Part shown: piece after piece, positions 1-64,000 of the stretch
How positions within the stretch are numbered: position 1 is the first letter of the stretch
Layout of the letters: each line of letters begins with the position of its first letter
Assembly: GCA_036323355.1 (NCBI GenBank)
Contig: AP028876.1
Span: forward strand, 992,001 to 1,056,000
Direction of reading: 5' to 3'
Length of the DNA: 64,000 bases
From: Gottschalkiaceae bacterium SANA
GTDB lineage: Bacteria > Bacillota > Clostridia > Tissierellales > GPF-1
Made by a program: the position numbers and the translations under genes
Notes under the pieces: model-generated
The model's database searches: none
What the model was told of the DNA's origin: nothing
Seen by the model: only the letters and a program-made list of their open reading frames with translations

Positions 1-240
1 GATTATTTAGAGGAACATTATAAACAGGTATTTGATAAAACCTACGAGAGTTTGATGGTTGATCGGGAGACAAACCCCAACCTTAAATTAGAAGATTTGG
101 AGCGATTGTTGGATAGCTTGTATATTCGCATGGGTGATGATCAAGGTGGACGCGGCGATATAATGGATGCGGCTAACAGTGCAGAGATTGCTGCGGTGGA
201 AATTGTCATTCACGATTGGAAAGAAGAAGGAAAAAAATAG
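1..240 (+). CDS. C-terminal part of an unrecognised protein (5' end outside window)
   Basis: The frame is open from base 1 to the TAG at 238-240, giving at least 79 residues. A TTG-ATG pair at 52-57 could be read as a start, but no good ribosome binding site precedes it and the frame continues upstream, so I treat it as the tail of a longer gene. The visible part is acidic and looks helical (a leucine-rich stretch LKLEDLERLL, then ANSAEIAAVEIVIHDW). No family is recognised. It ends 12 bases before the MATE exporter gene and may be cotranscribed with it. Confidence 0.6.
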   Translation, partial: DYLEEHYKQVFDKTYESLMVDRETNPNLKLEDLERLLDSLYIRMGDDQGGRGDIMDAANSAEIAAVEIVIHDWKEEGKK

Positions 241-252
241 GAGAATGCGAAG

Positions 253-1596
253 ATGAATAAGGATTTTGTAAAAAGATTGTTATCGATTGCGGTGCCTGTT
301 ACCTTGCAAAATCTGATTGCATCTTCATTGAATCTGGTGGATACCATTATGATTGGTTCTCTGGGTGAGGGGTCAATTGCCGCGGTCGGTTTGGCCAATC
401 AATTTTTCTTTTTGTTTCATTTGTTAATCTTTGGTACATTGAGTGGAATGACGGTTTTCATTGCGCAATTCTGGGGTAAAAAAGATTTACCGAATATCCA
501 TAGCACCCTTGGATTGGGTTTGACCATTGCATTGATGGGGACTGCGGTATTTGCCAGCCTGGGATGGTTGGCGCCTCATTTGGTTTTGGGTTTTTATTCC
601 AAGGATCCAGAAGTGATCCGGCTGGGTAGCCAGTACTTACGAATTGTGGTGTTCTGTTATTTGCCCACAGCCCTTTCCTTTGCATTTGGATTCTCATCCC
701 GCTCGATTGGGAATGCAAAACTGCCGATGATTGTGAGTATGATTGCCCTTGGAAGCAATACACTTTTGAATTATTGCCTAATATACGGGAATTTTGGATT
801 TCCGCAGTTGGGGGTGCAGGGGGCGGCAATTGCAACAGCAATTGCTCGTTGGATGGAGTTTTTCCTGATAATCATCTTGATGAAGCGTCAGGGGAGTCCC
901 TTATTGACGAAGATTTCGGCCTATTTTTCATATTCGAAGGAATTTGTGTTGACGGTCTTAAAGACATCTGGTCCCGTCATTTTCAATGAATTTTTGTGGG
1001 CGCTAGGCATGACCTTACACATGGTTGCCTATGCCCATATTGGCACCCAAGCGGTGGCGAGTATTCAAATTGCCAATACCATTAATGGACTGTTTATTGT
1101 CTTTGGATTTGGTGTTGCCAATGCTTGTGCGGTAATCCTAGGTAACACCCTGGGAGAAGGAAAAATTGAAGAGGCAAAGCAGGAGGGCCGTTGGTTCCTG
1201 ATGATTGCCTGCTCGGTGGGTCTTGTTCTGGGCGCGGTTCTGTTCTTCAGCAAGCCATTTGCACTTCAGTTCTATACGGTACAAAATGATACCCTGCAAA
1301 TTGCTAGTGGTTTGCTGACAGTAATGGCGATTTCTATGCCCCTTCGCATGATGAATGCGACGACCATTGTTGGCGTACTAAGAAGTGGTGGCGACACGCG
1401 ATTCGCTTTGCTTGTTGATGTGGGCTCGGTTTGGTTTGTGGGAACGGCATTGGCCTTTTTTGGTGCTTATATTCTTCATTGGCCGATTGTCTGGGTTTTT
1501 GCGCTGGTTAACCTGATGGAGGTTACCAAGACAGCGGTGGGTCTGCCACGGGTTTTGACCAACCGATGGGCAAAGAATCTGGTGGATGAATTATAA
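253..1596 (+). CDS. MATE family multidrug/Na+ efflux protein
   Basis: A 447-residue inner-membrane protein with about twelve hydrophobic segments in two similar halves, roughly residues 10-190 and 235-435, as expected for the multi-antimicrobial extrusion family (usual length 440-470). The N-terminus carries the family-typical pattern of PVTLQNLIASSLNLVDTIMI, and the second half carries the matching GPVIFNEFLWALG. MATE proteins export cationic drugs or metabolites in exchange for Na+ or H+. The ATG at 253 follows an AGGAG at about 240-244. It is followed by a bidirectional terminator at 1641-1680. Substrate cannot be told from sequence. Confidence 0.9.
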   Translation: MNKDFVKRLLSIAVPVTLQNLIASSLNLVDTIMIGSLGEGSIAAVGLANQFFFLFHLLIFGTLSGMTVFIAQFWGKKDLPNIHSTLGLGLTIALMGTAVFASLGWLAPHLVLGFYSKDPEVIRLGSQYLRIVVFCYLPTALSFAFGFSSRSIGNAKLPMIVSMIALGSNTLLNYCLIYGNFGFPQLGVQGAAIATAIARWMEFFLIIILMKRQGSPLLTKISAYFSYSKEFVLTVLKTSGPVIFNEFLWALGMTLHMVAYAHIGTQAVASIQIANTINGLFIVFGFGVANACAVILGNTLGEGKIEEAKQEGRWFLMIACSVGLVLGAVLFFSKPFALQFYTVQNDTLQIASGLLTVMAISMPLRMMNATTIVGVLRSGGDTRFALLVDVGSVWFVGTALAFFGAYILHWPIVWVFALVNLMEVTKTAVGLPRVLTNRWAKNLVDEL

Positions 1597-1640
1597 GGTT
1601 AATTAATGAACGAGAATTAAAAATAACGCGATCAGTAATA

Positions 1641-1680
1641 GAAAAAGAAGGATTTCCAATAATGGAAATCCTTCTTTTTC
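1641..1680. terminator. Bidirectional intrinsic terminator
   Basis: The arm AAGAAGGATTTCC is repeated in inverse as GGAAATCCTTCTT around a short AATAAT loop, with A-run on the left and T-run on the right. It lies between convergent genes (MATE on plus, MotB-like on minus) and can serve both. Confidence 0.85.
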
Positions 1681-2643
1681 TTAGTTTGATTGATCTGATG
1701 CATTTTCATCATTTGACGATGAAGCGATGCCCATCAATTGATCGGTACCATTGAGATATTCGTTGATCAAGTTTTGAAGGTTTGGATCCTTCAAGCCAAT
1801 GGCAATTTCTATCCGTCGGTTTTTCGCCCAAGCTTCTTCTGTTGCACTTGAGTCAATAGGGCGGTACTCCGAGTAACCAGAGGCTGCGATGTATTCGCCG
1901 TATTTACCTTCTAGGTTTGGATTGACGGAAGCCATATAGTCTGTAACAGCCGATGCGCGGTCTGTGGAAAGCTTTCGATTGGGACTCATGCCCGGTCGCT
2001 TATCCGTATGACCTTGAATCTCGATTACATCAATAAATTGTCGAATGGATTCATCATCCAGGATATTCTCGAAAGCATCTGCCAGTTTTCCAATCAATGC
2101 TTGGCCTTCTTCCGTAATTTCGGTCGAACTTGGCGCAAACAAGACGCTGCTGTTAAGAATGATGTTTCCGTTTTCTCCGATGGTAACAACTGAATCACCA
2201 TTGGATGTAAATCCACCTAATTCTTCTTCGATCGATTGCTTAACCGCTTCTAAAACTTCGAAGCGCAGGGCTGCCAATTGATCGAGTTTAACTCTTAGTT
2301 CGGCCAACTCTCGATTGGAATTGCCGATAATCTTTTGCTGTTCAGACATCTGAATCAAGGAAAGCTGTAGGATTCTTTGTCCTTCGTCGATCTCTGCGTT
2401 GAGCTCATCTAACTGATCTTCCAAGATCATCAATTCTTTTTTGGTTTCCTGAATATCAGCATTAGCTAATTGTAATTCTTCTTCTTTTGTTTTTAGATTG
2501 GTCCCAGTAATGATATTTTGAACATAAGATAGAAGCATGAGGAAAAAAAGAATCAAGGCGATTGTGGAGATCATATCTGTAAATGAGGGCCAAAAATTTG
2601 GTGCCTCTTCTGTTTCTCTAAAGTTTCTGCGTCGCATTTTCAT
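1681..2643 (-). CDS. MotB/OmpA-like peptidoglycan-anchored stator protein
   Basis: 320 residues. A short basic N-terminus leads into one membrane span at about 22-45 that begins FWPSFTDMIS; Asp23 sits where the proton-binding Asp of MotB/ZorB lies. Residues about 50-125 are predicted coiled coil (heptad-like, Glu/Gln/Leu rich). Residues about 150-290 form an OmpA-like peptidoglycan-binding domain with GHTDKRPG at 211-218 and NRKLSTDRA at 222-230. The start ATG at 2643 has GGAGTGA upstream. It lies 13 bases after the MotA-like gene and the two form an operon. No flagellar or chemotaxis gene is in the window, so this is a non-flagellar or orphan stator pair. Zorya ZorB is an alternative relative, but zorC/zorD are absent here. 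Confidence 0.85.
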   Translation of the reverse strand: MKMRRRNFRETEEAPNFWPSFTDMISTIALILFFLMLLSYVQNIITGTNLKTKEEELQLANADIQETKKELMILEDQLDELNAEIDEGQRILQLSLIQMSEQQKIIGNSNRELAELRVKLDQLAALRFEVLEAVKQSIEEELGGFTSNGDSVVTIGENGNIILNSSVLFAPSSTEITEEGQALIGKLADAFENILDDESIRQFIDVIEIQGHTDKRPGMSPNRKLSTDRASAVTDYMASVNPNLEGKYGEYIAASGYSEYRPIDSSATEEAWAKNRRIEIAIGLKDPNLQNLINEYLNGTDQLMGIASSSNDENASDQSN

Positions 2644-2656
2644 CGCTGATCACTCC

Positions 2657-3610
2657 TTACGCACTATGGACGTTGTCTGTTGATTCTTTCAGCGTATCCG
2701 TTAGGTCTGCAAAGCTGACATTCATCCGTTCGATATTGGTCTTCAAATGATGGTTGAATTCCGTCAAGTCCCGGGTGTTTTCCGAGAAAGTTTCCAAGGA
2801 TGCCGCAAACATGGATATTGCTTGCATCATTGCTTTTGACGACGTTTGAAGCTCATTCGTTGTCTTGGTCAATTGAAGAGTGGAATCCTCAGCCAAATGG
2901 ATTAAGTCATTTGATAATTGATCGCCGTAGCGGTCAAATACTTGTTGAACGGCTTGCGCCAGCATTTGATATTCTTCTTGCATGCGAGTGGAGTAGTCCT
3001 TTGCAACTACATTATCCAAATATGATTCGACCTCAACCAGCAGGGTTTCTCGTACAACGCCGATATTGGCGAAGGTGGTAAGAAAGGTTAAAATGACGGA
3101 GCCGGTAATACCGAAGAGAGAAGTGACAAAGGCAACGCTCATGCCTTGAACCGAATCAATCAAACCGGTGACGACACCTTCAACGTTGGTAAATTCCATA
3201 CCGCCGCCATTGCTTAACAAATTGACCAGCTCGCTGATGGAAAGGGTCAATCCGTAAAAGGTACCTAATAAACCTAAGATGATCATAATGGAAGTGGCTT
3301 GCTTGACAAACCGTTCTCCCAAAGCCAATGTGTTGTGTTCTTTGTTGAAGTATTTTTCAATAATGGCTTGGGTGTTGACATCGGGTCCGTTGGACTCCGC
3401 TGCTTTTCGATAATCCTCCGCAATTTTTGTTAGGACGATTTCGGAAAAATTAGGATTCTTTAATTTATGATTTCTATGGAAATCCCGACTGATTTTGCCG
3501 TAGCGATTTCTCACGAGAATCGTGGAAATAAATGCCAATAGAAATACCACGGCGATTAGTGTTATAATCGTTATGGCTACAGGGTTCAATTGTTGAATTA
3601 GGTCAAACAT
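2657..3610 (-). CDS. MotA/TolQ/ExbB-type proton channel protein with long cytoplasmic tail
   Basis: 317 residues. Three membrane segments are visible at about 10-33, 103-130 and 150-184; the second contains GLLGTFYGLTLSI and the third SVQGMSVAFVTSLFGI, matching the MotA/TolQ/ExbB core. After the last span there are about 130 residues of polar helical sequence rich in Gln, Thr and Asn, which probably form a coiled coil in the cytoplasm, longer than in TolQ/ExbB and reminiscent of ZorA. Ion flow through this subunit with the MotB-like partner downstream would drive a conformational change or rotation. ATG at 3610 follows AGGAGG. The energised target is unknown. Confidence 0.85.
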   Translation of the reverse strand: MFDLIQQLNPVAITIITLIAVVFLLAFISTILVRNRYGKISRDFHRNHKLKNPNFSEIVLTKIAEDYRKAAESNGPDVNTQAIIEKYFNKEHNTLALGERFVKQATSIMIILGLLGTFYGLTLSISELVNLLSNGGGMEFTNVEGVVTGLIDSVQGMSVAFVTSLFGITGSVILTFLTTFANIGVVRETLLVEVESYLDNVVAKDYSTRMQEEYQMLAQAVQQVFDRYGDQLSNDLIHLAEDSTLQLTKTTNELQTSSKAMMQAISMFAASLETFSENTRDLTEFNHHLKTNIERMNVSFADLTDTLKESTDNVHSA

Positions 3611-3658
3611 CTTTTTTCCTCCTTGGGATGACTCTAAACAAAGTCAAATTCTATCTCC

Positions 3659-3688
3659 ATAATACGGGTAGTTGGAAAGGGGTGTCAA
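3659..3688 (-). promoter_or_regulatory. Sigma-A promoter for the MotA/MotB-like operon
   Basis: On the minus strand TTGACA (3688-3683) and TATTAT (3664-3659) are separated by 18 bases, 49 bases upstream of the MotA-like start. Close to consensus. Confidence 0.65.
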
Positions 3689-3728
3689 ATACAGGGAAAA
3701 ACCCTTGTAAGCGTTATGAACACTATGG

Positions 3729-3757
3729 TTGAGCGCTTTTTAACCTGGATATACATA
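3729..3757 (+). promoter_or_regulatory. Possible promoter of the HAD-DUF1893 gene
   Basis: TTGAGC at 3729-3734 and TACATA at 3752-3757 have a 17-base spacer and lie 49 bases before the ATG. The match is moderate; the region is divergent with the minus-strand promoter at 3659-3688. Confidence 0.35.
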
Positions 3758-3806
3758 AAAAAGTTACAATTCGGACAAAGATATGCCATAAAAAAGGAGG
3801 ATATAT

Positions 3807-5039
3807 ATGGGAAAGTTCACAGGTTATTTAATAGTTTCAGATCTAGATGGCACCTTGTTAAATGAGGAACATCAGGTAAGTGAGAAAAACGCGGAAGCGA
3901 TTCGATATTTTATTGATAATGGCGGACGATTTACGGTTGCCACTGGGCGAATTCAAGAAGAAATTGAACCCTTCTTGGACGAGCTGATTATGAATGTGCC
4001 AGCCATAGTGTCCAACGGTGGAATGATCTATGATTTTAATTCTGACTTTATGATTATGGAACGATTTTTGCCTCACAAAATCGAACAATTTGCACAGCAA
4101 GTGATGGATGACTTTCCACAGTCAGGGGTAATGACTGTTGTTAATGGTCAACTGACCATGGTTCGAGAGAATGAGATCTTTCGAAGGGATCCAGAGCTTT
4201 ATCGAACGTTTACGATACCGAGAAAGCAATTGTCTGAAATGGGCGAATCGTGGGCAAAGGTCTTGTTTTCTATAGGGGTGGATGAATTACCTCGATTCGA
4301 AGCCTATTTAAAGGAAGAGACTGATGAGGTTGAAATTGTCCAGTCATATGAAACCACCATTGAATTGTTGCCGAAAGGTGTTTCCAAGGGCGAGGCATTG
4401 GAATTTGTGATTCGTGGCTTGCGTATGGATCGGGAAAAGGTCTTTGTTCTGGGAGACAATATGAATGATTTTGCCATGCTTCAGACGGTGACCCATGGCT
4501 GGTGTGTTGAAAATGCCAACCCTCGACTGAAAGAGATTGCGGAGCGGGTGATGCCAGCGAATTCAGAATCGGCCGTTGCTGCCATGATAGAAGCCGTGGA
4601 AGAGATTGTCGATGCGCAAATCAAAGCGGACCAGGATTTTGCAATTTCCTATTTAAAGATGAATGATTGTGCGCTTGTTTTTGTTCGGGATGGTGATGTA
4701 TTGTTCGAGAGCCATAAAAAAGGAATCCGTCCTATGTATGAAGCTCTACTGTCAGAGGTGGATTTAACCGGTGCTGTTTTGGCAGATCGCGTGATTGGTC
4801 GAGCAGCTGCCATGTTGGCCTTATCAGTGGATATTCGATCCTTATTTACCTTTGTGATGAGTGAATCTGCTTTGGCCGTATGTAAAAAAGAAAAATTTTC
4901 GACATTCACTTATGAGGAATTGTCTCCCTTTGTCATGAATCGAAAGCAGGATGATCTTTGTCCCATTGAAAAATTATCTCAAGGAACCGATGACCCAGAG
5001 GCCTTGATGAACCGAATTGAAAAATTCTTAAGAAGCTGA
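3807..5039 (+). CDS. Cof-type HAD phosphatase fused to a DUF1893-like domain
   Basis: 410 residues. Residues 1-270 are a Cof/YidA-type HAD hydrolase: motif I SDLDGTLL (nucleophile Asp12, Asp14) and motif IV GDNMNDF at 216-222. Such enzymes dephosphorylate sugar phosphates or cofactors such as pyridoxal or flavin phosphates. Residues about 275-408 match the DUF1893 (TM1506-like) pattern: CALVFVRDG, ADRVIGRAAAML, SESALAVCKKE, FVMNRKQDD with CPIEKL. DUF1893 proteins have a cytidine-deaminase-like fold and no settled function. Free-standing Cof proteins are about 270 residues, so this is a real two-domain fusion in one uninterrupted frame. ATG at 3807 follows AAGGAGG. The stop lies inside its own terminator stem. 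Confidence 0.85.
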   Translation: MGKFTGYLIVSDLDGTLLNEEHQVSEKNAEAIRYFIDNGGRFTVATGRIQEEIEPFLDELIMNVPAIVSNGGMIYDFNSDFMIMERFLPHKIEQFAQQVMDDFPQSGVMTVVNGQLTMVRENEIFRRDPELYRTFTIPRKQLSEMGESWAKVLFSIGVDELPRFEAYLKEETDEVEIVQSYETTIELLPKGVSKGEALEFVIRGLRMDREKVFVLGDNMNDFAMLQTVTHGWCVENANPRLKEIAERVMPANSESAVAAMIEAVEEIVDAQIKADQDFAISYLKMNDCALVFVRDGDVLFESHKKGIRPMYEALLSEVDLTGAVLADRVIGRAAAMLALSVDIRSLFTFVMSESALAVCKKEKFSTFTYEELSPFVMNRKQDDLCPIEKLSQGTDDPEALMNRIEKFLRS

Positions 5040-5057
5040 GAAAATCAGCTTTTTTTT
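5034..5057 (+). terminator. Intrinsic terminator of the HAD-DUF1893 gene
   Basis: AGCTGA / TCAGCT stem with a short loop followed by seven or more T. The gene's TGA stop is part of the left arm. Confidence 0.8.
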
Positions 5058-5058
5058 A

Positions 5059-5087
5059 TTGACGAAGGTTCGATGCCATGATACGCT
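5059..5087 (+). promoter_or_regulatory. Sigma-A promoter of the RND efflux operon
   Basis: TTGACG (5059-5064), 17-base spacer, TACGCT (5082-5087). Transcription would start near 5094, which argues against the ATG at 5101 as start of the next gene and for the one at 5134. Confidence 0.5.
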
Positions 5088-5133
5088 GAATACATGAATA
5101 ATGAACAAGTGTTTACGATTGGGGATGAGCAGA

Positions 5134-6243
5134 ATGAGCAGTCAAAAGAGAAAAATCGGAGACGTGGTCCTTATGGTATTAGTCATAGGGCTTTTTACCT
5201 TGTCGGGATGCCAACCAGAACCCTTGGAAGAAACCATTCCAATGAGTGTTCGTGTAATTACCGCGGAAACTAAACTGGTTGAACACAGCTATCGTTACAT
5301 TGGTATGATGGATACAGAGAGTTTGCAAAAATTGAGTTTTCCTGCTAACGGAAAAGTAGATTCTATTGTGGTAACGGAAGGAGACCGGGTGGAAGAAGGA
5401 CAAATTCTGGCGACTCTTGATCCGGAAACCGTGCAATTGCAAGTGGATGCAAGCCGAGCCCAATGGGAGGCGGCACGCTCTCAATTTGAAAAGGCCAGTG
5501 CGGCTATGAAGTTTGCAAGAGAGACCTATGAAAAAATGGAAACTCTTTTCCAATCGGGAGCAGTTTCAGCCTTTGAGCGGGATCAAGCCAAGCTACAGCT
5601 GGATACTCTGATCGAAGATCGCGATTCGGCCTATCAGCTTTTTGAACAGGCCCAAGCTGGTTATTCGGGTGCAGGTAAAATTGCTGATGAAAGTGTTATT
5701 CGCGCAACGAATCCGGGTCATGTGGTTCGTGTATTGAATGAACCAGGAGAATTCGTAGGTGCAGGTTATCCCGTCATTATCCTCAGGGGTATTACAAGCC
5801 GCGTCAAACTCTTCGTCACCCAGGACCAAGTGGTTGATTTACAGGTTGGAAAGAATGCCCGATGCACCTTTGGTGATCAAGTTTGTACAGGGACGATCGA
5901 TTGGATTGCAGAAGTGCCGGATTCGGAAACCCTTACCTATGAGGTGCAGGTAAAATTGGAAGAATCGGACCTTCGCTTGGGAACCATTGTAAATGTGGAT
6001 CTGATATTGGAGCGGGTGCAGGTCATTCAAATCCCCATTCAAAGTATTATGAATGACGAGTCGGGTGACTATATCTATGTGGTGGAAGAGGGACTTATCG
6101 GAAAGAAAAATATTGTTCGTATGGAAATTGACAACACATTTGTCGAAGTGGAAGGGCTAGAAGCAGGAGATCAAGTTGTTGTTATGGGAATGGCTTATGT
6201 TGAAGAAGGACAGGGTGTATCTGTGCGGGAGATGGAAGAATGA
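5134..6243 (+). CDS. RND efflux periplasmic adaptor (membrane fusion) lipoprotein
   Basis: 369 residues from the ATG at 5134, chosen because GGGG lies about 9 bases before it; in-frame ATGs at 5101 and 5125 are alternatives. The N-terminus is a lipoprotein signal ending in LSGC, so the protein is probably lipid-anchored on the outer face of the membrane. The HlyD/AcrA pattern follows: barrel-sandwich segment KLSFPANGKVDSIVV, then DRVEEGQILATLD, an alpha-helical hairpin, and a second lipoyl-like half near AGYPVIIL. It overlaps the pump gene by ATGA (6240-6243), so the two are translationally coupled. It should link the RND pump to the cell exterior; no TolC-like gene is present, as expected for a monoderm. 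Confidence 0.88.
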   Translation: MSSQKRKIGDVVLMVLVIGLFTLSGCQPEPLEETIPMSVRVITAETKLVEHSYRYIGMMDTESLQKLSFPANGKVDSIVVTEGDRVEEGQILATLDPETVQLQVDASRAQWEAARSQFEKASAAMKFARETYEKMETLFQSGAVSAFERDQAKLQLDTLIEDRDSAYQLFEQAQAGYSGAGKIADESVIRATNPGHVVRVLNEPGEFVGAGYPVIILRGITSRVKLFVTQDQVVDLQVGKNARCTFGDQVCTGTIDWIAEVPDSETLTYEVQVKLEESDLRLGTIVNVDLILERVQVIQIPIQSIMNDESGDYIYVVEEGLIGKKNIVRMEIDNTFVEVEGLEAGDQVVVMGMAYVEEGQGVSVREMEE

Positions 6244-9200
6244 AACGAGGGATCATTGCAGGAGCCATTCAACGAAGACGAGTGACCATAACCCTTGTGA
6301 TTTTTTTGTTGATTTTTGGGTTTGTACGATATATTCAATTGCCAAAACAGGAATCCCCGGATATCAGTGTGCCTTATGCCATGGTGTATTGCGTATATCC
6401 CGGAGCGAGTCCAGATGATATTGAAACCATGGTTACTAAACGGATTGAGGATGAAGTCAGCGCTTTAGAGGGAATCGATAAATTGACATCACAATCGAAG
6501 AATTCGGTTGCAGTTATTGTGATCAAATTGAAGGAAAGCGTGAGTGACCAAGAAATTGATGAAACCTGGTCGGAGCTTCGTTGGCGGATGACCGATCTTC
6601 AAGCAGACCTGCCGGAATTCGCCTTGCCCATTGAAGTGAATACCGATTTGATTTCAACTGCAGGGATGTTAATATCTTTGTCGAGCACCCATTATACATA
6701 TGAGGAGATGGAGATCTATGCAGATCAGGTAAAGGAAGCATTGACTGCGATTGATGGGGTGAGTCGGTTTGAAATAACAGGCAAGCAGCAAGAGGAATTG
6801 CAGATTCTCGTTGATTTTAAGAAGATGAATCAATATAATCTCTCCTACGATCAGTTGTCGAAGTTGATTGTTGCATCGAATTTGGCAATTCCATCTGGCG
6901 TAATTGAAGATGAATACGGAAAAATTCAAGTGAGTGCAACAGGCATGTATTCGGAGCTTGACGAGATTGCGAATACCATTGTCTATGGTTCGCCGGATAG
7001 TGGTGCAATTGTTCGATTAAAGGATATTGCCGAGGTGAAATTTGTTCCTGCTTCTTCGAGCTATAAGGTGAAAGATGATGGCGTGCCTACCCTTTTGTTG
7101 ACGGGATACTTTGAGTCGGGTAAAAACGTGATTACCATTGGCGATACAGTCGATGCGACGATTGAAGAGCTCAAGTCCAATCTTCCGGAGGATTTGCGTT
7201 TTGATACCATTGTCTATCAGCCGAATGACGTGGAGACGGCAGTGAATGAATTTATGGTCAACCTAATTTTGGGGATTTTACTTGTTATTCTTGTTGTCCT
7301 TCTTGGAATGGGGCCTAGAAATGCAATTATTGTTTCCTTGGCGATACCTCTGTCTATTGCCCTGACCTTTTTGGGTATGGATGGCTTGGGTTTAAAGATT
7401 CATGAGATTTCCATTGCCTCTTTAATTATCGCATTGGGGATGCTGGTGGACAATGCCATAGTGGTTAGTGATGCCATTCAATTACGAATTGATGCGGGTC
7501 TAGATCGCCTTTCCTCTTGTGTGGATGGAGTAAAGGAGGTTGCGGTTCCGATTTTGACCTCTACCCTGACGACGATTGCGGCCTATGCGCCCTTCCTGCT
7601 TTTAAACAATACTGCGGGAAAATATATGCATGCCTTGCCATTGGTCGTGATGATGGCGCTTATTGCATCCTATGGCATAGCTCTCCTGGTGACGCCAACC
7701 TTTGCCTACCTGTTCTTTAAACCTAGCCATGCGCGGTTTAAAAAGAGCCGGGTGCGGGATTTTTATGGAAGACTATTGGACAGAGCCATGAAGCATCGGG
7801 GACGAACCCTGGCTTTGGTTCTGGTGGCAGCTATTGCCATTGGCAGCCTCGCTTTATTCTTGACCATGAGTGTATTTCCTTTTAAGGATACCGATTTATT
7901 GTATGTGGACATTTATTCAGAAGTTGATGGGGATCTGGCTCGTACGGAAGTGGTGTCAGATCAAGCGGTATCGATTATGAAGGCGTTTGATGAAGTAGGA
8001 AAAGTCAGCCAGGTGATTGGCGATGGATTTCCGAAATTCGCAACAACCTTGAGTCCACCAATTCGCTCGTCGGATTATTCGCAGGTTGTTCTTCGTTATT
8101 CTCTGGAGGCATCGAAAAACTTTGAGGATCAACAGGCTCTGGTCAATGGCTTGCAGCGGAAACTGGATCAAGAATTGGTGGGTGGACAAGCCTTCGTTCG
8201 TCAATTGCAGTTGGCAGAACCACGGGTTTATAGCGTATCGGTTAAATTGATTGGCGACGATTTGTCCGAGCTCGCACGTTCTGCAAAGGACGTACAGGAA
8301 ATACTCACTAAGATTCCTGGGTCTATTGAGGTGGGAAACAATGCGGTTAATCGAATCTACGAGTATTACTTGAATGTGGATACAGACCGTGCCGCCGCTT
8401 TGGGAATCATCAAGTACGACATTCAAAATGAAATGAATTTAGCCCTTAGAGGCCGAGATGTGTCGGTTTTTCGCCAAGAAGGCAGGGAATCGAATATCCG
8501 TCTGGCCAGCACCATGGAAACTCTTGATGATTTGGAAAACTTGGCAGTTTATTCTCAGATGACAGGAAATAAGATTTTACTTAAGCAGATTGCTGATGTT
8601 GAACTGAAGAGTGAATTGCCCATCATTCGTCATGAGGATCGGAAACGAATTGTTTCTGTTTATGCCAATGCAGCCAAGGGATATGATCCGATTTCTATAG
8701 AGAATCAGCTGGAAGCGGAATTGAATAAACGGGATTGGAATGGAATTGCCTTCTCCTATGACGGGGAGCGGGAATCTGTTAGCCGTTATTTTGGTGACTT
8801 AGTTCCCTTGGGATTATTGTCTTTGGCTCTGGTCTACTTGATTCTTTTGGTACAGTTCAATTCATTTTTACAGCCAGCCATTATTATGGCGACGGTGCCT
8901 TTGTCCTTGATTGGTTCTATTTTAGGCCTGACGATTTTCCGTCAACCCCTCTCTTTTACTGCCTTGTTAGGTATGGTATCCTTAATGGGGATTGTTGTAA
9001 ATAATGCAATCGTTTTGATCAATTTTATTAATTTTGAGCGGGCGCAGGGACACAATGTGCAAAAGGCATGCCGAGAGGCGGTAAATAAGCGAATTCGTCC
9101 GATTCTCTTGTCGACAACGACGACCGTAATTGGATTGATTCCGTTGGCGGTTGGGGGAAGCAATTTGTTTCAGCCTATGAGCATCGCTTTGATCTTTGGC

Positions 9201-9308
9201 CTTATGATTGCAACTGTGTTAACCTTGATTGTGATTCCCGTCGTATATAGTTTGATGGAGGAGAGAAAAGAGTGGCGAATTATGTCCAAGAAATCAGAAA
9301 GTATGTAG
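6240..9308 (+). CDS. RND family efflux pump (AcrB/HAE-like)
   Basis: 1022 residues, the normal length for an AcrB-type proton-driven exporter. One span near residues 14-30 is followed by a large extracellular porter domain, six spans at about 335-540, a second porter domain, and six C-terminal spans. The TM4 motif GMLVDNAIVVSDA places a proton-relay Asp at residue 404; AcrB has two adjacent Asp here while this protein has Asp-Asn. The second repeat carries GMVSLMGIVVNNAIVLI, the usual TM10 motif. It is cotranscribed with the adaptor and overlaps the Nudix gene by 37 bases. Substrate is unknown. Confidence 0.92.
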   Translation: MKRGIIAGAIQRRRVTITLVIFLLIFGFVRYIQLPKQESPDISVPYAMVYCVYPGASPDDIETMVTKRIEDEVSALEGIDKLTSQSKNSVAVIVIKLKESVSDQEIDETWSELRWRMTDLQADLPEFALPIEVNTDLISTAGMLISLSSTHYTYEEMEIYADQVKEALTAIDGVSRFEITGKQQEELQILVDFKKMNQYNLSYDQLSKLIVASNLAIPSGVIEDEYGKIQVSATGMYSELDEIANTIVYGSPDSGAIVRLKDIAEVKFVPASSSYKVKDDGVPTLLLTGYFESGKNVITIGDTVDATIEELKSNLPEDLRFDTIVYQPNDVETAVNEFMVNLILGILLVILVVLLGMGPRNAIIVSLAIPLSIALTFLGMDGLGLKIHEISIASLIIALGMLVDNAIVVSDAIQLRIDAGLDRLSSCVDGVKEVAVPILTSTLTTIAAYAPFLLLNNTAGKYMHALPLVVMMALIASYGIALLVTPTFAYLFFKPSHARFKKSRVRDFYGRLLDRAMKHRGRTLALVLVAAIAIGSLALFLTMSVFPFKDTDLLYVDIYSEVDGDLARTEVVSDQAVSIMKAFDEVGKVSQVIGDGFPKFATTLSPPIRSSDYSQVVLRYSLEASKNFEDQQALVNGLQRKLDQELVGGQAFVRQLQLAEPRVYSVSVKLIGDDLSELARSAKDVQEILTKIPGSIEVGNNAVNRIYEYYLNVDTDRAAALGIIKYDIQNEMNLALRGRDVSVFRQEGRESNIRLASTMETLDDLENLAVYSQMTGNKILLKQIADVELKSELPIIRHEDRKRIVSVYANAAKGYDPISIENQLEAELNKRDWNGIAFSYDGERESVSRYFGDLVPLGLLSLALVYLILLVQFNSFLQPAIIMATVPLSLIGSILGLTIFRQPLSFTALLGMVSLMGIVVNNAIVLINFINFERAQGHNVQKACREAVNKRIRPILLSTTTTVIGLIPLAVGGSNLFQPMSIALIFGLMIATVLTLIVIPVVYSLMEERKEWRIMSKKSESM

Positions 9309-9754
9309 GGAAAAACCCTATTTTTATGCCAGGTGCTGGCGTTGTCTTGTACGATGCAGAGACTCAAGAAATCGTCATGCAAAAGCGTACTGACAATGGA
9401 TGTTGGGGAATCTTTGGTGGAGCCATGGAATTTGGTGAGCAGGCAGAAGATACTGCAAAACGAGAATTATTTGAAGAATCTGGGGTTCAAGCGAAAGCTC
9501 TCGAATTGATTGGGGTAGAAGCTGGTCAAGCCATGTTTCACGAATATCCAAATGGAGATCAGGTCTATAATGTTGCCTGTCTCTTTGTGTGCAAAGCATG
9601 GGAGGGAACGCCATATGTCCATGACGATGAGTCCTTGGAAATCAAGCGATTTTCGATTTTTGCACTGCCGACTCCGGACATTTTGAATCCCCCAGATTAT
9701 CAGTTGATTCAACGATTCCTCTCTTGGTCCAAAGTTGAAAAAATTATGCTATAA
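9272..9754 (+). CDS. Nudix hydrolase
   Basis: 160 residues starting at GTG 9272, eight bases after GGAGGAG, inside the end of the RND gene in another frame. A perfect Nudix box runs from Gly50 to Val72: G-x5-E (Gly50, Glu56), then REL at 64-66, EE at 68-69 and Gly71. The enzyme should cleave a nucleoside diphosphate linked to another moiety, with a metal held by the box glutamates. Residues 18-46 give the usual NTP-type strand pattern. The substrate cannot be predicted; translational coupling to an efflux pump is probably incidental. Confidence 0.9.
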   Translation: MANYVQEIRKYVGKNPIFMPGAGVVLYDAETQEIVMQKRTDNGCWGIFGGAMEFGEQAEDTAKRELFEESGVQAKALELIGVEAGQAMFHEYPNGDQVYNVACLFVCKAWEGTPYVHDDESLEIKRFSIFALPTPDILNPPDYQLIQRFLSWSKVEKIML

Positions 9755-9755
9755 T
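9747..9755 (+). promoter_or_regulatory. Extended -10 promoter for the acyltransferase gene
   Basis: TGCTATAAT is a perfect extended -10 element 21 bases before the plsC-like ATG, at the end of the Nudix gene. No good -35 is visible at the right distance. Confidence 0.45.
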
Positions 9756-9776
9756 GGGAAGATAAGGAGGGGGATT

Positions 9777-10526
9777 ATGGCAGTACTTCGAGAAATAATA
9801 GCGATTCTTTATGCAATTATTGGCATCGTATGGATGCGGATTGGACCCATGTGGGCGCCAAAGGTAAAGCGATTGCAGAAAAATGGAAAATTGCAGGAAG
9901 CAGATCAGGTTCTTACTGTTATGTTGAAGCGATTTGTTCGACGACTTATGAAAATTATTGGCATTGAAGTGGAAATTATTGGGGATGAAAACTTGCCCAA
10001 ACATGGAAATTACGTGTTAGTGGGAAACCATCAGGGCCATGCAGACCCATTCTTTCCCTTTCTTTTTATGGATCGTAGCCTTGGGTTTGTTGCAAAGAAG
10101 GAACTTAGAAAATTGCCCATCGTGCCCGGTTTGATGGACTTGTATCATTGTGTTTTAATCGATCGTAAGGATCTGCGTCAGAGTTTGCAAGCGATTCAAG
10201 AGGGTGCAGACTTTGTTCGAGACGGATATCCTATGATGATCTACCCGGAGGGAACTCGTTCAACATCCGAGAAAATGTTGCCTTTTAAATCGGGTGCTAT
10301 GAATCTGGCTTTAAAAGCAAAGGCTGATGTTGTACCGGTTACCATGGTGGGTTCTTACTGGATTCAGCAAAAGGGTAGCAATTTGATTAAGAAGGCAAAG
10401 GTACGTGTGGTGATTGATGCTCCAATTCCTACGGTGGATATGGATCGTAGCGAAAAGAAAGAGTTAAGTGGTCGTGTACGTGGGATCATTGAGCAGAATT
10501 TAGAAAAATATAAGATAGAAAAATAA
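9777..10526 (+). CDS. plsC: 1-acylglycerol-3-phosphate O-acyltransferase (PlsC family)
   Basis: 249 residues from ATG 9777, preceded by AAGGAGGGGG; an in-frame upstream codon at 9735 is rejected because it lies inside the Nudix gene without a site. One N-terminal span (about 4-22) anchors the enzyme. The catalytic HX4D motif is NHQGHAD at 84-90, and YPEGTRS at 156-162 is the acceptor-binding motif III. It should acylate lysophosphatidate to phosphatidate in phospholipid synthesis. Followed at once by a terminator. Confidence 0.9.
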   Translation: MAVLREIIAILYAIIGIVWMRIGPMWAPKVKRLQKNGKLQEADQVLTVMLKRFVRRLMKIIGIEVEIIGDENLPKHGNYVLVGNHQGHADPFFPFLFMDRSLGFVAKKELRKLPIVPGLMDLYHCVLIDRKDLRQSLQAIQEGADFVRDGYPMMIYPEGTRSTSEKMLPFKSGAMNLALKAKADVVPVTMVGSYWIQQKGSNLIKKAKVRVVIDAPIPTVDMDRSEKKELSGRVRGIIEQNLEKYKIEK

Positions 10527-10527
10527 G

Positions 10528-10560
10528 AAAAAGCGTTCGATTTTATCGAACGCTTTTTCT
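10528..10560. terminator. Intrinsic terminator after plsC
   Basis: AAAAAGCGTTCGA / TCGAACGCTTTTT stem with a TTTTA loop; A-run and T-run on the two sides make it usable in both directions. Confidence 0.85.
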
Positions 10561-10598
10561 GTGAAATCCTTTTCATGGAAATTCTTCCTTCTAAACTC

Positions 10599-10627
10599 TT
10601 GACTTTATTGAGATCATGCACTAAACT
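10599..10627 (+). promoter_or_regulatory. Sigma-A promoter of a stand-alone small RNA
   Basis: TTGACT (10599-10604), 17-base spacer, TAAACT (10622-10627). No open reading frame follows before the terminator at 10723-10754, so it would drive a short RNA. Confidence 0.5.
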
Positions 10628-10633
10628 ATGAAC

Positions 10634-10754
10634 AAAGTGTTACAAAAAAGACATGAGTAAGTTTGCAGTAGCCGCATGGCTATTTCAATAGGTGTGACGT
10701 CAACCCCCTTTTTGATGTCAGAAAAACGCGAGAGTCGGCCTCTCGCGTTTTTTC
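10634..10754 (+). ncRNA. Candidate small RNA of about 120 bases
   Basis: The stretch begins just after a promoter-like pair and ends at a strong terminator: arms AACGCGAGAG / CTCTCGCGTT (10725-10748) plus a T-run. Two further hairpins lie inside: TAGCC-GCAT-GGCTA (about 10669-10682) and TGACGTCA with TGATGTCA (about 10694-10720). The oligopeptide operon downstream has its own near-consensus promoter after this terminator, so the element is separate from it, although an attenuating leader with a second promoter is an alternative. No family is recognised. Confidence 0.45.
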
Positions 10755-10832
10755 TTTACGGAAATATCTGACAATTTATGAACATTCCTTTATATTTAAC
10801 GATTACAATTACATTTATGACATGCATTGTGC

Positions 10833-10861
10833 TTGACAGAGCGACAGATGTAGAGTAGAAT
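10833..10861 (+). promoter_or_regulatory. Sigma-A promoter of the oligopeptide importer operon
   Basis: TTGACA (10833-10838), 17-base spacer, TAGAAT (10856-10861), about 49 bases before the ATG. Near consensus, consistent with a highly expressed binding protein. Confidence 0.75.
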
Positions 10862-10909
10862 AATTAAGAATATATTACACAAATGAAATATATAGAAAGA
10901 AGGGGAAAA

Positions 10910-12466
10910 ATGAAAAACATGAAAAAAACATGGATTGCATTACTACTATTGGTGGCAATGATTCTATCAGCGGGCTGTGGCGCGCAACCGGCAGCAGACG
11001 GTGATGAGCCTGCACAAGCGGAGCCTAAGATCTTCGTTTATGCACGTGGTTCAGACTCCATCAGCCTTGATTCAGCATTTGTATCAGACGGAGAATCGTC
11101 GAAGGTATTGAATCAAATCGCCGATACACTGGTACGCTATAAAAACGGTTCTACCGAAATTATGCCTTGGTTGGCAGAGAGCTGGGATATTTCAGAAGAC
11201 GGAACGGAGTATCTTTTCCATCTACGTGAAGGCGTGAAATTCCATGACGGCAGCGATTTAACTGCTGAAGATGTTGTTTGGAACTTTGATCGTCAATTGG
11301 CTGACAACAGAACATCGGATATGCCATATGCATCTTTTACATTTGCAGATGTTGTTTCGGTCGAAGCTGTCGATCCTTTGACAGTTAAAATCACATTGAC
11401 TAAACCGTCAACACCATTCATTGCAAACTTGGCTATGAGTCTTTCTGTACAGATCTATAAGCCTGCTGATGATGTAGCGGAAAACCCAATTGGAACAGGA
11501 TCATATAAATTTGATTCTTGGAAAAAAGACGAATCCATTACACTTCTGAAAAACGAAGATTTCTGGGGCGACGAAAAACCAAGTTTTGATAAATTGATCT
11601 TCAAAGTAACAAAAGAGAATTCGGTTCGTGCAACAGAGTTGATGTCTGGATCAGTTGATATGATTGACGGAATCAGTTTCAATGATGTTGAGCAACTGGA
11701 ATCAAGTTCTGATGTGGAAGTGAAAAAAGTTGCGGGTATGAACATCAACTACATGGCCTTCAATACCACTCGCGCACCATTTGATAACAAAGAAGCACGT
11801 GTTGCCATTGCAAAAGCGATTAATACGCAAGAAATTGTAGATTTCCTTTATCAAGGATATGCGACAAAAGCGGAAAGTTTCTTCCCAGACTTTATGCCTG
11901 GATACAATGGAGATCCTGGTTTGACAAAATATGATGTTGAAGCTGCAAAGGCCGAAGTTGCCGCTTTGGGATTGGATCAAACGCCAATCAAAATCATTTG
12001 CTACTCAAACCCACGTCCTTACAACCCAGCCGGTGGAAAATTGGCTGAAACGGTTCAAGCATATTTGAATGAAGTTGGGGTTACAGCTGAAGTTGTTGTA
12101 TATCCTTGGACCGATTATCGAGACAAAGTAAACCAATATGAAGGCGATATTTACTTCATGGGATGGATTGGCGACAACGGGGATCCGGACAACTTCTTGA
12201 CATTGCTTGAAGGGGCTAGCATTGGCGGGTTGAACGATACTGGTTGGTCAAACCCTGAATTTGACGCACTTATGAACAAGGGTCGTGAATTACCAAACGG
12301 CGAAGAGCGTTGGGAAACTTACAAGCAAGCACAAGAAGTGTTGGCTCAAGAGGTTCCATGGGTACCAATCTCACATGCTTTAGATCTTGGCGCTTGGACA
12401 ACAAACGTTACAGGATATGAATTGCATCCAACAGGACGAGTTAACCTGTTTGGCGTAGACAAGTAG
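10910..12466 (+). CDS. Oligopeptide/dipeptide ABC importer, substrate-binding lipoprotein
   Basis: 518 residues from ATG 10910 (AGAAGGGG upstream). The signal peptide ends in a lipobox LSAGC with Cys23, so the protein is tethered to the outer membrane face. The rest is an SBP_bac_5 fold (DppA/OppA family): typical segments are YLFHLREGVKFHDGS, DVVWNFDR and RVAIAKAINTQEI. It captures peptides, or in related members nickel or opines, and delivers them to the permeases downstream. A terminator-like hairpin follows it, which should keep binding-protein mRNA in excess over the membrane parts. Confidence 0.92.
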   Translation: MKNMKKTWIALLLLVAMILSAGCGAQPAADGDEPAQAEPKIFVYARGSDSISLDSAFVSDGESSKVLNQIADTLVRYKNGSTEIMPWLAESWDISEDGTEYLFHLREGVKFHDGSDLTAEDVVWNFDRQLADNRTSDMPYASFTFADVVSVEAVDPLTVKITLTKPSTPFIANLAMSLSVQIYKPADDVAENPIGTGSYKFDSWKKDESITLLKNEDFWGDEKPSFDKLIFKVTKENSVRATELMSGSVDMIDGISFNDVEQLESSSDVEVKKVAGMNINYMAFNTTRAPFDNKEARVAIAKAINTQEIVDFLYQGYATKAESFFPDFMPGYNGDPGLTKYDVEAAKAEVAALGLDQTPIKIICYSNPRPYNPAGGKLAETVQAYLNEVGVTAEVVVYPWTDYRDKVNQYEGDIYFMGWIGDNGDPDNFLTLLEGASIGGLNDTGWSNPEFDALMNKGRELPNGEERWETYKQAQEVLAQEVPWVPISHALDLGAWTTNVTGYELHPTGRVNLFGVDK

Positions 12467-12476
12467 AGAATTGAGA

Positions 12477-12508
12477 ACCGGTGCCCTTAACACGGCACCG
12501 GTTTTTTT
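12477..12508 (+). terminator. Terminator/attenuator between binding protein and permease genes
   Basis: ACCGGTGCC / GGCACCGGT perfect nine-base stem with CTTAACAC loop and seven T. It lies inside the operon, so partial read-through must supply the downstream genes. Confidence 0.8.
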
Positions 12509-12523
12509 GTTTAGGGGGTTTCT

Positions 12524-13528
12524 ATGGGAAAATATATTTTCAGAAGATTATTGTATCTCATTCCCGTCGTGTTTGGCGTTTCCGTATTGGTTTTTACGGT
12601 CATGCATTTATTCACATCGGATCCGGCGTTGACAATTTTGGGTCAGCATGCAACGGATGCGGACGCGGCGGCTTTGCGAGAGGAATTGGGTTTTAACTTA
12701 CCATTGGTTCAACAGTATTGGAATTTCTTGAGCGGAATGCTGCAGGGGAACTTTGGAACCTCATTATTTACACATACACCAGTCTTTAATGAAGTGATGT
12801 CGCGGTTTCCAGCGACGATTGAATTGGCTTTATTTGCAATTATCGTTGCCTCTGTTGTTGGGGTGACTTTGGGTGTTATTTCAGCTGTGAAGCAAAACTC
12901 TATCTTTGATTATGCGTCCATGACGATTTCTTTAATGGGGGTGTCCATGCCGATTTTTTGGCTAGGCTTGATCATGATTGTGGTTTTCTCTTTAAAGCTG
13001 GGGTGGTTTCCAGTGTCTGGTCGTATTCAAATGGGATATGATCCGGCGCATGTGACGGGCTTGTATATCTTGGACAGCATCCTTACCGGAAATACAGCGG
13101 CATTTAAGAGTGCGGTGGAACATATTATCTTACCGGGTACAGCTCTTGCCATGTATTCTATGGCCATTATCGCAAGGATGACTCGCTCAACGATGTTGGA
13201 AACCTTGGGGCAGGATTACATACGTACCGCACGGGCAAAAGGAATTGTTGAAAGGCTGGTTATTGTGCGACATGCCCTTCGAAATGCAATGATTCCCATC
13301 GTTACGGTGATCGGTTTGCAAATGGGCGGTCTTTTGGGCGGTGCGGTTTTGACCGAGACTGTATTTTCATGGCCGGGCGTTGGTTCCTACACGGTAGAAT
13401 CCATTTTGAAATCGGATTACCCCGTGGTGCAGGGAACAGTAATGATGATGTCGATCATCTTTGTATTGGTTAATTTGGCCGTGGATTTGATCTATAGTGT
13501 TTTAGATCCGCGTATCAAGTATTCGTAG
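12524..13528 (+). CDS. Oligopeptide ABC importer permease (DppB/OppB type)
   Basis: 334 residues. One N-terminal span (about 9-29), a periplasmic loop, then five spans; this is the DppB/OppB layout. The cytoplasmic EAA loop that contacts the ATPases is visible as DYIRTARAKGIVERLVIVRHALRNA. ATG 12524 follows TTAGGGGG. It lies 9 bases before the second permease gene. Confidence 0.92.
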   Translation: MGKYIFRRLLYLIPVVFGVSVLVFTVMHLFTSDPALTILGQHATDADAAALREELGFNLPLVQQYWNFLSGMLQGNFGTSLFTHTPVFNEVMSRFPATIELALFAIIVASVVGVTLGVISAVKQNSIFDYASMTISLMGVSMPIFWLGLIMIVVFSLKLGWFPVSGRIQMGYDPAHVTGLYILDSILTGNTAAFKSAVEHIILPGTALAMYSMAIIARMTRSTMLETLGQDYIRTARAKGIVERLVIVRHALRNAMIPIVTVIGLQMGGLLGGAVLTETVFSWPGVGSYTVESILKSDYPVVQGTVMMMSIIFVLVNLAVDLIYSVLDPRIKYS

Positions 13529-13537
13529 GAGGGACAA

Positions 13538-14440
13538 ATGACTGAAGAAGTTAAGAAAGAAATCAACGAAGAAATTGTCCCTGTAGAGCAAGGTGTCTCT
13601 CCATGGAGGGATATGTGGGATCGATTAAAACAAAACAAGGCTGCCATGTTTGGTCTTGCCATTGTCGGCTTGCTTGTATTTTTTGCCCTATTTGGCAAGT
13701 ATTTAACGCCGTATGATCCGTTATACGGTGGGAGCCTGAAAGAAAGCCTGCAAGGGCCATCTCGTGCGCATTGGTTGGGAACCGATGAGCAGGGTCGCGA
13801 TATGCTGAGTCGAATTATTGCCGGGGCTGCGATCTCTTTGCGAGTTGGTTTGTCAGCTGTGGGTATTGCCTTGTCTTGTGGCATGATCATCGGTGCTATT
13901 GCCGGATACTATGGTGGAAAGATCGATATGATTTTGATGCGTTTGATGGACATTATGTTGGCCTTCCCATCACTTCTATTGGCAATTGCCTTTATGTCTG
14001 TTTTGGGTCGGGGAATAGAGAATGCGATTATTGCCATCTCTATTGTGACGATTCCGCAGTATGCGCGTATTGTTCGAGGATCCGTTTTGTCGGTGAAAGA
14101 GAATGAATATGTGCAGGCGGCGAGGGCCATTGGAAATCCTGATTGGCGAATTATTCTCTACCATGTGGTTCCTAATATTTTGCCACCGATTATTGTTCGG
14201 GCAACCTTGGGAATATCGATTGCGATTTTAGATACCTCAGCCCTTGGATTCTTAGGCCTGGGTGTACAACCTCCAACAGCCGAATGGGGTACCATGTTGG
14301 GCGCAGGTCGGGCATATTTCTTTAACGCGAATCATCTGGTATTGTTCCCAGGTTTAGCAATTACCTTCACGGTAATGGCATTCAACCTTTTGGGAGACGG
14401 ACTCCGGGATGCATTAGATCCACGGATCCGCAAAGGATAG
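13538..14440 (+). CDS. Oligopeptide ABC importer permease (DppC/OppC type)
   Basis: 300 residues. A cytoplasmic N-terminus of about 40 residues (OppC_N), a first span at 43-63, then LGTDEQGRDMLSRIIAGA, a DppC signature, and five further spans. The EAA loop reads EYVQAARAIGNPDWRIIYHV-like (residues about 190-212). ATG 13538 follows GGAGGG. It pairs with the DppB-type permease to form the channel. Confidence 0.92.
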   Translation: MTEEVKKEINEEIVPVEQGVSPWRDMWDRLKQNKAAMFGLAIVGLLVFFALFGKYLTPYDPLYGGSLKESLQGPSRAHWLGTDEQGRDMLSRIIAGAAISLRVGLSAVGIALSCGMIIGAIAGYYGGKIDMILMRLMDIMLAFPSLLLAIAFMSVLGRGIENAIIAISIVTIPQYARIVRGSVLSVKENEYVQAARAIGNPDWRIILYHVVPNILPPIIVRATLGISIAILDTSALGFLGLGVQPPTAEWGTMLGAGRAYFFNANHLVLFPGLAITFTVMAFNLLGDGLRDALDPRIRKG

Positions 14441-14449
14441 GAGGGGCAT

Positions 14450-15424
14450 ATGTTACTAGAAGTGAAAGAACTGGAGACGCACTTCCATATCAAAGGAAAG
14501 GTTGCAAAAGCGGTTGACGGCGTATCATTTTCTGTAGGACGAAAAGAAGTGGTCGCTTTGGTTGGCGAGTCCGGCAGTGGAAAGAGTGTTACGAGTCTTT
14601 CTGTGTTGGGATTGATTCCATCGCCACCAGGGAAAATCGAAGGTGGAGAAATCATCTTTGACGGTGAGGACCTGCTGAAAAAGTCTAACAAAGAAATGCA
14701 AGATGTTCGGGGAAATGAAATTTCGATGATTTTTCAAGAGCCAATGACCTCTTTGAATCCTGTGTATCCAGTTGGAAAACAAATTACAGAGGCGATTCGT
14801 CGCCATAATAAAATATCGAAAAAAGAAGCACGTGCCATTGCCATTGAGATGCTTAGCAAAGTGGGATTGCCATCCCCTGAAATTCGAGTGGACGATTATC
14901 CCCATCAAATGAGTGGTGGGATGAGACAGCGTGTGATGATCGCCATGGCTCTGGCAACGAAGCCACAATTATTGATTGCCGATGAACCAACCACCGCTTT
15001 GGATGTAACCATTCAGGCACAGATTCTTGATTTGATGAATCGTTTGCGAGAAGAGACTGGCACATCAATTCTTTTGATCACCCATGATTTGGGCGTTGTT
15101 GCTGAAACTGCGGATCGAGTTGTGGTATTGTATTGCGGCAAGGTTATGGAGATGGCAAATGTGGTGGATCTTTTTGAGGATCCCAGGCATCCTTATACCC
15201 AAGGCTTGATTGCATCGATTCCAAAAATGGAAGGCGAGTCTGGTCGACTGACAATGATTGAAGGAAATGTACCGAATCCGATGCAGATGCCGGCAGGTTG
15301 TCCTTTTGAACCGAGATGTACTCAGTCGATGGAGATTTGCAAACGAAAGATGCCGGAAATTCAGCAATTTGGGGATCGGCAAGTAAGATGCTTTTTATAT
15401 GAAGGAAAGGGGGAAGTTGAATGA
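14450..15424 (+). CDS. Oligopeptide ABC importer ATPase (DppD/OppD type)
   Basis: 324 residues. Walker A GESGSGKS near residue 40, signature MSGGMRQRV near 155, Walker [13 protein letters not shown] near 175 and the switch histidine in LLITHDLG. The C-terminal oligo_HPY region has the Cys-rich pattern [14 protein letters not shown], found in this subfamily. It forms a heterodimer with the next gene product, and the two genes overlap by ATGA at 15421-15424. GGAGG precedes the ATG. Confidence 0.93.
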
Positions 15425-16392
15425 AGCCATTATTAGAAGTTAAGGGCTTAACCAAACACTTTCCTGTTGAACAGGGCTTCTTGTCAAAAGGCAAGAAAGT
15501 TGTACGTGCTGTTGACGATTTGAGTTTTGCAATCGCACCAGGTGAAACCCTTGGTTTGGTAGGGGAATCCGGTTGTGGAAAATCTACAACGGGAAAGCTT
15601 ATTGTTCAATTGCTGGAGCCCACTGCAGGCCAGTTGTTTTTCGAAGGGAAAAATATCACCAATCAGTCTGGTCGTGAACGGAGAGCCTTGGCTCGTGATA
15701 TTCAAATTATTTTTCAGGATCCTTATGCCTCGTTGAATCCACGTATGACTGTGGAACAGATTGTGACAGAGCCCATGAAATTACACCTGAATCTTGGAAA
15801 GAAAGAATTGGAGCAAGAAGTTTTGCGATTGATGAATACCGTGGGTTTGCCATCTTTTTATCGAAACCGGTACCCGCATGAATTCAGTGGCGGTCAACGG
15901 CAGCGGATCGGGATTGCACGCGCTTTGGCCTTGAAACCGAAATTGATTGTTTGTGACGAGCCGGTATCGGCTTTAGATGTATCCATTCAGGCCCAGGTAT
16001 TGAATCTCCTGGATGATCTGCAGGAAGAGTTTGGCTTGACCTATTTGTTTATTGCTCACGGATTGAATGTTATTCGACATATTTCCGATCGGGTGGGGGT
16101 TATGTATTTGGGGAATATGATGGAGTTGGCACCAGCTAAACCCATGTATGCCAATCCCTTACATCCTTATACCCAGGCACTTTTGTCAGCCGTTCCGATT
16201 CCAGATCCAAAGGCTGTGAAAAATCGGATTTTATTGGAGGGAGATGTGCCCAGTCCGATCAATCCACCATCGGGTTGTCGATTCCACACCCGTTGCCGCT
16301 ATGCAACGGAGCGATGCAAGTTAGAAGTACCTGTATTGCAGGAAGTGGAGCCGGAGCATTTTGTGGCCTGCCATTTGATGGACCAACGATAA
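15421..16392 (+). CDS. Oligopeptide ABC importer ATPase (DppF/OppF type)
   Basis: 323 residues. Walker A GESGCGKS, signature [15 protein letters not shown], Walker [11 protein letters not shown], and a C-terminal Cys-rich oligo_HPY region ([14 protein letters not shown]). The H-loop reads FIAHGLNVI where most relatives have HDLSVV; the histidine is present but the following Asp is Gly, an unusual change next to the switch. Last gene of the importer operon and followed by a terminator. Confidence 0.93.
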
Positions 16393-16398
16393 AACAAG

Positions 16399-16431
16399 AG
16401 AACGCGAGGACTTTTTTCTCGCGTTTTTTTG
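16399..16431 (+). terminator. Terminator of the oligopeptide importer operon
   Basis: AACGCGAG / CTCGCGTT stem with a loop of about nine bases, then seven T. Confidence 0.85.
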
Positions 16432-16515
16432 TACAAAAAATAGGTTTAGGAACTTATCAGAAGTGCAATTAAGATGTACAATGTAAGGGAAAGAAATGAA
16501 GAAAGAGGGAAAGCT

Positions 16516-16998
16516 ATGAGCAAGAAGAAAAAAACCAATGCGATCCGGCTATTGGAGCGTCAAAAAATTGCCTATGAAATACGCGAGTTCAGCATTGATG
16601 ATGGTTTGATGGATGGGCTGAGCGTTGCTCAAAAGACGGGTCAGATGCCAAATCAGGTATTTAAGACGCTTGTTACACAAGGCGAAAATGGAAATATTTG
16701 TGTCTTTTGTCTTCCGGTTTCATCTTCTTTGGATCTGAAAAAAGCGGCCAAAGCTGCGGGCTCAAAGCGGATACGAATGATCCCTATGCAAGACTTGCTG
16801 GCACGAACGGGATATGTGCATGGTGGATGTTCGCCTGTTGGCATGAAAAAAAGCTATCCTACATGGATTGATCAATCAGCCATGGGGTATGATAAAATTT
16901 GTATGAGTGGTGGAGCTAGAGGGATTCAGGTCTGTTTATCACCGAAACAATTGCAAAAAATGATTGATTCGCAATGGGCTGATTTAAGGGAGGCGTAA
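16516..16998 (+). CDS. ybaK: Cys-tRNA(Pro)/aminoacyl-tRNA deacylase (YbaK/EbsC family)
   Basis: 160 residues from ATG 16516 (AGAGGGAAAG upstream); an earlier in-frame ATG at 16474 has no site. The fold is the YbaK/ProX editing domain: FKTLV carries the conserved lysine near residue 50, and GGCSPVGMKK near residue 110 is the family loop. These proteins hydrolyse Cys-tRNA(Pro) made in error by prolyl-tRNA synthetase. A free-standing trans-editing factor of normal length; monocistronic or cotranscribed with the aldolase. Confidence 0.88.
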   Translation: MSKKKKTNAIRLLERQKIAYEIREFSIDDGLMDGLSVAQKTGQMPNQVFKTLVTQGENGNICVFCLPVSSSLDLKKAAKAAGSKRIRMIPMQDLLARTGYVHGGCSPVGMKKSYPTWIDQSAMGYDKICMSGGARGIQVCLSPKQLQKMIDSQWADLREA

Positions 16999-17060
16999 CG
17001 GGGTCCCTGCAAAAATGATTTCTGCGATGAAAGAGTCCAATGGGTAAGGAGGAAATGAGC

Positions 17061-17918
17061 ATGTTGGTTTCAGGTATAGATGTAATGAAACACGCCCATA
17101 GAAACGGATATGCAGTGGGTGCTTTTAATGTGAACAATATGGAAGCGATTCAAGCGATTATCGAAGCAGCGGAAGAGTTACAATCACCAGTGATTATTCA
17201 AGCCTCGCAAGGCGGTTTGAAATATGCAGGGGTAAAGTATATGGCCGCAATGGTGAAAGTAGCGGCGGAAGTTGCTAGTGTGCCTGTGGTCCTCCACTTG
17301 GATCATGGTACAGAATTCTCTAGCCAAGTGCAATGCTTGCAAGCGGGCTGGACATCATTGATGATTGATGCATCTCATTATGACTTGCAAGAAAACATTG
17401 CAAAGACGAAAGAAATTGTGGAAATGGCTCACCAAGTAGGTGTTGGCGTGGAAGCAGAGCTTGGGAAGATTGGCGGCGTGGAAGATGACATTGCGGTTGA
17501 CGCAAAAGACGCGGTATATACAGAGGTGGATGAGGCATATGATTTTGTATGTGCGACAGGAGTTGACTATTTGGCGATTGCGGTAGGTACCGCCCATGGT
17601 CCCTACAAGGGAGACCCCAAGATTGACTTCACGCGGATTGCGGAAATTAAAGCGAAAGTCAATATGCCTTTGGTACTGCATGGTTCTTCGGGCCTGCCGA
17701 AAGAATCTATTGAAAAGGCAATTGCCGCCGGTATTAATAAGATCAATATCGATACAGATCTTCGCCAGGCTTATCACCGTGCCGTGAAGAAGTTCGTTAC
17801 GGAAAACCCAGATATTTATGATCCTCGTAAAATCAACGCACCTGGAAAAGAGGCGATGAAAGAAGTTGCCAAAGATAAAATGCGCATGTTTAATTCAGTG
17901 AACCAGGCGTGGAGATAG
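17061..17918 (+). CDS. Class II fructose-bisphosphate aldolase family protein (copy 1)
   Basis: 285 residues from ATG 17061, chosen because TAAGGAGGA lies eight bases before; ATGs at 17040 and 17055 are badly spaced. Zinc ligands of class II aldolases are visible: His82 in LHLDHG, His179 in GTAHGPYKG and His207 in VLHGSSG. The enzyme should split fructose-1,6-bisphosphate, or a related ketose bisphosphate such as tagatose bisphosphate, into two trioses. A second copy at 55388-56251 differs clearly (for example HGGTGIP instead of HGSSGLP), so the two may have different substrates or expression. Followed by a terminator. Confidence 0.9.
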   Translation: MLVSGIDVMKHAHRNGYAVGAFNVNNMEAIQAIIEAAEELQSPVIIQASQGGLKYAGVKYMAAMVKVAAEVASVPVVLHLDHGTEFSSQVQCLQAGWTSLMIDASHYDLQENIAKTKEIVEMAHQVGVGVEAELGKIGGVEDDIAVDAKDAVYTEVDEAYDFVCATGVDYLAIAVGTAHGPYKGDPKIDFTRIAEIKAKVNMPLVLHGSSGLPKESIEKAIAAGINKINIDTDLRQAYHRAVKKFVTENPDIYDPRKINAPGKEAMKEVAKDKMRMFNSVNQAWR

Positions 17919-17929
17919 TGACCAGACAA

Positions 17930-17957
17930 ACCCATGGGGACACCTATGGGTTTTTTT
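17930..17957 (+). terminator. Terminator of aldolase copy 1
   Basis: ACCCAT / ATGGGT stem with a ten-base loop and seven T. Confidence 0.75.
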
Positions 17958-17964
17958 ATGGTCA

Positions 17965-18167
17965 CCCCATGCTTCCGCGCCCTTTTAGGTCGCTATCGCA
18001 ATCGGTGTCCTAATTGGTCTGCCCATGCTTTCGCGCCCTTTTAGGTCGCTATCGCCACCCTTGACCTCATTGTTCACCCCATGCTTCCGCGCCCTTTTAG
18101 GTCGCTATCGCCACCCTTGACCTCATTGTTCACCCCATGCTTCCGCGCCCTTACAGGCCGCTATCGC
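17965..18167. repeat. Tandem repeat, 56-base period, four copies
   Basis: A 35-base core beginning CCCATGCTTCCGCGCCC and ending GGTCGCTATCGC recurs at 17965, 18021, 18077 and 18133, exactly 56 bases apart. The 21-base interval after copies 2 and 3 is identical (starts CACCCTTGACC); those after copies 1 and 4 differ. Copy 4 has a few substitutions (TTACAGGCCG). The unit is more GC-rich than its surroundings. 56 is not a multiple of three and no frame stays open, so it is non-coding. Confidence 0.9.
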
Positions 18168-18483
18168 TCTCGTCGGTTTTCAACCGACTCGTAAGAAAAC
18201 GTTTTTTTAATTCAAGGGGTTTTCATATGTATTATTCGTGTTTATCGAAGATTTTTGTAAACATGATAGCTTGAAAGAGAACAAAATGGTCTGAGAACGT
18301 ATGAATATCAACATGAAGGTTTTTTCATTCGGAAAAAGTTGCCCTAAAGGGATACTAAAATAGTCTGAAAAGTGTTATTATGATAGATGGCAGAGTTCTT
18401 GTAAGCTGCGGATCAAATAGAGCATTGTTGCATGAAATAGGACTGTTTTATGAATAAGAAATCGATGATATGTGAGGTGTAGG
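18168..18483. other. Intergenic region upstream of fhs
   Basis: It starts with a small perfect hairpin GTCGGTT-TTTC-AACCGAC (18172-18188), then AT-rich sequence. A TATTATGAT stretch at 18376-18384 could be a -10 region for fhs, without a convincing -35. GAGGTG at 18474 is the fhs ribosome binding site. No folate-type riboswitch could be recognised. Confidence 0.5.
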
Positions 18484-20163
18484 ATGGCGAATGTAGGAAC
18501 AGATATTGAGATTGCAAGAAGCGCAAAGATGAAAACCATCGATAAAATTGCAGAGGAAGCTGGAATTTTATCATCGGAATTAGAGCCCTATGGAAGATAT
18601 ATGGCGAAGATTTCCCTAGACGCCATGAAACGCTTGAAGGATCAACCTGATGGCAAACTGATTTTGGTGACAGCCATCAATCCGACCCCGGCAGGGGAAG
18701 GCAAGACAACCACGAATATCGGCTTGAGTATGGCCATGAATCAATTGGGCAAGAAGACCTTCACAACCTTGAGAGAGCCTTCTTTAGGCCCAGTATTTGG
18801 TATCAAGGGTGGTGCCGCCGGTGGCGGATACTCACAAGTGTTGCCTATGGAACAAATCAATCTCCATTTTACCGGAGATATTCATGCTATTACGTCTGCG
18901 CACAATTTATTGACGGCGCTTTTGGACAATCATATTCATCGTGGAAATGAATTGAATATCGATCCAAGGCGTGTAGTCTGGAAGCGCGTTATGGATTTAA
19001 ATGATCGTGCTCTTAGACATGTCAATGTTGGATTGGGTGGTCCATTGAATGGCGTGCCGCGAGAATCTGGATTTGATATTACAGTTGCCTCCGAGATTAT
19101 GGCCATCCTTTGTTTATCTAATGATATTGAAGATTTGAAGCGACGATTGGATCGAATTATTGTGGCTTACACCTATGATGTTCAGCCGATTCGATGTAAA
19201 GACCTAGGGGCGACGGACTCTTTGGCTATTCTTCTACGAGAAGCCTTGAATCCCAATCTGGTACAAACGATTGAAGGAACACCGGCTATTATTCATGGGG
19301 GACCCTTCGCAAATATCGCACATGGATGTAATAGTGTATTGGCAACAAAGATGGCTTTGAAACTTGGAGATTATGTAGTGACTGAAGCTGGATTTGGTGC
19401 AGATTTGGGTGCCGAAAAGTTTTTTAATATTAAGTGCCGCAAGGCGAATTTGACACCGGATGCTGCTGTGATCGTGGCGACTGCTCGTGCGTTGAAATTT
19501 CACGGTGGGGTGGAGAAGACACGATTGACAGAGGAAAATCTGGTAGCCGTGAAGAAGGGATTTGCCAATCTTGAGAAGCACGTGGAAAATGTGCGAAAAT
19601 TTGGAATTCCTTGCGTGGTGGCCATTAATGTATTTGCAAGTGACACCCGAGAAGAGTTGGATTTGATTCATCGCTTGTGTCATGAAATTGGGATCGAAGT
19701 TGTTCTGGCGGAGGTTTGGGGAAAAGGCGGAGCCGGCGGATTGGCTTTGGCAGAAAAAGTGATTGAATTGGTGGAAAGCAACCATAATAATTTTCACTAT
19801 CTTTATGATTCAAATCGCTCGATTCGAGAGAAGATCATTACCATTGCCAAGGAGATCTATGGAGCGGATGGGGTGAAATTTTCTAAGGAATGCGAGAAGC
19901 ATATTGCAGAGCTCGAGGAATTGGGTTTGGATCGCTATCCAATCTGCATGGCGAAAACACCGATGTCCTTATCAGACGATCCGCGTTTAAAGGGACGTCC
20001 AGAAGGGTTTAAAATTAATGTACAACAAATTCGCGCCAAAGCTGGCGCTGGATTTTTGATCGTATATACAGGAAATGTTATGACCATGCCGGGATTGCCG
20101 AAAGTGCCATCTGCGGTGAAGATGACCATCGATAAAAATGGAACGATTCAAGGGTTATTTTAA
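18484..20163 (+). CDS. fhs: Formate-tetrahydrofolate ligase
   Basis: 559 residues from ATG 18484, the usual length for FTHFS. The nucleotide-binding loop [10 protein letters not shown] is at 68-77, followed by [18 protein letters not shown], a family hallmark. The enzyme interconverts formate, ATP and THF with 10-formyl-THF. Because it heads a urocanate-degradation operon, I infer it works in reverse here, releasing formate and making ATP from the one-carbon unit taken off formiminoglutamate. 26 bases separate it from hutU, with AAGGGGG in between. Confidence 0.95.
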
Positions 20164-20189
20164 AACAAAACATAAATAAGGGGGATGAC

Positions 20190-22217
20190 ATGATTCGAAA
20201 CGAAGCGATTGATCAAGCGATGCATGTAAAACTCGAAGATGTATGCAAGGAGTTGCCCAAGCCGCCCGTTTTTGAAGCAAACAAACGACGCGCACCAAAA
20301 CGAGCATTTACCTTGACTCAAGAGGAAACGGTATTGGCTCTGCAAAATGCCCTTCGGTATCTGCCGGAGAAATGGCACCAAACGATGGCACCAGAATTCT
20401 TGGAAGAACTCCGCACCCATGGCCGAATTTATGGGTATCGATTTCGACCCGAAGGCGCCATTAAAGGAAAAGGAATTGATCAGTATAAGGGGAAAACGGC
20501 AGCAGGAAAAGCGATTCAGGTGATGATCGACAACAACCTGGACTTTGATATCGCCCTCTATCCCTATGAGTTGGTGACCTATGGCGAGACGGGCCAGGTC
20601 TGTCAGAACTGGATGCAATATCAATTGATACGCAGATATTTAGAAGAGCTTCAGGAAGATCAAACCCTGGTGGTTGCTTCTGGCCACCCCGTTGGATTGT
20701 TTCACTCCGACCGCCATGCACCACGGGTGATTTTGACCAATGCTTTAATGATTGGCATGTATGACAATCAAGAAAATTGGAATCGCGCCATGCAATTGGG
20801 TGTAGCCAATTATGGCCAGATGACAGCTGGAGGCTGGATGTATATTGGACCTCAGGGGATTGTACATGGCACCTACTCGACGCTACTGAATGCGGCACGC
20901 CAACGCGCGGATCGAGCTGCCGATGCCGATTGCACGGGACTACTCTTTGTATCCAGTGGACTCGGCGGAATGTCAGGTGCGCAGGCGAAATCGGTTGAAA
21001 TTGCCAACGGGGTTGGCATCGTTGCAGAGGTAGACGCATCCAGAATCAAAACCCGCCATGACCAGGGCTGGGTATCCGAGGTTGCAAACACACCAAAAGA
21101 CGCGTTTTCCCGTGCTGAGCAAGCCAAAGAAAAGGGCCAAGCTCTTTCAATTGCTTTTCATGGAAATATTGTCGATCTATTGGAATATGCGGCAGAACAT
21201 GAGGTGACTATTGATCTATTGTCGGATCAAACCAGCTGTCATGCGGTGTATGACGGGGGATATTGTCCGGCTGATGTTACTTTTGAAGAACGAACTCGCC
21301 TCCTTTCCGAGGAGAAAAATCGTTTCGAAGCGATGGTGGACCAAACCCTAAAACGACATTTTAAAGCGATTCAAGCCCTAGCGAAACAGGGCACCTACTT
21401 TTTCGATTATGGAAACAGCTTTTTGAAAGCCGTGTTTGACGCGGGCGTGCCGGAAGTTTGCAAGAATGGCAAGGATCCCATTGATGGATTTGTTTTCCCA
21501 TCCTATGTGGAAGATTTGATGGGTCCTTTGTTCTTTGATTATGGCTATGGACCGTTTCGTTGGGTGTGCTTGTCAGGGGATCCGACTGATCTTGACAAAA
21601 CTGATCAAGCGGCTATGGACTGTATCGATCCAAATCGAAGATTTCAAGATCGAGACAACTACAATTGGATTCGGGATGCCAAGAAGAATGCTTTGGTGGT
21701 GGGAACCCAGGCGAGGATTCTTTATCAGGATGCTATGGGCCGTATGAAAATTGCTCTTCGATTTAATGAGATGGTGAGAGAAGGTGTGATTGGACCGGTT
21801 ATGCTGGGTAGAGATCACCACGATACTGGAGGCACAGATTCTCCTTTCCGCGAAACATCCAATATCAAAGATGGCAGCAATATTATGGCAGAAATGGCTA
21901 CCCATTGCTTTGCGGGTAATGCAGCACGAGGAATGACCATGATCGCCTTGCACAACGGCGGTGGTGTTGGCATTGGCAAGGTTATCAATGGTGGATTTGG
22001 TTTGCTTTTAGATGGAAGTGAACGGGTTGATGAAGTGATTAAATCGGCGATTCCATGGGATGCTATGGGCGGTGTGGCGAGACGGGGATGGGCGAGAAAT
22101 CCTCATGCGATTGAAACCGCCATGGCATACAATGAAGAGTATGCGGGACGAGATCATATCACGCTTCCATTTTTAGCGGATGTCGATGCATTGACTAAGC
22201 TTGTCAAAGGGAAATAG
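20190..22217 (+). CDS. hutU: Urocanate hydratase, long form
   Basis: 675 residues; the common bacterial urocanase is about 555 residues, while a longer form of this size is found in animals and some anaerobes. The NAD-binding stretch FVSSGLGGMSGAQ and the C-terminal GRDHHDTGGTDSPFRETS and ALHNGGGVGIGK are urocanase landmarks. It converts urocanate to 4-imidazolone-5-propionate using bound NAD as electrophile. Its neighbours supply the next steps. No histidine ammonia-lyase is in the window, so urocanate must be made by a gene elsewhere. Confidence 0.95.
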   Translation: MIRNEAIDQAMHVKLEDVCKELPKPPVFEANKRRAPKRAFTLTQEETVLALQNALRYLPEKWHQTMAPEFLEELRTHGRIYGYRFRPEGAIKGKGIDQYKGKTAAGKAIQVMIDNNLDFDIALYPYELVTYGETGQVCQNWMQYQLIRRYLEELQEDQTLVVASGHPVGLFHSDRHAPRVILTNALMIGMYDNQENWNRAMQLGVANYGQMTAGGWMYIGPQGIVHGTYSTLLNAARQRADRAADADCTGLLFVSSGLGGMSGAQAKSVEIANGVGIVAEVDASRIKTRHDQGWVSEVANTPKDAFSRAEQAKEKGQALSIAFHGNIVDLLEYAAEHEVTIDLLSDQTSCHAVYDGGYCPADVTFEERTRLLSEEKNRFEAMVDQTLKRHFKAIQALAKQGTYFFDYGNSFLKAVFDAGVPEVCKNGKDPIDGFVFPSYVEDLMGPLFFDYGYGPFRWVCLSGDPTDLDKTDQAAMDCIDPNRRFQDRDNYNWIRDAKKNALVVGTQARILYQDAMGRMKIALRFNEMVREGVIGPVMLGRDHHDTGGTDSPFRETSNIKDGSNIMAEMATHCFAGNAARGMTMIALHNGGGVGIGKVINGGFGLLLDGSERVDEVIKSAIPWDAMGGVARRGWARNPHAIETAMAYNEEYAGRDHITLPFLADVDALTKLVKGK

Positions 22218-22227
22218 GAGGAAGATC

Positions 22228-23130
22228 ATGGATAAAAAATCCTTGTATCAAAGTGTTCCAAATTTTAGCGAAGGTCGAGATTTAAAAAAAGTTGAAGCAA
22301 TCGTTGACTGCTTTCGAGGAAATCCAGGGGTAAAGCTTTTGGATTATAGTTCAGATGCCGATCACAACCGATCGGTTGTAACCGTCGTTGGAGAACCGGG
22401 ACCCCTGAAGGAGGCGCTGTTCAATGCGGTACAAATAGCGACTGAACTGATAGACCTTTCAACCCATCAGGGACAACATCCCCGTATGGGCGCAACCGAT
22501 GTGATCCCCTTTATACCCATACAAAATGCAAGCATGGAGGAAGCACGGGGCTTGGCGAATGATTTAGCGAAGCGATTGGGAGAAGAGCTGAAGATTCCAG
22601 TGATTCTTTATGAAGAGTCAGCAACGGCACCCCATCGCACCAACCTGGCCAAGGTACGAAAAGGCGAGTTCGAAGCCATGAAGGAAAAACTGCTTGAGGA
22701 AGAGTGGAGACCGGATTTTGGCCCGAATGCACCACATTCTACTGCGGGGGTTACCGCTGTTGGGGCACGAATGCCTTTGGTTGCTTTTAATGTGAATTTG
22801 AACACCAACGATTTGTCCATTGCTTCGGCGATTGGCAAGAAGGTACGTCATTCTTCCGGTGGTTTGCGATTTGTAAAAGCCATGGGTGTTGCTCTAGAAG
22901 ATCGTGGGATTGTACAGGTTTCCATGAATATGACCAATTATACCAAAACGGCACTTTACCAAGCCGTTGAGATGGTTCGATTTGAAGCGGCGCGCTACGG
23001 GGTTGCCGTGATAGGAACAGAATTAATCGGATTGGCGCCGATGGCGGCCTTGATCGATTCTGCCGTTTATTATATGGGTCTCGAGGACTTCTCATATGAG
23101 CAGGTGCTTGAAACCCATTTGATGGAGTAG
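22228..23130 (+). CDS. ftcD: Glutamate formimidoyltransferase
   Basis: 300 residues from ATG 22228 (AGGAGGAAGATC before it). It matches the formiminotransferase half of FtcD: VPNFSEGRD at the N-terminus, HQGQHPRMGATDVIPF near residues 75-90, and GLAPMAALIDSAVYY at the end. It moves the formimino group of formiminoglutamate to tetrahydrofolate, freeing glutamate. The cyclodeaminase half that follows in mammalian FtcD is a separate gene here (fchA-like, 24412-25029). Confidence 0.92.
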   Translation: MDKKSLYQSVPNFSEGRDLKKVEAIVDCFRGNPGVKLLDYSSDADHNRSVVTVVGEPGPLKEALFNAVQIATELIDLSTHQGQHPRMGATDVIPFIPIQNASMEEARGLANDLAKRLGEELKIPVILYEESATAPHRTNLAKVRKGEFEAMKEKLLEEEWRPDFGPNAPHSTAGVTAVGARMPLVAFNVNLNTNDLSIASAIGKKVRHSSGGLRFVKAMGVALEDRGIVQVSMNMTNYTKTALYQAVEMVRFEAARYGVAVIGTELIGLAPMAALIDSAVYYMGLEDFSYEQVLETHLME

Positions 23131-23136
23131 GTGAGA

Positions 23137-24378
23137 ATGATGTTGTGGATTCAAAATCCATCGGAAGTGGTTACCTGTCATGCGATGCAGGCGAAAAAAG
23201 GCAAGGACATGCAAGATATTGGACGTATGACCGGGGTTGAAATCTTGATTCAAGACGATAAAATTCTAGCAATCGCGCCGCGAGTAGATCTTGAAGCGGC
23301 CTATGATCTTGCTCAGGCAGAGGTATTAGATGCCAAGGGCCATTCGGTTCTTCCGGGCTTTATTGATTCCCATACTCATTTGGTTTGGGGTGGGGAACGC
23401 GCAGAGGAATTTTCTTGGCGCCTTTCCGGTATGGACTATATGGAGATTATGAACCGCGGAGGCGGGATTGCCGCATCCGTTGAAAAAACGCGGGCAGCCT
23501 CGAAAGAAGAATTGATTAAGGCAGCGAACGAGCGGCTGGATTCCATGCTTCGCATGGGGGTAACGACGGTGGAAGCCAAGAGTGGGTATGGATTGAATTT
23601 AGAGACGGAACGCAAGCAGTTGCGTGTGGTCGAAGAACTCAATCAGATCCATGCGGTGGATCTTGTAAGTACCTATATGGCTGCTCATGCCATTCCTAAG
23701 GGCATAGGGAAAGAAGACTACATCTCGTCCATCATTGAAGAACTGGCCGAAATTCGCAAAACCACAAATGCCGAATTTTTCGATGTTTTTTGCGAAAAGA
23801 ATGTCTTTGAACTTGCTGATACAAAGAAACTTCTGGATGCAGCGGCTGGCCATGGATTTTCTTTGAAACTCCATGCCGATGAGATTGTTTCTTTGGGGGG
23901 AGCGGAATTGGCAGTATCCATGAAAGCGACCTCAGCGGACCACCTCTTGCAGGTAACCGAAGATGGCGTACGCGCTTTGGCGGAAGGGGATACCATTGCG
24001 ACCTTGTTGCCGGGTACTGCCTTTAGCTTGCAGACTGACTATGCGCCAGCACGGCGACTGATTGAAAATGGTTGCGCACTTGCCCTGGCATCGGATTTGA
24101 ACCCGGGCAGTTGCCATTCAGAGTCGATTCCCTTGATCATTGCTTTGGCATGTTTGCAGATGAGTATGACGATTGAAGAAGTGATCACCGCTTTAACCAT
24201 CAATGCGGCAGCCGCAGTGAATCGTTTGGATACCATAGGATCTTTGGCTGTGGGCAAGCAGGCGGATCTGATTCTACTAGATGCACCAAGTTATTTTCAA
24301 TTGATCTATCATCTCGGTGTGAACTCCGTGAAAACCGTTGTAAAAAAAGGAAAAGTTGTTTATCAACGAGACTACTAG
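23137..24378 (+). CDS. hutI: Imidazolonepropionase
   Basis: 413 residues. The metal-dependent amidohydrolase signatures are clear: DSHTHLVWGGER near residue 70, KLHADE near 245, and SDLNPGSCHSES near 320. It opens the imidazolone ring to give N-formimino-L-glutamate. The ATG at 23137 is chosen with GGAG eight bases upstream, inside the end of ftcD; a second ATG follows directly at 23140. Confidence 0.95.
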   Translation: MMLWIQNPSEVVTCHAMQAKKGKDMQDIGRMTGVEILIQDDKILAIAPRVDLEAAYDLAQAEVLDAKGHSVLPGFIDSHTHLVWGGERAEEFSWRLSGMDYMEIMNRGGGIAASVEKTRAASKEELIKAANERLDSMLRMGVTTVEAKSGYGLNLETERKQLRVVEELNQIHAVDLVSTYMAAHAIPKGIGKEDYISSIIEELAEIRKTTNAEFFDVFCEKNVFELADTKKLLDAAAGHGFSLKLHADEIVSLGGAELAVSMKATSADHLLQVTEDGVRALAEGDTIATLLPGTAFSLQTDYAPARRLIENGCALALASDLNPGSCHSESIPLIIALACLQMSMTIEEVITALTINAAAAVNRLDTIGSLAVGKQADLILLDAPSYFQLIYHLGVNSVKTVVKKGKVVYQRDY

Positions 24379-24411
24379 AACAAGCAGTTTTGCTTGATAC
24401 AAGGAGGTACT

Positions 24412-25029
24412 ATGTTACAGGAAAAACGAGTCGATGAGTTTATGGAAACCCTTGCGTCTAATGCACCGGTACCTGGTGGAGGGAGCGTAGCAGCTTTAAG
24501 TGGAGCTCTTGCGGCAGCTTTGACAGAGATGGTGGCGAGCTTGACGGTAGGGAAAGCCAAGTATGCAGAATCTGAAAAGGAGATGCAAGAGATTTTGATT
24601 GCTTTCTCCGACTATCGAGAAGCATTTTTACGCGGCATGGACGAGGATGCCCAAGCTTTTCATTTAGTCATGGACGCTTTGTCTATGCCGAAAGAAACCG
24701 ATGACCAAAAGAGTGTTCGGAAAGAGGCCATGCAAAATGCTTTTAAAGAAGCTTCTCGGGTACCCCTTGAGACGGCACGCTTGGGAATGAATCTCTTCCC
24801 AGGAATTCAAGTGGTCGTAGAACGGGGAAATCAAAATGCGGCATCCGATGGATTGGTTGCTGCCATGATGGCACGAAATGCAATATTATCTGCTCTTCTA
24901 AATGTGCGAATTAATTTACAGTCCATCAAGGATGAAAACTTTGTGATCGCCACGCGAAAAGAAGTTTTAGACCTGGAGCGACAGGCCATTGCGCAAGAAG
25001 CTGAAATTTTAAAATTAGCCCAGTTTTAG
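24412..25029 (+). CDS. fchA: Formimino-THF cyclodeaminase / methenyl-THF cyclohydrolase (FchA family)
   Basis: 205 residues from ATG 24412 after CAAGGAGG. The family signature APVPGGGSVAALSGALAAAL is at residues 15-34. Members either deaminate 5-formimino-THF to methenyl-THF or hydrolyse methenyl-THF to 10-formyl-THF; the two cannot be told apart by eye, and both are needed between FtcD and Fhs. Its place in this operon favours cyclodeaminase activity at least. Last gene of the operon. Confidence 0.88.
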   Translation: MLQEKRVDEFMETLASNAPVPGGGSVAALSGALAAALTEMVASLTVGKAKYAESEKEMQEILIAFSDYREAFLRGMDEDAQAFHLVMDALSMPKETDDQKSVRKEAMQNAFKEASRVPLETARLGMNLFPGIQVVVERGNQNAASDGLVAAMMARNAILSALLNVRINLQSIKDENFVIATRKEVLDLERQAIAQEAEILKLAQF

Positions 25030-25037
25030 CAGATGGA

Positions 25038-25064
25038 GCATCGAAAATTTTCGATGCTTTTTTC
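25038..25064 (+). terminator. Terminator of the fhs-hut operon
   Basis: GCATCGAAAA / TTTTCGATGC perfect palindrome followed by six T. Confidence 0.85.
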
Positions 25065-25120
25065 TTTTACAAAACTATGATAAACTTGTAATGAGTTCAA
25101 AATGAAAATGGGGTGAAATA

Positions 25121-25537
25121 ATGGATCTAAACATACCTTCTTTCTTGAGAAACCAGGGAATTAAAGCTTCTTATCAACGGATACGGATCTATGAGTATCT
25201 GATGAATAGCCGAACCCATCCAACGGTTGCGGAAATTTATGATGCCTTGATTACAGATATCCCTTCTTTGTCGAAAACAACGGTGTACAACACTTTGAAT
25301 CTCTTTGTGGAAAAAGCTTTGGCTGAAGAGGTTACCATTGAAGGCAGTGAAATGAGATACGATATCAAGGATCCAAAAGGTCATGGGCATTTTAAATGCA
25401 CCCAATGCCATCGGATTTTCGATATTCCGATTGAGATCGAGAATATTTTTACAGAAGAGTTGAGTGAATTCCAAGTACAAGCCCAATTTGTACACTTTGT
25501 TGGAGTCTGCCCAGACTGCTTGAAAAAGAATAGCTAA
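25121..25537 (+). CDS. Fur/PerR family metal-dependent repressor
   Basis: 138 residues: winged helix at about 1-80 (SLSKTTVYNTLN recognition region) and a dimerisation/metal domain. The structural zinc site is complete, with Cys93-x2-Cys96 and Cys130-x2-Cys133; His88 and His90 (GHGH) fit the regulatory metal site. PerR and Fur both have this arrangement; without alignment I cannot choose between peroxide and iron sensing. It sits alone between the hut terminator and a TetR gene 12 bases downstream. Confidence 0.88.
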   Translation: MDLNIPSFLRNQGIKASYQRIRIYEYLMNSRTHPTVAEIYDALITDIPSLSKTTVYNTLNLFVEKALAEEVTIEGSEMRYDIKDPKGHGHFKCTQCHRIFDIPIEIENIFTEELSEFQVQAQFVHFVGVCPDCLKKNS

Positions 25538-25549
25538 GGAGGAAGCACG

Positions 25550-26158
25550 ATGCCTCAAATACAAAAGGAATCTGTAAAGAAGAGAATTATGAAGGAAGCG
25601 AAAGCAGCCTTTTTACTTGCAGGATATCAAAATACATCCATGCGGCAAATTGCTAAAAAATCGGATATGACCGTGGGAAATCTATATCGATATTTCGAAA
25701 ACAAGGCGAGTCTTTTTGGTGCAATTGTCGACCCCTTTTTGAGAGAGATCGACCAAGTATTGAAGGAGACGACCAAAGATTGGGTGAGTTTAAGTATCGC
25801 TCCTGTCGGGGTTTTTGACCTAGAAAAAAAGTCTTGTCAAGAGGCCATTTTTACAATGACTCGTTTTTTGGTTCGTATTATTAGACAGCACCGAGAGGAG
25901 TCGATTTTGGTATTGGCAAAGTCCAGCGGCTATCGGTATGGGAATACCCTTCAAGATACAGTGGGGTGGATTCATGAAGTGTTCGTTGAGCGTGAACGAG
26001 CAATGGGACGAAAGGTCTTGCCCATTTATACAAAGGCGCTGGCCAGTGGATTTTTAGAAAGTTTAATGGTTATGATCCAAGAGTCAAAAACAGATGAGGA
26101 AGCAGAATTGGTGCTGATGCAATTGATTGAAAATTATTTTCGGATTCCAGCAAAGTAA
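25550..26158 (+). CDS. TetR family transcriptional regulator
   Basis: 202 residues. Helix-turn-helix at about 10-55: AKAAFLLAGYQNTSMRQIAK and MTVGNLYRYFENKASLF are typical. The C-terminal ligand domain is not recognisable. ATG 25550 follows AAGGAGGAAGC, 12 bases after the Fur-type gene, so the two regulators are probably cotranscribed. No adjacent target gene other than trpS, which has its own promoter. Confidence 0.88.
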   Translation: MPQIQKESVKKRIMKEAKAAFLLAGYQNTSMRQIAKKSDMTVGNLYRYFENKASLFGAIVDPFLREIDQVLKETTKDWVSLSIAPVGVFDLEKKSCQEAIFTMTRFLVRIIRQHREESILVLAKSSGYRYGNTLQDTVGWIHEVFVERERAMGRKVLPIYTKALASGFLESLMVMIQESKTDEEAELVLMQLIENYFRIPAK

Positions 26159-26168
26159 GACAATATGG

Positions 26169-26197
26169 TTGATTAATAGCGGTTTATTTGTTAGAAT
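26169..26197 (+). promoter_or_regulatory. Sigma-A promoter of the T-box-trpS unit
   Basis: TTGATT (26169-26174), 17-base spacer, TAGAAT (26192-26197); start expected near 26204. Confidence 0.6.
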
Positions 26198-26203
26198 AAG
26201 TTC

Positions 26204-26446
26204 AATTCAATAAGAAACATTATTGCACAAGAAGAGTAGCTGAAAGAACTAGGATAGCGAGCGGGGAATGGTGAAAGCCCTGCCTAAAGACTTTTAGTGA
26301 ATGGACTTGTAAAATGACCGACGAATACATAGTCGGATCCGGTTCCCGTCGTTATGGGATAAGCGGGATGCGAGTTGCATCCAACAAAGGTGGCACCGCG
26401 GAGAGATTCGTCCTTAAACCCAATCTGGGTTTAAGGGCTTTTTTTA
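26204..26446 (+). promoter_or_regulatory. T-box riboswitch, tryptophan specifier
   Basis: Stem I apex GGGGAATGGTGAAAGCCC (26262-26280) contains the GGTGNRA-type loop. On its 3' side AGTGAATGGAC (26296-26306) shows the GAA-codon-A layout with codon TGG at 26302-26304, matching tryptophan. The T-box sequence AAAGGTGGCACCGCG (26386-26400) is complete, and the terminator CTTAAACCCA / TGGGTTTAAG with T-run ends at about 26445. Uncharged tRNA-Trp should stabilise the antiterminator and switch on trpS. Confidence 0.95.
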
Positions 26447-26460
26447 TGTAAGATGAATAG

Positions 26461-26574
26461 ATCTTCGTTAAGCTATTAGCAAAGAGTTGAGCTTGCTAAC
26501 ACAGAGCAGAGGTGACAATCTGCTAATATACTGTTAAGCGAAGATGGTCTGACTTGAACAGGATTCAAGCCAGA
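26461..26574 (+). promoter_or_regulatory. Second folded leader between the T-box and trpS
   Basis: An outer stem (ATCTTCG and TTAA at 26461-26471 with 26534-26545) encloses two perfect hairpins: TTAGCAA / TTGCTAA (26476-26482, 26493-26499) and AGCAGA / TCTGCT (26505-26510, 26519-26524), a three-way junction. The 5' arm TTAGCA can instead pair with TGCTAA at 26521-26526, so two folds exclude each other. A further hairpin TCTG-CTTGAA / TTCAAG-CAGA follows at 26548-26574, just before the trpS ribosome binding site. No known class fits; function is inference. Confidence 0.5.
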
Positions 26575-26604
26575 ATTCATGAGTTGAGAAAGGAGGAAAT
26601 TGAG

Positions 26605-27603
26605 ATGGAAGAAAAAAAGATTATTTTTAGCGGCATTCAACCAACTGGGGTATTTACACTAGGCAATTACTTGGGGGCAATTCGCAATTGGAAGAACTTG
26701 CAGGACGAATATAACAGTATATTTTGTGTTGTCGATCTGCACGCCTTGACGGTGCGTCAAGTGCCAAAGGATCTTAGGGCTCAAACCTATCAGGCATATG
26801 CTTTAATACTAGCCTGCGGAATTGATCCGGAAAAGGCCTTGGTATTTGTACAATCCCATGTATCGGGCCATGCCGAGTTAAGCTGGATCCTCAACAACTA
26901 TACCTATTTTGGTGAATTGAGCCGTATGACGCAGTTCAAAGCGAAGTCGCAAAAGCATGAAGACAACATTAATGCGGGGCTCTTTGATTATCCAGTCTTA
27001 ATGGCAGCGGATATTCTCTTGTATCAAGCGGATTTAGTGCCAATTGGTGCCGATCAGAAACAGCATTTGGAATTAGCACGGGACGTAGCAGACCGTTTTA
27101 ACAAAGCATACAGTCCGACTTTTGCAGTACCGGAAGGGTATTTTGGAAAATCGGGTGCGCGAGTGAAAAGCTTGCAAGAACCGACGAAAAAGATGTCCAA
27201 GTCGGATACCAATGAAAAAGGATATGTTCTTTTGTTGGATCCGCCAAATGTGATTCGAAAGAAATTTAGAAGCGCTGTAACGGATTCTGATGCTAAGGTT
27301 ACCTATGATCCAGAAAATAAGCCGGGAATTGCAAATCTAATGGAGATTTATCAAGCCATTACGGAAGACTCTTTAGAATCAATTGAGATAAAGTTCGAAG
27401 GCAAAGGATATGGAGCCTTTAAGGATGCTGTTGCCGATGTGGTAATCGAAGAACTTGAGCCGATTCAAAAGCGATTTGAAGAATTGATGAGCGATAAAAA
27501 GGGCTTGGAAGCGATTATGAAAGAGCATGCTGAGAAGGCAGACCGCATGTCTGTGAAGACCCTCAGAAAAGTGAAGAAAAAGATTGGCTTGGTTCAAGTA
27601 TAA
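26605..27603 (+). CDS. trpS: Tryptophan-tRNA ligase
   Basis: 332 residues from ATG 26605 with AAAGGAGG eight bases before; the frame is open further upstream to a TTG at 26554, but that lies in the structured leader. The HIGH-like motif is in QPTGVFTLGNYLGA (12-25) and the KMSKS motif is exact in TKKMSKSDTN near residue 195. It charges tRNA-Trp. The T-box with TGG specifier upstream confirms the amino acid. Confidence 0.97.
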   Translation: MEEKKIIFSGIQPTGVFTLGNYLGAIRNWKNLQDEYNSIFCVVDLHALTVRQVPKDLRAQTYQAYALILACGIDPEKALVFVQSHVSGHAELSWILNNYTYFGELSRMTQFKAKSQKHEDNINAGLFDYPVLMAADILLYQADLVPIGADQKQHLELARDVADRFNKAYSPTFAVPEGYFGKSGARVKSLQEPTKKMSKSDTNEKGYVLLLDPPNVIRKKFRSAVTDSDAKVTYDPENKPGIANLMEIYQAITEDSLESIEIKFEGKGYGAFKDAVADVVIEELEPIQKRFEELMSDKKGLEAIMKEHAEKADRMSVKTLRKVKKKIGLVQV

Positions 27604-27634
27604 ATGCCATTTAGTCAAAAGTAGATTGAGTCTA

Positions 27635-27680
27635 AAAAGATCCCTCAAATCCGAATATAATTGGATTTGAGGGATCTTTT
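27635..27680. terminator. Bidirectional terminator between trpS and the minus-strand operon
   Basis: AAAAGATCCCTCAAATCC and its inverse GGATTTGAGGGATCTTTT form an 18-base perfect stem with a GAATATAATT loop. It serves both convergent units. Confidence 0.9.
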
Positions 27681-27888
27681 ATTTCATGCAGGTAAAGGCG
27701 GTTGAAGTCCACCTTCGGTATTTGCAATTGTAGCAAGATGGGTCTAAGTCTGAAACACATTCATCCTCGTCATCCATAAGGAAAGAGGAACAGTTTTCTG
27801 CAATTTTGTGAACCAGATCCCAGTCTTCCTGGCCGCCTTGATAGGCGAGTTGTCCATGCTTGTTGAGTGTGAATACGGAGTGATCCAT
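27679..27888 (-). CDS. Small Cys-containing protein of unknown function
   Basis: 69 residues, acidic in the middle, ending in a compact cysteine group CYNCKYRRW...FTCMK with an earlier Cys pair at about 33 and 44. This could bind a metal or Fe-S cluster, but nothing more can be said. AAAGGGG just before the ATG lies in the end of the preceding gene; the two are 3 bases apart. Last gene of the six-gene minus-strand operon, its stop touching the shared terminator. Small size and consistent spacing make it likely real. Confidence 0.65.
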   Translation of the reverse strand: MDHSVFTLNKHGQLAYQGGQEDWDLVHKIAENCSSFLMDDEDECVSDLDPSCYNCKYRRWTSTAFTCMK

Positions 27889-27891
27889 TTT

Positions 27892-28626
27892 TTAAAACCC
27901 CTTTAATCGTTGTTTGGTACAGTTCTTCCAGAGATGGTCCTCGGGATCTTGAAACAAGAGCAATACGGATTCATGATTCAAGAGTACGGTTTTTACCTTA
28001 TTGGATAAGGAGACAATCGTGTCTACTGGCAGAGCTAGGCCTTGAAGTGTTTCTACGCGATCGACTCTGGGATGATTGAGCAGATCTTGAACTCTTGTTG
28101 AAGAATGAGTCACCGGGATTTGAAAATTCCCTTTAAATCGCCCGTCATTGCCGGTCAATCGTAATCCAGTACCGGCTAAGGCCCCAATGACTCCGTCGCC
28201 TGTGCCTCCATGTTCAGAAAGGTGGATATCCAATTCTTTGGCCAAGTCATAGGCGTCTGCTTTAGTTAGCACTTGTTTCTTTGCTTTTTTTCCAAATTCC
28301 ATTAGTTTTTGCGGATCTGCTAATGTTTCTTCGTTGATGACGCAGAGGCCTGGGTCTGATCCCTCGGCACTTTCAGTCTTCAGAAAATTAGAGGCAAAAG
28401 CAATAATGGGTTCGAAATGATCTTTGTGGATCGTTGCTCGAAAACACATGGAACTATTGTGCGAGGTATAGGGAATATCTTCGTGAACAAAGAGTTGATG
28501 GCGGGTCACGCCTGAACAGGTTCCCCATCCCTTTTCTTCAATACTTGCCGCGATCGTTTCGCATAGTTCGCCGGTTCCTGCACTGGTCAGATTATCTGTG
28601 TCATCGATGGTCAATAGTATCTTCAT
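27892..28626 (-). CDS. DDTDN-motif protein related to the TiaS N-terminal domain
   Basis: 244 residues from the ATG at 28626, preceded by AAGGGGGCC; an upstream in-frame ATG at 28668 is inside the previous gene. The N-terminus MKILLTIDDTDN (DDTDN at 8-12) followed by GTGEL is the pattern of the TiaS/DUF1743 group, archaeal tRNA-Ile2 agmatinylcytidine synthetases, and of uncharacterised bacterial and methanogen-marker relatives. The rest of TiaS (zinc and nucleic-acid domains) is missing, so tRNA modification is unlikely. SEHGGTGDGVIGALAGTGLR near residue 150 looks like a nucleotide-binding turn. Placed at the end of a probable molybdate/tungstate uptake operon; a role with the metal or its cofactor is only inference. 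Confidence 0.6.
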   Translation of the reverse strand: MKILLTIDDTDNLTSAGTGELCETIAASIEEKGWGTCSGVTRHQLFVHEDIPYTSHNSSMCFRATIHKDHFEPIIAFASNFLKTESAEGSDPGLCVINEETLADPQKLMEFGKKAKKQVLTKADAYDLAKELDIHLSEHGGTGDGVIGALAGTGLRLTGNDGRFKGNFQIPVTHSSTRVQDLLNHPRVDRVETLQGLALPVDTIVSLSNKVKTVLLNHESVLLLFQDPEDHLWKNCTKQRLKGF

Positions 28627-28636
28627 GTCGGCCCCC

Positions 28637-29731
28637 TTATTTTTCATAGCGTGAATTTTTACTGGCAAGAATCAGGTCTAAAAATTCTTCTGAAATATCG
28701 TACTCAAAAAATTCCTTGTAGAAATAACGCGTTTCAACTTTTAGGTCAATGTCTGCAAAATAGTCTGGATACAAGGTTTTTGCTGTCCATAGAATGGCCA
28801 ATGGGGTTTCGATTGAGGTTGGATGGCCCCAACGAGAAATACCAAGTGGCATGCGATAAACGCGGTCATTGATGACGGCATCCAGGGTTTGCCATTGATC
28901 CTTGGTGCGAATGTAGTCGTCAACACCTTCTTCATTTACCAAAATCACGTCTGGATTCCACATCATGATCTGCTCAAGACTGGCGAAGTACTTGTTGTCG
29001 GTAAATTCCAAGGGATCTTCCAGTGAAACATTGATGGCTCCAACAAGCTTCAACCAGTCGGCCGGAAGCGTGCCGGGAGCATCGGTACGTGTTGCTTCAT
29101 TTACGGAATGGTAGATTCTCACTCGTTGGTCCATGGGGATGGTTGCAACGACGGTTTCAACGCGTTCGATACAGTCCTTATAGAAGTCGATATAGCCTTG
29201 GGCTTCTTCTTCTTGATGGAGGGCAATACCCATTTGCTGCACCAGATACAGCTGTTCATCTATGGTGTTGAAGTCGACAACAAAATAGGGAATATGTAAT
29301 TTATCAAATTTTGAGGTTTCTTTTTCAAAGGTCGCGATTTCATTGTCGATAAAAATCAAATCTGGATCTGCATTCAAGACTTCTTCAACATTGATGCTGC
29401 CACTGACCTTGGGAATTACTGATTCTCCGATGGAGGGGCAGATTTCCAAAAGTAGTTTGTCGCGGCGCAGTCCATTGCTGATGGCCGTGATCTTCTCGCC
29501 CTCTCCCAGCATGGTGGTGATATGTCCGGCTACGGCAAAGAGGGTGCCGATGGAATTTATTTCATCGGGAACCGCCACCTGGCGTCCAATGGTGTCGGTT
29601 ACCAGGCTTGTTGCAACAGCAGGTTCTTGGGTTGCGGTTGGTCCGGTTGAACAGGCTGTCAGGCTTAAGCTTGACAGCAGGAGGAGAAATAGAGGAATAA
29701 GGCTTCGTTTTTTTAACCAAGTTTGTCGCAT
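28637..29731 (-). CDS. Substrate-binding lipoprotein, FecB/BtuF/MolA type
   Basis: 364 residues. Signal peptide with lipobox LTAC (Cys27). The mature part is a helical-backbone PeriBP_2 fold: TIGRQVAVPDEI, then INVEEVLNADPDLIFID, NPDVILVNEEG and the C-terminal DRVYRMPLGISRWGHPT. This class carries iron-siderophores, cobalamin, haem or, in Haemophilus MolA, molybdate/tungstate. The Moco-like riboswitch ahead of the operon points to molybdate or tungstate. It overlaps the ATPase gene by 19 bases. Confidence 0.85.
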   Translation of the reverse strand: MRQTWLKKRSLIPLFLLLLSSLSLTACSTGPTATQEPAVATSLVTDTIGRQVAVPDEINSIGTLFAVAGHITTMLGEGEKITAISNGLRRDKLLLEICPSIGESVIPKVSGSINVEEVLNADPDLIFIDNEIATFEKETSKFDKLHIPYFVVDFNTIDEQLYLVQQMGIALHQEEEAQGYIDFYKDCIERVETVVATIPMDQRVRIYHSVNEATRTDAPGTLPADWLKLVGAINVSLEDPLEFTDNKYFASLEQIMMWNPDVILVNEEGVDDYIRTKDQWQTLDAVINDRVYRMPLGISRWGHPTSIETPLAILWTAKTLYPDYFADIDLKVETRYFYKEFFEYDISEEFLDLILASKNSRYEK

Positions 29732-30561
29732 AGAACCATCCTTTCGCTTTCTGATTTTGTCGTTTTAACAGGGACAATGGTTTTCAAACCGCTGGATTGT
29801 CCATTTTGGATCGAAAGGATTCGTGAATTTACACCAAATACCGTTTCGATATTAGATACGGTAAGAACTTCGTCGGGCTGACCAATGTCTAAGATCCTCC
29901 CTTGTTTCATCATGGCAACGCGGGTTGGAACCCCATTACTCTGCAGATAAAAGGCGTGATTGGGAAAATGAGTGGCCATCATAACCGATAAGTTTTGTGT
30001 TTTAATCATCTTGACAATGGTTTCTAAAACCATCAATTCATGAGCAAAGTCTAGGTGAGCTGTGGGCTCATCCATTAAGAGCAGGGGTGTTTTTTGTGCA
30101 AGGGCGCGGGCTAAAATCACCAACTGCCGTTCGCCACCGCTTAGTTGTGTAAAGATTCGATGTTGGAAGGATGATATTCCAATTTCTTCCAAGGCGGCTA
30201 GAGCGATTTGTCTGTCTTCTTCATTTGGGCTGGCGAATACACCCGTATAGGGAGTTCTACCCATAAGTACGAAATCGAGTACTCGATAAGGAAAGGTATT
30301 GCGCCTAGATTGAGGGACATAGCCGATTTGTTTCGCCATCTCCTTGGCTCGTATTTTCCGAAAGTCTTTTCCTTCAAAAAAAATTTTCCCCTTCTGCATG
30401 GGATGAGCGCTGATCAAATGATCAAGGAGGGTTGTTTTTCCGCATCCGTTTGGGCCAACCAGACAAAGCACTTCTCCCGTATCCATATGGAGAGAAATAT
30501 CTTGAAGGGCATCCAATTCTGGGTAGGCAAAGGATAGGTCTTGAATTTCAATTAAATGCAT
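29713..30561 (-). CDS. ABC importer ATPase, FecE/BtuD/MolC type
   Basis: 282 residues from ATG 30561 (GGAGGCGG nine bases upstream; ATG 30567 is too close to that site). Walker A GPNGCGKTT at 36-44, Q-loop in GYVPQSRRN, signature LSGGERQLV, Walker B LLLMDEPTAHLD, switch MMATHFPNH. The Q-loop and LDFAHELMVL sequences are typical of FepC/BtuD ATPases. About 40 extra residues follow the core. It powers the FecCD-type permease encoded just upstream, with which it overlaps by one base. Confidence 0.92.
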   Translation of the reverse strand: MHLIEIQDLSFAYPELDALQDISLHMDTGEVLCLVGPNGCGKTTLLDHLISAHPMQKGKIFFEGKDFRKIRAKEMAKQIGYVPQSRRNTFPYRVLDFVLMGRTPYTGVFASPNEEDRQIALAALEEIGISSFQHRIFTQLSGGERQLVILARALAQKTPLLLMDEPTAHLDFAHELMVLETIVKMIKTQNLSVMMATHFPNHAFYLQSNGVPTRVAMMKQGRILDIGQPDEVLTVSNIETVFGVNSRILSIQNGQSSGLKTIVPVKTTKSESERMVLCDKLG

Positions 30562-31598
30562 TACCATCCGCCTCCTTTGGTTCGTTTCAATAAGTAAACA
30601 TAAAAGGGTCCACCGACCAGGGCTGTCAAGATGCTTAAGGGCAATTCACTGCCTGTTAGCATGCGACCGGCATTATCGATTAGAATTAAGAAGCAAGCGC
30701 CGATGGACATGCTGGCAGGAATTAAATAACGGTTGTCATTGCCCACAATCATACGTCCGATATGGGGAATAACGAGACCGATCCATCCGATAATTCCACT
30801 GACGCTGACCGCACCTGCAGTTGCCAAGGTCGTAAAGATGACAACGGCTATTTTGTATAATCGTGTATTTAGTCCCAAAGATCGGGCTTCCTTGTCGCCT
30901 AAGGATAAGACATTGATTCGCCATCGCAAGGCAAAAAGCCCCAGGGTACCAAGTAGAATCGGGATTAGTGAAATCGAAATTTCGCGGTAATCTGCATTGG
31001 CCAAGCTGCCCATCAGCCAAAATACGATGGTAGGCAATTCATCAAAGGGATCGGCGACATATTTCAAAAATGAAATCAATGCCGAAAAGATCGAAGAAAC
31101 GATGACGCCGCCCAAGACCAACATAATATTGGGTACTGTGCTGTAGATTCGACCGATGAGATAGCTGAAAAATACAGCGATCAAACTAAAGACAAAGGAC
31201 AGCACATAGATCATGACCACATTGTCGAAGAGAATGATTCCAAGGGCTGCGCCAAATCCTGCACCGGAGCTAACCCCAAGAATGCCTGAATCTACCAGTG
31301 GATTATGGAAGAGACCTTGCAGGGAAGCGCCACTGACTGCCAGTGCTCCACCAACCAATGCACCTAGTATGGCGCGGGGAAGGCGAATATCCCAGACAAC
31401 AGTCTGGGTAATGGCTGGCACATCTACGGGGATTCCCGTAATTTTGCTCCAAACGGTATCGATCACCATTGGTGCTGAAACAGGATATCGGCCGATAAAC
31501 ATGGTGATCACGATAAAGACAAGAGGCATAAGTACAAAAGATACGGATAATAAGCCATGTAGGGTTTTGTTTTTTTGAGAAAGTTCCACGCCTTTCAT
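30561..31598 (-). CDS. ABC importer permease, FecCD/BtuC/MolB type
   Basis: 345 residues with about ten hydrophobic segments, the size of BtuC/FecD/MolB monomers. Landmarks are LPRAILGALVGGALAVSGASLQG (split here for length: LPRAILGALVGG near 75), NPLVDSGILGVSSGAG, and the C-terminal GWIGLVIPHIGRMIVGNDNR, the loop that contacts the ATPase. The ATG at 31598 overlaps the stop of the preceding gene (TAATG), so translation is probably coupled. Confidence 0.92.
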   Translation of the reverse strand: MKGVELSQKNKTLHGLLSVSFVLMPLVFIVITMFIGRYPVSAPMVIDTVWSKITGIPVDVPAITQTVVWDIRLPRAILGALVGGALAVSGASLQGLFHNPLVDSGILGVSSGAGFGAALGIILFDNVVMIYVLSFVFSLIAVFFSYLIGRIYSTVPNIMLVLGGVIVSSIFSALISFLKYVADPFDELPTIVFWLMGSLANADYREISISLIPILLGTLGLFALRWRINVLSLGDKEARSLGLNTRLYKIAVVIFTTLATAGAVSVSGIIGWIGLVIPHIGRMIVGNDNRYLIPASMSIGACFLILIDNAGRMLTGSELPLSILTALVGGPFYVYLLKRTKGGGW

Positions 31599-32158
31599 TA
31601 TTTTCTCTTATATCGTTGGAATCCAATGAAAGCAATGGCTGCAAGGGCGATCAGACCCATCCATAGCAATCCATTATTTGAAGAAGGAGGAGTGGGTTCT
31701 TGGTCAGTATGTTCAATGACGACTTCGCCTCCAATGGTTGTGAAAGAAACTTCTAGCGCTTCTTCCAAGGCAGTTCCGCTCTTTGAGGTTAAATCCTTGC
31801 TAATTTTTACGATATAGGTTGTTCCTTCCAATAAAGTGTTTCTTGGTCGTATGTAGAGATAATCACGTTTTTCACGATCGACCTGGTCATCCGCCATAAA
31901 CAAGTCAAAGGAAACTTGATTTCCATCTTGATCTACGAATTCGATACAGGTTTTGTTATTTTCGGATACCTTCATGTTGACGACATTCTTTGAAAACATC
32001 AGCTCAATTTCCTCAAGATCCGTTGAAATGTCAACTGCACCATTTTCGGGACTGGAAGATTCGAGAGTAAGAGGCTCGCCATTTGCCGCAAATCCAGTGC
32101 TGGCTAGTAGGCAGACCAAAATGAGTAGACCGGTTGCTGAGATGATTTTTTTCTTCAT
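31598..32158 (-). CDS. Membrane-anchored surface protein with one Ig-like (Big_5/SbsA-type) domain
   Basis: 186 residues: signal peptide (1-24, cleavage near FAAN), one Ig-like domain about 30-142 with the Big_5 pattern ESSSPENGAVDISTDLEEI, LMFSKNV and EALEVSFTT, a proline/serine linker (PTPPSSNN) and a C-terminal span (163-180) with a basic tail RYKRK. No LPXTG motif. It would sit on the outer membrane face. As first gene of the metal-uptake operon it may help present substrate or hold the binding protein; that is inference from position only. Confidence 0.75.
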   Translation of the reverse strand: MKKKIISATGLLILVCLLASTGFAANGEPLTLESSSPENGAVDISTDLEEIELMFSKNVVNMKVSENNKTCIEFVDQDGNQVSFDLFMADDQVDREKRDYLYIRPRNTLLEGTTYIVKISKDLTSKSGTALEEALEVSFTTIGGEVVIEHTDQEPTPPSSNNGLLWMGLIALAAIAFIGFQRYKRK

Positions 32159-32194
32159 GATTGCGTTCTCCTTTTAATTATCGTCAGAAACAGA

Positions 32195-32345
32195 AAATCC
32201 CCCTTGAAAGGAGGAATGATAGCAAACGAATAATGCTAGAAATTCTCCTTTCCAAATGGGAGGCTAAAAGGTTTCCCTTGTAACCCAGCGGTCCAATTAC
32301 CGTGGCATTGCGGTAGGTTAGAGGACTCGGAGTACTAACGATATA
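32195..32345 (-). promoter_or_regulatory. Molybdenum/tungsten cofactor (Moco/Tuco)-like riboswitch
   Basis: Read on the minus strand, the leader holds, in order, ACTCCGAG (32333-32326), TTGGACCGCTGGGTTA, the GNRA hairpin AAGG-GAAA-CCTT (32279-32268), GCCTCCCATTTGG and AAAGGAG (about 32251-32245). As I recall the Moco motif, these blocks and their order match it. Pairing supports it: TAACC with GGTTA, TACCG with CGGTA. The 3' AAAGGAG can pair either with CTCC of the aptamer or with CTCCTTT (about 32213-32207), which can itself pair with the GGGGG that follows: a plausible switch. Confidence 0.65.
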
Positions 32346-32623
32346 TGATTAAGTATAGTATACAATAAGTAGTAGGTGTCTGTGCACAAAAACGAGAAAA
32401 TTCAAGTACTTTTGAATCAAGTGTTTTATATAATTTTGAATTCATTGCTTTTGTTAAGAATAAATGTTCCTATTTCGTCTATATAGGGTGCCATCGATCG
32501 ATCAAATCGTAGTTGAAGAGGATAAAGGAATTGACGAACTGACTTGTACAAGATAGGGTATAGGTGCTGAAATAAGTGACGAAAAGTAATATTTTATAAA
32601 TGGGATTTTAAAGGAGAGGCGAA
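32346..32623. other. Divergent intergenic region
   Basis: It must hold the minus-strand promoter for the riboswitch operon; TATACT-like -10 sequences occur near 32352-32365 on that strand. On the plus strand TTGACG at 32531 is a possible -35 for the PHP gene with a weak -10. CGATCGATCGAT at about 32493 is a short self-complementary run. Otherwise AT-rich with no gene seen. Confidence 0.4.
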
Positions 32624-33337
32624 TTGAAACTAGTAATGGATTTACACACACATACCGTGGCGAGTAGCCATGCCTTTAGTACCTTGAAGGAAAATATTGA
32701 AGCGGCAGCTGAAAAAGGACTAGTAGTAATGGGAACCAGCGACCATGGCGGCGGCATGCCGGGGGCGGCACACCCCTATATGTTTTCGAATTACCGTGTG
32801 GTGCGACCTCAAATAATGGGGGTTCGAATTTTACGTGGGATCGAAGCGAATATTGTCAATTATGAGGGAGAGATTGATATTACACCATTTGTCTTAAGTA
32901 AGGTGGAATATGTAATTGCCAGCATTCATCAACCTTGTTATACCATTGGTTCTAGGGATGAGAATACCAATGCTTTTATTCATGCCATGAAAAATCCTCA
33001 TGTAAATATTATTGGACATTCTGACGATGATCGCATTCCCGTTGATTTTGATCGTTTGGCCAAGGCTGCCAAGGAAACCGGAGTTGCCTTGGAATTGAAC
33101 AACTCTTCCCTGGTAGCGAATTCGGTTCGAAAAAACGGTAGAGTAAATGCAAAGGCGATGTTGATTGCGGCAAAAAAACATGGTGCGCAGATTCTTCTTG
33201 GTAGTGATGCACATATTTACTTGGATGTTGGACGATTCGATGAAGCCCTTGAACTAATAAAAGAAGTAAACTTTCCAGAAAAACTGATTATTAATACGAG
33301 TGTAGAGAAGTTGAACAAACTGATCAATCATGAATAA
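32624..33337 (+). CDS. PHP domain phosphoesterase (YcdX-like)
   Basis: 237 residues starting at TTG 32624, chosen because AAGGAGAGG lies just before it and MKLVMDLHTHT fits the family N-terminus; ATG 32636 is too far from the site. Metal-binding motifs of the PHP superfamily are clear: DLHTHT, GTSDHGG, a GHSDD segment and GSDAHIY near the end. YcdX-type enzymes are zinc phosphatases; substrate is unknown. Monocistronic with its own terminator. Confidence 0.85.
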   Translation: MKLVMDLHTHTVASSHAFSTLKENIEAAAEKGLVVMGTSDHGGGMPGAAHPYMFSNYRVVRPQIMGVRILRGIEANIVNYEGEIDITPFVLSKVEYVIASIHQPCYTIGSRDENTNAFIHAMKNPHVNIIGHSDDDRIPVDFDRLAKAAKETGVALELNNSSLVANSVRKNGRVNAKAMLIAAKKHGAQILLGSDAHIYLDVGRFDEALELIKEVNFPEKLIINTSVEKLNKLINHE

Positions 33338-33340
33338 ATG

Positions 33341-33373
33341 AGGCAGGCGCGAGAATTTGGTGCCTGTTTTTTT
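33341..33373 (+). terminator. Terminator of the PHP gene
   Basis: CAGGC / GCCTG arms around a 13-base loop followed by seven T. Confidence 0.65.
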
Positions 33374-33479
33374 ATGGAAAATCCCGAAGCAAGAGGGCCC
33401 ACCTTTTTTATATGGAGTGAAATATGGTAGTATAGATTCAAAGAATGCGGCAAACGGTTCGCAACGTATGGGAGACGCG

Positions 33480-34481
33480 ATGAAGAAGCAGAGATATAGA
33501 AACTTTCGATTTACGAAATTCATATTGGCGGTCTTGTTGATTGCCTTGGTTAGCTATATAGGTTTCATCACTGATCAAATTCGATCATCTGAAACGGGTT
33601 CAGGAAACCTCTTTAAAAAAATACCTGAACAGCAGTATGTGATTATTACGGATGATGAGGAGTCGTATGTCCATGTAAGATTCATGGAAGGAGTTAAGGC
33701 TGCAAGTGAGAGTCTGAATGTCGTTGTGAACATTGAATCTATCAAGGACAGTAGCAATGAAGATGAAATTGAAGATGCCTTTAAAGCCAGCATGTACGCG
33801 CATGTGGATGGTATTATTCTTAAACTCACTAATAATGACAGGGCGGAAGCCTACATTAAGCAAAGTGAAGCAGGGGGGATTCCTGTTGTTGCTGTTGGAA
33901 ATGATTCGATTACAAGTGAGAGAAGTGCCTATATTGGAACCAATAAGTATAACTTGGGTTTGAGTGTGGGAGAGCTGCTTTTATCGGATGAGGAAGCAGA
34001 AAATGTATTGATCATTTTTGACTTTAACTACAATGATAAGAAGGGTGCTGCCACCAACAACTATTTGAATGGGCTTTTATCTGTGATGAATGAAATCGAT
34101 GGACGTAGTATTCAGACCTTGTTTTTAGAAGAAGATCAGCGAATTGAATCAATGATCAAGTCGGTTTTGGATCAGAATAAACCAGATTATATGATTGCAA
34201 CAGATCCGATTAACTCTTTACGTGTGACGAAGACTTTGATTGACCTCAATGAGATCGGTAATGTGAAAATAATAGCCAGTAGTCAGCACCCTGATGTTGT
34301 GAATTACTTGAAGAAAGGTACCATCGTGGCATCCGCTGTAGAGGATTATCAGTTGATTGGCAATGGGGCAATTCAAACGATCTATGAGTTGGGCCACCAA
34401 CGTTCAGCTTCAGCATATCGAGCGATTCCTTTCGAGATTATTGGGCAAGAAACGGTAGGTGAACGCGATGATCTTGAATAA
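33480..34481 (+). CDS. Membrane-tethered sugar-binding sensor protein 1 (XylFII-like)
   Basis: 333 residues from ATG 33480 (GGGAG six bases before). One uncleaved-looking N-terminal span (about 14-32) without lipobox, then a divergent type I periplasmic binding fold (Peripla_BP_4): VHVRFMEGVKAASESL, DGIILKLTN, GGIPVVAVGND, AYIGTNKYNLG. It overlaps the LytS-type kinase gene by 14 bases. In Clostridium beijerinckii a similar protein, XylFII, binds xylose and signals through LytS/YesN to activate the xylFGH importer; the same arrangement is seen here, so I infer a sensor role rather than transport. Confidence 0.75.
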   Translation: MKKQRYRNFRFTKFILAVLLIALVSYIGFITDQIRSSETGSGNLFKKIPEQQYVIITDDEESYVHVRFMEGVKAASESLNVVVNIESIKDSSNEDEIEDAFKASMYAHVDGIILKLTNNDRAEAYIKQSEAGGIPVVAVGNDSITSERSAYIGTNKYNLGLSVGELLLSDEEAENVLIIFDFNYNDKKGAATNNYLNGLLSVMNEIDGRSIQTLFLEEDQRIESMIKSVLDQNKPDYMIATDPINSLRVTKTLIDLNEIGNVKIIASSQHPDVVNYLKKGTIVASAVEDYQLIGNGAIQTIYELGHQRSASAYRAIPFEIIGQETVGERDDLE

Positions 34482-36000
34482 TGTCGTAGGTGGAAACAGT
34501 ATTCGCAATCATATTACACGCTTTGTTTTTTTGCTTTTGGTCTGTTTTTTCTTGGTCTATTCCTTTGTTTTCTATTCTACAATCAGTGTGAATGATCGGA
34601 CGGGTCAGATGTTTAATCTCAACAAAGAGTTAAGTCATTTGCAAGTGATTATGGCAGATTCGAACGATAGTATTGAGAAGTATTTGGACACAAAAGATTC
34701 TGATGCATTTATTGTTTTTCTCGATCGTCGAACGGAGATTGAGTCATTTGTTGAGCAATACGATACGGGATTGAGCTATGATGAGACTAAATTGCAGTTA
34801 ACGAATATTAGTCAGATGCTGAAAGAATACTTGAACGAATCCGAGAAAGTCATTGAGTTTAAGCGGGGTCGTTTTACCACAGAATACATTGACTCCTTTG
34901 AAAATGCCAAGGATTTGACCCTTTATATCGACAAGAAAATTGAAGAAGTGAGTTTGTCTGAGGTTGCCCTTAATCTGGCAAATTATAATAATTTGACTGA
35001 GTCCATCAAGCAATTGACAATTTCTTTTTTGATGGTTACCCTGCTTTTGATTTTGATTAGTATTGTTTTTATTTATGACTATACTGATAAGGTGATTCAC
35101 CCGATTGAAAAGCTTTCGAAATACTCGAAGGAAATTTCAAAAGGGAATTATCAGGAAGTTACAGGTGAAGAGTTATACTTTGATGAAGCGATGGTATTGT
35201 TCGATTCCTTTAGCGACATGGCGCGGAGTATCAAGATTTATATTGAAGGTATTCAAGACAAGGCGACCATGGAAAATAAATTGAGGATCTCGGAGATTAG
35301 AAACCTGCGTATGGGAAATATTGTTAAAGAAGCAGAATTAAAAGCGTTACAAGCTCAAATCAATCCGCATTTTCTTTATAATACGCTAAATGCAGGTGTT
35401 GGATTAGCGGAAGTTGAGGAGGCAGAACGGACCTCGGATTATTTGGATCATTTGGCAATGCTGTTCCGTTATAATTTGAAGGGGCTTGAGAATATTGTGA
35501 CCTTACGAGATGAAATTAGGAATATTGAAAACTACTATCAGTTGATGAAGGTACGTTTTTCTGATGGAATTGAATTCGTGTTTAATCTGGATGAAGAGTT
35601 ATTGAACCTGAAAATGCCGCCTTTAATCTTGCAACCCCTTGTTGAAAATGCCTTTATTCATGGCTTTAGGGACAAAGATCATGGACGCAAGGTGGAAATA
35701 TCTGTTGTACGAGAGGCGAAATGTGCGAGGATTGAAGTTTTGGACAATGGAAGAGGCATCTCGATTGAACGATTAGAAACGATTAAGAATCGCTCGATAT
35801 TGGATATGGATCAGCTGATCGAGTCACATGTTATGGCTATTGATTCAGAACACGGACACACTACCGGCTTGGGGGTCGATAACGTAAAGAGTCGGCTTGA
35901 GTTATTTTACGATTCCAACAGGGTATTTGATATCGAGAGTAAAGAAGGAGAATGGACGAAAGTAACGATTAGAATTCCAATTGAGGTGACGCATGTATAG
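34468..36000 (+). CDS. LytS/YesM-type sensor histidine kinase
   Basis: 510 residues from ATG 34468 (GGTAGGTGA upstream). Two membrane spans (about 13-35 and 185-208) flank an extracellular helical domain of about 150 residues; a HAMP-like segment follows, then the His_kinase domain with phosphorylatable His301 in INPHFLYNT and a C-terminal ATPase domain (PLVENAFIHGF, DNGRGI, TGLGVDNVKSRL). It would sense ligand-bound state of the tethered binding protein(s) and phosphorylate the YesN-type regulator, whose gene overlaps by 8 bases. Confidence 0.92.
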   Translation: MILNNVVGGNSIRNHITRFVFLLLVCFFLVYSFVFYSTISVNDRTGQMFNLNKELSHLQVIMADSNDSIEKYLDTKDSDAFIVFLDRRTEIESFVEQYDTGLSYDETKLQLTNISQMLKEYLNESEKVIEFKRGRFTTEYIDSFENAKDLTLYIDKKIEEVSLSEVALNLANYNNLTESIKQLTISFLMVTLLLILISIVFIYDYTDKVIHPIEKLSKYSKEISKGNYQEVTGEELYFDEAMVLFDSFSDMARSIKIYIEGIQDKATMENKLRISEIRNLRMGNIVKEAELKALQAQINPHFLYNTLNAGVGLAEVEEAERTSDYLDHLAMLFRYNLKGLENIVTLRDEIRNIENYYQLMKVRFSDGIEFVFNLDEELLNLKMPPLILQPLVENAFIHGFRDKDHGRKVEISVVREAKCARIEVLDNGRGISIERLETIKNRSILDMDQLIESHVMAIDSEHGHTTGLGVDNVKSRLELFYDSNRVFDIESKEGEWTKVTIRIPIEVTHV

Positions 36001-37549
36001 AATATTGATCATTGATGATGAAGCAATTGTATTGGACACCTATACGCATATTATAAAAAACAACTACGACAATATCGAGGTTGAAACGGCGCGAACGGGT
36101 GTAGAGGGGCTATTGAAACTGGAAGCCTTTAGACCTCATGTGGTGATTACAGATATTCGGATGCCAGGCATGAGTGGATTAGAGTTTATTAAAGAAGCCA
36201 GAACATTTGATCAGACAGTGAAAATTTTAATTGTATCCGCTTACGAGCAATTTGAATATGCTCATGAATCTTTCAAATACAATGTAGAGGACTATATCTT
36301 AAAACCCGTCACGAAAAAGAAATTGATGGAGACGATCGGCAAAACAATTGGGACGATTGAAAAGGAAAACCAACGAAGAGATAAAGAGTTGGAGAGTATT
36401 GAGAGGTATTATAAATCGATTGGGCTTTTGGAGAGTAACTTTTTGATTAATATTGTTCAAGGTAGAAAGTTTTCACATCATCTATATCGCGAAATCTTTT
36501 CCTTGAAGTTGAAGCGAGGGAGATTTATAACCATTCAGTTTCCGACGCTAAAAGAGACAACCAATTGGAATACGGTTGAAGATTATCATGCGAAAATTCA
36601 GGAGTGTTCTGAATACTTGAAAATTCAAATCAAGTATAGTTTTCAATGTTTGATCGGTAATCTTGCAATCGATCGTATTTATCTATACTTGGAATCAGAA
36701 GACGGAGAATCGAACGATAATTTGTTTCATTTTTTCGAAAAAATTCAGAAAAATATTCTTAAAAAGTTCGGACTTAGCACACGGATTTCCATTGGAAGCA
36801 AGAAGGAGCTTGCAGAAATCTTCGCTTCTTATGAAGAAACCATCTACAATTTAACCTATAGTCGAAAAAATGTTGAAATTTTTCTTGGACGTCACGCGGT
36901 GGATCATGACATCGAGGTATTTGTAGAGTTGCTGGAGAAAGTTTATGAATATTTTCTTCAAAAAAATGAGAAGATGACAAGTGTATTGAGAAAAGCGGTT
37001 CGTCTTTATGAGCCCTTGTTGGTTGCTCACGAGGAACAGATGGTTCGTGCATTGATGGAAACGTATATTTTGATCTATCGGCTTGCAAGGGAAACGAACA
37101 TTGTATCCAAAGAAGTCTATCAATCAAAAGTATATCTAAATGAATTTTTGAATTTGACAGCCATTGCAAAAATTGTAGACTTTGATAAAAATATTCGAAT
37201 TTTCTTTAAACTTTATAAGAATTTGGAAAGTGCTAATTTCTCTGAAATTACAGTACAAGCTCTTGAATTGATTGAAGCGCATCGTTTTGAAACGGTATCT
37301 CTTGAGAATGCCGCTAGGGAAATTGGGGTTACACCTCAATATTTGAGTCGAATATTTAAGATTGATACATCGAAGAGCTTTAAGGAATACCATAAAGAAC
37401 TGCGGATGGGGGAAGCGAAAAAATTGCTCGCTGCCGATCAATTATCGATTCGAGAAATCAGTGACCAACTTGGATTTAATGATTACAACTATTTTATTCG
37501 AACGTTCAAAAAAACCGTTGGGTGTACACCAACGGAGTATAGAGGGTGA
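35993..37549 (+). CDS. YesN-type response regulator with AraC DNA-binding domain
   Basis: 518 residues. Receiver domain 1-120: acidic pair in LIIDDE, phospho-acceptor Asp54 in VITDIRMPG, Lys in LKPVTKK. A long middle part (about 125-410) is unrecognised, as usual for YesN proteins. Residues about 415-516 hold two AraC-type helix-turn-helix units: SLENAAREIGVTPQYLSRIF and SIREISDQLGFNDYNYFIRTF. It should activate the importer operon starting at 38797, which has a weak -35 as expected for an activated promoter. Confidence 0.92.
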   Translation: MYRILIIDDEAIVLDTYTHIIKNNYDNIEVETARTGVEGLLKLEAFRPHVVITDIRMPGMSGLEFIKEARTFDQTVKILIVSAYEQFEYAHESFKYNVEDYILKPVTKKKLMETIGKTIGTIEKENQRRDKELESIERYYKSIGLLESNFLINIVQGRKFSHHLYREIFSLKLKRGRFITIQFPTLKETTNWNTVEDYHAKIQECSEYLKIQIKYSFQCLIGNLAIDRIYLYLESEDGESNDNLFHFFEKIQKNILKKFGLSTRISIGSKKELAEIFASYEETIYNLTYSRKNVEIFLGRHAVDHDIEVFVELLEKVYEYFLQKNEKMTSVLRKAVRLYEPLLVAHEEQMVRALMETYILIYRLARETNIVSKEVYQSKVYLNEFLNLTAIAKIVDFDKNIRIFFKLYKNLESANFSEITVQALELIEAHRFETVSLENAAREIGVTPQYLSRIFKIDTSKSFKEYHKELRMGEAKKLLAADQLSIREISDQLGFNDYNYFIRTFKKTVGCTPTEYRG

Positions 37550-37552
37550 AGA

Positions 37553-38623
37553 ATGATGAAGAATTGGAAATGGATTGTTTTTGGACTTTTTTTGCTTGTT
37601 GTGGGTGGAATGTTCATCCGTTTTTATCAGGAACCAGAAGGACCTCTTCCCACGGGTGAAGAGGAAGCTTATACCATCGGGCTTTCATTTGATAGCCTTG
37701 TGGTGGAGCGATGGCAAAGGGATATGGAAACCTTTGTTTCCTATGCCAATGAAAAGCAAATCAATGTGAATGTGCAAATTGCCAATGACGATGTGAAATT
37801 GCAAAAAAAGCAAATTAAGGCATTGATTCAAGCCAAAGTTGATTTGCTGGTGATTCTGCCAAGCAAATTTGATGCATTTGTGGAGGAATTGCGGCTGGCG
37901 GAACGTGAGGGAATTAAAGTGATCGCTTACGATCGACTTTTGACCGGGGGTGATATCGATTTATATTTGTCTTTTGATGACAAGAAGATTGGAGAAAACC
38001 TGGCCAATGAGGTTTTAGAAGGAATTGGACAAACGACAGACGGCAAGAAAAAGATTGTTATTATAAATGGTGATCCTGATGATTTTAATTCCAATCTGAT
38101 TAATGAGGGAATCAAAAATAGGTTCGATCAATCGGATTCCGATTCAGTCGATATTATTGCGGAAGTATGGGCTGCCGGCTGGAGGGAAGGGAAGGCTTTT
38201 GATATCATAGAAAAAACATTGAATCAAGGGATGCGAATTGACGGTATTATCGCAGCCAATGACACCTTGGCAACAGGAGCAATCCAAGCATTGGCTGAAA
38301 GGAGTCTTGCAGGAAAGGTTGTTGTAGCTGGACAGGATGCCGAATTGTCGGCATGCCAGCGAATCATTGAGGGGACGCAAAGGGCAACGATCTATAAACC
38401 GATTAATGCCATGTCTAGGGCAGCTGTTGACTACGGCCTTTTATTGATGAAAGATCAGGCTATTGACTATCAGGAGTCTATCGACAATGATTATCAGGGC
38501 AATGTGGTCCCCTATATTAAACTTGAAACGATTGTGGTTGATCAAGAGAATATGGATGAAATTATTATTGAATCAGGCTTTCATGATCGGCAATCGGTGT
38601 ATATCAATGCGAATATAGAATAA
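37553..38623 (+). CDS. Membrane-tethered sugar-binding protein 2
   Basis: 356 residues starting with ATG-ATG at 37553, 3 bases after the regulator gene. One N-terminal span (about 7-23) without a lipobox Cys, then a ChvE/XylF-like binding fold: LSFDSLVVERWQRD, IKVIAYDRLLTG, DLYLSFDDKKIG, GIIAANDTLATG, VVAGQDAELSACQRI. It resembles the importer's own binding protein (38797-39846) more than sensor 1 does. With sensor 1 it brackets the two-component genes, so the module has two tethered receptors; it may be a second sensor with another ligand. Confidence 0.78.
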   Translation: MMKNWKWIVFGLFLLVVGGMFIRFYQEPEGPLPTGEEEAYTIGLSFDSLVVERWQRDMETFVSYANEKQINVNVQIANDDVKLQKKQIKALIQAKVDLLVILPSKFDAFVEELRLAEREGIKVIAYDRLLTGGDIDLYLSFDDKKIGENLANEVLEGIGQTTDGKKKIVIINGDPDDFNSNLINEGIKNRFDQSDSDSVDIIAEVWAAGWREGKAFDIIEKTLNQGMRIDGIIAANDTLATGAIQALAERSLAGKVVVAGQDAELSACQRIIEGTQRATIYKPINAMSRAAVDYGLLLMKDQAIDYQESIDNDYQGNVVPYIKLETIVVDQENMDEIIIESGFHDRQSVYINANIE

Positions 38624-38624
38624 G

Positions 38625-38676
38625 TAACGAAAAGACAGCACAAACTTAACATTCGGTTTGTGCTGTCTTTTCGTTA
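38625..38676. terminator. Strong bidirectional terminator
   Basis: TAACGAAAAGACAGCACAAAC is perfectly repeated in inverse (21-base stem, ten-base loop). It separates the sensor operon from the importer operon. Confidence 0.9.
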
Positions 38677-38699
38677 CAGGATAACATTTTCCAGCAAGT

Positions 38700-38713
38700 A
38701 GAAAACGATTTCT
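38700..38713 (+). promoter_or_regulatory. Probable CcpA cre site before the sugar importer operon
   Basis: AGAAAACGATTTCT agrees with the cre consensus TGWAANCGNTNWCA at all positions but the two ends and is nearly palindromic. It lies about 85 bases before the chvE-like ATG, fitting carbon catabolite control of a sugar importer. Confidence 0.5.
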
Positions 38714-38796
38714 TTTTATCCGTTAAGTGAGTCAAGTGATTGATGAGGCAAAATTCGATATGATCAAGTTGAAATTAAAACATTTGGAGGGAAAAG

Positions 38797-39846
38797 ATGA
38801 AAAAGTTTTCTAAGATTATGATTGCAGCGCTTATTGTTCTACTCGTGATTCCAGTGTTGGGCGGATGCGCATCAAGCGAACCGGCAGCAAATGGAGAGGA
38901 AAAATCATTGGTAATTGGCGTTTCACTTCCAACCCAACGAGAAGAGCGATGGGTAAAGGATAAAGACGCGATGGTAGCATACGCTGAAGAGTTGGGCTAT
39001 GAAATTAAAGTTCAAATCGCCGATGCCGATCAAGCGCAACAAACACAACAAGTTGAAAACCTGTTGACTCAAGGTATTGATATTCTGATCCTTGCACCAC
39101 ATGATGCATCTGCATCAGCGGAATTGATTAAGAAAGCCCATGAAGAAAATGTACCGGTTATTTCTTATGATCGCTTGGTAACATCTTCTGATTCTCTTGA
39201 CTACTACCTGTCATTTGATAATGAAGCAGTTGGTCGATTGCAAGGTGAATACTTTGTGAATACGGTTGAGTCTGGAACCATTATGTTATTTGCAGGCGCA
39301 CCGACAGACAACAATGCCAAATTGTTCTTCCAAGGCGCAATGAGCGTTATCCAACCGAAAATTGATAGCGGCGATTACAAAGTAATTGGCGGAACTGAAT
39401 TCCAACAAGTAGCAACAGATAACTGGGTACCTGCAAATGCCCAAAATAGAGCATCAAATATTTTAACTGCGAATGCAGACGAAGATGTTGTTGGTGTTTT
39501 GGCGCCAAATGATGGAACTGCGGGTGGAATTATTGAAGCATTTAAAGCCGCTGGTTTGAATGTACCGGTTGTAACTGGCCAAGATTCTGAATTAGCAGCA
39601 GTCAAACGAATTCGTTCTGGCGAGCAAGCAATGACAATTTTTAAAGATACAAGAGCCTTAGCGAAAGCGGCGATTGATATGGCAGTCACTATTGGGAATG
39701 GAGAAACTGTTGAAACCAATGGTATGGTTGATAACGGATCAATCGAAGTGAAGTCCGTATTGCTTGAGCCAAAAGTGGTTACGCAAGACAACTTCCAAGA
39801 ATTGCTTGTAGATAGCGGATATATTAACGCAGACGAATTAAACTAA
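38797..39846 (+). CDS. chvE: Multiple-monosaccharide (xylose/ChvE-type) ABC importer, binding lipoprotein
   Basis: 349 residues; ATG 38797 follows GGAGGGAAAAG. Signal peptide with lipobox LGGC (about Cys24). The mature part matches ChvE/XylF: GVSLPTQREERWVKD, IDILILAPHDASA, VISYDRL, YLSFDNEAVGRLQG and VTGQDSELAAVKRI. ChvE-type proteins bind xylose, arabinose, galactose or glucose. It feeds the GguAB-type channel encoded downstream. A small hairpin follows it, which may raise its mRNA level relative to the other two genes. Confidence 0.88.
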   Translation: MKKFSKIMIAALIVLLVIPVLGGCASSEPAANGEEKSLVIGVSLPTQREERWVKDKDAMVAYAEELGYEIKVQIADADQAQQTQQVENLLTQGIDILILAPHDASASAELIKKAHEENVPVISYDRLVTSSDSLDYYLSFDNEAVGRLQGEYFVNTVESGTIMLFAGAPTDNNAKLFFQGAMSVIQPKIDSGDYKVIGGTEFQQVATDNWVPANAQNRASNILTANADEDVVGVLAPNDGTAGGIIEAFKAAGLNVPVVTGQDSELAAVKRIRSGEQAMTIFKDTRALAKAAIDMAVTIGNGETVETNGMVDNGSIEVKSVLLEPKVVTQDNFQELLVDSGYINADELN

Positions 39847-39871
39847 GTTAGAAATTTGAAAGAAATGGGGT

Positions 39872-39896
39872 GTCAGGTGCCTAATAAGCACCTGAC
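39872..39896 (+). terminator. Intra-operon hairpin after chvE
   Basis: GTCAGGTGC / GCACCTGAC perfect nine-base stem, CTAATAA loop, followed by only a weak pyrimidine stretch. Probably an attenuator or mRNA 3'-end stabiliser. Confidence 0.55.
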
Positions 39897-39949
39897 TCTT
39901 CCTTTGAAATTTGACGAGCAGCGTTCAGCGAGTCAATGGAGGGTGTGGA

Positions 39950-41485
39950 ATGGCTGATTTTATTCTAGAAATGAAGAATATAACAAAAGAGTTTCCGGGC
40001 GTAAAAGCTTTGGATGCCGTTGATTTCAAAGTCAAAAGAGGTGAAATCCTTTGTCTTGTTGGTGAGAATGGCGCTGGTAAATCAACACTTATGAAAGTAT
40101 TAAGTGGGGTCTATCCCCATGGAACATACACTGGAGATATTGTATTAAATGGTGAGGTACAAACGTTTTCGAACATTAAAGACAGTGAAAAAGTTGGAGT
40201 CGCAATCATCTATCAAGAGTTGGCGCTGATTCCAGAAATGAGTGTGTACGAGAATATTTTCCTTGGAAATGAAATTAAAAAGGGTTCTGTGATTGACTGG
40301 AATGAAACCATTCTAAAGGCGCAGAATGTTTTGAAAAAAGTAAATTTAGATGTGAATCCCGATACGCCGGTTAAGGAATTGGGTGTTGGTAAACAACAAT
40401 TGATCGAGATCGCCAAGCAATTAGCAAAAGATGTAAAACTATTGATTCTAGATGAACCGACAGCAGCATTAAATGATGATGACAGCGCGAACCTGTTAGA
40501 AATTTTGAAGGATTTAAGGAGTCAGGGAATTACTTGTATCATGATTTCTCATAAATTGAATGAAGTGATGGAAGTAGCAAATGAAGTCACCGTATTGCGT
40601 GATGGTCAAACGGTTGCAACCATGGACCGTGGTGTGCAAGAGATTGATGAGAATGAGATTGTCAGATTGATGGTCGGTCGGGAATTGACCAATCGATATC
40701 CGGCAAGAGATGTTGAAATTGAAGATATTTTAATGGAAGTCAAGAATTGGAATGTCTATGACTCCAGCAACAAAAAAGTGATAGACAATGCGAATTTTCA
40801 TGTAAGACGTGGTGAGATCATCGGGATCTCTGGTTTAATGGGTGCAGGTCGAACTGAGTTAGCCATGAGTATTTTTGGAAAGTCTTTTGGTGCAAAAATC
40901 GAAGGGGATTTGATTCTGAATGAGAAGCGGATTGAATTGAACTCTCCCAAACAATCGATTGAAGCTGGAATCAACTATTTGACAGAGGACCGAAAAGAGA
41001 AAGGCTTGATTTTGATTCAGGATATCAAGAATAACATTTCGATCTCTAGTTTACAGATGATTACACATCGAAATGTCATTAATGCCAATGAAGAAATTAA
41101 AAATGCTGAGGAATATCGAAAGGCATTGCAGATAAAAACACCGAATGTAGAGCAAAAAGTCATGAACCTTAGCGGTGGAAATCAACAGAAGGTTGTTTTG
41201 AGCAAATGCTTACTGACATCCCCGGATGTATTGATTGTTGATGAGCCGACTCGAGGGATTGATGTTGGGTCAAAATATGAAATTTATACGATTATGAATG
41301 AGTATGTATCACGCGGAAAATCGATCATAATGATTTCATCAGAATTACCTGAAATTATTGGGATGAGCGATCGGGTATATGTCATGTTTGAGGGCAGGCT
41401 GGTTGCTGAAATACCAAAAGAGCGAATGACCCAAGAAGAGATTATGAAATACTCAATCGGTCAAGGAGAGAATGCCAATGGATAA
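39950..41485 (+). CDS. gguA: Multiple-monosaccharide ABC importer ATPase (GguA/XylG type)
   Basis: 511 residues from ATG 39950 after GGAGGGTG; an in-frame TTG at 39911 is too far upstream. Two ATPase halves: Walker A GENGAGKST near 38 with LLILDEPTAALNDDD, and a second half lacking a normal Walker A (GLMGAGRTEL) but with LSGGNQQKVVL and VLIVDEPTRGIDVG. This double layout is that of XylG/GguA/RbsA. It overlaps the permease gene by 8 bases. Confidence 0.92.
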   Translation: MADFILEMKNITKEFPGVKALDAVDFKVKRGEILCLVGENGAGKSTLMKVLSGVYPHGTYTGDIVLNGEVQTFSNIKDSEKVGVAIIYQELALIPEMSVYENIFLGNEIKKGSVIDWNETILKAQNVLKKVNLDVNPDTPVKELGVGKQQLIEIAKQLAKDVKLLILDEPTAALNDDDSANLLEILKDLRSQGITCIMISHKLNEVMEVANEVTVLRDGQTVATMDRGVQEIDENEIVRLMVGRELTNRYPARDVEIEDILMEVKNWNVYDSSNKKVIDNANFHVRRGEIIGISGLMGAGRTELAMSIFGKSFGAKIEGDLILNEKRIELNSPKQSIEAGINYLTEDRKEKGLILIQDIKNNISISSLQMITHRNVINANEEIKNAEEYRKALQIKTPNVEQKVMNLSGGNQQKVVLSKCLLTSPDVLIVDEPTRGIDVGSKYEIYTIMNEYVSRGKSIIMISSELPEIIGMSDRVYVMFEGRLVAEIPKERMTQEEIMKYSIGQGENANG

Positions 41486-42662
41486 AAAACAAAAAAACCT
41501 AAATACACTTACTAACTTGATGAAAGGCAATATACGGCAGTACGGGATGTTTATCGCCCTTTTTGTCATTATGGTGATCTTTAATATCTTAACCAAGGGA
41601 ACCTTTGTTTCAGCCCGAAACCTGACAAACCTATACTTGCAGACCGGATATATTGCCGTGCTAGCAACCGGTATGGTTCTTGTCATTATTGCTGGTCATA
41701 TTGACTTGTCGGTTGGTTCGATTGCTGCTTTCACTGGTGCAATCGCTGCAATCCTACAGGTGAAAATGGGATTACCAACGATTCCAACGGTCTTGATCAC
41801 CTTGCTCGTGGGTGCCTTGATTGGTTGCTGGCAAGGCTTCTGGATTGCCTACCGAAAAGTTCCTGCTTTTATCGTAACACTAGCCAGTATGCTTATGTTC
41901 CGCGGTGCAGTTATTGCCATTACCAAGGGCCAAACCATTGGACCTTTTTCCGACAGCTTCAACAGAATGTCGGTTGGTTATTTACCGGATATCGCGAACT
42001 TTGAAGGAATTCATCTTCTTTCTTTGTTAATTGGTGTTGTGGGGATCGTCATCTATGCGGTCATGGAATTCAACAAGCGCGAAAAACGCCGCGGGTATGG
42101 ATTTGAAGTGCTTCCCATTCAGTTTTTTATTGGAAAATTAATACTTGTCAGTGGATTAATCCTTGCATTTATTTTATCCATGGCACTTTATAAAGGGATT
42201 CCATATACCGTTATTATTGTTGTTTTATTAATTGGTCTTTATACCTTTATTACAACGAAAACACCCTTAGGCAGACATGTCTATGCAATCGGTGGTAACC
42301 TAGAAGCTGCAAGACTATCGGGAATCAGTGCCCGTAAGACCTTATTCAAAGTGTTTGTTTCCATGGGTACGCTCGCGGCACTTTCAGGCATGATCTATAG
42401 CGCAAGATTGAACTCGGCAGCACCTTCGGCCGGAAACCTATTTGAACTCGACGCGATTGCTGCGTCCTTCATTGGTGGCGCTTCCGCCAGCGGTGGGGTA
42501 GGCACCGTTTTTGGCGCCATCATTGGTGCCTTGGTCATGGCATCCATCAACAACGGCATGTCATTATTAAACCTGGATATATCGTATCAATACTTGATCA
42601 AAGGACTCGTTCTTTTGCTAGCAGTATGGTTTGATATTTCTACACGAAATAAGAACAAGTAA
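41478..42662 (+). CDS. gguB: Multiple-monosaccharide ABC importer permease (GguB/XylH type)
   Basis: 394 residues, the family length, from ATG 41478 (GGAGAG seven bases before; ATG 41472 is too close). About ten spans. GguB-type sequence is evident: LVIIAGHIDLSVGSIAAF, VPAFIVTLASMLMFRG, GRHVYAIGGNLEAARLSGI, FIGGASASGGVGTVFGA and a final YLIKGLVLLLAVWFD. Forms the channel for the two proteins above. Followed by a strong terminator. Confidence 0.92.
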   Translation: MDKKQKNLNTLTNLMKGNIRQYGMFIALFVIMVIFNILTKGTFVSARNLTNLYLQTGYIAVLATGMVLVIIAGHIDLSVGSIAAFTGAIAAILQVKMGLPTIPTVLITLLVGALIGCWQGFWIAYRKVPAFIVTLASMLMFRGAVIAITKGQTIGPFSDSFNRMSVGYLPDIANFEGIHLLSLLIGVVGIVIYAVMEFNKREKRRGYGFEVLPIQFFIGKLILVSGLILAFILSMALYKGIPYTVIIVVLLIGLYTFITTKTPLGRHVYAIGGNLEAARLSGISARKTLFKVFVSMGTLAALSGMIYSARLNSAAPSAGNLFELDAIAASFIGGASASGGVGTVFGAIIGALVMASINNGMSLLNLDISYQYLIKGLVLLLAVWFDISTRNKNK

Positions 42663-42677
42663 GAACAAGTAACAGCA

Positions 42678-42727
42678 AAGAATCGAGAGCTGCGGATTTT
42701 CTCCCTCGCAGCTCTCGATTCTTTTGT
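42678..42727. terminator. Terminator of the sugar importer operon
   Basis: AAAGAATCGAGAGCTGCG and CGCAGCTCTCGATTCTTT form an 18-base perfect stem, then TTG. Usable from both sides. Confidence 0.9.
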
Positions 42728-42927
42728 ATACACTTTTTATCGTAATTCAATGATGTTTGAAATGTTTTTAGTATGTTGGGTATTGAATAGGTAAATCAAA
42801 TGATAAGACTAACTATATGAAGTCAAGTAGAATTCGAGTAATTTATCATAAGAATTGAAACAAGAAAATTTGCACACCAAATTAGAAGTAGCAAACTACT
42901 CCTGGATGAGATTGACGATGGGTATAA

Positions 42928-44094
42928 CTAAATTTGAGGTTGAAAAGTTAGATTATTGACTAAAATGTGGTAAAGAACACGGACAAGTTTTTTTGCGACA
43001 TGAGACAGAGCAACATAATGATGCTTACCTTCAGCTTTCTTTTTCTGATAATAGTCTTTAAAAGTTTGGTCTCTCATAGCAACGAGTCTAGCAGCTTCAA
43101 GAAGTGCCCATCGCAAATATGGTGACCCGCGTTTTACCATTCTCATGTTCGATCCCACAAATTTTCCTGATTCATGAGTGGAGGGCTCCAGACCAGCAAA
43201 GGCTAGCAGCTTAGCTGGAGAAGAGAATCTTCGAATATCGCCAACCTCAGCTAGGATGATAGATCCCAATCCATAAGAGATACCTGGGAAGCTCAGGATC
43301 GGGCTTTCCAATTCATCCATGATAGATTTGATCTCTTTATCAATCTGAGCAATTTCTTGCTTGTAGTATTCAATAAAGTGCACGATCTGGATGAGTTCAA
43401 AGCTGAGTGCACGGCTCTCAGAGCCAATGGATATTCTCGCAGCTTGTCGGATTTCAAGTGCCTTAATTTTGCCATATTTGCCATGAGACGCATGATGCAG
43501 TAGGGTTGTGAGTTTGGTAAGGTGAGCAGAAGCAATCGCTTGTGTAGACGGGAAAGCTCTTAGAATCGCATAGGTCGACGTTTGATTGATCGAATAAACA
43601 ACCGAAGCAAGTTCTGGAAACATAATATCTGTCATTCGTACCAGTGAAATTTTATACTTGGAGAGATTTTCTTTAATTCTAGATTTATGTCGAGTGAGTG
43701 ACTTTAATTCTGCCAGATGATATGATAAATTTGTGTGGGATTCGAAGTTACCCGTTTGCAACATTAAAGCGATAAGTTTAGCATCGATCTTGTCCGTTTT
43801 GCTTTTTCTAAGCGTTTGAGCTTTTCTGAAAAGGTTGGTTTGAAGCGGATTGAGAATTACTAGTGGTAGGTGATGATTGCTAATGAAATTCGTGAGATTA
43901 ATGCTGTAATGACCAGTAGCTTCTAGTCCCACCTTTATTTTGTCCAAAGGAACATCGGGGATCGCAGAGAAAAACTGCGTGAAACCTTCCAAATTGTTCT
44001 TGAAAGTAAAAACATCTTTGATAACTTCACCATCCGAGTTTACGATAAAGCAATCGTGCTTGTCTTTGGCAACATCGATGCCAACATAAATCAT
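42928..44094 (-). CDS. IS110-family transposase (DEDD recombinase)
   Basis: 388 residues from ATG 44094, with AAAGGA nine bases upstream; ATG 44112 is the alternative. N-terminal DEDD RuvC-like domain: GIDVAKDKHDC (Asp7), GLEATGHYS and KTDKIDAKLIA. C-terminal Transposase_20 domain with FPGISYGLGSIILAEVGD, LAFAGLEPSTHESGKF and GSPYLRWALLEAAR, the last region near the catalytic serine of this family. The frame is intact and of full length, so the element could be active. Confidence 0.93.
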   Translation of the reverse strand: MIYVGIDVAKDKHDCFIVNSDGEVIKDVFTFKNNLEGFTQFFSAIPDVPLDKIKVGLEATGHYSINLTNFISNHHLPLVILNPLQTNLFRKAQTLRKSKTDKIDAKLIALMLQTGNFESHTNLSYHLAELKSLTRHKSRIKENLSKYKISLVRMTDIMFPELASVVYSINQTSTYAILRAFPSTQAIASAHLTKLTTLLHHASHGKYGKIKALEIRQAARISIGSESRALSFELIQIVHFIEYYKQEIAQIDKEIKSIMDELESPILSFPGISYGLGSIILAEVGDIRRFSSPAKLLAFAGLEPSTHESGKFVGSNMRMVKRGSPYLRWALLEAARLVAMRDQTFKDYYQKKKAEGKHHYVALSHVAKKLVRVLYHILVNNLTFQPQI

Positions 44095-44128
44095 AAAAAC
44101 ACATCCTTTCATTATTTGAGTTGTGGTT

Positions 44129-44214
44129 CCACATGATTCTATGTTATGTATCCTTGCCCGAGATAAAACGTCTAGCGTTATCTAACTCATAAACAAAAGA
44201 ACATAGATATGTGG
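44129..44214 (-). ncRNA. Possible IS110 bridge RNA core
   Basis: Upstream of the transposase, CCACAT plus CTATGTT (44129-44145) pair with AACATAG plus ATGTGG (44200-44214), 13 base pairs with a small internal loop. Inside is a hairpin AGATAA-ACG / CGTTATCT (44161-44183, one bulged A, loop TCTAG) flanked by unpaired stretches. IS110 elements carry a structured bridge RNA in this position, so I propose it as such on the minus strand. The true RNA would extend beyond this core. Confidence 0.45.
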
Positions 44215-44296
44215 TTGGAGCCTTAAAAAAATAGTCAAAGCTATAGGAGAACACACCAATCCACAACACTATATTCAGTATATAAGAAAAAATCTT

Positions 44297-44321
44297 GAAC
44301 TCGTAGTTTGACTACAAGTTC
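44297..44321. promoter_or_regulatory. 25-base palindrome before the CPBP gene
   Basis: GAACT-C-GTAGT / ACTAC-A-AGTTC around TTG, ten pairs with one mismatch, 20 bases before the ATG. Could be an operator, an mRNA leader hairpin or part of the IS end. Confidence 0.4.
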
Positions 44322-44340
44322 ACTATACAAGGAGATTCTA

Positions 44341-45123
44341 ATGAACATGGAGCCCAAATCAAGAGTATCTCAATTTTTGTTATTGACCTTTGCCATTACC
44401 TGGATCTGCTGGGGAGCAGTGGTAATTGCCAATCAGTTTGGACACTTGCAATATGGTAGGCCCCTTGCTATGATTCTATTTTTGATTGGCGGCAATGGAC
44501 CACCAATTGTTTCCTATTTCTTGCTGAAGCGATGGGGAGAAATTGATGGATTTAAGTCCTTTATCAAAAAGAACTTTCAATTTAAAAGCGATGCAAAACA
44601 TTATATACTAATTTTCTGTTTCTTGGTTCTTCATTTTCTACTTCCCCTTGCCATGGGTGCGTCCAATCAAACGGTAGCCCTCTACATGGGATTGGCCTAT
44701 ATTCCTGTAAATATTATTGGCGGTGGACTTGAGGAGATTGGCTGGCGAGGGATCCTTCAACCGGAGCTCGAAAAGAGAATCCCTTTTGTACCTGCCACAA
44801 TCATGGTAGCCTTGATTTGGGCCGTTTGGCACTTGCCGCTATGGGCAATAATTGGCACCTATCAATCAACCATTAGTTTTTCCATGTTTGCTGTGAGTGT
44901 CTTTGGCTTTTCCTTTGTACTAGCTACAATTCGAAAAGTCACCAGCAGTGTTTTTCTTTGTATTCTTTTTCATGCGATCACCAATAGTTTTAATGGCGTG
45001 TTTATGTTGGAACAAGATATCAGCACGGTCCTAACTATTATCCTGGAAATTGGTGTGAGCCTTGGAGTGTTCTTCTGGTGGTCAAAGCGAAAGCTCAAAC
45101 ATGAATTTCAACCAAATCTGTAA
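44341..45123 (+). CDS. CPBP family intramembrane metalloprotease
   Basis: 260 residues from ATG 44341 (AAGGAG six bases before). About eight hydrophobic segments. The Abi/CPBP motifs are present: GGGLEEIGWRG (Glu131-Glu132, Arg136), ALIWAVWHLPLW and FHAITNS near residue 210. Members include CAAX prenyl proteases and bacteriocin self-immunity proteins; which applies cannot be told. Monocistronic. Confidence 0.88.
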   Translation: MNMEPKSRVSQFLLLTFAITWICWGAVVIANQFGHLQYGRPLAMILFLIGGNGPPIVSYFLLKRWGEIDGFKSFIKKNFQFKSDAKHYILIFCFLVLHFLLPLAMGASNQTVALYMGLAYIPVNIIGGGLEEIGWRGILQPELEKRIPFVPATIMVALIWAVWHLPLWAIIGTYQSTISFSMFAVSVFGFSFVLATIRKVTSSVFLCILFHAITNSFNGVFMLEQDISTVLTIILEIGVSLGVFFWWSKRKLKHEFQPNL

Positions 45124-45125
45124 AG

Positions 45126-45154
45126 GCATGCACGAGAAATCGTGCATGTTTTAT
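45126..45154 (+). terminator. Terminator of the CPBP gene
   Basis: CATGCACGA / TCGTGCATG stem with GAAA loop and TTTTATT. Confidence 0.8.
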
Positions 45155-45206
45155 TGTTAAATGTTAAAATAGGGTAATAGGAAAGAACAAGAATGAGGGG
45201 AAGACG

Positions 45207-45878
45207 ATGAATAGAATTGCAGAAAAAATTCAAACAGCAAGACGGAAAGCAGGATTATCTGAGAAACAGTTGGCAAAGAAATGCGGGTTGGCAGCAAGTT
45301 ATATCATGCAAGTAGAAACTGGGAAGAAGATTATCAATGAGGCAACCGCCGATCGAATATTGGCAGCCCTAGGGGAAGAAATCGCTCTTGTGGATGTGTC
45401 AGATATGAGAGAAGAACCGCAACAAGCGGTTAGAAAAAAACGACCCGTTCAATCCCCAAGCTTTACGGTTGAGCCCAACGAGCAGTGGGCGAATGCGTTA
45501 GAAGGCGTTATTAAAAAGTATCCCATCTTTGAGAATAAAAGCAACAAAGCAGTAGGTATGAAAGAATTGCCGATTATCGGAAAGAAAGTAGAAGGCCATC
45601 ATCCGGATAAACTTCTTTTTGTAAAAGCATCCAACAATGAGGTGGAAGCGCTTCGAATAAAAAGCGGCGATGTTGTGATGGTTTTAAAGACAAAGGAAAT
45701 TCAAAATAATAATATTTACTTGCTGGAAGTCGGCAAGGAACGCATCATTCGTAAAGTCCGCAGAGAAAATAATAAAGTGCGCTTGTTCCGCAATCATATC
45801 GATGCTGGATCAGAGTTGCTTCCGATGGCGGATATCAAATTGATTGGGAAGTGCATGAAAATAGAAATTAGTTTATAA
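45207..45878 (+). CDS. XRE-family regulator with S24/LexA-like C-terminal domain
   Basis: 223 residues. HTH_3 domain at 5-60 (LSEKQLAKKCGLAASYIMQVE). After a basic linker (RKKRPVQSPS) and a conserved-looking WANALEGVIKKYPIF, residues about 120-222 look like the beta-rich S24 fold of LexA/phage repressors (GDVVMVLKTKE, NIYLLEVGKERIIRKVRR). The GDSM-type serine loop is replaced by SNNEVEAL, so self-cleavage seems unlikely, although a lysine remains in IIRKVRR. No prophage or SOS genes lie nearby. AGGGGAAGACG precedes the ATG. Confidence 0.75.
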   Translation: MNRIAEKIQTARRKAGLSEKQLAKKCGLAASYIMQVETGKKIINEATADRILAALGEEIALVDVSDMREEPQQAVRKKRPVQSPSFTVEPNEQWANALEGVIKKYPIFENKSNKAVGMKELPIIGKKVEGHHPDKLLFVKASNNEVEALRIKSGDVVMVLKTKEIQNNNIYLLEVGKERIIRKVRRENNKVRLFRNHIDAGSELLPMADIKLIGKCMKIEISL

Positions 45879-45882
45879 AAGC

Positions 45883-45943
45883 AGGAAGGGAAAACCACTG
45901 GCTCATGGATATAAATGGGTGAGAGGCGTTTCCTTCTTTTTTT
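45883..45943 (+). terminator. Terminator of the XRE regulator
   Basis: GGAAGGGAAAAC pairs imperfectly with GTTTCCTTC; an inner CTCAT / ATGGGTGAG pairing fills the loop; seven T follow. Confidence 0.6.
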
Positions 45944-45977
45944 ATAAAATGTACATGGGGGTCAAATGGCGAGAGAG

Positions 45978-46006
45978 TTGACAAAGAGATCAAAAGGCGA
46001 TACGAT
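45978..46006 (+). promoter_or_regulatory. Sigma-A promoter of the TetR-ABC exporter operon
   Basis: TTGACA (45978-45983), 17-base spacer, TACGAT (46001-46006), 26 bases before the TetR ATG. Confidence 0.7.
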
Positions 46007-46031
46007 ATGAAAAAAGAACAGGTGATTTTTT

Positions 46032-46634
46032 ATGCAAACAAAAAAGGAAGAAATTCAACAAGCAATATTCAAATCGGCTGAAAATGAATTCCTTGAGAAG
46101 GGATTTGAAAAAGCATCTTTGCGCCAGATTGTCAAAAAGGCAGGTACAAGCCTAGGCAATTTCTATAACTACTATGAAAACAAGGAAGCGCTATTTGTTA
46201 GTATTGTAGAAGGTGCTTATATAGGAATGATGCAGTTGGTCAACAATCATAATCAATGGGAAGGCAATGATGTCCTATTGGATCTTACTGATGTGGCAGT
46301 TTGGCGAAGAGAGTTGAGACGGTTGATTCTACCCATTGTGCCAGCTATTACGACTCCTTTTGTCATTTTGATTGAAGGTAGCCAAGGTACTCAGTTTGCC
46401 CATGCAAAAGAAGACTTGCTCGCTATGATGGAGGAGCATTTTATGGAGCATATCGAAGAATTTAATCCGAAATATCCCAACCCGCAAATGGCGAAGGTGA
46501 TGGCGGAGCAATTGATCTTCGGATTGGTGATGATTGTAAAGAACCATAAAGATGATGAGATGAGGCAACAATTGATTATCGAAGAAATTCTTTTTTTTGC
46601 AATTGGCATTATGGGGATTCTAAAGACGTCTTAG
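46032..46634 (+). CDS. TetR family regulator of the adjacent ABC exporter
   Basis: 200 residues. N-terminal helix-turn-helix (about 8-55): ENEFLEKGFEKASLRQIVK and TSLGNFYNYYENKEALF. The C-terminal half has the common TetR ligand-pocket layout but no recognisable ligand. ATG 46032 follows CAGGTGATT. It is the first gene of an operon with an ABC-2 type exporter and probably represses it, releasing when the exported compound binds. Confidence 0.88.
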   Translation: MQTKKEEIQQAIFKSAENEFLEKGFEKASLRQIVKKAGTSLGNFYNYYENKEALFVSIVEGAYIGMMQLVNNHNQWEGNDVLLDLTDVAVWRRELRRLILPIVPAITTPFVILIEGSQGTQFAHAKEDLLAMMEEHFMEHIEEFNPKYPNPQMAKVMAEQLIFGLVMIVKNHKDDEMRQQLIIEEILFFAIGIMGILKTS

Positions 46635-46705
46635 GTGTTCGTGTGCGAGCACTTTTTATTTCATTAAATAAAGAACGAATGATTTTTATTGAAGGGAGTA
46701 TAGCG

Positions 46706-47560
46706 ATGATACTTGTAGAAAATCTAAATTTCACCTATAGAAATGTTCAAAAAGAGGCACTAAGTGGTCTTGATTTCCATATCAAAAAGGGAGAAGTATT
46801 TGGTTTTTTGGGTCCAAGTGGAGCGGGGAAGACCACCACGCAACGCATTATTATTGGATTGCTGCGCGGTTATTCCGGTAAGGTCAACATTCTAGGTAAA
46901 GAACGTCGAGAGTGGAAAAAGGACTTCTATGAACGAATTGGCGTTGCTTTTGATTTTCCGAATCTCTATGTTAAGCTATCTGGCTACGAAAACTTGAAGC
47001 TGATTGCTTCCTATTATCGAAATCAAGAGCAGAACATTGAAGAATTATTGGATCATGTGGGTTTGCTTATTGACAAAGATAAGAAGGTGGAGGAATTCTC
47101 CAAGGGAATGAAGATGCGCCTGAATTTTGTCAGGTCCATTCTCCACAATCCGGATTTAATTTTTTTGGATGAACCGACAACAGGCCTCGATCCTGTTAAT
47201 GCCAAGATCATCAAGGACAAGATCTTGCAATTGAAAGGGGAAGGAAAAACCATCTTTCTAACGACGCATAATATGACGGTGGCAGAGCAACTTTGTGACC
47301 GCGTTGGATTTATCAATGAGGGGATCCTTTCCGTCATTGACAGCCCAAAAAACCTGATGGTTGCCTACGGGAATCCAATGGTAAAGATTGTCTATGTTGA
47401 AGCGGGAAAGAAAGAAGAAGTGAGCCTGTCTTTACCCGAGATGAAAGGAAATTTGGAATTTCATCGTATCGTGGACGAGTGTGAAATTCTCACCATTCAC
47501 AGCCAGGAAGCAACGCTCGAGGATGTTTTTATTCAGCTAACGGGGCGGTCACTCATATGA
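46706..47560 (+). CDS. ABC-2 type exporter ATPase
   Basis: 284 residues from ATG 46706 (GAAGGGAG before it; an upstream in-frame ATG at 46643 lacks a site). Walker A GPSGAGKTT near 39-47, Walker B LIFLDEPTTGLDP, switch FLTTHNMT. The signature is FSKGMKMRL rather than LSGGQ, a variant common in DrrA/CcmA-like exporters. The last 80 residues form the small C-terminal domain of such ATPases. It overlaps the first permease gene by ATGA. Confidence 0.9.
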   Translation: MILVENLNFTYRNVQKEALSGLDFHIKKGEVFGFLGPSGAGKTTTQRIIIGLLRGYSGKVNILGKERREWKKDFYERIGVAFDFPNLYVKLSGYENLKLIASYYRNQEQNIEELLDHVGLLIDKDKKVEEFSKGMKMRLNFVRSILHNPDLIFLDEPTTGLDPVNAKIIKDKILQLKGEGKTIFLTTHNMTVAEQLCDRVGFINEGILSVIDSPKNLMVAYGNPMVKIVYVEAGKKEEVSLSLPEMKGNLEFHRIVDECEILTIHSQEATLEDVFIQLTGRSLI

Positions 47561-48297
47561 AAGCGGAAGTGATGAAACGAATTAAGAACGCATTGATTGC
47601 TGATCTTAAATTTGAACGGAAACAAGGTTTTTTCACTATTTATCTCGTTATTAGTTTTCTCTATCTCTTGGTGCTTACACAGATTCCGGAAATGTTTAGA
47701 CCGATTGCGGTGCCTCTTGTGATCTTTTCGGATCCATCTGTACTTGGGCTTTTCTTTATTGGTGGAATGTTGCTTTTAGAAAAGGAACAGGGGATTTTAC
47801 AATCGATTGTGGTAACGCCTTTAAGCTCAATAGAGTATGTTATTAGCAAGGTTCTCTCCCTTTCTATTGTAGCTCTTTTTGCAGGTGTGTTGATCTCACT
47901 CTTGGCCTATACAGGAAGTGTGAATTACGGTTATCTGATCCTTGGGATCTTACTTACTTCCATCTTTTTTACACAAATCGGGATTCTCATTGCCTGCAGA
48001 TCTGGGACAATCAATGAATTCTTTTTAAGAATGGTGCCATGGATGTTGGCTTTGTTTGTACCCGCATTCTTGTTGATTTGGTTTTGGGACTCAGCCGTAT
48101 TAAATCTCTTTCCAACCGTGGCATGTTTGCGATTGGTCTATGGGGCATACCATGGCAACTCGATAGGAAGGGCGGCTTTTCAATTGCTTTACCTGATCCT
48201 CTTCAATGGCGGGCTATTGATTTTCACTACCAAACAGTTTGAAGAGAGAATTGTTTATGGAGGACAACATGGTCAAGCTGATCACGCTCAAGAATGA
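47557..48297 (+). CDS. ABC-2 type exporter permease 1
   Basis: 246 residues with about six membrane spans, starting FERKQGFFTIYLVISFLYLL. The LEKEQGILQSIVVTPLSSIEYVI segment (residues about 78-100) is the cytoplasmic coupling region seen in ABC-2 permeases, and the ALPV/TPL-type turn matches it. Overlaps the ATPase gene by 4 bases and the second permease by 29 bases. Substrate unknown. Confidence 0.8.
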   Translation: MKAEVMKRIKNALIADLKFERKQGFFTIYLVISFLYLLVLTQIPEMFRPIAVPLVIFSDPSVLGLFFIGGMLLLEKEQGILQSIVVTPLSSIEYVISKVLSLSIVALFAGVLISLLAYTGSVNYGYLILGILLTSIFFTQIGILIACRSGTINEFFLRMVPWMLALFVPAFLLIWFWDSAVLNLFPTVACLRLVYGAYHGNSIGRAAFQLLYLILFNGGLLIFTTKQFEERIVYGGQHGQADHAQE

Positions 48298-48979
48298 TTG
48301 GAAGCAAATCACCCGAGAACCGATTATGATAATTCTCTTTCTTTGTCCAGTGCTGATTGCTGTTATATTTAGACTTCTGACAGTGTTTCTGATGCCGGTG
48401 ATCTTTCGGTACTTCAATCAAAGCTTCATTCCGTTTATGCCCTATGCCTTGTCTTTGTCTTTGATCTTTTGTCCGATGATGCTTGGGATCGTAATGGGAT
48501 TTATGATGTTGGACGACAAGGATGGAAAAATCATTGAACTAATGAGTGTGACGCCATTGACGAAGCAGGGCTATATGATCAATCGCTTGCTGTTCATTGT
48601 GGGGGCCACCATTCTACATACCACACTCTCTTACATCATTATGGGCCAATATATATTTACACTTTCAAGTTTTTTGCTAGTAACAATTATCCTCTCTACA
48701 TTGGCAATTGTTATTGGTCTCGTTTTCTTTTCGCTGGCTACCGATAAGATTAAAGGACTGACCTATGCAAAGGGACTAAATTTGATTGTGATTTTCACCT
48801 TTGCAGACCTGTTAAAGGGAGCTTTTATCAAAACGATATCGCTGGGATTTCCCACCTATTGGCTTGCAGAGATTGTACAAAATCCCAATCAAGTATTAGC
48901 CTATTTGTTCGGATTTACGAGTTGTCTATTCTGGCTTATTGTGGTTTTGCGGATTGGTAAATTTAGGGTGAACGAATAG
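48269..48979 (+). CDS. ABC-2 type exporter permease 2
   Basis: 236 residues from ATG 48269, chosen for GGAGG six bases upstream; ATG 48257 and a TTG at 48239 are alternatives. About six spans. LDDKDGKIIELMSVTPLTKQGYM (residues about 78-100, written here for position) parallels the LLEKEQGILQ...TPLSS region of permease 1, so the two are distant paralogues forming a heterodimeric channel. Last gene of the TetR operon. Confidence 0.78.
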   Translation: MVKLITLKNDWKQITREPIMIILFLCPVLIAVIFRLLTVFLMPVIFRYFNQSFIPFMPYALSLSLIFCPMMLGIVMGFMMLDDKDGKIIELMSVTPLTKQGYMINRLLFIVGATILHTTLSYIIMGQYIFTLSSFLLVTIILSTLAIVIGLVFFSLATDKIKGLTYAKGLNLIVIFTFADLLKGAFIKTISLGFPTYWLAEIVQNPNQVLAYLFGFTSCLFWLIVVLRIGKFRVNE

Positions 48980-48989
48980 ATAGAAAAAA

Positions 48990-49018
48990 AGAAGATCTTG
49001 ATGAGATCTTTTTTTTTC
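48990..49018 (+). terminator. Terminator of the TetR-ABC exporter operon
   Basis: AGATC / GATCT stem with TTGATGA loop, A-run before and nine T after. Confidence 0.75.
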
Positions 49019-49029
49019 GTAGAAATGAA

Positions 49030-49058
49030 TTGACAAAAAGAGGAATTGAGATTAAACT
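49030..49058 (+). promoter_or_regulatory. Sigma-A promoter of the MarR-exporter operon
   Basis: TTGACA (49030-49035), 17-base spacer, TAAACT (49053-49058). The start, near 49065, falls inside the adjacent palindrome. Confidence 0.7.
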
Positions 49059-49111
49059 AAAATCGTTATAAAATATAACTATATTATATAACTATATTTC
49101 ATAACGATTTT
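49059..49111. promoter_or_regulatory. Large palindromic operator, probably for the MarR protein
   Basis: Outer arms AAAATCGTTAT and ATAACGATTTT are perfect 11-base inverted repeats 53 bases end to end. Between them the sequence ATATAACTATATT occurs twice as overlapping direct copies. It begins one base after the -10 box, so a bound protein would block the start site; autoregulation by the MarR gene 60 bases downstream is the simplest reading. Confidence 0.6.
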
Positions 49112-49171
49112 AATGATCGAGTTTACCTATAGAGACCTAAGAAATTATCCGAAAGGAAAGGAGCTAGACCT

Positions 49172-49612
49172 ATGAGTAGAGACAAATTGGCGAGCCAAAT
49201 ACTGGGTATGATCCCTCTATTTCATCGAAAGTTATTAAAAAAATATAAATCTCATGAACTCAAGCGAACGGAGTTTCTTTTATTAAATAACTTGATGATG
49301 GCAGATGGATTGCCAATGAACACCTATGGGGAAAAACTGTGTATTTCAAAGCCAAATCTGACGAAATTGGTCCACGAGTTGGTGGATAAACAATGGGTGA
49401 AAAAAGAAAAAAGCGTGGAAGACAAGCGAGTAACTAGAATCTATATAACCGATCAAGGCCGCTTGTTTCTAAAGGAGCATTTTAAACGGATGAAAGAACA
49501 AGTCATCGCGTCAACAGATAAACTCACGGATGATGAAGTAGAAACCCTTGTCGTAAATTTTGAATCGATTCACAAAATTTTTCTAAAACTGGACGATATG
49601 TACGATGAATAG
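49172..49612 (+). CDS. MarR family transcriptional regulator
   Basis: 146 residues. Winged helix at about 30-100: NTYGEKLCISKPNLTKLVHELV (recognition helix) and the wing KSVEDKRVTRIYITDQG with the conserved DKR. ATG 49172 follows AAAGGAAAGGAGC. It precedes two ABC exporter genes (24 bases to the first) and a large palindrome lies upstream, so it probably represses its own operon until a drug or metabolite binds. Confidence 0.9.
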   Translation: MSRDKLASQILGMIPLFHRKLLKKYKSHELKRTEFLLLNNLMMADGLPMNTYGEKLCISKPNLTKLVHELVDKQWVKKEKSVEDKRVTRIYITDQGRLFLKEHFKRMKEQVIASTDKLTDDEVETLVVNFESIHKIFLKLDDMYDE

Positions 49613-49636
49613 GCGTAGTGAAGGAAAGGACATCAT

Positions 49637-51862
49637 ATGACAAAAATACTAAAGTACTTAAAGCCATTTACGCTCTGGATCCTTGTTGCAATCGCATTGC
49701 TATATGGACAAGCAATGGCTGATCTGGCTTTGCCGGATTATATGTCTAACATTGTAAATGTAGGCATTCAGCAAGGTGGAAATGAGAATGCGCTGCCGGA
49801 AGTTTTAAGGCAAGCTGATTTGGAAAAAATGGAGCTATTTGTTACTGCGGACAATAAGGCATTAATCGAGGCTTCCTACCAATTTATTGAACCCGGTACA
49901 AGCGAGTACAAGAAAGTGGCCGAGACCTATCCGAACATCACCAATGAGGGGGTCTATCGGCTGAAGTCCTTAACGGAAGAAGAAACAGCTGATTTGGAGT
50001 TGGAAGTGTCAAAAGCACTCTTGGCGGTTACAGGTGTTCAACAAGCGATCGCTAATGCTGATGATAGTGATTTTGAAATCAATGGGCAGACCATTCCTGC
50101 AGGCACAGATATCTTTGCCATGCTGGAAAGAATGCCTGCGGAACAAAGACTTCAGATGATGGAAGCTTCAAATGAACAATTTGCGGCCCTTGGGGATGCG
50201 ATGATTCTTCAAGCGGGTGCCAATGCAACCATCACACTTTACCAAGAGATGGGCCTTGATGTGGACCAGGTTCGTCAGAACTATATCTTGATGACGGGTC
50301 TGATTATGCTAGGGATTACCTTGCTCGGTGCGATTGCATCCATTTCGGTTGGCTTTATTGCCTCCAAGGTAGCAGCTGGTTTGGGAAGAGATTTACGGAA
50401 AAGGATCTTTGACAAAGTCAGTCGTTTTTCCAATGCTGAGTTTGATCAGTTTTCCACCGCGTCCCTGATCACAAGATCGACAAATGATATTATGCAAGTA
50501 CAAAACTTGATGGTTGTTATGATTCGCATGGTGTTCTATGCGCCGATTTTGGGCATAGGCGGTGTCATTAAAGCAATGAATAGCAATAGCTCTATGTCAT
50601 GGATCATTGCCTTAGCCGTTGGCATACTCATTTTGATGATTGCTGTTATATTTTCCATTGCCATGCCCAAGTTTAAGATCGTTCAAAAGCAGGTTGATCG
50701 AGTGAACTTGGTCATGCGGGAAGCCTTGACGGGTATGATGGTCATTCGAGCATTTAATACGCAAGCTTTTGAAGAAGATCGCTTTGATCAAGCGAACCGT
50801 GATTTGACAGCAACAAACTTGTTTGTCAACCGTGTCATGGTATTTTTGATGCCGGTCATGATGTTTGTTATGAATGCAGTTATGATTTTGATTGTATGGG
50901 TTGGAGCCAAAGAAATTGCCAACGCAAATATGCAAGTTGGCGATATGATGGCCTTTATGCAGTATGCCATGCAAATCATTATGGCGTTTTTAATGATGTC
51001 CATGATGTTTATCATGATTCCGCGGGCTTCTGTTGCCGCTGGTCGTATTGCTGAAGTCTTGAATGTTGAAGCTAAGATTGTTGATCCTGCAGATCCAAAA
51101 GTATTCACGGCTCCAGTATCCGGCAGGCTTGAATTTAAAGACGTTTCCTTTAAGTATCCTGGGGCGGAAGAGAATATGTTGAAAAAGCTTAACTTCACAG
51201 CCAATCCTGGGGAGACAACAGCAATTATTGGGTCAACAGGGTCTGGGAAAACCACCTTGGTCAATTTGATTCCAAGATTATACGATGTCACAGAAGGACA
51301 AATCCTTGTGGATGGGATTGATATTCGACAAGTTACGCAACACGACTTACGTAGCCATATTGGATATATTCCTCAGAAGGCCTCTCTATTTAGTGGGGAT
51401 ATTGAAAGTAATCTATTGTTTGCAAAGGAAGACGCAACGATCGCTGAAATGGAAGAAGCGATTCGTATTGCACAGGCAAGGGAATTTGTGGAAGAAAACA
51501 AAGAAGGAATGGCAAGGCAAATTTCACAAGGTGGATCGAATGTGTCTGGTGGTCAGAAACAACGTCTTTCCATTGCAAGAGCATTGGTGAAGCGGCCTGA
51601 AATTTATATCTTTGACGATAGTTTTTCCGCTCTCGATTTTCAAACGGATCGCGCTCTTCGGCAAGCCCTTAAGGATAAAACTGGGGAGTCGACCTTGTTG
51701 ATTGTTGCGCAACGAATTTCAACGATCAAAAATGCAAATCAGATTATTGTGCTGGATGACGGCAGGATGGTGGGAATGGGTACTCACGATGAATTGATGA
51801 AATCCTGTGAGACTTATAAAGAAATTGCATATTCACAATTGTCCAAGGAGGAGCTGGCATGA
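49637..51862 (+). CDS. Heterodimeric ABC exporter, subunit with degenerate ATPase site
   Basis: 741 residues, a membrane domain plus ATPase in one chain. About 160 extra residues (roughly 35-205) lie between the first and second spans, outside the membrane, rich in Glu/Ala; this accounts for the unusual length. ATPase: Walker A GSTGSGKTT, signature VSGGQKQRLSIARAL, Walker B IYIFDDSFSALD with Asp where the catalytic Glu should be, and switch IVAQRIST with Gln in place of His. This asymmetry is known in heterodimeric exporters, whose second site is inactive. Overlaps its partner gene by ATGA. Confidence 0.9.
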   Translation: MTKILKYLKPFTLWILVAIALLYGQAMADLALPDYMSNIVNVGIQQGGNENALPEVLRQADLEKMELFVTADNKALIEASYQFIEPGTSEYKKVAETYPNITNEGVYRLKSLTEEETADLELEVSKALLAVTGVQQAIANADDSDFEINGQTIPAGTDIFAMLERMPAEQRLQMMEASNEQFAALGDAMILQAGANATITLYQEMGLDVDQVRQNYILMTGLIMLGITLLGAIASISVGFIASKVAAGLGRDLRKRIFDKVSRFSNAEFDQFSTASLITRSTNDIMQVQNLMVVMIRMVFYAPILGIGGVIKAMNSNSSMSWIIALAVGILILMIAVIFSIAMPKFKIVQKQVDRVNLVMREALTGMMVIRAFNTQAFEEDRFDQANRDLTATNLFVNRVMVFLMPVMMFVMNAVMILIVWVGAKEIANANMQVGDMMAFMQYAMQIIMAFLMMSMMFIMIPRASVAAGRIAEVLNVEAKIVDPADPKVFTAPVSGRLEFKDVSFKYPGAEENMLKKLNFTANPGETTAIIGSTGSGKTTLVNLIPRLYDVTEGQILVDGIDIRQVTQHDLRSHIGYIPQKASLFSGDIESNLLFAKEDATIAEMEEAIRIAQAREFVEENKEGMARQISQGGSNVSGGQKQRLSIARALVKRPEIYIFDDSFSALDFQTDRALRQALKDKTGESTLLIVAQRISTIKNANQIIVLDDGRMVGMGTHDELMKSCETYKEIAYSQLSKEELA

Positions 51863-53748
51863 GCGAAAACAATCAAAATGAAAATGTGAATCGTTCATCT
51901 GCTAAGCAGAGACGAGGACCAGGCGGTGGTGGACCCGGTGGCGGACATATGAATATGTCCGGCGAAAAAGCAAAAAACTTTAAAGGCACCATGAAGCGAC
52001 TGATCGAATATTTGAGTCCGCATAAGGCGACCATTCTTGTGGTAATCATCTTTGCCATTGCTAGTGCGGCTTTTGGGATCTATGGACCCAAGCTGTTGGG
52101 TAAGGCGACAACAAAAGTATTTGAAGGCATGATTGGACAAGTAAGCGGAAGTGGATCTGGTATTGATTTTGAGGCGATTGCTGGTATTATGCTGACGCTT
52201 TTAGCACTCTATGGATTGAGTTCCTTATTCTCCTATATTCAAGGATATATTATGGCAGGCGTAGCCATGAAGGTGAGCTATGATATGCGCAGGAATATCT
52301 CCAAAAAAGTGAATCGGATGCCGCTTCGGTATTTTGACGGCACCAATCATGGGGAAGTATTGTCAAGAGTAACGAATGATGTCGATACCGTCAACCAGAC
52401 CTTGAGTCGATCAATGTCGCAGATTATCACCTCCTTCACAACGGTAATTGGTGTCTTGATCATGATGCTAACTATTAGTTTCACCATGACCTTGATTGCC
52501 CTCTTTATTATTCCTGCATCCATGGTCATTGTAATTGCTATCGTGAAACGGTCGCAAAAGTATTTTAAGGATCAGCAAAAATACCTGGGGAATGTGAATG
52601 GCCATATCGAAGAAATGTTTAGCGGTCATGTCATCGTCAAGACCTTCAACGGAGAAGAAAAAAGTGCGGAAGCCTTTAATGAGTTTAATGACAAGCTTTA
52701 TGGGACTGCTTGGAAATCACAATTCTTGTCGGGAATGATGATGCCTGTTATGACCATTGTTGGAAATGTAGGTTATGTAGCGGTCTGTGTTGTCGGTGGA
52801 GCCTTGGCAGCGAAAAGGACCATTGAAGTCGGTGATATTCAGGCTTTTGTTCAGTATGTTAGAAACTTTACACAACCGATTTCACAGCTAGCCAGTGCTT
52901 CGAATGTTCTGCAACAAACCGCAGCTGCCGCTGAGCGTGTCTTCGAATTTTTGGATGAATCCGAAGAGATCAAAGAGGTCGATGAGCCGGTTGAAATCGA
53001 TCAGGTTGTTGGAAACGTATCATTCAAAAATGTACATTTTGGTTATAAGCCGGAAACCATAATCGTAAATGATTTTTCTGTAGATGTTCAACCCGGTCAA
53101 AAGGTTGCCATTGTCGGTCCTACAGGCGCAGGAAAAACCACCATGGTCAAATTGCTTATGCGCTTCTATGATGTGAACGAGGGTGCAATTCTTGTGGATG
53201 GCCAAGATATTCGGGACTATACACGAGATGCATTGCGAAATCAGTTTGGTATGGTCTTGCAAGATACCTGGTTGTACAATGGTTCTATTATGGAAAATAT
53301 CCGCTATGGCCGCCTTGATGCAACGGATGAGGACGTGATTGAAGCTGCAAAAGCCGCCCATGTAGATAGCTTTGTTCATATGCTGCCGGACGGCTATGAT
53401 ATGATCTTAAATGAAGATGCATCAAATGTATCGCAGGGGCAGAAGCAGTTGATTACCATTGCAAGAGCGATTCTTTCAGATCCAAAAATCCTAATCCTGG
53501 ATGAAGCGACAAGTTCTGTGGATACTAGAACTGAGGTTCAGATTCAAAGGGCCATGGGTCGACTGATGGAAAACCGAACCAGTTTTATTATTGCTCATCG
53601 ATTGTCAACAATCCGTGACGCGGACTTGATCTTGGTTATGGATCATGGCGACATTGTGGAGCAGGGCTATCACCAAGAGTTATTAGCGAAAAACGGATTC
53701 TATGCAGATTTATACAATGCCCAATTCGAAGGGAAAAAGATCAGTTAA
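51859..53748 (+). CDS. Heterodimeric ABC exporter, catalytic subunit
   Basis: 629 residues. A glycine-rich cytoplasmic N-terminus (GPGGGGPGGGH, about 20-31) leads into six spans. ATPase: Walker A GPTGAGKTT, Walker B ILILDEATSSVD with the catalytic Glu, switch IIAHRLST with His, but the signature is NVSQGQKQL, degenerate. So the complete ATP site uses this Walker A/B with the VSGGQ of the partner. Substrate may be a drug, peptide or lipid. Followed by a terminator at 53809. Confidence 0.9.
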   Translation: MSENNQNENVNRSSAKQRRGPGGGGPGGGHMNMSGEKAKNFKGTMKRLIEYLSPHKATILVVIIFAIASAAFGIYGPKLLGKATTKVFEGMIGQVSGSGSGIDFEAIAGIMLTLLALYGLSSLFSYIQGYIMAGVAMKVSYDMRRNISKKVNRMPLRYFDGTNHGEVLSRVTNDVDTVNQTLSRSMSQIITSFTTVIGVLIMMLTISFTMTLIALFIIPASMVIVIAIVKRSQKYFKDQQKYLGNVNGHIEEMFSGHVIVKTFNGEEKSAEAFNEFNDKLYGTAWKSQFLSGMMMPVMTIVGNVGYVAVCVVGGALAAKRTIEVGDIQAFVQYVRNFTQPISQLASASNVLQQTAAAAERVFEFLDESEEIKEVDEPVEIDQVVGNVSFKNVHFGYKPETIIVNDFSVDVQPGQKVAIVGPTGAGKTTMVKLLMRFYDVNEGAILVDGQDIRDYTRDALRNQFGMVLQDTWLYNGSIMENIRYGRLDATDEDVIEAAKAAHVDSFVHMLPDGYDMILNEDASNVSQGQKQLITIARAILSDPKILILDEATSSVDTRTEVQIQRAMGRLMENRTSFIIAHRLSTIRDADLILVMDHGDIVEQGYHQELLAKNGFYADLYNAQFEGKKIS

Positions 53749-53808
53749 TCCGAGTATACTCAGAGAATAAGTGGAATGAAAATGACGAGATAAACAAAAA
53801 ACAAGATG

Positions 53809-53848
53809 AGACGAGCTACCGAGATTTTTGCGGTTTCTCGTCTTTTTT
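53809..53848 (+). terminator. Terminator of the MarR-exporter operon
   Basis: AGACGAG and CCG pair with CGG and CTCGTCT around an ATTTTTG-containing loop, followed by TTTTTT. Confidence 0.75.
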
Positions 53849-53934
53849 ATTCTACCGAGAAATGGTAGTATAAGGAGAGACTTGTTGCAACAATGGATTT
53901 AGACACTAATGAACGATTAGATACTGAATGCCCG

Positions 53935-53943
53935 TGGTATAGT
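53935..53943 (+). promoter_or_regulatory. Possible extended -10 promoter of the diguanylate cyclase gene
   Basis: TGGTATAGT, 70 bases before the ATG. A TTGTTGCAACAA palindrome lies at about 53883-53894. Confidence 0.35.
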
Positions 53944-54013
53944 TAGAAAATGATTCGTTTTCCTTCTGACTTAGTCGGGAATGGATTGACAAAAAGGTAA
54001 GGTGGGGATCGAC

Positions 54014-55132
54014 ATGGCATTATTTTTAACCTTCGATATTAATTTCTTTTCAGCATTAATGCTAGTTATTTTATATGTAACGATGAGACTGAGGCGAGAT
54101 ACGACGGGAACGTCGAACCGCTTGTTTTTTCGGCTGTTGTGGGTGACTGTTTTTCTTTTACTTTTAGAAGTTTTATCTTGGGCATTTGATGGCGTGCCGG
54201 ATCAAAATAAGTTGAATTATTTTTTTAATTTTGCCTTTGCTTGGTTAACTTCTTCTGCGACATGTTTATTGGCATCCTATATTGACTATCATATTTTTGG
54301 CTCGTATCAGCGACTTAAAAGGCGATGGTTTTATTTACATCCATTTATAATTACAGGTTTACTTTTACTTATTAATAAGTTTGTGCCTCTTATTTTCACC
54401 ATTAGTCCAGATAATATTTATAGCCGAGAGCCAGGTATGTTTCTTCTTCCAATTTTGAATGTTTCGGTTTTTCTTTATGTGTGCCTATTAGCCTATCGTC
54501 AGCGAAAGCAGGTACAAAAAGAAGTTTTGTATATAATTTTATTGTATGTTTCATTTCCTGCAATGGCCGCTTTTCTTCAAGTAGCCCTTTTTGGCGTATT
54601 TATCCTTTGGCCAACTATGGCGATGATGGTCGTGTTGACATATATATTTTTAGAGACAGTTTCAACTTCCAAAGATTACTTGACAGGTCTTTTAAGTCGT
54701 CAACGTATTGATTCTTACTTGGAGTATATGTTGGAGCAGCAAAGGTCTTTTATTTTTGTCATGCTTGATTTGGATGATTTCAAAACAATTAATGATCGCT
54801 ATGGCCACTTAAGTGGTGATTTAGCCTTGCAGGCATTTTCGAATTCATTGCTGAAGCAGTTTTTTGATGAAAAATTGGTGGGACGATATGCAGGCGATGA
54901 GTTTGTATTGGTATTGGAGAAGGTAGATGTAGAGGGCCTGAAAGCAAAACTGCAGTCCGTCGAAAAGGAAATGAAAACGCAATACGAAGCGGGAAATCTT
55001 GAGTTTCCCATTCACTTCAGCTATGGTTTCTACGAGCGGGAAGCCAAGGATCATATTAGCTATGAGAATATGATTAGCCTTGCAGATGAACGGATGTATA
55101 GCAATAAGCGGAGCCATAAAGGCGAAATATAG
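54014..55132 (+). CDS. Membrane diguanylate cyclase (GGDEF domain)
   Basis: 372 residues from ATG 54014 (AAGGTGGGG before it). The first 210 residues contain about six to seven spans and no known sensor family. Residues about 215-370 are a GGDEF domain: TSKDYLTGLLSRQR, LDLDDFKTINDRYGH and the active-site loop YAGDEF (AGDEF, an accepted variant with the catalytic acids kept). The inhibitory RxxD site is absent (FDEK at that place), so product feedback at the I-site is not expected. It should make cyclic di-GMP from GTP. No EAL or HD-GYP partner nearby. Confidence 0.9.
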   Translation: MALFLTFDINFFSALMLVILYVTMRLRRDTTGTSNRLFFRLLWVTVFLLLLEVLSWAFDGVPDQNKLNYFFNFAFAWLTSSATCLLASYIDYHIFGSYQRLKRRWFYLHPFIITGLLLLINKFVPLIFTISPDNIYSREPGMFLLPILNVSVFLYVCLLAYRQRKQVQKEVLYIILLYVSFPAMAAFLQVALFGVFILWPTMAMMVVLTYIFLETVSTSKDYLTGLLSRQRIDSYLEYMLEQQRSFIFVMLDLDDFKTINDRYGHLSGDLALQAFSNSLLKQFFDEKLVGRYAGDEFVLVLEKVDVEGLKAKLQSVEKEMKTQYEAGNLEFPIHFSYGFYEREAKDHISYENMISLADERMYSNKRSHKGEI

Positions 55133-55189
55133 CGGGGAAAATCGAAAAAAAGTAGTCTTTTTATTTATTGCTTTATGAGAGCAGGGGTA

Positions 55190-55203
55190 TTAAAACGTTT
55201 TCA
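55190..55203 (+). promoter_or_regulatory. CcpA cre site upstream of aldolase copy 2
   Basis: TTAAAACGTTTTCA differs from an ideal cre only at position 2. It lies about 78 bases upstream of the -10 box, the placement seen in CcpA-activated genes. Confidence 0.6.
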
Positions 55204-55277
55204 TTCAATGAAATCATGAAATCCTGTAAAAATACACAAAAAGAGATAAATGTAAGTGCGTGAAATCGTGTAAACTA

Positions 55278-55286
55278 TGGTATAAT
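55278..55286 (+). promoter_or_regulatory. Extended -10 promoter of aldolase copy 2
   Basis: TGGTATAAT is a perfect extended -10; no -35 of note. The mRNA leader would be about 95 bases and includes a GATATCCAAGGATATTTGTTATC inverted-repeat stretch near 55307-55331 (positions given rather than sequence in full). Confidence 0.6.
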
Positions 55287-55387
55287 TCGAATGTATGAGA
55301 TAAAAGATATCCAAGGATATTTGTTATCTTGATCATATTTATGGTAAGAACATAGGGTGTGTATGAAGATCTAAAGGAGGTTTCATG

Positions 55388-56251
55388 ATGTTAGTTACAA
55401 CAACAAAAATGTTAAAAGATGCTGTTGCGGGGCAATATGCGGTTGGTCATTTCAACATCAACAATCTTGAGTGGACAAAAGCGGTTCTATTGACAGCACA
55501 AGAAAACAATTCACCAGTTATTCTAGGCGTATCAGAAGGTGCGGCAAAATATATGGGTGGATTTGATACCGTAGTCGGCATGGTAAACGGCATGTTGAAA
55601 GGTTTGAAAATAACGGTTCCTGTTGCATTGCATTTGGATCACGGCAGCTACGAAGGTGCTCAAGCGGCAATGGAAGCTGGTTTTTCTTCTGTAATGTTCG
55701 ATGGTTCTCATTATGATATTGATGAAAACATCAAAAAGACACAAGAAATTATCGCAATTGCGAATTCAAAAGGTATCTCAGTTGAAGCAGAAGTTGGTTC
55801 TATTGGTGGCGAAGAAGACGGCGTTGTTGGCGCTGGTGAAATTGCCAATCCAAAAGAGTGCAAACTAATTGCTGATTTGGGTGTTGATTTGTTAGCCGCA
55901 GGCATTGGTAATATTCATGGTGCATATCCAGAAAACTGGGCTGGTCTTGATTTCGGTGCTTTGGCAGCGATTAAAGCAGAAACAGGTGATATGCCTTTGG
56001 TTCTTCATGGTGGAACGGGTATCCCTGTTGAGATGATCACAGAAGCGATTTCTCTAGGCGTTGCGAAAATCAACGTGAATACAGAATGCCAATGGTCATT
56101 TGCAGCAGCCTTGCGCGAATACTTCGAAGCGAAAAAAGACTTAGAAGGTAAAGGATTTGACCCTCGCAAGATCAACGGACCTGGAATCGAAGCGATCAAA
56201 GCGACTGTAAAAGAAAAAATGGAGATCTTCGGATCTATTAATAAAGCATAA
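55388..56251 (+). CDS. fba: Class II fructose-bisphosphate aldolase (copy 2)
   Basis: 287 residues from the second ATG of a pair (55388), seven bases after AAAGGAGG. Zinc-site pattern: LHLDHGSYEG with His85, GIGNIHGAYPENW, and VLHGGTGIP. The overall pattern is that of glycolytic class II aldolases in Bacillota. A strong extended -10, a strong ribosome binding site and an upstream cre suggest high, sugar-responsive expression, so I take this as the main glycolytic enzyme and the copy at 17061-17918 as a variant. Monocistronic. Confidence 0.9.
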   Translation: MLVTTTKMLKDAVAGQYAVGHFNINNLEWTKAVLLTAQENNSPVILGVSEGAAKYMGGFDTVVGMVNGMLKGLKITVPVALHLDHGSYEGAQAAMEAGFSSVMFDGSHYDIDENIKKTQEIIAIANSKGISVEAEVGSIGGEEDGVVGAGEIANPKECKLIADLGVDLLAAGIGNIHGAYPENWAGLDFGALAAIKAETGDMPLVLHGGTGIPVEMITEAISLGVAKINVNTECQWSFAAALREYFEAKKDLEGKGFDPRKINGPGIEAIKATVKEKMEIFGSINKA

Positions 56252-56254
56252 ATG

Positions 56255-56280
56255 AAAAGAGCCTTCGGGCTCTTTTTTTT
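56255..56280 (+). terminator. Terminator of aldolase copy 2
   Basis: AAAAGAGCC-TTCG-GGCTCTTTT with a further T-run; a UUCG tetraloop. Confidence 0.9.
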
Positions 56281-56457
56281 TGAGTAAAAGGATTTTCGAT
56301 ATAGGAAATCGGGTTTTTAGAAAAAGATGAAACTTTTCTATGGGTGTTGCATCTAGTATGGTTGATTTTCTTGGCTAGCCAGTCTGCTTTTATAAGAGTT
56401 GTAAATATATGGAATTCTAACACATTAAGTGATAAGCTTAAAAAAAGGATGGTGACA

Positions 56458-57921
56458 ATGATGAAAAAAATAGGATTTCTTATAGTCGTAGTAAGTATGC
56501 TTATGCTAGGGTCTTATGCTTTTGCTGATACAGGAGCAAGGGAAGAAGAGGCTGATGGGATTCAAGTGGATTTGCTGCTGGAGGCTGAGAAAACGAGTCA
56601 TGAAGGGATGCTGATTGGTGAAGTCACGATCCTTTCATCGGGTGAGATTTTAGTCGTATCATTCGATGGAAATGAGGCGAGTATTCAAAAGGTATCAGCT
56701 GTTGGAAATGTGCCAGTCATTGATCCACTGATCGTTTTAGGAGAGTGGGATACGCCAAGGAATATTTTGGTCAATGAGATGCTCAATGAATTTGTAGTTT
56801 CACGTTATGGATTGGCCTATCGGTTGGATGGAGACTTTCAAGATATAAGGTGGTTTCATGGCATGAATTATGGGCGTGAACCTTTAGATGCGAAAGGTAC
56901 GGCGATTGCTTATATGGGGGAGAGACATTTGAATTTCAACCATGTAGTAGTGGAAGAAAATGAAGAGGACTACGGTGACATAGAATGGGATGGCAAGGAA
57001 TACTGGATTGATAAACGTGAACTTTCACGTGATTTAGGTTGGGAAAGTGGTACTGAGTTTCAGAAACTTGCTTTTGGGGATCAGGAGACCGACCTCTTTT
57101 TTCTTTTGAAAAGCCCCGCTGGTGAGTGGACGATTGATCAGGTGCAAGTTGATTATACTGACAGGTTGCCATACCTCAAATTTATGAGAGAGGAAGGGAA
57201 AGACCCAATCGTGCTTGCTGACTTATCAACAGAGCGGATTCCCACCCTGTTCGAATATGACCAGGATGAATTTCAGATTGTAGATAGTGAAGGGCAAGAG
57301 GGTAGATCGATAATCTTGCGTTATGATGGCAATGGGGCACTTATTGATTCGGCCCATGTTCCAGGTGAAGCCATTTGCTTTGATATGCAAGGCAATCGAA
57401 CAGTGATTTCAACTCGTGGAGCGGATGATAAGGATCGTGTATTCCTCGTATATTGGGAAGGCAAGCCAGATCTGTCAGAACCCTTACTTATGAGTAGCAG
57501 CCCCCGCGCATTGATACAAGAAAAGACGAGAAGTGGTGAAACGAAGGCAGTCTTTGGTGATGGCAAGTATGGACTCCTTAAGAAGGAAGATAATGAGACG
57601 GGCCGAGTGGAGTATCAAGCACCACTTCGATCAAATGCATCAAAGTTTAAGCTTCAGATTCCATTTGTCGACCTTCTATCCAAGCTGGGAGATGATCGTA
57701 ATTTAACGATTCTTTATGGCAAGGAACAAATCAAGATTCCGATGCAGGTCTTGGACGCGCGAGAATTGCTGAAACAATTGCCTTGTGAAACGGGTGCGAC
57801 GATCGAGATTCAGCTGATCCGTGGAGAAGATGGTAGAGTGAAAGTCACCGCAGAATTATTTGTAGTAGAAGAGATTAACGCTAAAACCAAACTCGTTCAT
57901 CGGGTAAATCTTCCATTATAA
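56458..57921 (+). CDS. Secreted protein of unknown function
   Basis: 487 residues from an ATG-ATG at 56458 (AAAGGATGG before it); the frame is open upstream to 56344 but that part is AT-rich and lacks a site. A signal peptide is clear (KKIGFLIVVVSMLMLGSYAFA, cut near residue 22). The mature part is acidic and beta-rich, with repeated short segments such as SSGEILVVSFDGNEASI, TPRNILVNEML and IILRYDGNGALIDS that suggest a propeller-like or repeat architecture. The last 90 residues (GKEQIKIPMQVLDARELL and TGATIEIQLIRGEDG) look like a separate domain. No family recognised; monocistronic. Confidence 0.75.
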   Translation: MMKKIGFLIVVVSMLMLGSYAFADTGAREEEADGIQVDLLLEAEKTSHEGMLIGEVTILSSGEILVVSFDGNEASIQKVSAVGNVPVIDPLIVLGEWDTPRNILVNEMLNEFVVSRYGLAYRLDGDFQDIRWFHGMNYGREPLDAKGTAIAYMGERHLNFNHVVVEENEEDYGDIEWDGKEYWIDKRELSRDLGWESGTEFQKLAFGDQETDLFFLLKSPAGEWTIDQVQVDYTDRLPYLKFMREEGKDPIVLADLSTERIPTLFEYDQDEFQIVDSEGQEGRSIILRYDGNGALIDSAHVPGEAICFDMQGNRTVISTRGADDKDRVFLVYWEGKPDLSEPLLMSSSPRALIQEKTRSGETKAVFGDGKYGLLKKEDNETGRVEYQAPLRSNASKFKLQIPFVDLLSKLGDDRNLTILYGKEQIKIPMQVLDARELLKQLPCETGATIEIQLIRGEDGRVKVTAELFVVEEINAKTKLVHRVNLPL

Positions 57922-57956
57922 TTATGCAGTCGAATAGTACTAAATAAATGGATTGA

Positions 57957-57983
57957 AAGTCAGTGCGCAGGCACTGGCTTTTT
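57957..57983 (+). terminator. Terminator of the secreted protein gene
   Basis: AGTCAGTGC / GCACTGGCT stem with GCAG loop and five T. Confidence 0.75.
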
Positions 57984-58220
57984 ACTTATGAGGAAGAATC
58001 CTCGAGAGATGATTTATTCCCCTTTCGGCCATAGTTACTTGTTGAATGGTAGATTTACTTTGAAATAACAAAATAGAGAAAACATGGATCATATTGCCTA
58101 GCCACCTTAGGATAAAGGCGAGGCAATTAAGCACTGTAGTGATAATTCGCAATGCGAAGTGGGAATTTGCAGTTAAAGTCATCAAATATGTAAGATATAA
58201 CTTGCATATGGAACATATAA
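57984..58220. other. AT-rich intergenic stretch
   Basis: No gene, repeat or stable hairpin seen. Minus-strand frames of about 100 codons cross it but lack ribosome binding sites and cross the promoter at 58221. Confidence 0.4.
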
Positions 58221-58249
58221 TTGACATTAGGCAATATATATAGTATTCT
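58221..58249 (+). promoter_or_regulatory. Sigma-A promoter of the membrane protein/XRE/GNAT unit
   Basis: TTGACA (58221-58226), 17-base spacer, TATTCT (58244-58249), 31 bases before the ATG. Confidence 0.7.
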
Positions 58250-58280
58250 GGAGCCAGACATAAGAAAAGGTAGGTAGACG

Positions 58281-58985
58281 ATGACACTTAAGGATTTATT
58301 TATATCGATAGCATCAAAAGATGAACGAATAAGAATGGAGACCAATCGAATTGCTAGCAAACTTCTATTTTTAGAACTCGGACTTGTACTGGCTACATTG
58401 GTAATGAAGAGATTCATACTTCAGTATCCAATTAAAGCGTGTGCGCTAGAGGGCATCATTTTATTCATTTCGATCCTTTATTATGTAGGATATACGCTTC
58501 ATTTGCAGGTTCCTTTTAAAAAAAGTCCAGATGAAAGCATAGGAATTCTTCAAGAAAAAATATTGAGCTATACTTTTCATCTCACGTTGTATTTGCTTGT
58601 TTTTGGTGAATTATTGATGGCTTTTATGATCGAAGATGTTCTTCAAATTGTATGGTATTTTCCGGCGTGGTTGATACCAGGTTCTATTTATTCGTTTCAA
58701 ATCGTTAAAAAGGGGCTCTTCATTTGGGGAACACAGAAAAATAAGACGGATTCATTGAAGCGGTTAAAGCTAAGTGCGGTTATTTGTAGTATCCTCCATG
58801 GATTAATTCTTTCTTGGGATCATATTGTGGTAGAGGGAAGCTTCCAACCATCTGGGCTTATGTGGATACTTTTATTGGCTGTTATGTTTGGATTTCCATT
58901 TTATTTTATGATGAAAATGCTGGTGAACAAATCGGAGAAACAAGCGAATAAACAAATTGAAAATCTGGAAACCGAGAATGCTTAG
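58281..58985 (+). CDS. Four-to-six-span membrane protein, DUF6773-like
   Basis: 234 residues. Hydrophobic segments lie at about 27-43, 56-75, 92-125, 158-178 and 190-212; the C-terminus is polar (KSEKQANKQIENLE). The pattern and the small XRE gene 19 bases downstream resemble the membrane protein plus HTH pairs (DUF6773) common in Bacillota, but I assign this by context more than by motif. Function unknown; it may antagonise or sense for the regulator. Confidence 0.6.
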   Translation: MTLKDLFISIASKDERIRMETNRIASKLLFLELGLVLATLVMKRFILQYPIKACALEGIILFISILYYVGYTLHLQVPFKKSPDESIGILQEKILSYTFHLTLYLLVFGELLMAFMIEDVLQIVWYFPAWLIPGSIYSFQIVKKGLFIWGTQKNKTDSLKRLKLSAVICSILHGLILSWDHIVVEGSFQPSGLMWILLLAVMFGFPFYFMMKMLVNKSEKQANKQIENLETENA

Positions 58986-59004
58986 GAAGAAGGTTGGATG
59001 ATTG

Positions 59005-59199
59005 ATGAAGAATAAGCGATTAAAGATAGCTAGAATTGAACGGGATATATCTCAAGAACAATTAGCTGATGCAATTGGTGTTACAAGACAGACCATAGGT
59101 CTTATTGAAGGTGGAAAGTATAATCCTTCATTGAAACTTTGCATTGCCATTTGTAAGGTGTTGGGTAAAACACTCGATGAATTATTCTGGGAGGATTAA
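59005..59199 (+). CDS. Small XRE-family regulator (YozG/YgzD-like)
   Basis: 64 residues, a single HTH_3 domain: RLKIARIERDISQEQLA, VTRQTIGLIEGGKYNPS and KTLDELFWED. Proteins of this size usually pair with a membrane protein encoded next to them, as here. ATG 59005 is preferred to the TTG just before it; AAGAAGGTTGG precedes. It lies 3 bases before the acetyltransferase gene. Confidence 0.9.
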   Translation: MKNKRLKIARIERDISQEQLADAIGVTRQTIGLIEGGKYNPSLKLCIAICKVLGKTLDELFWED

Positions 59200-59202
59200 G
59201 TT

Positions 59203-59691
59203 ATGATTATTTGTAGAAAATATAATCAAGAGGATGATCAGTTTTTACGAGAAATGCTATTTGAAGCTGTTTTTTGGAGTCGAGCAGATGATGAGCGGCC
59301 ATCACTAGAAGAAGGGCTATCCTACGACTATACCAAACATATACTTGTAGATTTCGGTAATCAGAAGGGTGATCTTGCAATTATTGCTGAGATTGATGGA
59401 ATAAAAGCGGGTGCTGCCTTTATTCGGTATTGGAATGATGATATAAATATTCGAGGCTATATTTCTGAGGATATTCCCGTTCTTGTTATTGGTGTAGTTG
59501 AAGGGTATAGACGCCAAGGTGTTGGTAGTATCTTAATAGAGTCATTGAAAACGACTGCCATTGAGAATCATATTTCAAAAATCAGTTTATGTGTGACCAA
59601 GAGCAATGTGGCCTATCATCTTTATACCAAGCAAAATTTTAAAATTGTAGAGGATATTGATTCCTCTTATAATATGCTTTGGGAAGCTTAA
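59203..59691 (+). CDS. GNAT family N-acetyltransferase
   Basis: 162 residues. Acetyl-CoA binding motif A is seen as VIGVVEGYRRQGVGSILIES (R-x-x-G-x-G/S loop: RRQGVG near residue 105), with KISLCVTKSNVAYHLYTKQNF as motif B. The acceptor, a small molecule or protein amine, is unknown. Third gene of the unit that starts at 58281. Confidence 0.85.
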   Translation: MIICRKYNQEDDQFLREMLFEAVFWSRADDERPSLEEGLSYDYTKHILVDFGNQKGDLAIIAEIDGIKAGAAFIRYWNDDINIRGYISEDIPVLVIGVVEGYRRQGVGSILIESLKTTAIENHISKISLCVTKSNVAYHLYTKQNFKIVEDIDSSYNMLWEA

Positions 59692-59891
59692 GCATTTGTT
59701 TTACTCTTCAAATCAATTGCTAATTGATCTTGTTTTCTTCCGGCTCCTTCTTTGCATGATATTCAGTGCGCTTAGATCTCTCATCGAAACGAATGATAAG
59801 CTAAATTATTTGCCAGAGAATCTTTGCTAAAGTGATACAAGGCAGGAAAAAAAGCAAGAGGTCATGTTTAAAGAGATGAAAAAATTGTGGG
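59692..59891. other. Intergenic region without recognised features
   Basis: AT-rich, no terminator hairpin clearly visible after the acetyltransferase gene and no reading frame of note before the licT promoter. Confidence 0.4.
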
Positions 59892-59920
59892 TTGACTTCC
59901 AAAAAACGGAATGATATGCT
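59892..59920 (+). promoter_or_regulatory. Sigma-A promoter of the licT-PTS operon
   Basis: TTGACT (59892-59897), 17-base spacer, TATGCT (59915-59920); start near 59927, just before the RAT sequence. Confidence 0.65.
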
Positions 59921-59939
59921 TTATTTAATAGAACAACTT

Positions 59940-59968
59940 GGATAGTTACTGATCATGCAGGCTATACC
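59940..59968 (+). promoter_or_regulatory. Ribonucleic antiterminator (RAT) site for LicT
   Basis: GGATAGTTACTGATCATGCAG plus GCTATACC matches the LicT/SacT RAT consensus closely and overlaps the left arm of the terminator at 59959-59999, as required for antitermination. Confidence 0.9.
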
Positions 59969-59999
59969 TTTAATTTGATTAAAGGTATAGCCTTTTTTA
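59959..59999 (+). terminator. Regulated terminator before licT
   Basis: AGGCTATACCTTTAA / TTAAAGGTATAGCCT stem with TTTGA loop and six T. Mutually exclusive with the RAT hairpin. Confidence 0.9.
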
Positions 60000-60044
60000 T
60001 TTGGAAAAATTGATAATTCTATTTTAAAGAGAAGGGGTGAATCA

Positions 60045-60902
60045 GTGGTAATTTGCAAAGTATTAAACAATAATGTTGTCGTAGTGGAAGATGCACATGG
60101 GAAGGAACAAATCCTAATGGGGTGCGGAATCGCTTTTGGCAAGCGAACGGGAGATTTTGTTGCAAAAAAAGACATCGAAAAAGTATTTGCATTGACTTCG
60201 GCAGACGTGTCTGGTAAATTTCAAGAGCTCATTTCTGAAATTCCGATGGAGAGTATGGAAGTCTCGGCTGAAATTATTTCTTATGCAAAAACAAAGTTGG
60301 GAAAGAAGTTGAATGACAGTATTTATATTTCATTGACCGATCATTTACACACAGCAATCGAGCGACATAAAGCTGGAATTGCAGTGAAAAATGTTTTGCT
60401 ATGGGATATCAAGCGATTTTTTGCAGACGAGTATCAAATTGGTATTCGGGCGCTTGATATGGTTGAAGAAAGCTTTGATATTCGGCTACCCAATGATGAA
60501 GCAGGATTTCTTGCTTTGCATATCGTCAATGCAGAAATGGACGAAGTGACAGAAAATATGTATGAGATTACAAGTGTCATGCAAGAGATCACAAGCATTG
60601 TGAAATACTATTTCAAGATTGAATTTGATGAAGAATCCGTCTATTTTTATCGATTCGTTACACATTTGAAATTTTTTGCGCAACGGCTGATCAACCTCAA
60701 TAATTATGCAGATGAAAACGACGATAATTTATTGGAAACAATTCGCGAAAAGTATCCAGATGCCTATCTCTGTGTCATGCGAATCGGACATTATATTCAA
60801 GAAAAATACCACTACACCATGTCCAATGAAGAAAAACTATATCTAACGATTCATATCGCAAGGGTGGTTGCAAAAAATCCAAAACGCTTGCTTCAACAAT
60901 AA
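60045..60902 (+). CDS. licT: LicT/BglG family transcriptional antiterminator
   Basis: 285 residues starting at GTG 60045 (GAAGGGG before). RNA-binding CAT domain at 1-57 (ICKVLNNNVVVVED, GCGIAFGKRTGD), then two PRD domains: PRD1 with LTDHLHTAIERHKAG and PRD2 with LALHIVNAE..., LKFFAQRL and LTIHIARV, carrying the phosphorylatable histidines. When the PTS substrate is present EII stops phosphorylating PRD1 and the protein binds the RAT at 59940, permitting transcription of its own gene and the permease. Confidence 0.95.
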   Translation: MVICKVLNNNVVVVEDAHGKEQILMGCGIAFGKRTGDFVAKKDIEKVFALTSADVSGKFQELISEIPMESMEVSAEIISYAKTKLGKKLNDSIYISLTDHLHTAIERHKAGIAVKNVLLWDIKRFFADEYQIGIRALDMVEESFDIRLPNDEAGFLALHIVNAEMDEVTENMYEITSVMQEITSIVKYYFKIEFDEESVYFYRFVTHLKFFAQRLINLNNYADENDDNLLETIREKYPDAYLCVMRIGHYIQEKYHYTMSNEEKLYLTIHIARVVAKNPKRLLQQ

Positions 60903-60983
60903 TCAATTCAAAATGGAACTGGTAAGAGAAAAATACAGAAAGGACGTGATGCTGGGATCAGCGACACGATTTGTGTGGCTTTA

Positions 60984-61010
60984 GGGTAGTAACATTCAGT
61001 TGGCTAGACC
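60984..61010 (+). promoter_or_regulatory. Degenerate RAT-like remnant between licT and the PTS gene
   Basis: GGGTAGTAACATTCAGTTGG plus CTAGACC keeps the ends of the RAT at 59940-59968 (GGnTAGTnAC and GGCTAnACC) but has lost the middle, and no terminator stem or T-run follows. Many bgl-type operons have a second RAT-terminator here. Confidence 0.4.
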
Positions 61011-61048
61011 TTCAATTTCAAAACTATAACGATTTGGAGGAAGAATTT

Positions 61049-63004
61049 ATGATGAAGTACGAGGAACTAACAAAAGATATTATTCGGTATATTGGGGGAG
61101 AAGACAATATTATTACGGTCACCCACTGCCTGACTCGATTGCGATTTGCTTTAAAAGACATGTCGCTAGTTGATGAAAAGGCCTTGCTGGAGCGAGATGG
61201 GATTGTTACCGCTCAAGCATCAGGTGGAAACTATCAAGTGGTGATTGGTTCTCATGTTTCTAACGTGCATAAGACTTTGGTGAGTCAACTTGGCTTAGAT
61301 CCAAATGAACAAGTGGAAGTTATCGCAAAAAAAGGCGTACTTAATAATATCATTGATATTATTACAAAGGTGATCACCCCAGTTTTGAGCGTACTAATCG
61401 CGACCGGATTGATCCAAGGTACCCTTGCCTTGTTGACTGCAATTGGTGTTCTGCAACCGACAGATGGCGCTTATGTTTTGTTACATGCCATGGGCAATGC
61501 ACTCTTTCAATTTTTCCCAATTATTTTAGGTTACACAAGTGCCAAAGCATTTAACATGAGTGGTTATTTGGGCATGCTAATTGGCGGTATTATGGTTTTT
61601 CCTGGCATATCAGAGAGTCTTGCTGGCGGAGAGGTTGCCTATACCTTATTTACAGGGACAATTTTTCAAACGGAAATATTTAAAACATTCTTCAATATCC
61701 CCATTATGTTTCCTGTAACTGGATATGCATCATCGGTAATTCCAATTATCCTAGCTAACTATTTTGCATCAAAGGTCGAGCATTTTTGGAACAAGCGGAT
61801 CCCAGATATTGTTGGATTTACACTGGTTCCATTTTTAACCCTGATGATTGCTGCACCCATCGTGATATTAGTGATTGGACCCATTGCAAATTTTGCTTCA
61901 CTGATTATCACCGCTGCAGTAACGGGGCTATATGATATTTCACCAATTCTGACAGCAATTGTTGTAGCTTTTGTTTATCAGCCGCTTGTTATTCTTGGTT
62001 TGCACTGGCCGTTGATAACATTGGCAATCACCAATTACATTGCAACCGGCAGTGATTATATTTTACCTATGATTTTCACCGCATCGTTTGCACAGACGGC
62101 GGTTGTTCTCGCTGTTTATATGCGAACAAAATCCAAGAAAATGAAAGGCATCTGTATTCCAGCCATGATTTCGGGCATGTTTTGCATAATTGAGCCGGCG
62201 ATCTATGGTGTTACATTACCAGTAAAAAAACGTTTTGCTTTTTCCATGGTGGGTGGCGTTGTAGGTGCAGCTGTTTTGGCTGCTTTGAATGTGAAGATGT
62301 ATGCAATTTCAGTGGGAATGTTAGGGATTGTTGGCTTTTTAAATCCTGAGAATTCTTCCATGACTGGACTCATTATTGCAGTTGTTGCAACGACTGCGGC
62401 CATGGTGGTTGCATTTTCATTGACCTACTTCACTTTTGGAACAGATTTAAAAGATAGTGATGAAAGTGAGTCCGTATCATCAAAAGGGAGATTGAGACCT
62501 TTATATAATAAAATATCTCTTGTATCACCAATAAAAGGGAAGCTTTTGCCGCTCAGTCAAGCAGAAGATGCTGCATTTGCTAATGGTGCTCTTGGCAAGG
62601 GGGTTCTGGTGATCCCGAGCCAAGGAAAAGTTGTCGCTCCATGCGATGGCACGCTTACCACTTTTTTTGAAACAGGTCATGCTTTGGGCTTTACAGCAGA
62701 CAATGGTGTTGAGATCCTTGTTCACGTAGGGAAAGATACGGTTCAATTGCAAGGCTCATATTTTAAAAAGTTAAAGGCACAAGGCGATCTTGTCAAAAAG
62801 GGTGACCTTGTTCTTGAATTTGATTTACAAGCAATTCAAGATCTCGGCTATAACATTGAAACTCCAATATTAATAACCAATTCGGATCAATACCTAGAGG
62901 TGGTTCCTTCAAATACGGATACCGTGAATGAGCTTGATCAGTTGATGACGATTATTCCTTTTCAATCAACAGCTGATGTGCAAGCAATTCGTGTGGAAGC
63001 ATGA
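61049..63004 (+). CDS. bglP: Beta-glucoside-type PTS permease, EIIBCA
   Basis: 651 residues from ATG 61049 (GGAGG eight bases before). EIIB (1-90) has the phosphocysteine in HCLTRLRFALKD near residue 27; EIIC (about 105-460) has about ten spans with VITPVLSVLIATG and the substrate motif PAIYGVTLPVKKRF; EIIA (about 500-645) has GTLTTFFETGHALGF and EILVHVGKDTV with the phosphohistidine. Domain order B-C-A is that of BglP/BglF. It imports and phosphorylates a glucoside or other sugar. It overlaps the ADP-ribosylglycohydrolase-like gene by ATGA, and no phospho-beta-glucosidase follows directly. Confidence 0.93.
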   Translation: MMKYEELTKDIIRYIGGEDNIITVTHCLTRLRFALKDMSLVDEKALLERDGIVTAQASGGNYQVVIGSHVSNVHKTLVSQLGLDPNEQVEVIAKKGVLNNIIDIITKVITPVLSVLIATGLIQGTLALLTAIGVLQPTDGAYVLLHAMGNALFQFFPIILGYTSAKAFNMSGYLGMLIGGIMVFPGISESLAGGEVAYTLFTGTIFQTEIFKTFFNIPIMFPVTGYASSVIPIILANYFASKVEHFWNKRIPDIVGFTLVPFLTLMIAAPIVILVIGPIANFASLIITAAVTGLYDISPILTAIVVAFVYQPLVILGLHWPLITLAITNYIATGSDYILPMIFTASFAQTAVVLAVYMRTKSKKMKGICIPAMISGMFCIIEPAIYGVTLPVKKRFAFSMVGGVVGAAVLAALNVKMYAISVGMLGIVGFLNPENSSMTGLIIAVVATTAAMVVAFSLTYFTFGTDLKDSDESESVSSKGRLRPLYNKISLVSPIKGKLLPLSQAEDAAFANGALGKGVLVIPSQGKVVAPCDGTLTTFFETGHALGFTADNGVEILVHVGKDTVQLQGSYFKKLKAQGDLVKKGDLVLEFDLQAIQDLGYNIETPILITNSDQYLEVVPSNTDTVNELDQLMTIIPFQSTADVQAIRVEA

Positions 63005-64000
63005 TCGAAACAAATCGAAGTTTATTGAAAAGAGTGAAAGGCGTGTTGATTGGCTGTGCCCTAGGCGATGCCATGGGCATGCCGACGGAAATGTGGACCC
63101 GAGAGAAAATAAATAAGCGATATCCTACGGGTGTTAGCAAATTTGAAGCCACTTCACCCGATGATTTTTTTGGTCGAGAGATGGTTGCCGGTAGTGTGAC
63201 GGATGACACCATCAATACGGTGATGATCCTCAATTCAATCGTTGAATGCAAAGGCTCATTAGATGCACAAAACTATATTTCATCCTTGATCAAGTGGCGG
63301 GAGAGTTCAGAAACGGCTGCGCTTGTTACGGGTCCTTCGACTATGCGAGCCCTCGACAAATTAGAAAAGGGAATTCCAATCGAAGAAACCGGAAAGTGGG
63401 GGACGACCAATGGTGCCGCCATGAAAATCGCTCCCATAGGCATCGTGTCGGATTATAGAAATCTTCAACAGTTGATTGAAAATGTTTATCAAATCTGCAT
63501 GCCTACCCATAACACCAATATCGCCATAACCGGTGCATCCATTGTTGCAGCATGTGTGAGTTATGGGATCAGTGGTGGACAGTCTGTTGAGGATCTTTGG
63601 TCGTTGGCGGATCAAGTGATAGAAGCGGCCAAGGACATTGGTTGTGAAACGCCATCGGCATCACTACGTTTTAGATTGCAGGCAGTAAAACAAATGATCG
63701 AAGCAGAGACGAGCAGGGAAGGCGTCAACAAGCATCGGGTATTGGAACGAGTATACGATGAACTTGGCGCCTCATTTGAAACCATTGAGACGATACCAGC
63801 TGTATTTGCCATTATCCAACTTGCCAAGTGTGATCCACGAGAAGCTGCGTATTTGAGCGCAAGTCTTGGTGGTGACACGGATACGATTGGTGCAATTGCT
63901 GGCGCGATCTGTGGTGCAATGAACCCAGACTTTGATAATTCGATTGTTTCAGAGTTGGAATCGGTGAATGCATTGAATTTTGATAAACTGGCAGAATCCA
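63001..64000 (+). CDS. ADP-ribosylglycohydrolase family protein (3' end outside window)
   Basis: The frame runs from ATG 63001 to the window edge without a stop, at least 333 residues. The family motifs are clear: LIGCALGDAMGMPTE near residue 20, VTDDT near 65 (metal Asp pair), TNGAAMKIAPIG, and the C-terminal SLGGDTDTIGAIAGAICG near 290-307. These dinuclear magnesium enzymes split N- or O-glycosidic bonds to ribose, as in DraG and ARH, and some sit in nucleoside or sugar catabolic operons (for example yegU). ATGA overlap with the PTS gene implies coupled translation, so I infer it acts on the imported, phosphorylated substrate. Confidence 0.88.
   Translation, partial: MIETNRSLLKRVKGVLIGCALGDAMGMPTEMWTREKINKRYPTGVSKFEATSPDDFFGREMVAGSVTDDTINTVMILNSIVECKGSLDAQNYISSLIKWRESSETAALVTGPSTMRALDKLEKGIPIEETGKWGTTNGAAMKIAPIGIVSDYRNLQQLIENVYQICMPTHNTNIAITGASIVAACVSYGISGGQSVEDLWSLADQVIEAAKDIGCETPSASLRFRLQAVKQMIEAETSREGVNKHRVLERVYDELGASFETIETIPAVFAIIQLAKCDPREAAYLSASLGGDTDTIGAIAGAICGAMNPDFDNSIVSELESVNALNFDKLAES

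Follow-up and report, generated by a model that had tools for sequence, protein, structure and literature searches.

A five-gene operon for a FecCD-type ABC importer on the minus strand of the window (the whole 64,000-nucleotide stretch of DNA analysed here) is preceded by a riboswitch of the Moco/Tuco class. We consider it likely that this RNA, which lacks the P3 stem, senses Tuco and acts as an OFF switch on a Mol-type tungsten/molybdenum importer. The aptamer, the terminator, the gene families and the recurrent linkage between the RNA and the operon were computed directly. A role of the operon in the uptake of tungsten or molybdenum is well supported, and we infer the transport itself.

The aptamer and its expression platform

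A preliminary description of this DNA had recognised in the leader the motifs of a molybdenum/tungsten cofactor riboswitch. All of the motifs quoted there are found on the minus strand of positions 32195-32345 and in the order given, and the class assignment held when an Infernal search (cmscan of positions 31000-33500) was run: the leader matches RF01055 over 32344..32229(-) with 67.1 bits (E 2.2e-15; gathering score 36), and the model is covered completely (1-135). Cobalamin or another riboswitch class can be ruled out, as the search of this region gave no Rfam match to such a class up to E 5. The sole other match up to this threshold, to ST7-AS2 with 16.6 bits against a gathering score of 80, is a chance match. 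A scan of the whole window gave two Rfam matches, the RF01055 aptamer and a T-box leader (RF00230, 111.3 bits), which is located before trpS at 26214-26418(+).

The window aptamer contains a GAAA-capped P4 and a CTCC/GGAG P1, the latter being the pairing of AAAGGAG with the aptamer CTCC that had been proposed. The P3 stem is absent, as no stem is found between P2 and P4. For a comparison of folds, 41 RNAs were aligned, namely the window RNA, the three other copies from its own genome, seven RNAs from before homologous operons and 30 from a 150-genome sample of the order, the last being the best-scoring loci of that sample and not a random draw. P3 is missing in all 41 members. Among the 29 consensus pairs, 23 show a change on both sides, a number that was reached in none of 500 shuffles, and the covariation score is 0.547, as opposed to 0.190 for the shuffles and no more than 0.162 after sliding of the partner. 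The P3-less fold is thus supported by covariation. With P1, P2, P4 and P5 showing covariation, a GNRA-capped P4, and a position upstream of molybdenum/tungsten cofactor genes for the own-genome copies and for homologous operons within tup/moa clusters, the window RNA is certainly a member of the known Moco/Tuco class. In the accessible text of Regulski et al. (2008, PMC2408646), the published RNAs have the same P1, P5 and GAAA-capped P4 and include the P3-less subtype, and some of them likewise carry an intrinsic terminator.

Downstream of the aptamer, three overlapping terminator-like sites were detected in the region 32100-32640, compared to 0.2 expected from shuffles, and the terminator-like hairpin with its T-rich tail starts approximately 30 nt past P1. 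Terminators are visible in the leaders of relatives too. The preliminary description had also suggested that AAAGGAG could alternatively pair with a downstream CTCCTTT, and such a pairing is indeed present and energetically plausible: GAAAGGAG is perfectly complementary over 8 nt to CTCCTTTC in the 5' arm of the terminator, and, when folded without constraints, the leader adopts the antiterminator form (-43.3 kcal/mol), compared to -40.2 kcal/mol for the aptamer plus terminator that results when P1 is forced. When the sequence downstream was shuffled 20,000 times with its dinucleotides preserved, 3.9% of the shuffles also offered the P1 3' strand eight perfectly matched nucleotides, and we therefore regard the antiterminator pairing as suggestive, but not compelling. 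As a general rule for the family it is weak, with six or more antiterminator pairs in 12 of 16 scored leaders versus 8.7 expected, which is modestly beyond composition; these 16 come from a set of 24, of which the terminator finder left eight unscored, missing hairpins with long loops (L040, L044).

As the fold with P1 forced gives the terminator, a ligand that holds P1 should favour termination, and we therefore predict an OFF switch of the operon, with a direction of control that would follow from the two folds. When the ligand is bound, P1 (CTCC/GGAG) would be held, CTCCTTTC would remain free, the terminator at 32198-32215 would form and the operon would be off. When the ligand is absent, GAAAGGAG would pair with CTCCTTTC, the terminator would be broken and the operon would be read. 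Two promoter-like sites were found compared to 1.6 expected, and the weak site just upstream of the aptamer is thus only a candidate. The coordinates of all features are given in Table 1.

Table 1. Features of the riboswitch and importer operon in the window, and loci in other genomes in which the RNA lies directly before gene 5.
Feature	Position	Strand	Basis
Weak promoter-like site (TGCACA-18-TATACT), immediately ahead of the aptamer	32357..32386	-	promoter scan
P3-less Moco/Tuco-class aptamer (RF01055)	32229..32344	-	covariance match and covariation
P1 5' strand CTCC	32329..32332	-	fold and RNAalifold consensus
GAAAGGAG: P1 3' strand (32245-32248) and alternative antiterminator strand	32245..32252	-	leader folding
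CTCCTTTC: antiterminator partner overlapping the terminator 5' arm	32206..32213	-	leader folding
Intrinsic-terminator-like hairpin, followed by TTTTCTGTTT	32198..32215	-	terminator scan
Ribosome-binding site AAAAGGAG ahead of the first ATG	32168..32175	-	read from the sequence
Gene 1: one Big_5 (bacterial Ig-like) domain	31598..32158	-	Pfam PF13205, E 2.1e-13
Gene 2: FecCD-type permease	30561..31598	-	PF01032, E 1.6e-84
Gene 3: ABC ATPase	29713..30567	-	Pfam; MolC HI1470 2nq2_C, E 3.5e-42, rank 1
Gene 4: substrate-binding protein (Peripla_BP_2), MolA-like fold	28637..29731	-	Pfam, profile, model
Gene 5: 244-aa TiaS kinase-like / methanogenesis marker 11-like protein	27892..28626	-	NCBIfam, model
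RNA directly before gene 5	L100-L103, L107, L127, L130, L140, L141, L144, L145, L154		

The importer genes and the TiaS-like protein

The operon is composed of five minus-strand genes coding for a Big_5 protein, a FecCD permease, an ATPase, a binding protein and a TiaS-like protein. Among solved structures, the closest relative of the permease is MolB HI1471 (2nq2_A, E 3.4e-73), followed by HmuU (1.5e-48) and BtuC (3e-40). Its top match in NCBIfam is BtuC, far below the cut-off of that family. The binding protein, for which a lipoprotein signal was read by eye, matches 4ovk first (E 2.5e-41) and then MolA 3psa (E 2.3e-33) when its profile is compared with solved chains, and its AlphaFold2 model (mean pLDDT 92.3) superimposes on MolA 3psa with a Z of 32.0 and an rmsd of 2.3 over 300 residues. 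MolA is not singled out by the structure search, being tied with 4ovk and 4hn9 (Z 32.4 for 4ovk, 32.0 for 4hn9 and 32.0 for 3psa). As MolB and MolC are the best solved matches and the MolA fold is shared, the importer is of the Mol type by sequence.

Using an alignment of 33 binding proteins (that of genome G029, which is split by a stop at L043 5899-6890, was left out), we found ten near-invariant residues, H70, R90, D91, H208, E212, R215, W226, R300, H303 and E308. These were hand-picked as possible ligand contacts and are not kept at the aligned positions of MolA, where R90, for example, is replaced by a lysine. Other invariant positions, D46, N114, W301, G302 and P322, are kept in MolA (alignment read by eye). 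Due to the differences at the ten picked residues, the likeness to MolABC does not settle that plain molybdate or tungstate is the cargo. The importer had been described as sharing the architecture of the Haemophilus MolABC system; this stands for the permease, the ATPase and the fold of the binding protein, and does not extend to the ten picked residues. The fold and transporter type thus agree with Mol, whereas the ligand site may differ.

According to the accessible part of Rice et al. (2014, PMC4031551), Haemophilus MolBC-A moves molybdate, MolA binds both molybdate and tungstate, and the regulation of molABC is poorly understood. Compared to the Haemophilus influenzae system (HI1470-HI1472; 2nq2, 3psa), with which it shares the best solved matches of permease and ATPase and the fold of the binding protein, the window operon has two extra genes and is under riboswitch control. 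The targets of RF01055 named in the available text of PMC2408646 are molybdate transporters, moa genes and tup/wtp homologues, whereas the RNA is found here before the genes of a FecCD/Mol-type importer that is accompanied by Big_5 and TiaS-like proteins. These first and last genes of the operon were outside the account given in the preliminary description. The Big_5 protein has a signal peptide and a C-terminal membrane anchor (read by eye), and its gene is conserved in homologous operons. At two loci (L085 2890-5967 and L113 2021-6046), large surface proteins are encoded between the riboswitch and the importer, with SLH and Big_5 domains in L085 and an S-layer-like appearance in L113 (by eye), and these could form the part of the uptake system that lies in the cell wall.

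No Pfam family matches gene 5. In NCBIfam, it matches TIGR03280 (methanogenesis marker 11, E 6.9e-13) and TiaS (E 2.1e-8), both below the curated cut-offs, with 33.1 bits against 600 in the case of TiaS. The model of the protein (pLDDT 91.6) aligns with TiaS 4rvz with a Z of 22.4 and an rmsd of 1.8 over 154 residues, and the structure matches to proteins other than TiaS have a Z of 7.5 or below. All 42 aligned homologues share D8, D9, D11 and T18, and a TiaS chain has the same letters at the corresponding positions, of which that of T18 presumably matters. The N-terminal domain, including the IDDTD motif and T18, is thus shared with the archaeal tRNA(Ile2) agmatidine synthetase TiaS; gene 5 codes for 244 residues compared to 420, only the first domain matches, and the gene-5 family sits in bacterial tungsten/molybdenum gene clusters. 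TiaS has a kinase domain according to the accessible portion of PMC11938285. We propose that gene 5 encodes a TiaS-like and probably ATP-using protein. Among the matches listed in a literature search for methanogenesis marker 11, all are on matrix metalloproteinase 11. At L138 (8450-10765), three tandem copies of gene 5 follow one importer, and the middle copy has diverged in the conserved motifs.

Linkage of the riboswitch and the operon across genomes

Close relatives of the binding protein (E < 1e-50) are encoded in nine of 150 genomes of the order, including that of the window. RF01055 is found upstream of the operon in 8/8 evaluable loci of this sample, which represent four families; the sequence of G113 (L045) ends inside the operon. 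At the next-best, more distant FecCD loci (L046-L048), the RNA was found in none of three.

A scan of named genomes for gene 5 gave 435 relatives, and 80 of the loci were retained. The importer operon is present, completely or in part, at 31 of them and missing from 49; L127 was dropped from an initial 32 operon loci, as its FecCD and binding proteins are only 41% and 28% alike and are located approximately 7 kb away. R1, a covariance model built from the 41 RNAs, matches 31 of the 80 gene-5 loci at E < 0.01. When loci with 500 nt of upstream sequence or with the RNA in view are taken as evaluable and each place is counted once (L079, L080 and L081 duplicate L038, L043 and L039, respectively), the RNA is located in front of the operon in 17 of 31 loci, and the other 14 have no match to the riboswitch model. 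Five loci (L084, L129, L134, L136 and L156) were excluded from this count, since the sequence ahead of their first operon gene is shorter than 500 nt; L044, with 411 nt, was kept as its RNA was seen, and the count is 16/30 without it. All of the 6 evaluable loci that are outside the Firmicutes by record title (Desulfobacteraceae, Thermodesulfobacteriota, Desulfobacterium and Kiritimatiellales) have the operon without a preceding RNA, and the pairing is thus confined to Firmicutes among the loci examined.

Tandem copies of the RNA precede the operon at L087, L088, L099 and L108. In L087, two RNAs are followed by two Big_5 genes, the FecCD, ATPase and binding protein genes and gene 5, and then by a third RNA and a block of tupA, tupB, an ATPase gene, moaA, moaC, MOSC and mobB. 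Operons without the RNA are located inside moa, moe or tup clusters at L089, L114 and L121. The riboswitch class is known. Among the papers listed in our literature search, as far as their texts were accessible, there is no account of its recurrent use in Firmicutes on a Mol-type FecCD operon with Big_5 and TiaS-like genes.

Ligand of the riboswitch and cargo of the importer

Four copies of RF01055 are present in the genome from which the window is taken (3.49 Mb, one contig). Besides the copy described above, one precedes tupA, tupB and a tupC-like ATPase gene followed by moeA, moaA, moaC and mogA, one a ferredoxin and an aldehyde ferredoxin oxidoreductase gene, and one an ECF operon with MobB; the tup, moe, moa, mog and mob names were given from the sequences by eye, with PF06463 confirming moaA and PF01314 the oxidoreductases. 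Regulski et al. (2008) argued, in the accessible text of PMC2408646, that P3-less members are Tuco sensors, since 17 of 19 organisms with such RNAs have tungsten genes. The P3-less form of the window RNA and the tungsten genes behind two of the three other own-genome copies favour the Tuco side, as does the absence of a ModA over the cut-off from the window's genome in combination with RNA copies at tungsten genes. We therefore infer that the ligand is Tuco rather than Moco, and the leader would most likely sense this tungsten form of the pyranopterin cofactor.

It is less probable that the RNA senses Moco, the molybdenum form of the cofactor, and that the importer is a molybdate transporter. 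The RNA belongs to the same Rfam family, and in the text of PMC2408646 available to us P3-less RNAs were assigned a preference for Tuco on the basis of their gene context and not of binding. In that same part of the study, reporters of the E. coli Moco RNA respond to Moco and not to added tungstate. The absent P3, the own-genome copies before tupA and the aldehyde oxidoreductase gene and the lack of a ModA over the cut-off in this genome speak against a Moco sensor. In addition, a P3-bearing RNA precedes a different FecCD importer: in G069 (L167 4522-10058), an RF01055 copy with a P3 stem (9930-10058(-)), which looks clearly different from the P3-less members, lies directly before a distant FecCD permease, ATPase and binding protein (the permease 38.5% and the binding protein 27% like those of the window), followed by moeA- and mobB-like genes. 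In G137 (L168 6097-10728), a P3-bearing copy behind the binding protein gene of a distant FecCD operon precedes MobA-like (by eye), mobB-like and molybdopterin-oxidoreductase-like (by eye) genes. As both loci were chosen for their RNA, they are examples and do not give a rate. They point to a use of FecCD importers for molybdenum or tungsten in more than one lineage, with a P3 difference that follows the metal, as proposed by Regulski and colleagues.

Under the preferred reading of a Tuco-sensing leader, the type II, FecCD-fold ABC importer would bring in tungsten and/or molybdenum, most likely as an oxyanion, and the imported metal would serve aldehyde oxidoreductases and other pyranopterin enzymes, with the surface Big_5 protein and the TiaS-like protein accompanying the importer. 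A need for the cofactor is visible in the 37 operon-bearing genomes: tungsten-type enzymes (AFOR_C) are encoded in 35 and MoaA in 36, the exception being G040, an 85%-complete assembly. Obligate cofactor salvage, which predicted operons in genomes without MoaA, thus failed as an explanation. A TupA relative (E 1e-15 or better) is present in 28 of the 37, sometimes in the next operon, and a second tungstate importer therefore looks redundant unless its cargo differs. ModA and WtpA were found over the cut-off in 26 and 3 genomes, respectively.

TupA, ModA over the cut-off and WtpA are all absent from five of the 37 genomes, G014, G029, G040, G070 and G090, and TupB is absent from the same five (12 of the 37 genomes searched). 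Three of them, G014, G029 and G090, are at least 98% complete. G014 and G029 are sister species of the window's genome, each 98% complete, which have kept the importer locus and the riboswitch; tupABC is missing between the riboswitch and moeA with both flanks remaining (L159 and L160 versus L006 and L007). As a clean natural experiment this pair is weakened, since G014 retains the ECF/MobB operon (L161) and the assembly of G029 shows a stop that divides the binding-protein gene of the importer into two frames (198 + 128 aa). No match to the PF00174 protein of the ECF operon was found in G029 (nine genomes searched). G090 has the PF00174 protein and a second, more distant FecCD importer at L163 (14683-18004), which lies beside a helix-turn-helix protein that we take to be ModE-like.

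FecCD importers carry siderophores, haem and B12. It is conceivable, if doubtful, that the importer described here carries an organic tungsten or molybdenum species, either a metallophore complex or a pyranopterin (MPT, Moco/Tuco), and that gene 5 processes this cargo in the cytoplasm. The differences from MolA at the ten picked residues would be in line with such a cargo, as would the gene content of loci with gene 5 alone. In 44 of the 49 operon-less loci, the flanking genes were clustered and each cluster named from one Pfam-searched member: a TonB-dependent receptor is present at 24, a CbiQ-type T protein at 20, a small S-like membrane protein (an ECF S component by eye, without a Pfam family) at 19 and an ABC ATPase of a mixed ECF/other cluster at 29. 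A TonB receptor suggests a cargo that is too bulky or too scarce for porins. A Moco-class RNA is located directly before gene 5 in 12 of these 44 loci, all of which are, by record title, from Geobacter-type bacteria or other Desulfuromonadales/Deltaproteobacteria, and several of the Geobacter-type clusters continue with genes for an ECF transporter and a TonB-dependent receptor. For Pelobacter carbinolicus, TonB channels near molybdopterin riboswitches have been noted and metal transport suggested (PMC3543383); the accessible part of that report covers outer-membrane channels and does not name a FecCD importer or gene 5.

The riboswitch-controlled ECF operon of the window's own genome (L005 6108-14415; C1:1586107-1594414) also bears on an organic cargo. 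It codes for an FMN-binding protein, two PF00174 (molybdopterin-binding-domain) proteins, ECF S, A, A and T components, a phosphodiesterase/nucleotide pyrophosphatase-family protein, MobB and an APH-like protein, and would be a candidate for either the salvage of pyranopterins or the uptake of tungsten. At L089, most of this block is contiguous with the importer operon. Against an organic cargo, the closest solved relatives belong to a molybdate/tungstate system, and with MoaA in nearly all operon-bearing genomes at most perhaps the one 85%-complete genome would depend on salvage. One might speculate, although this is unlikely, that bacteria salvage organic tungsten or molybdenum species (a metallophore complex or the pyranopterin cofactor) under the control of the cofactor riboswitch by means of a shared TiaS-like processor, with the Mol-type importer in many Firmicutes and with TonB and ECF components in Geobacter-type loci. 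That the importer takes up an iron-siderophore, haem or cobalamin and that the cofactor control is incidental is very improbable: the FecCD and Peripla_BP_2 families include such transporters and BtuC is the top NCBIfam match, but the operon is recurrently linked to RF01055 and to tup, moa and moe genes, and among solved chains the E value of MolB is lower than those of HmuU and BtuC by over 20 orders of magnitude.

Taken together, a FecCD-type importer is tied to tungsten/molybdenum cofactor control across a range of Firmicutes, and its pairing with a riboswitch makes a poorly known metal-uptake system testable. Since gene 5 is located behind this RNA in Geobacter-type bacteria as well, the TiaS/methanogenesis-marker-11-like family gains a physiological setting. 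This raises the question of whether bacteria take up tungsten or molybdenum as anything but the free oxyanion.
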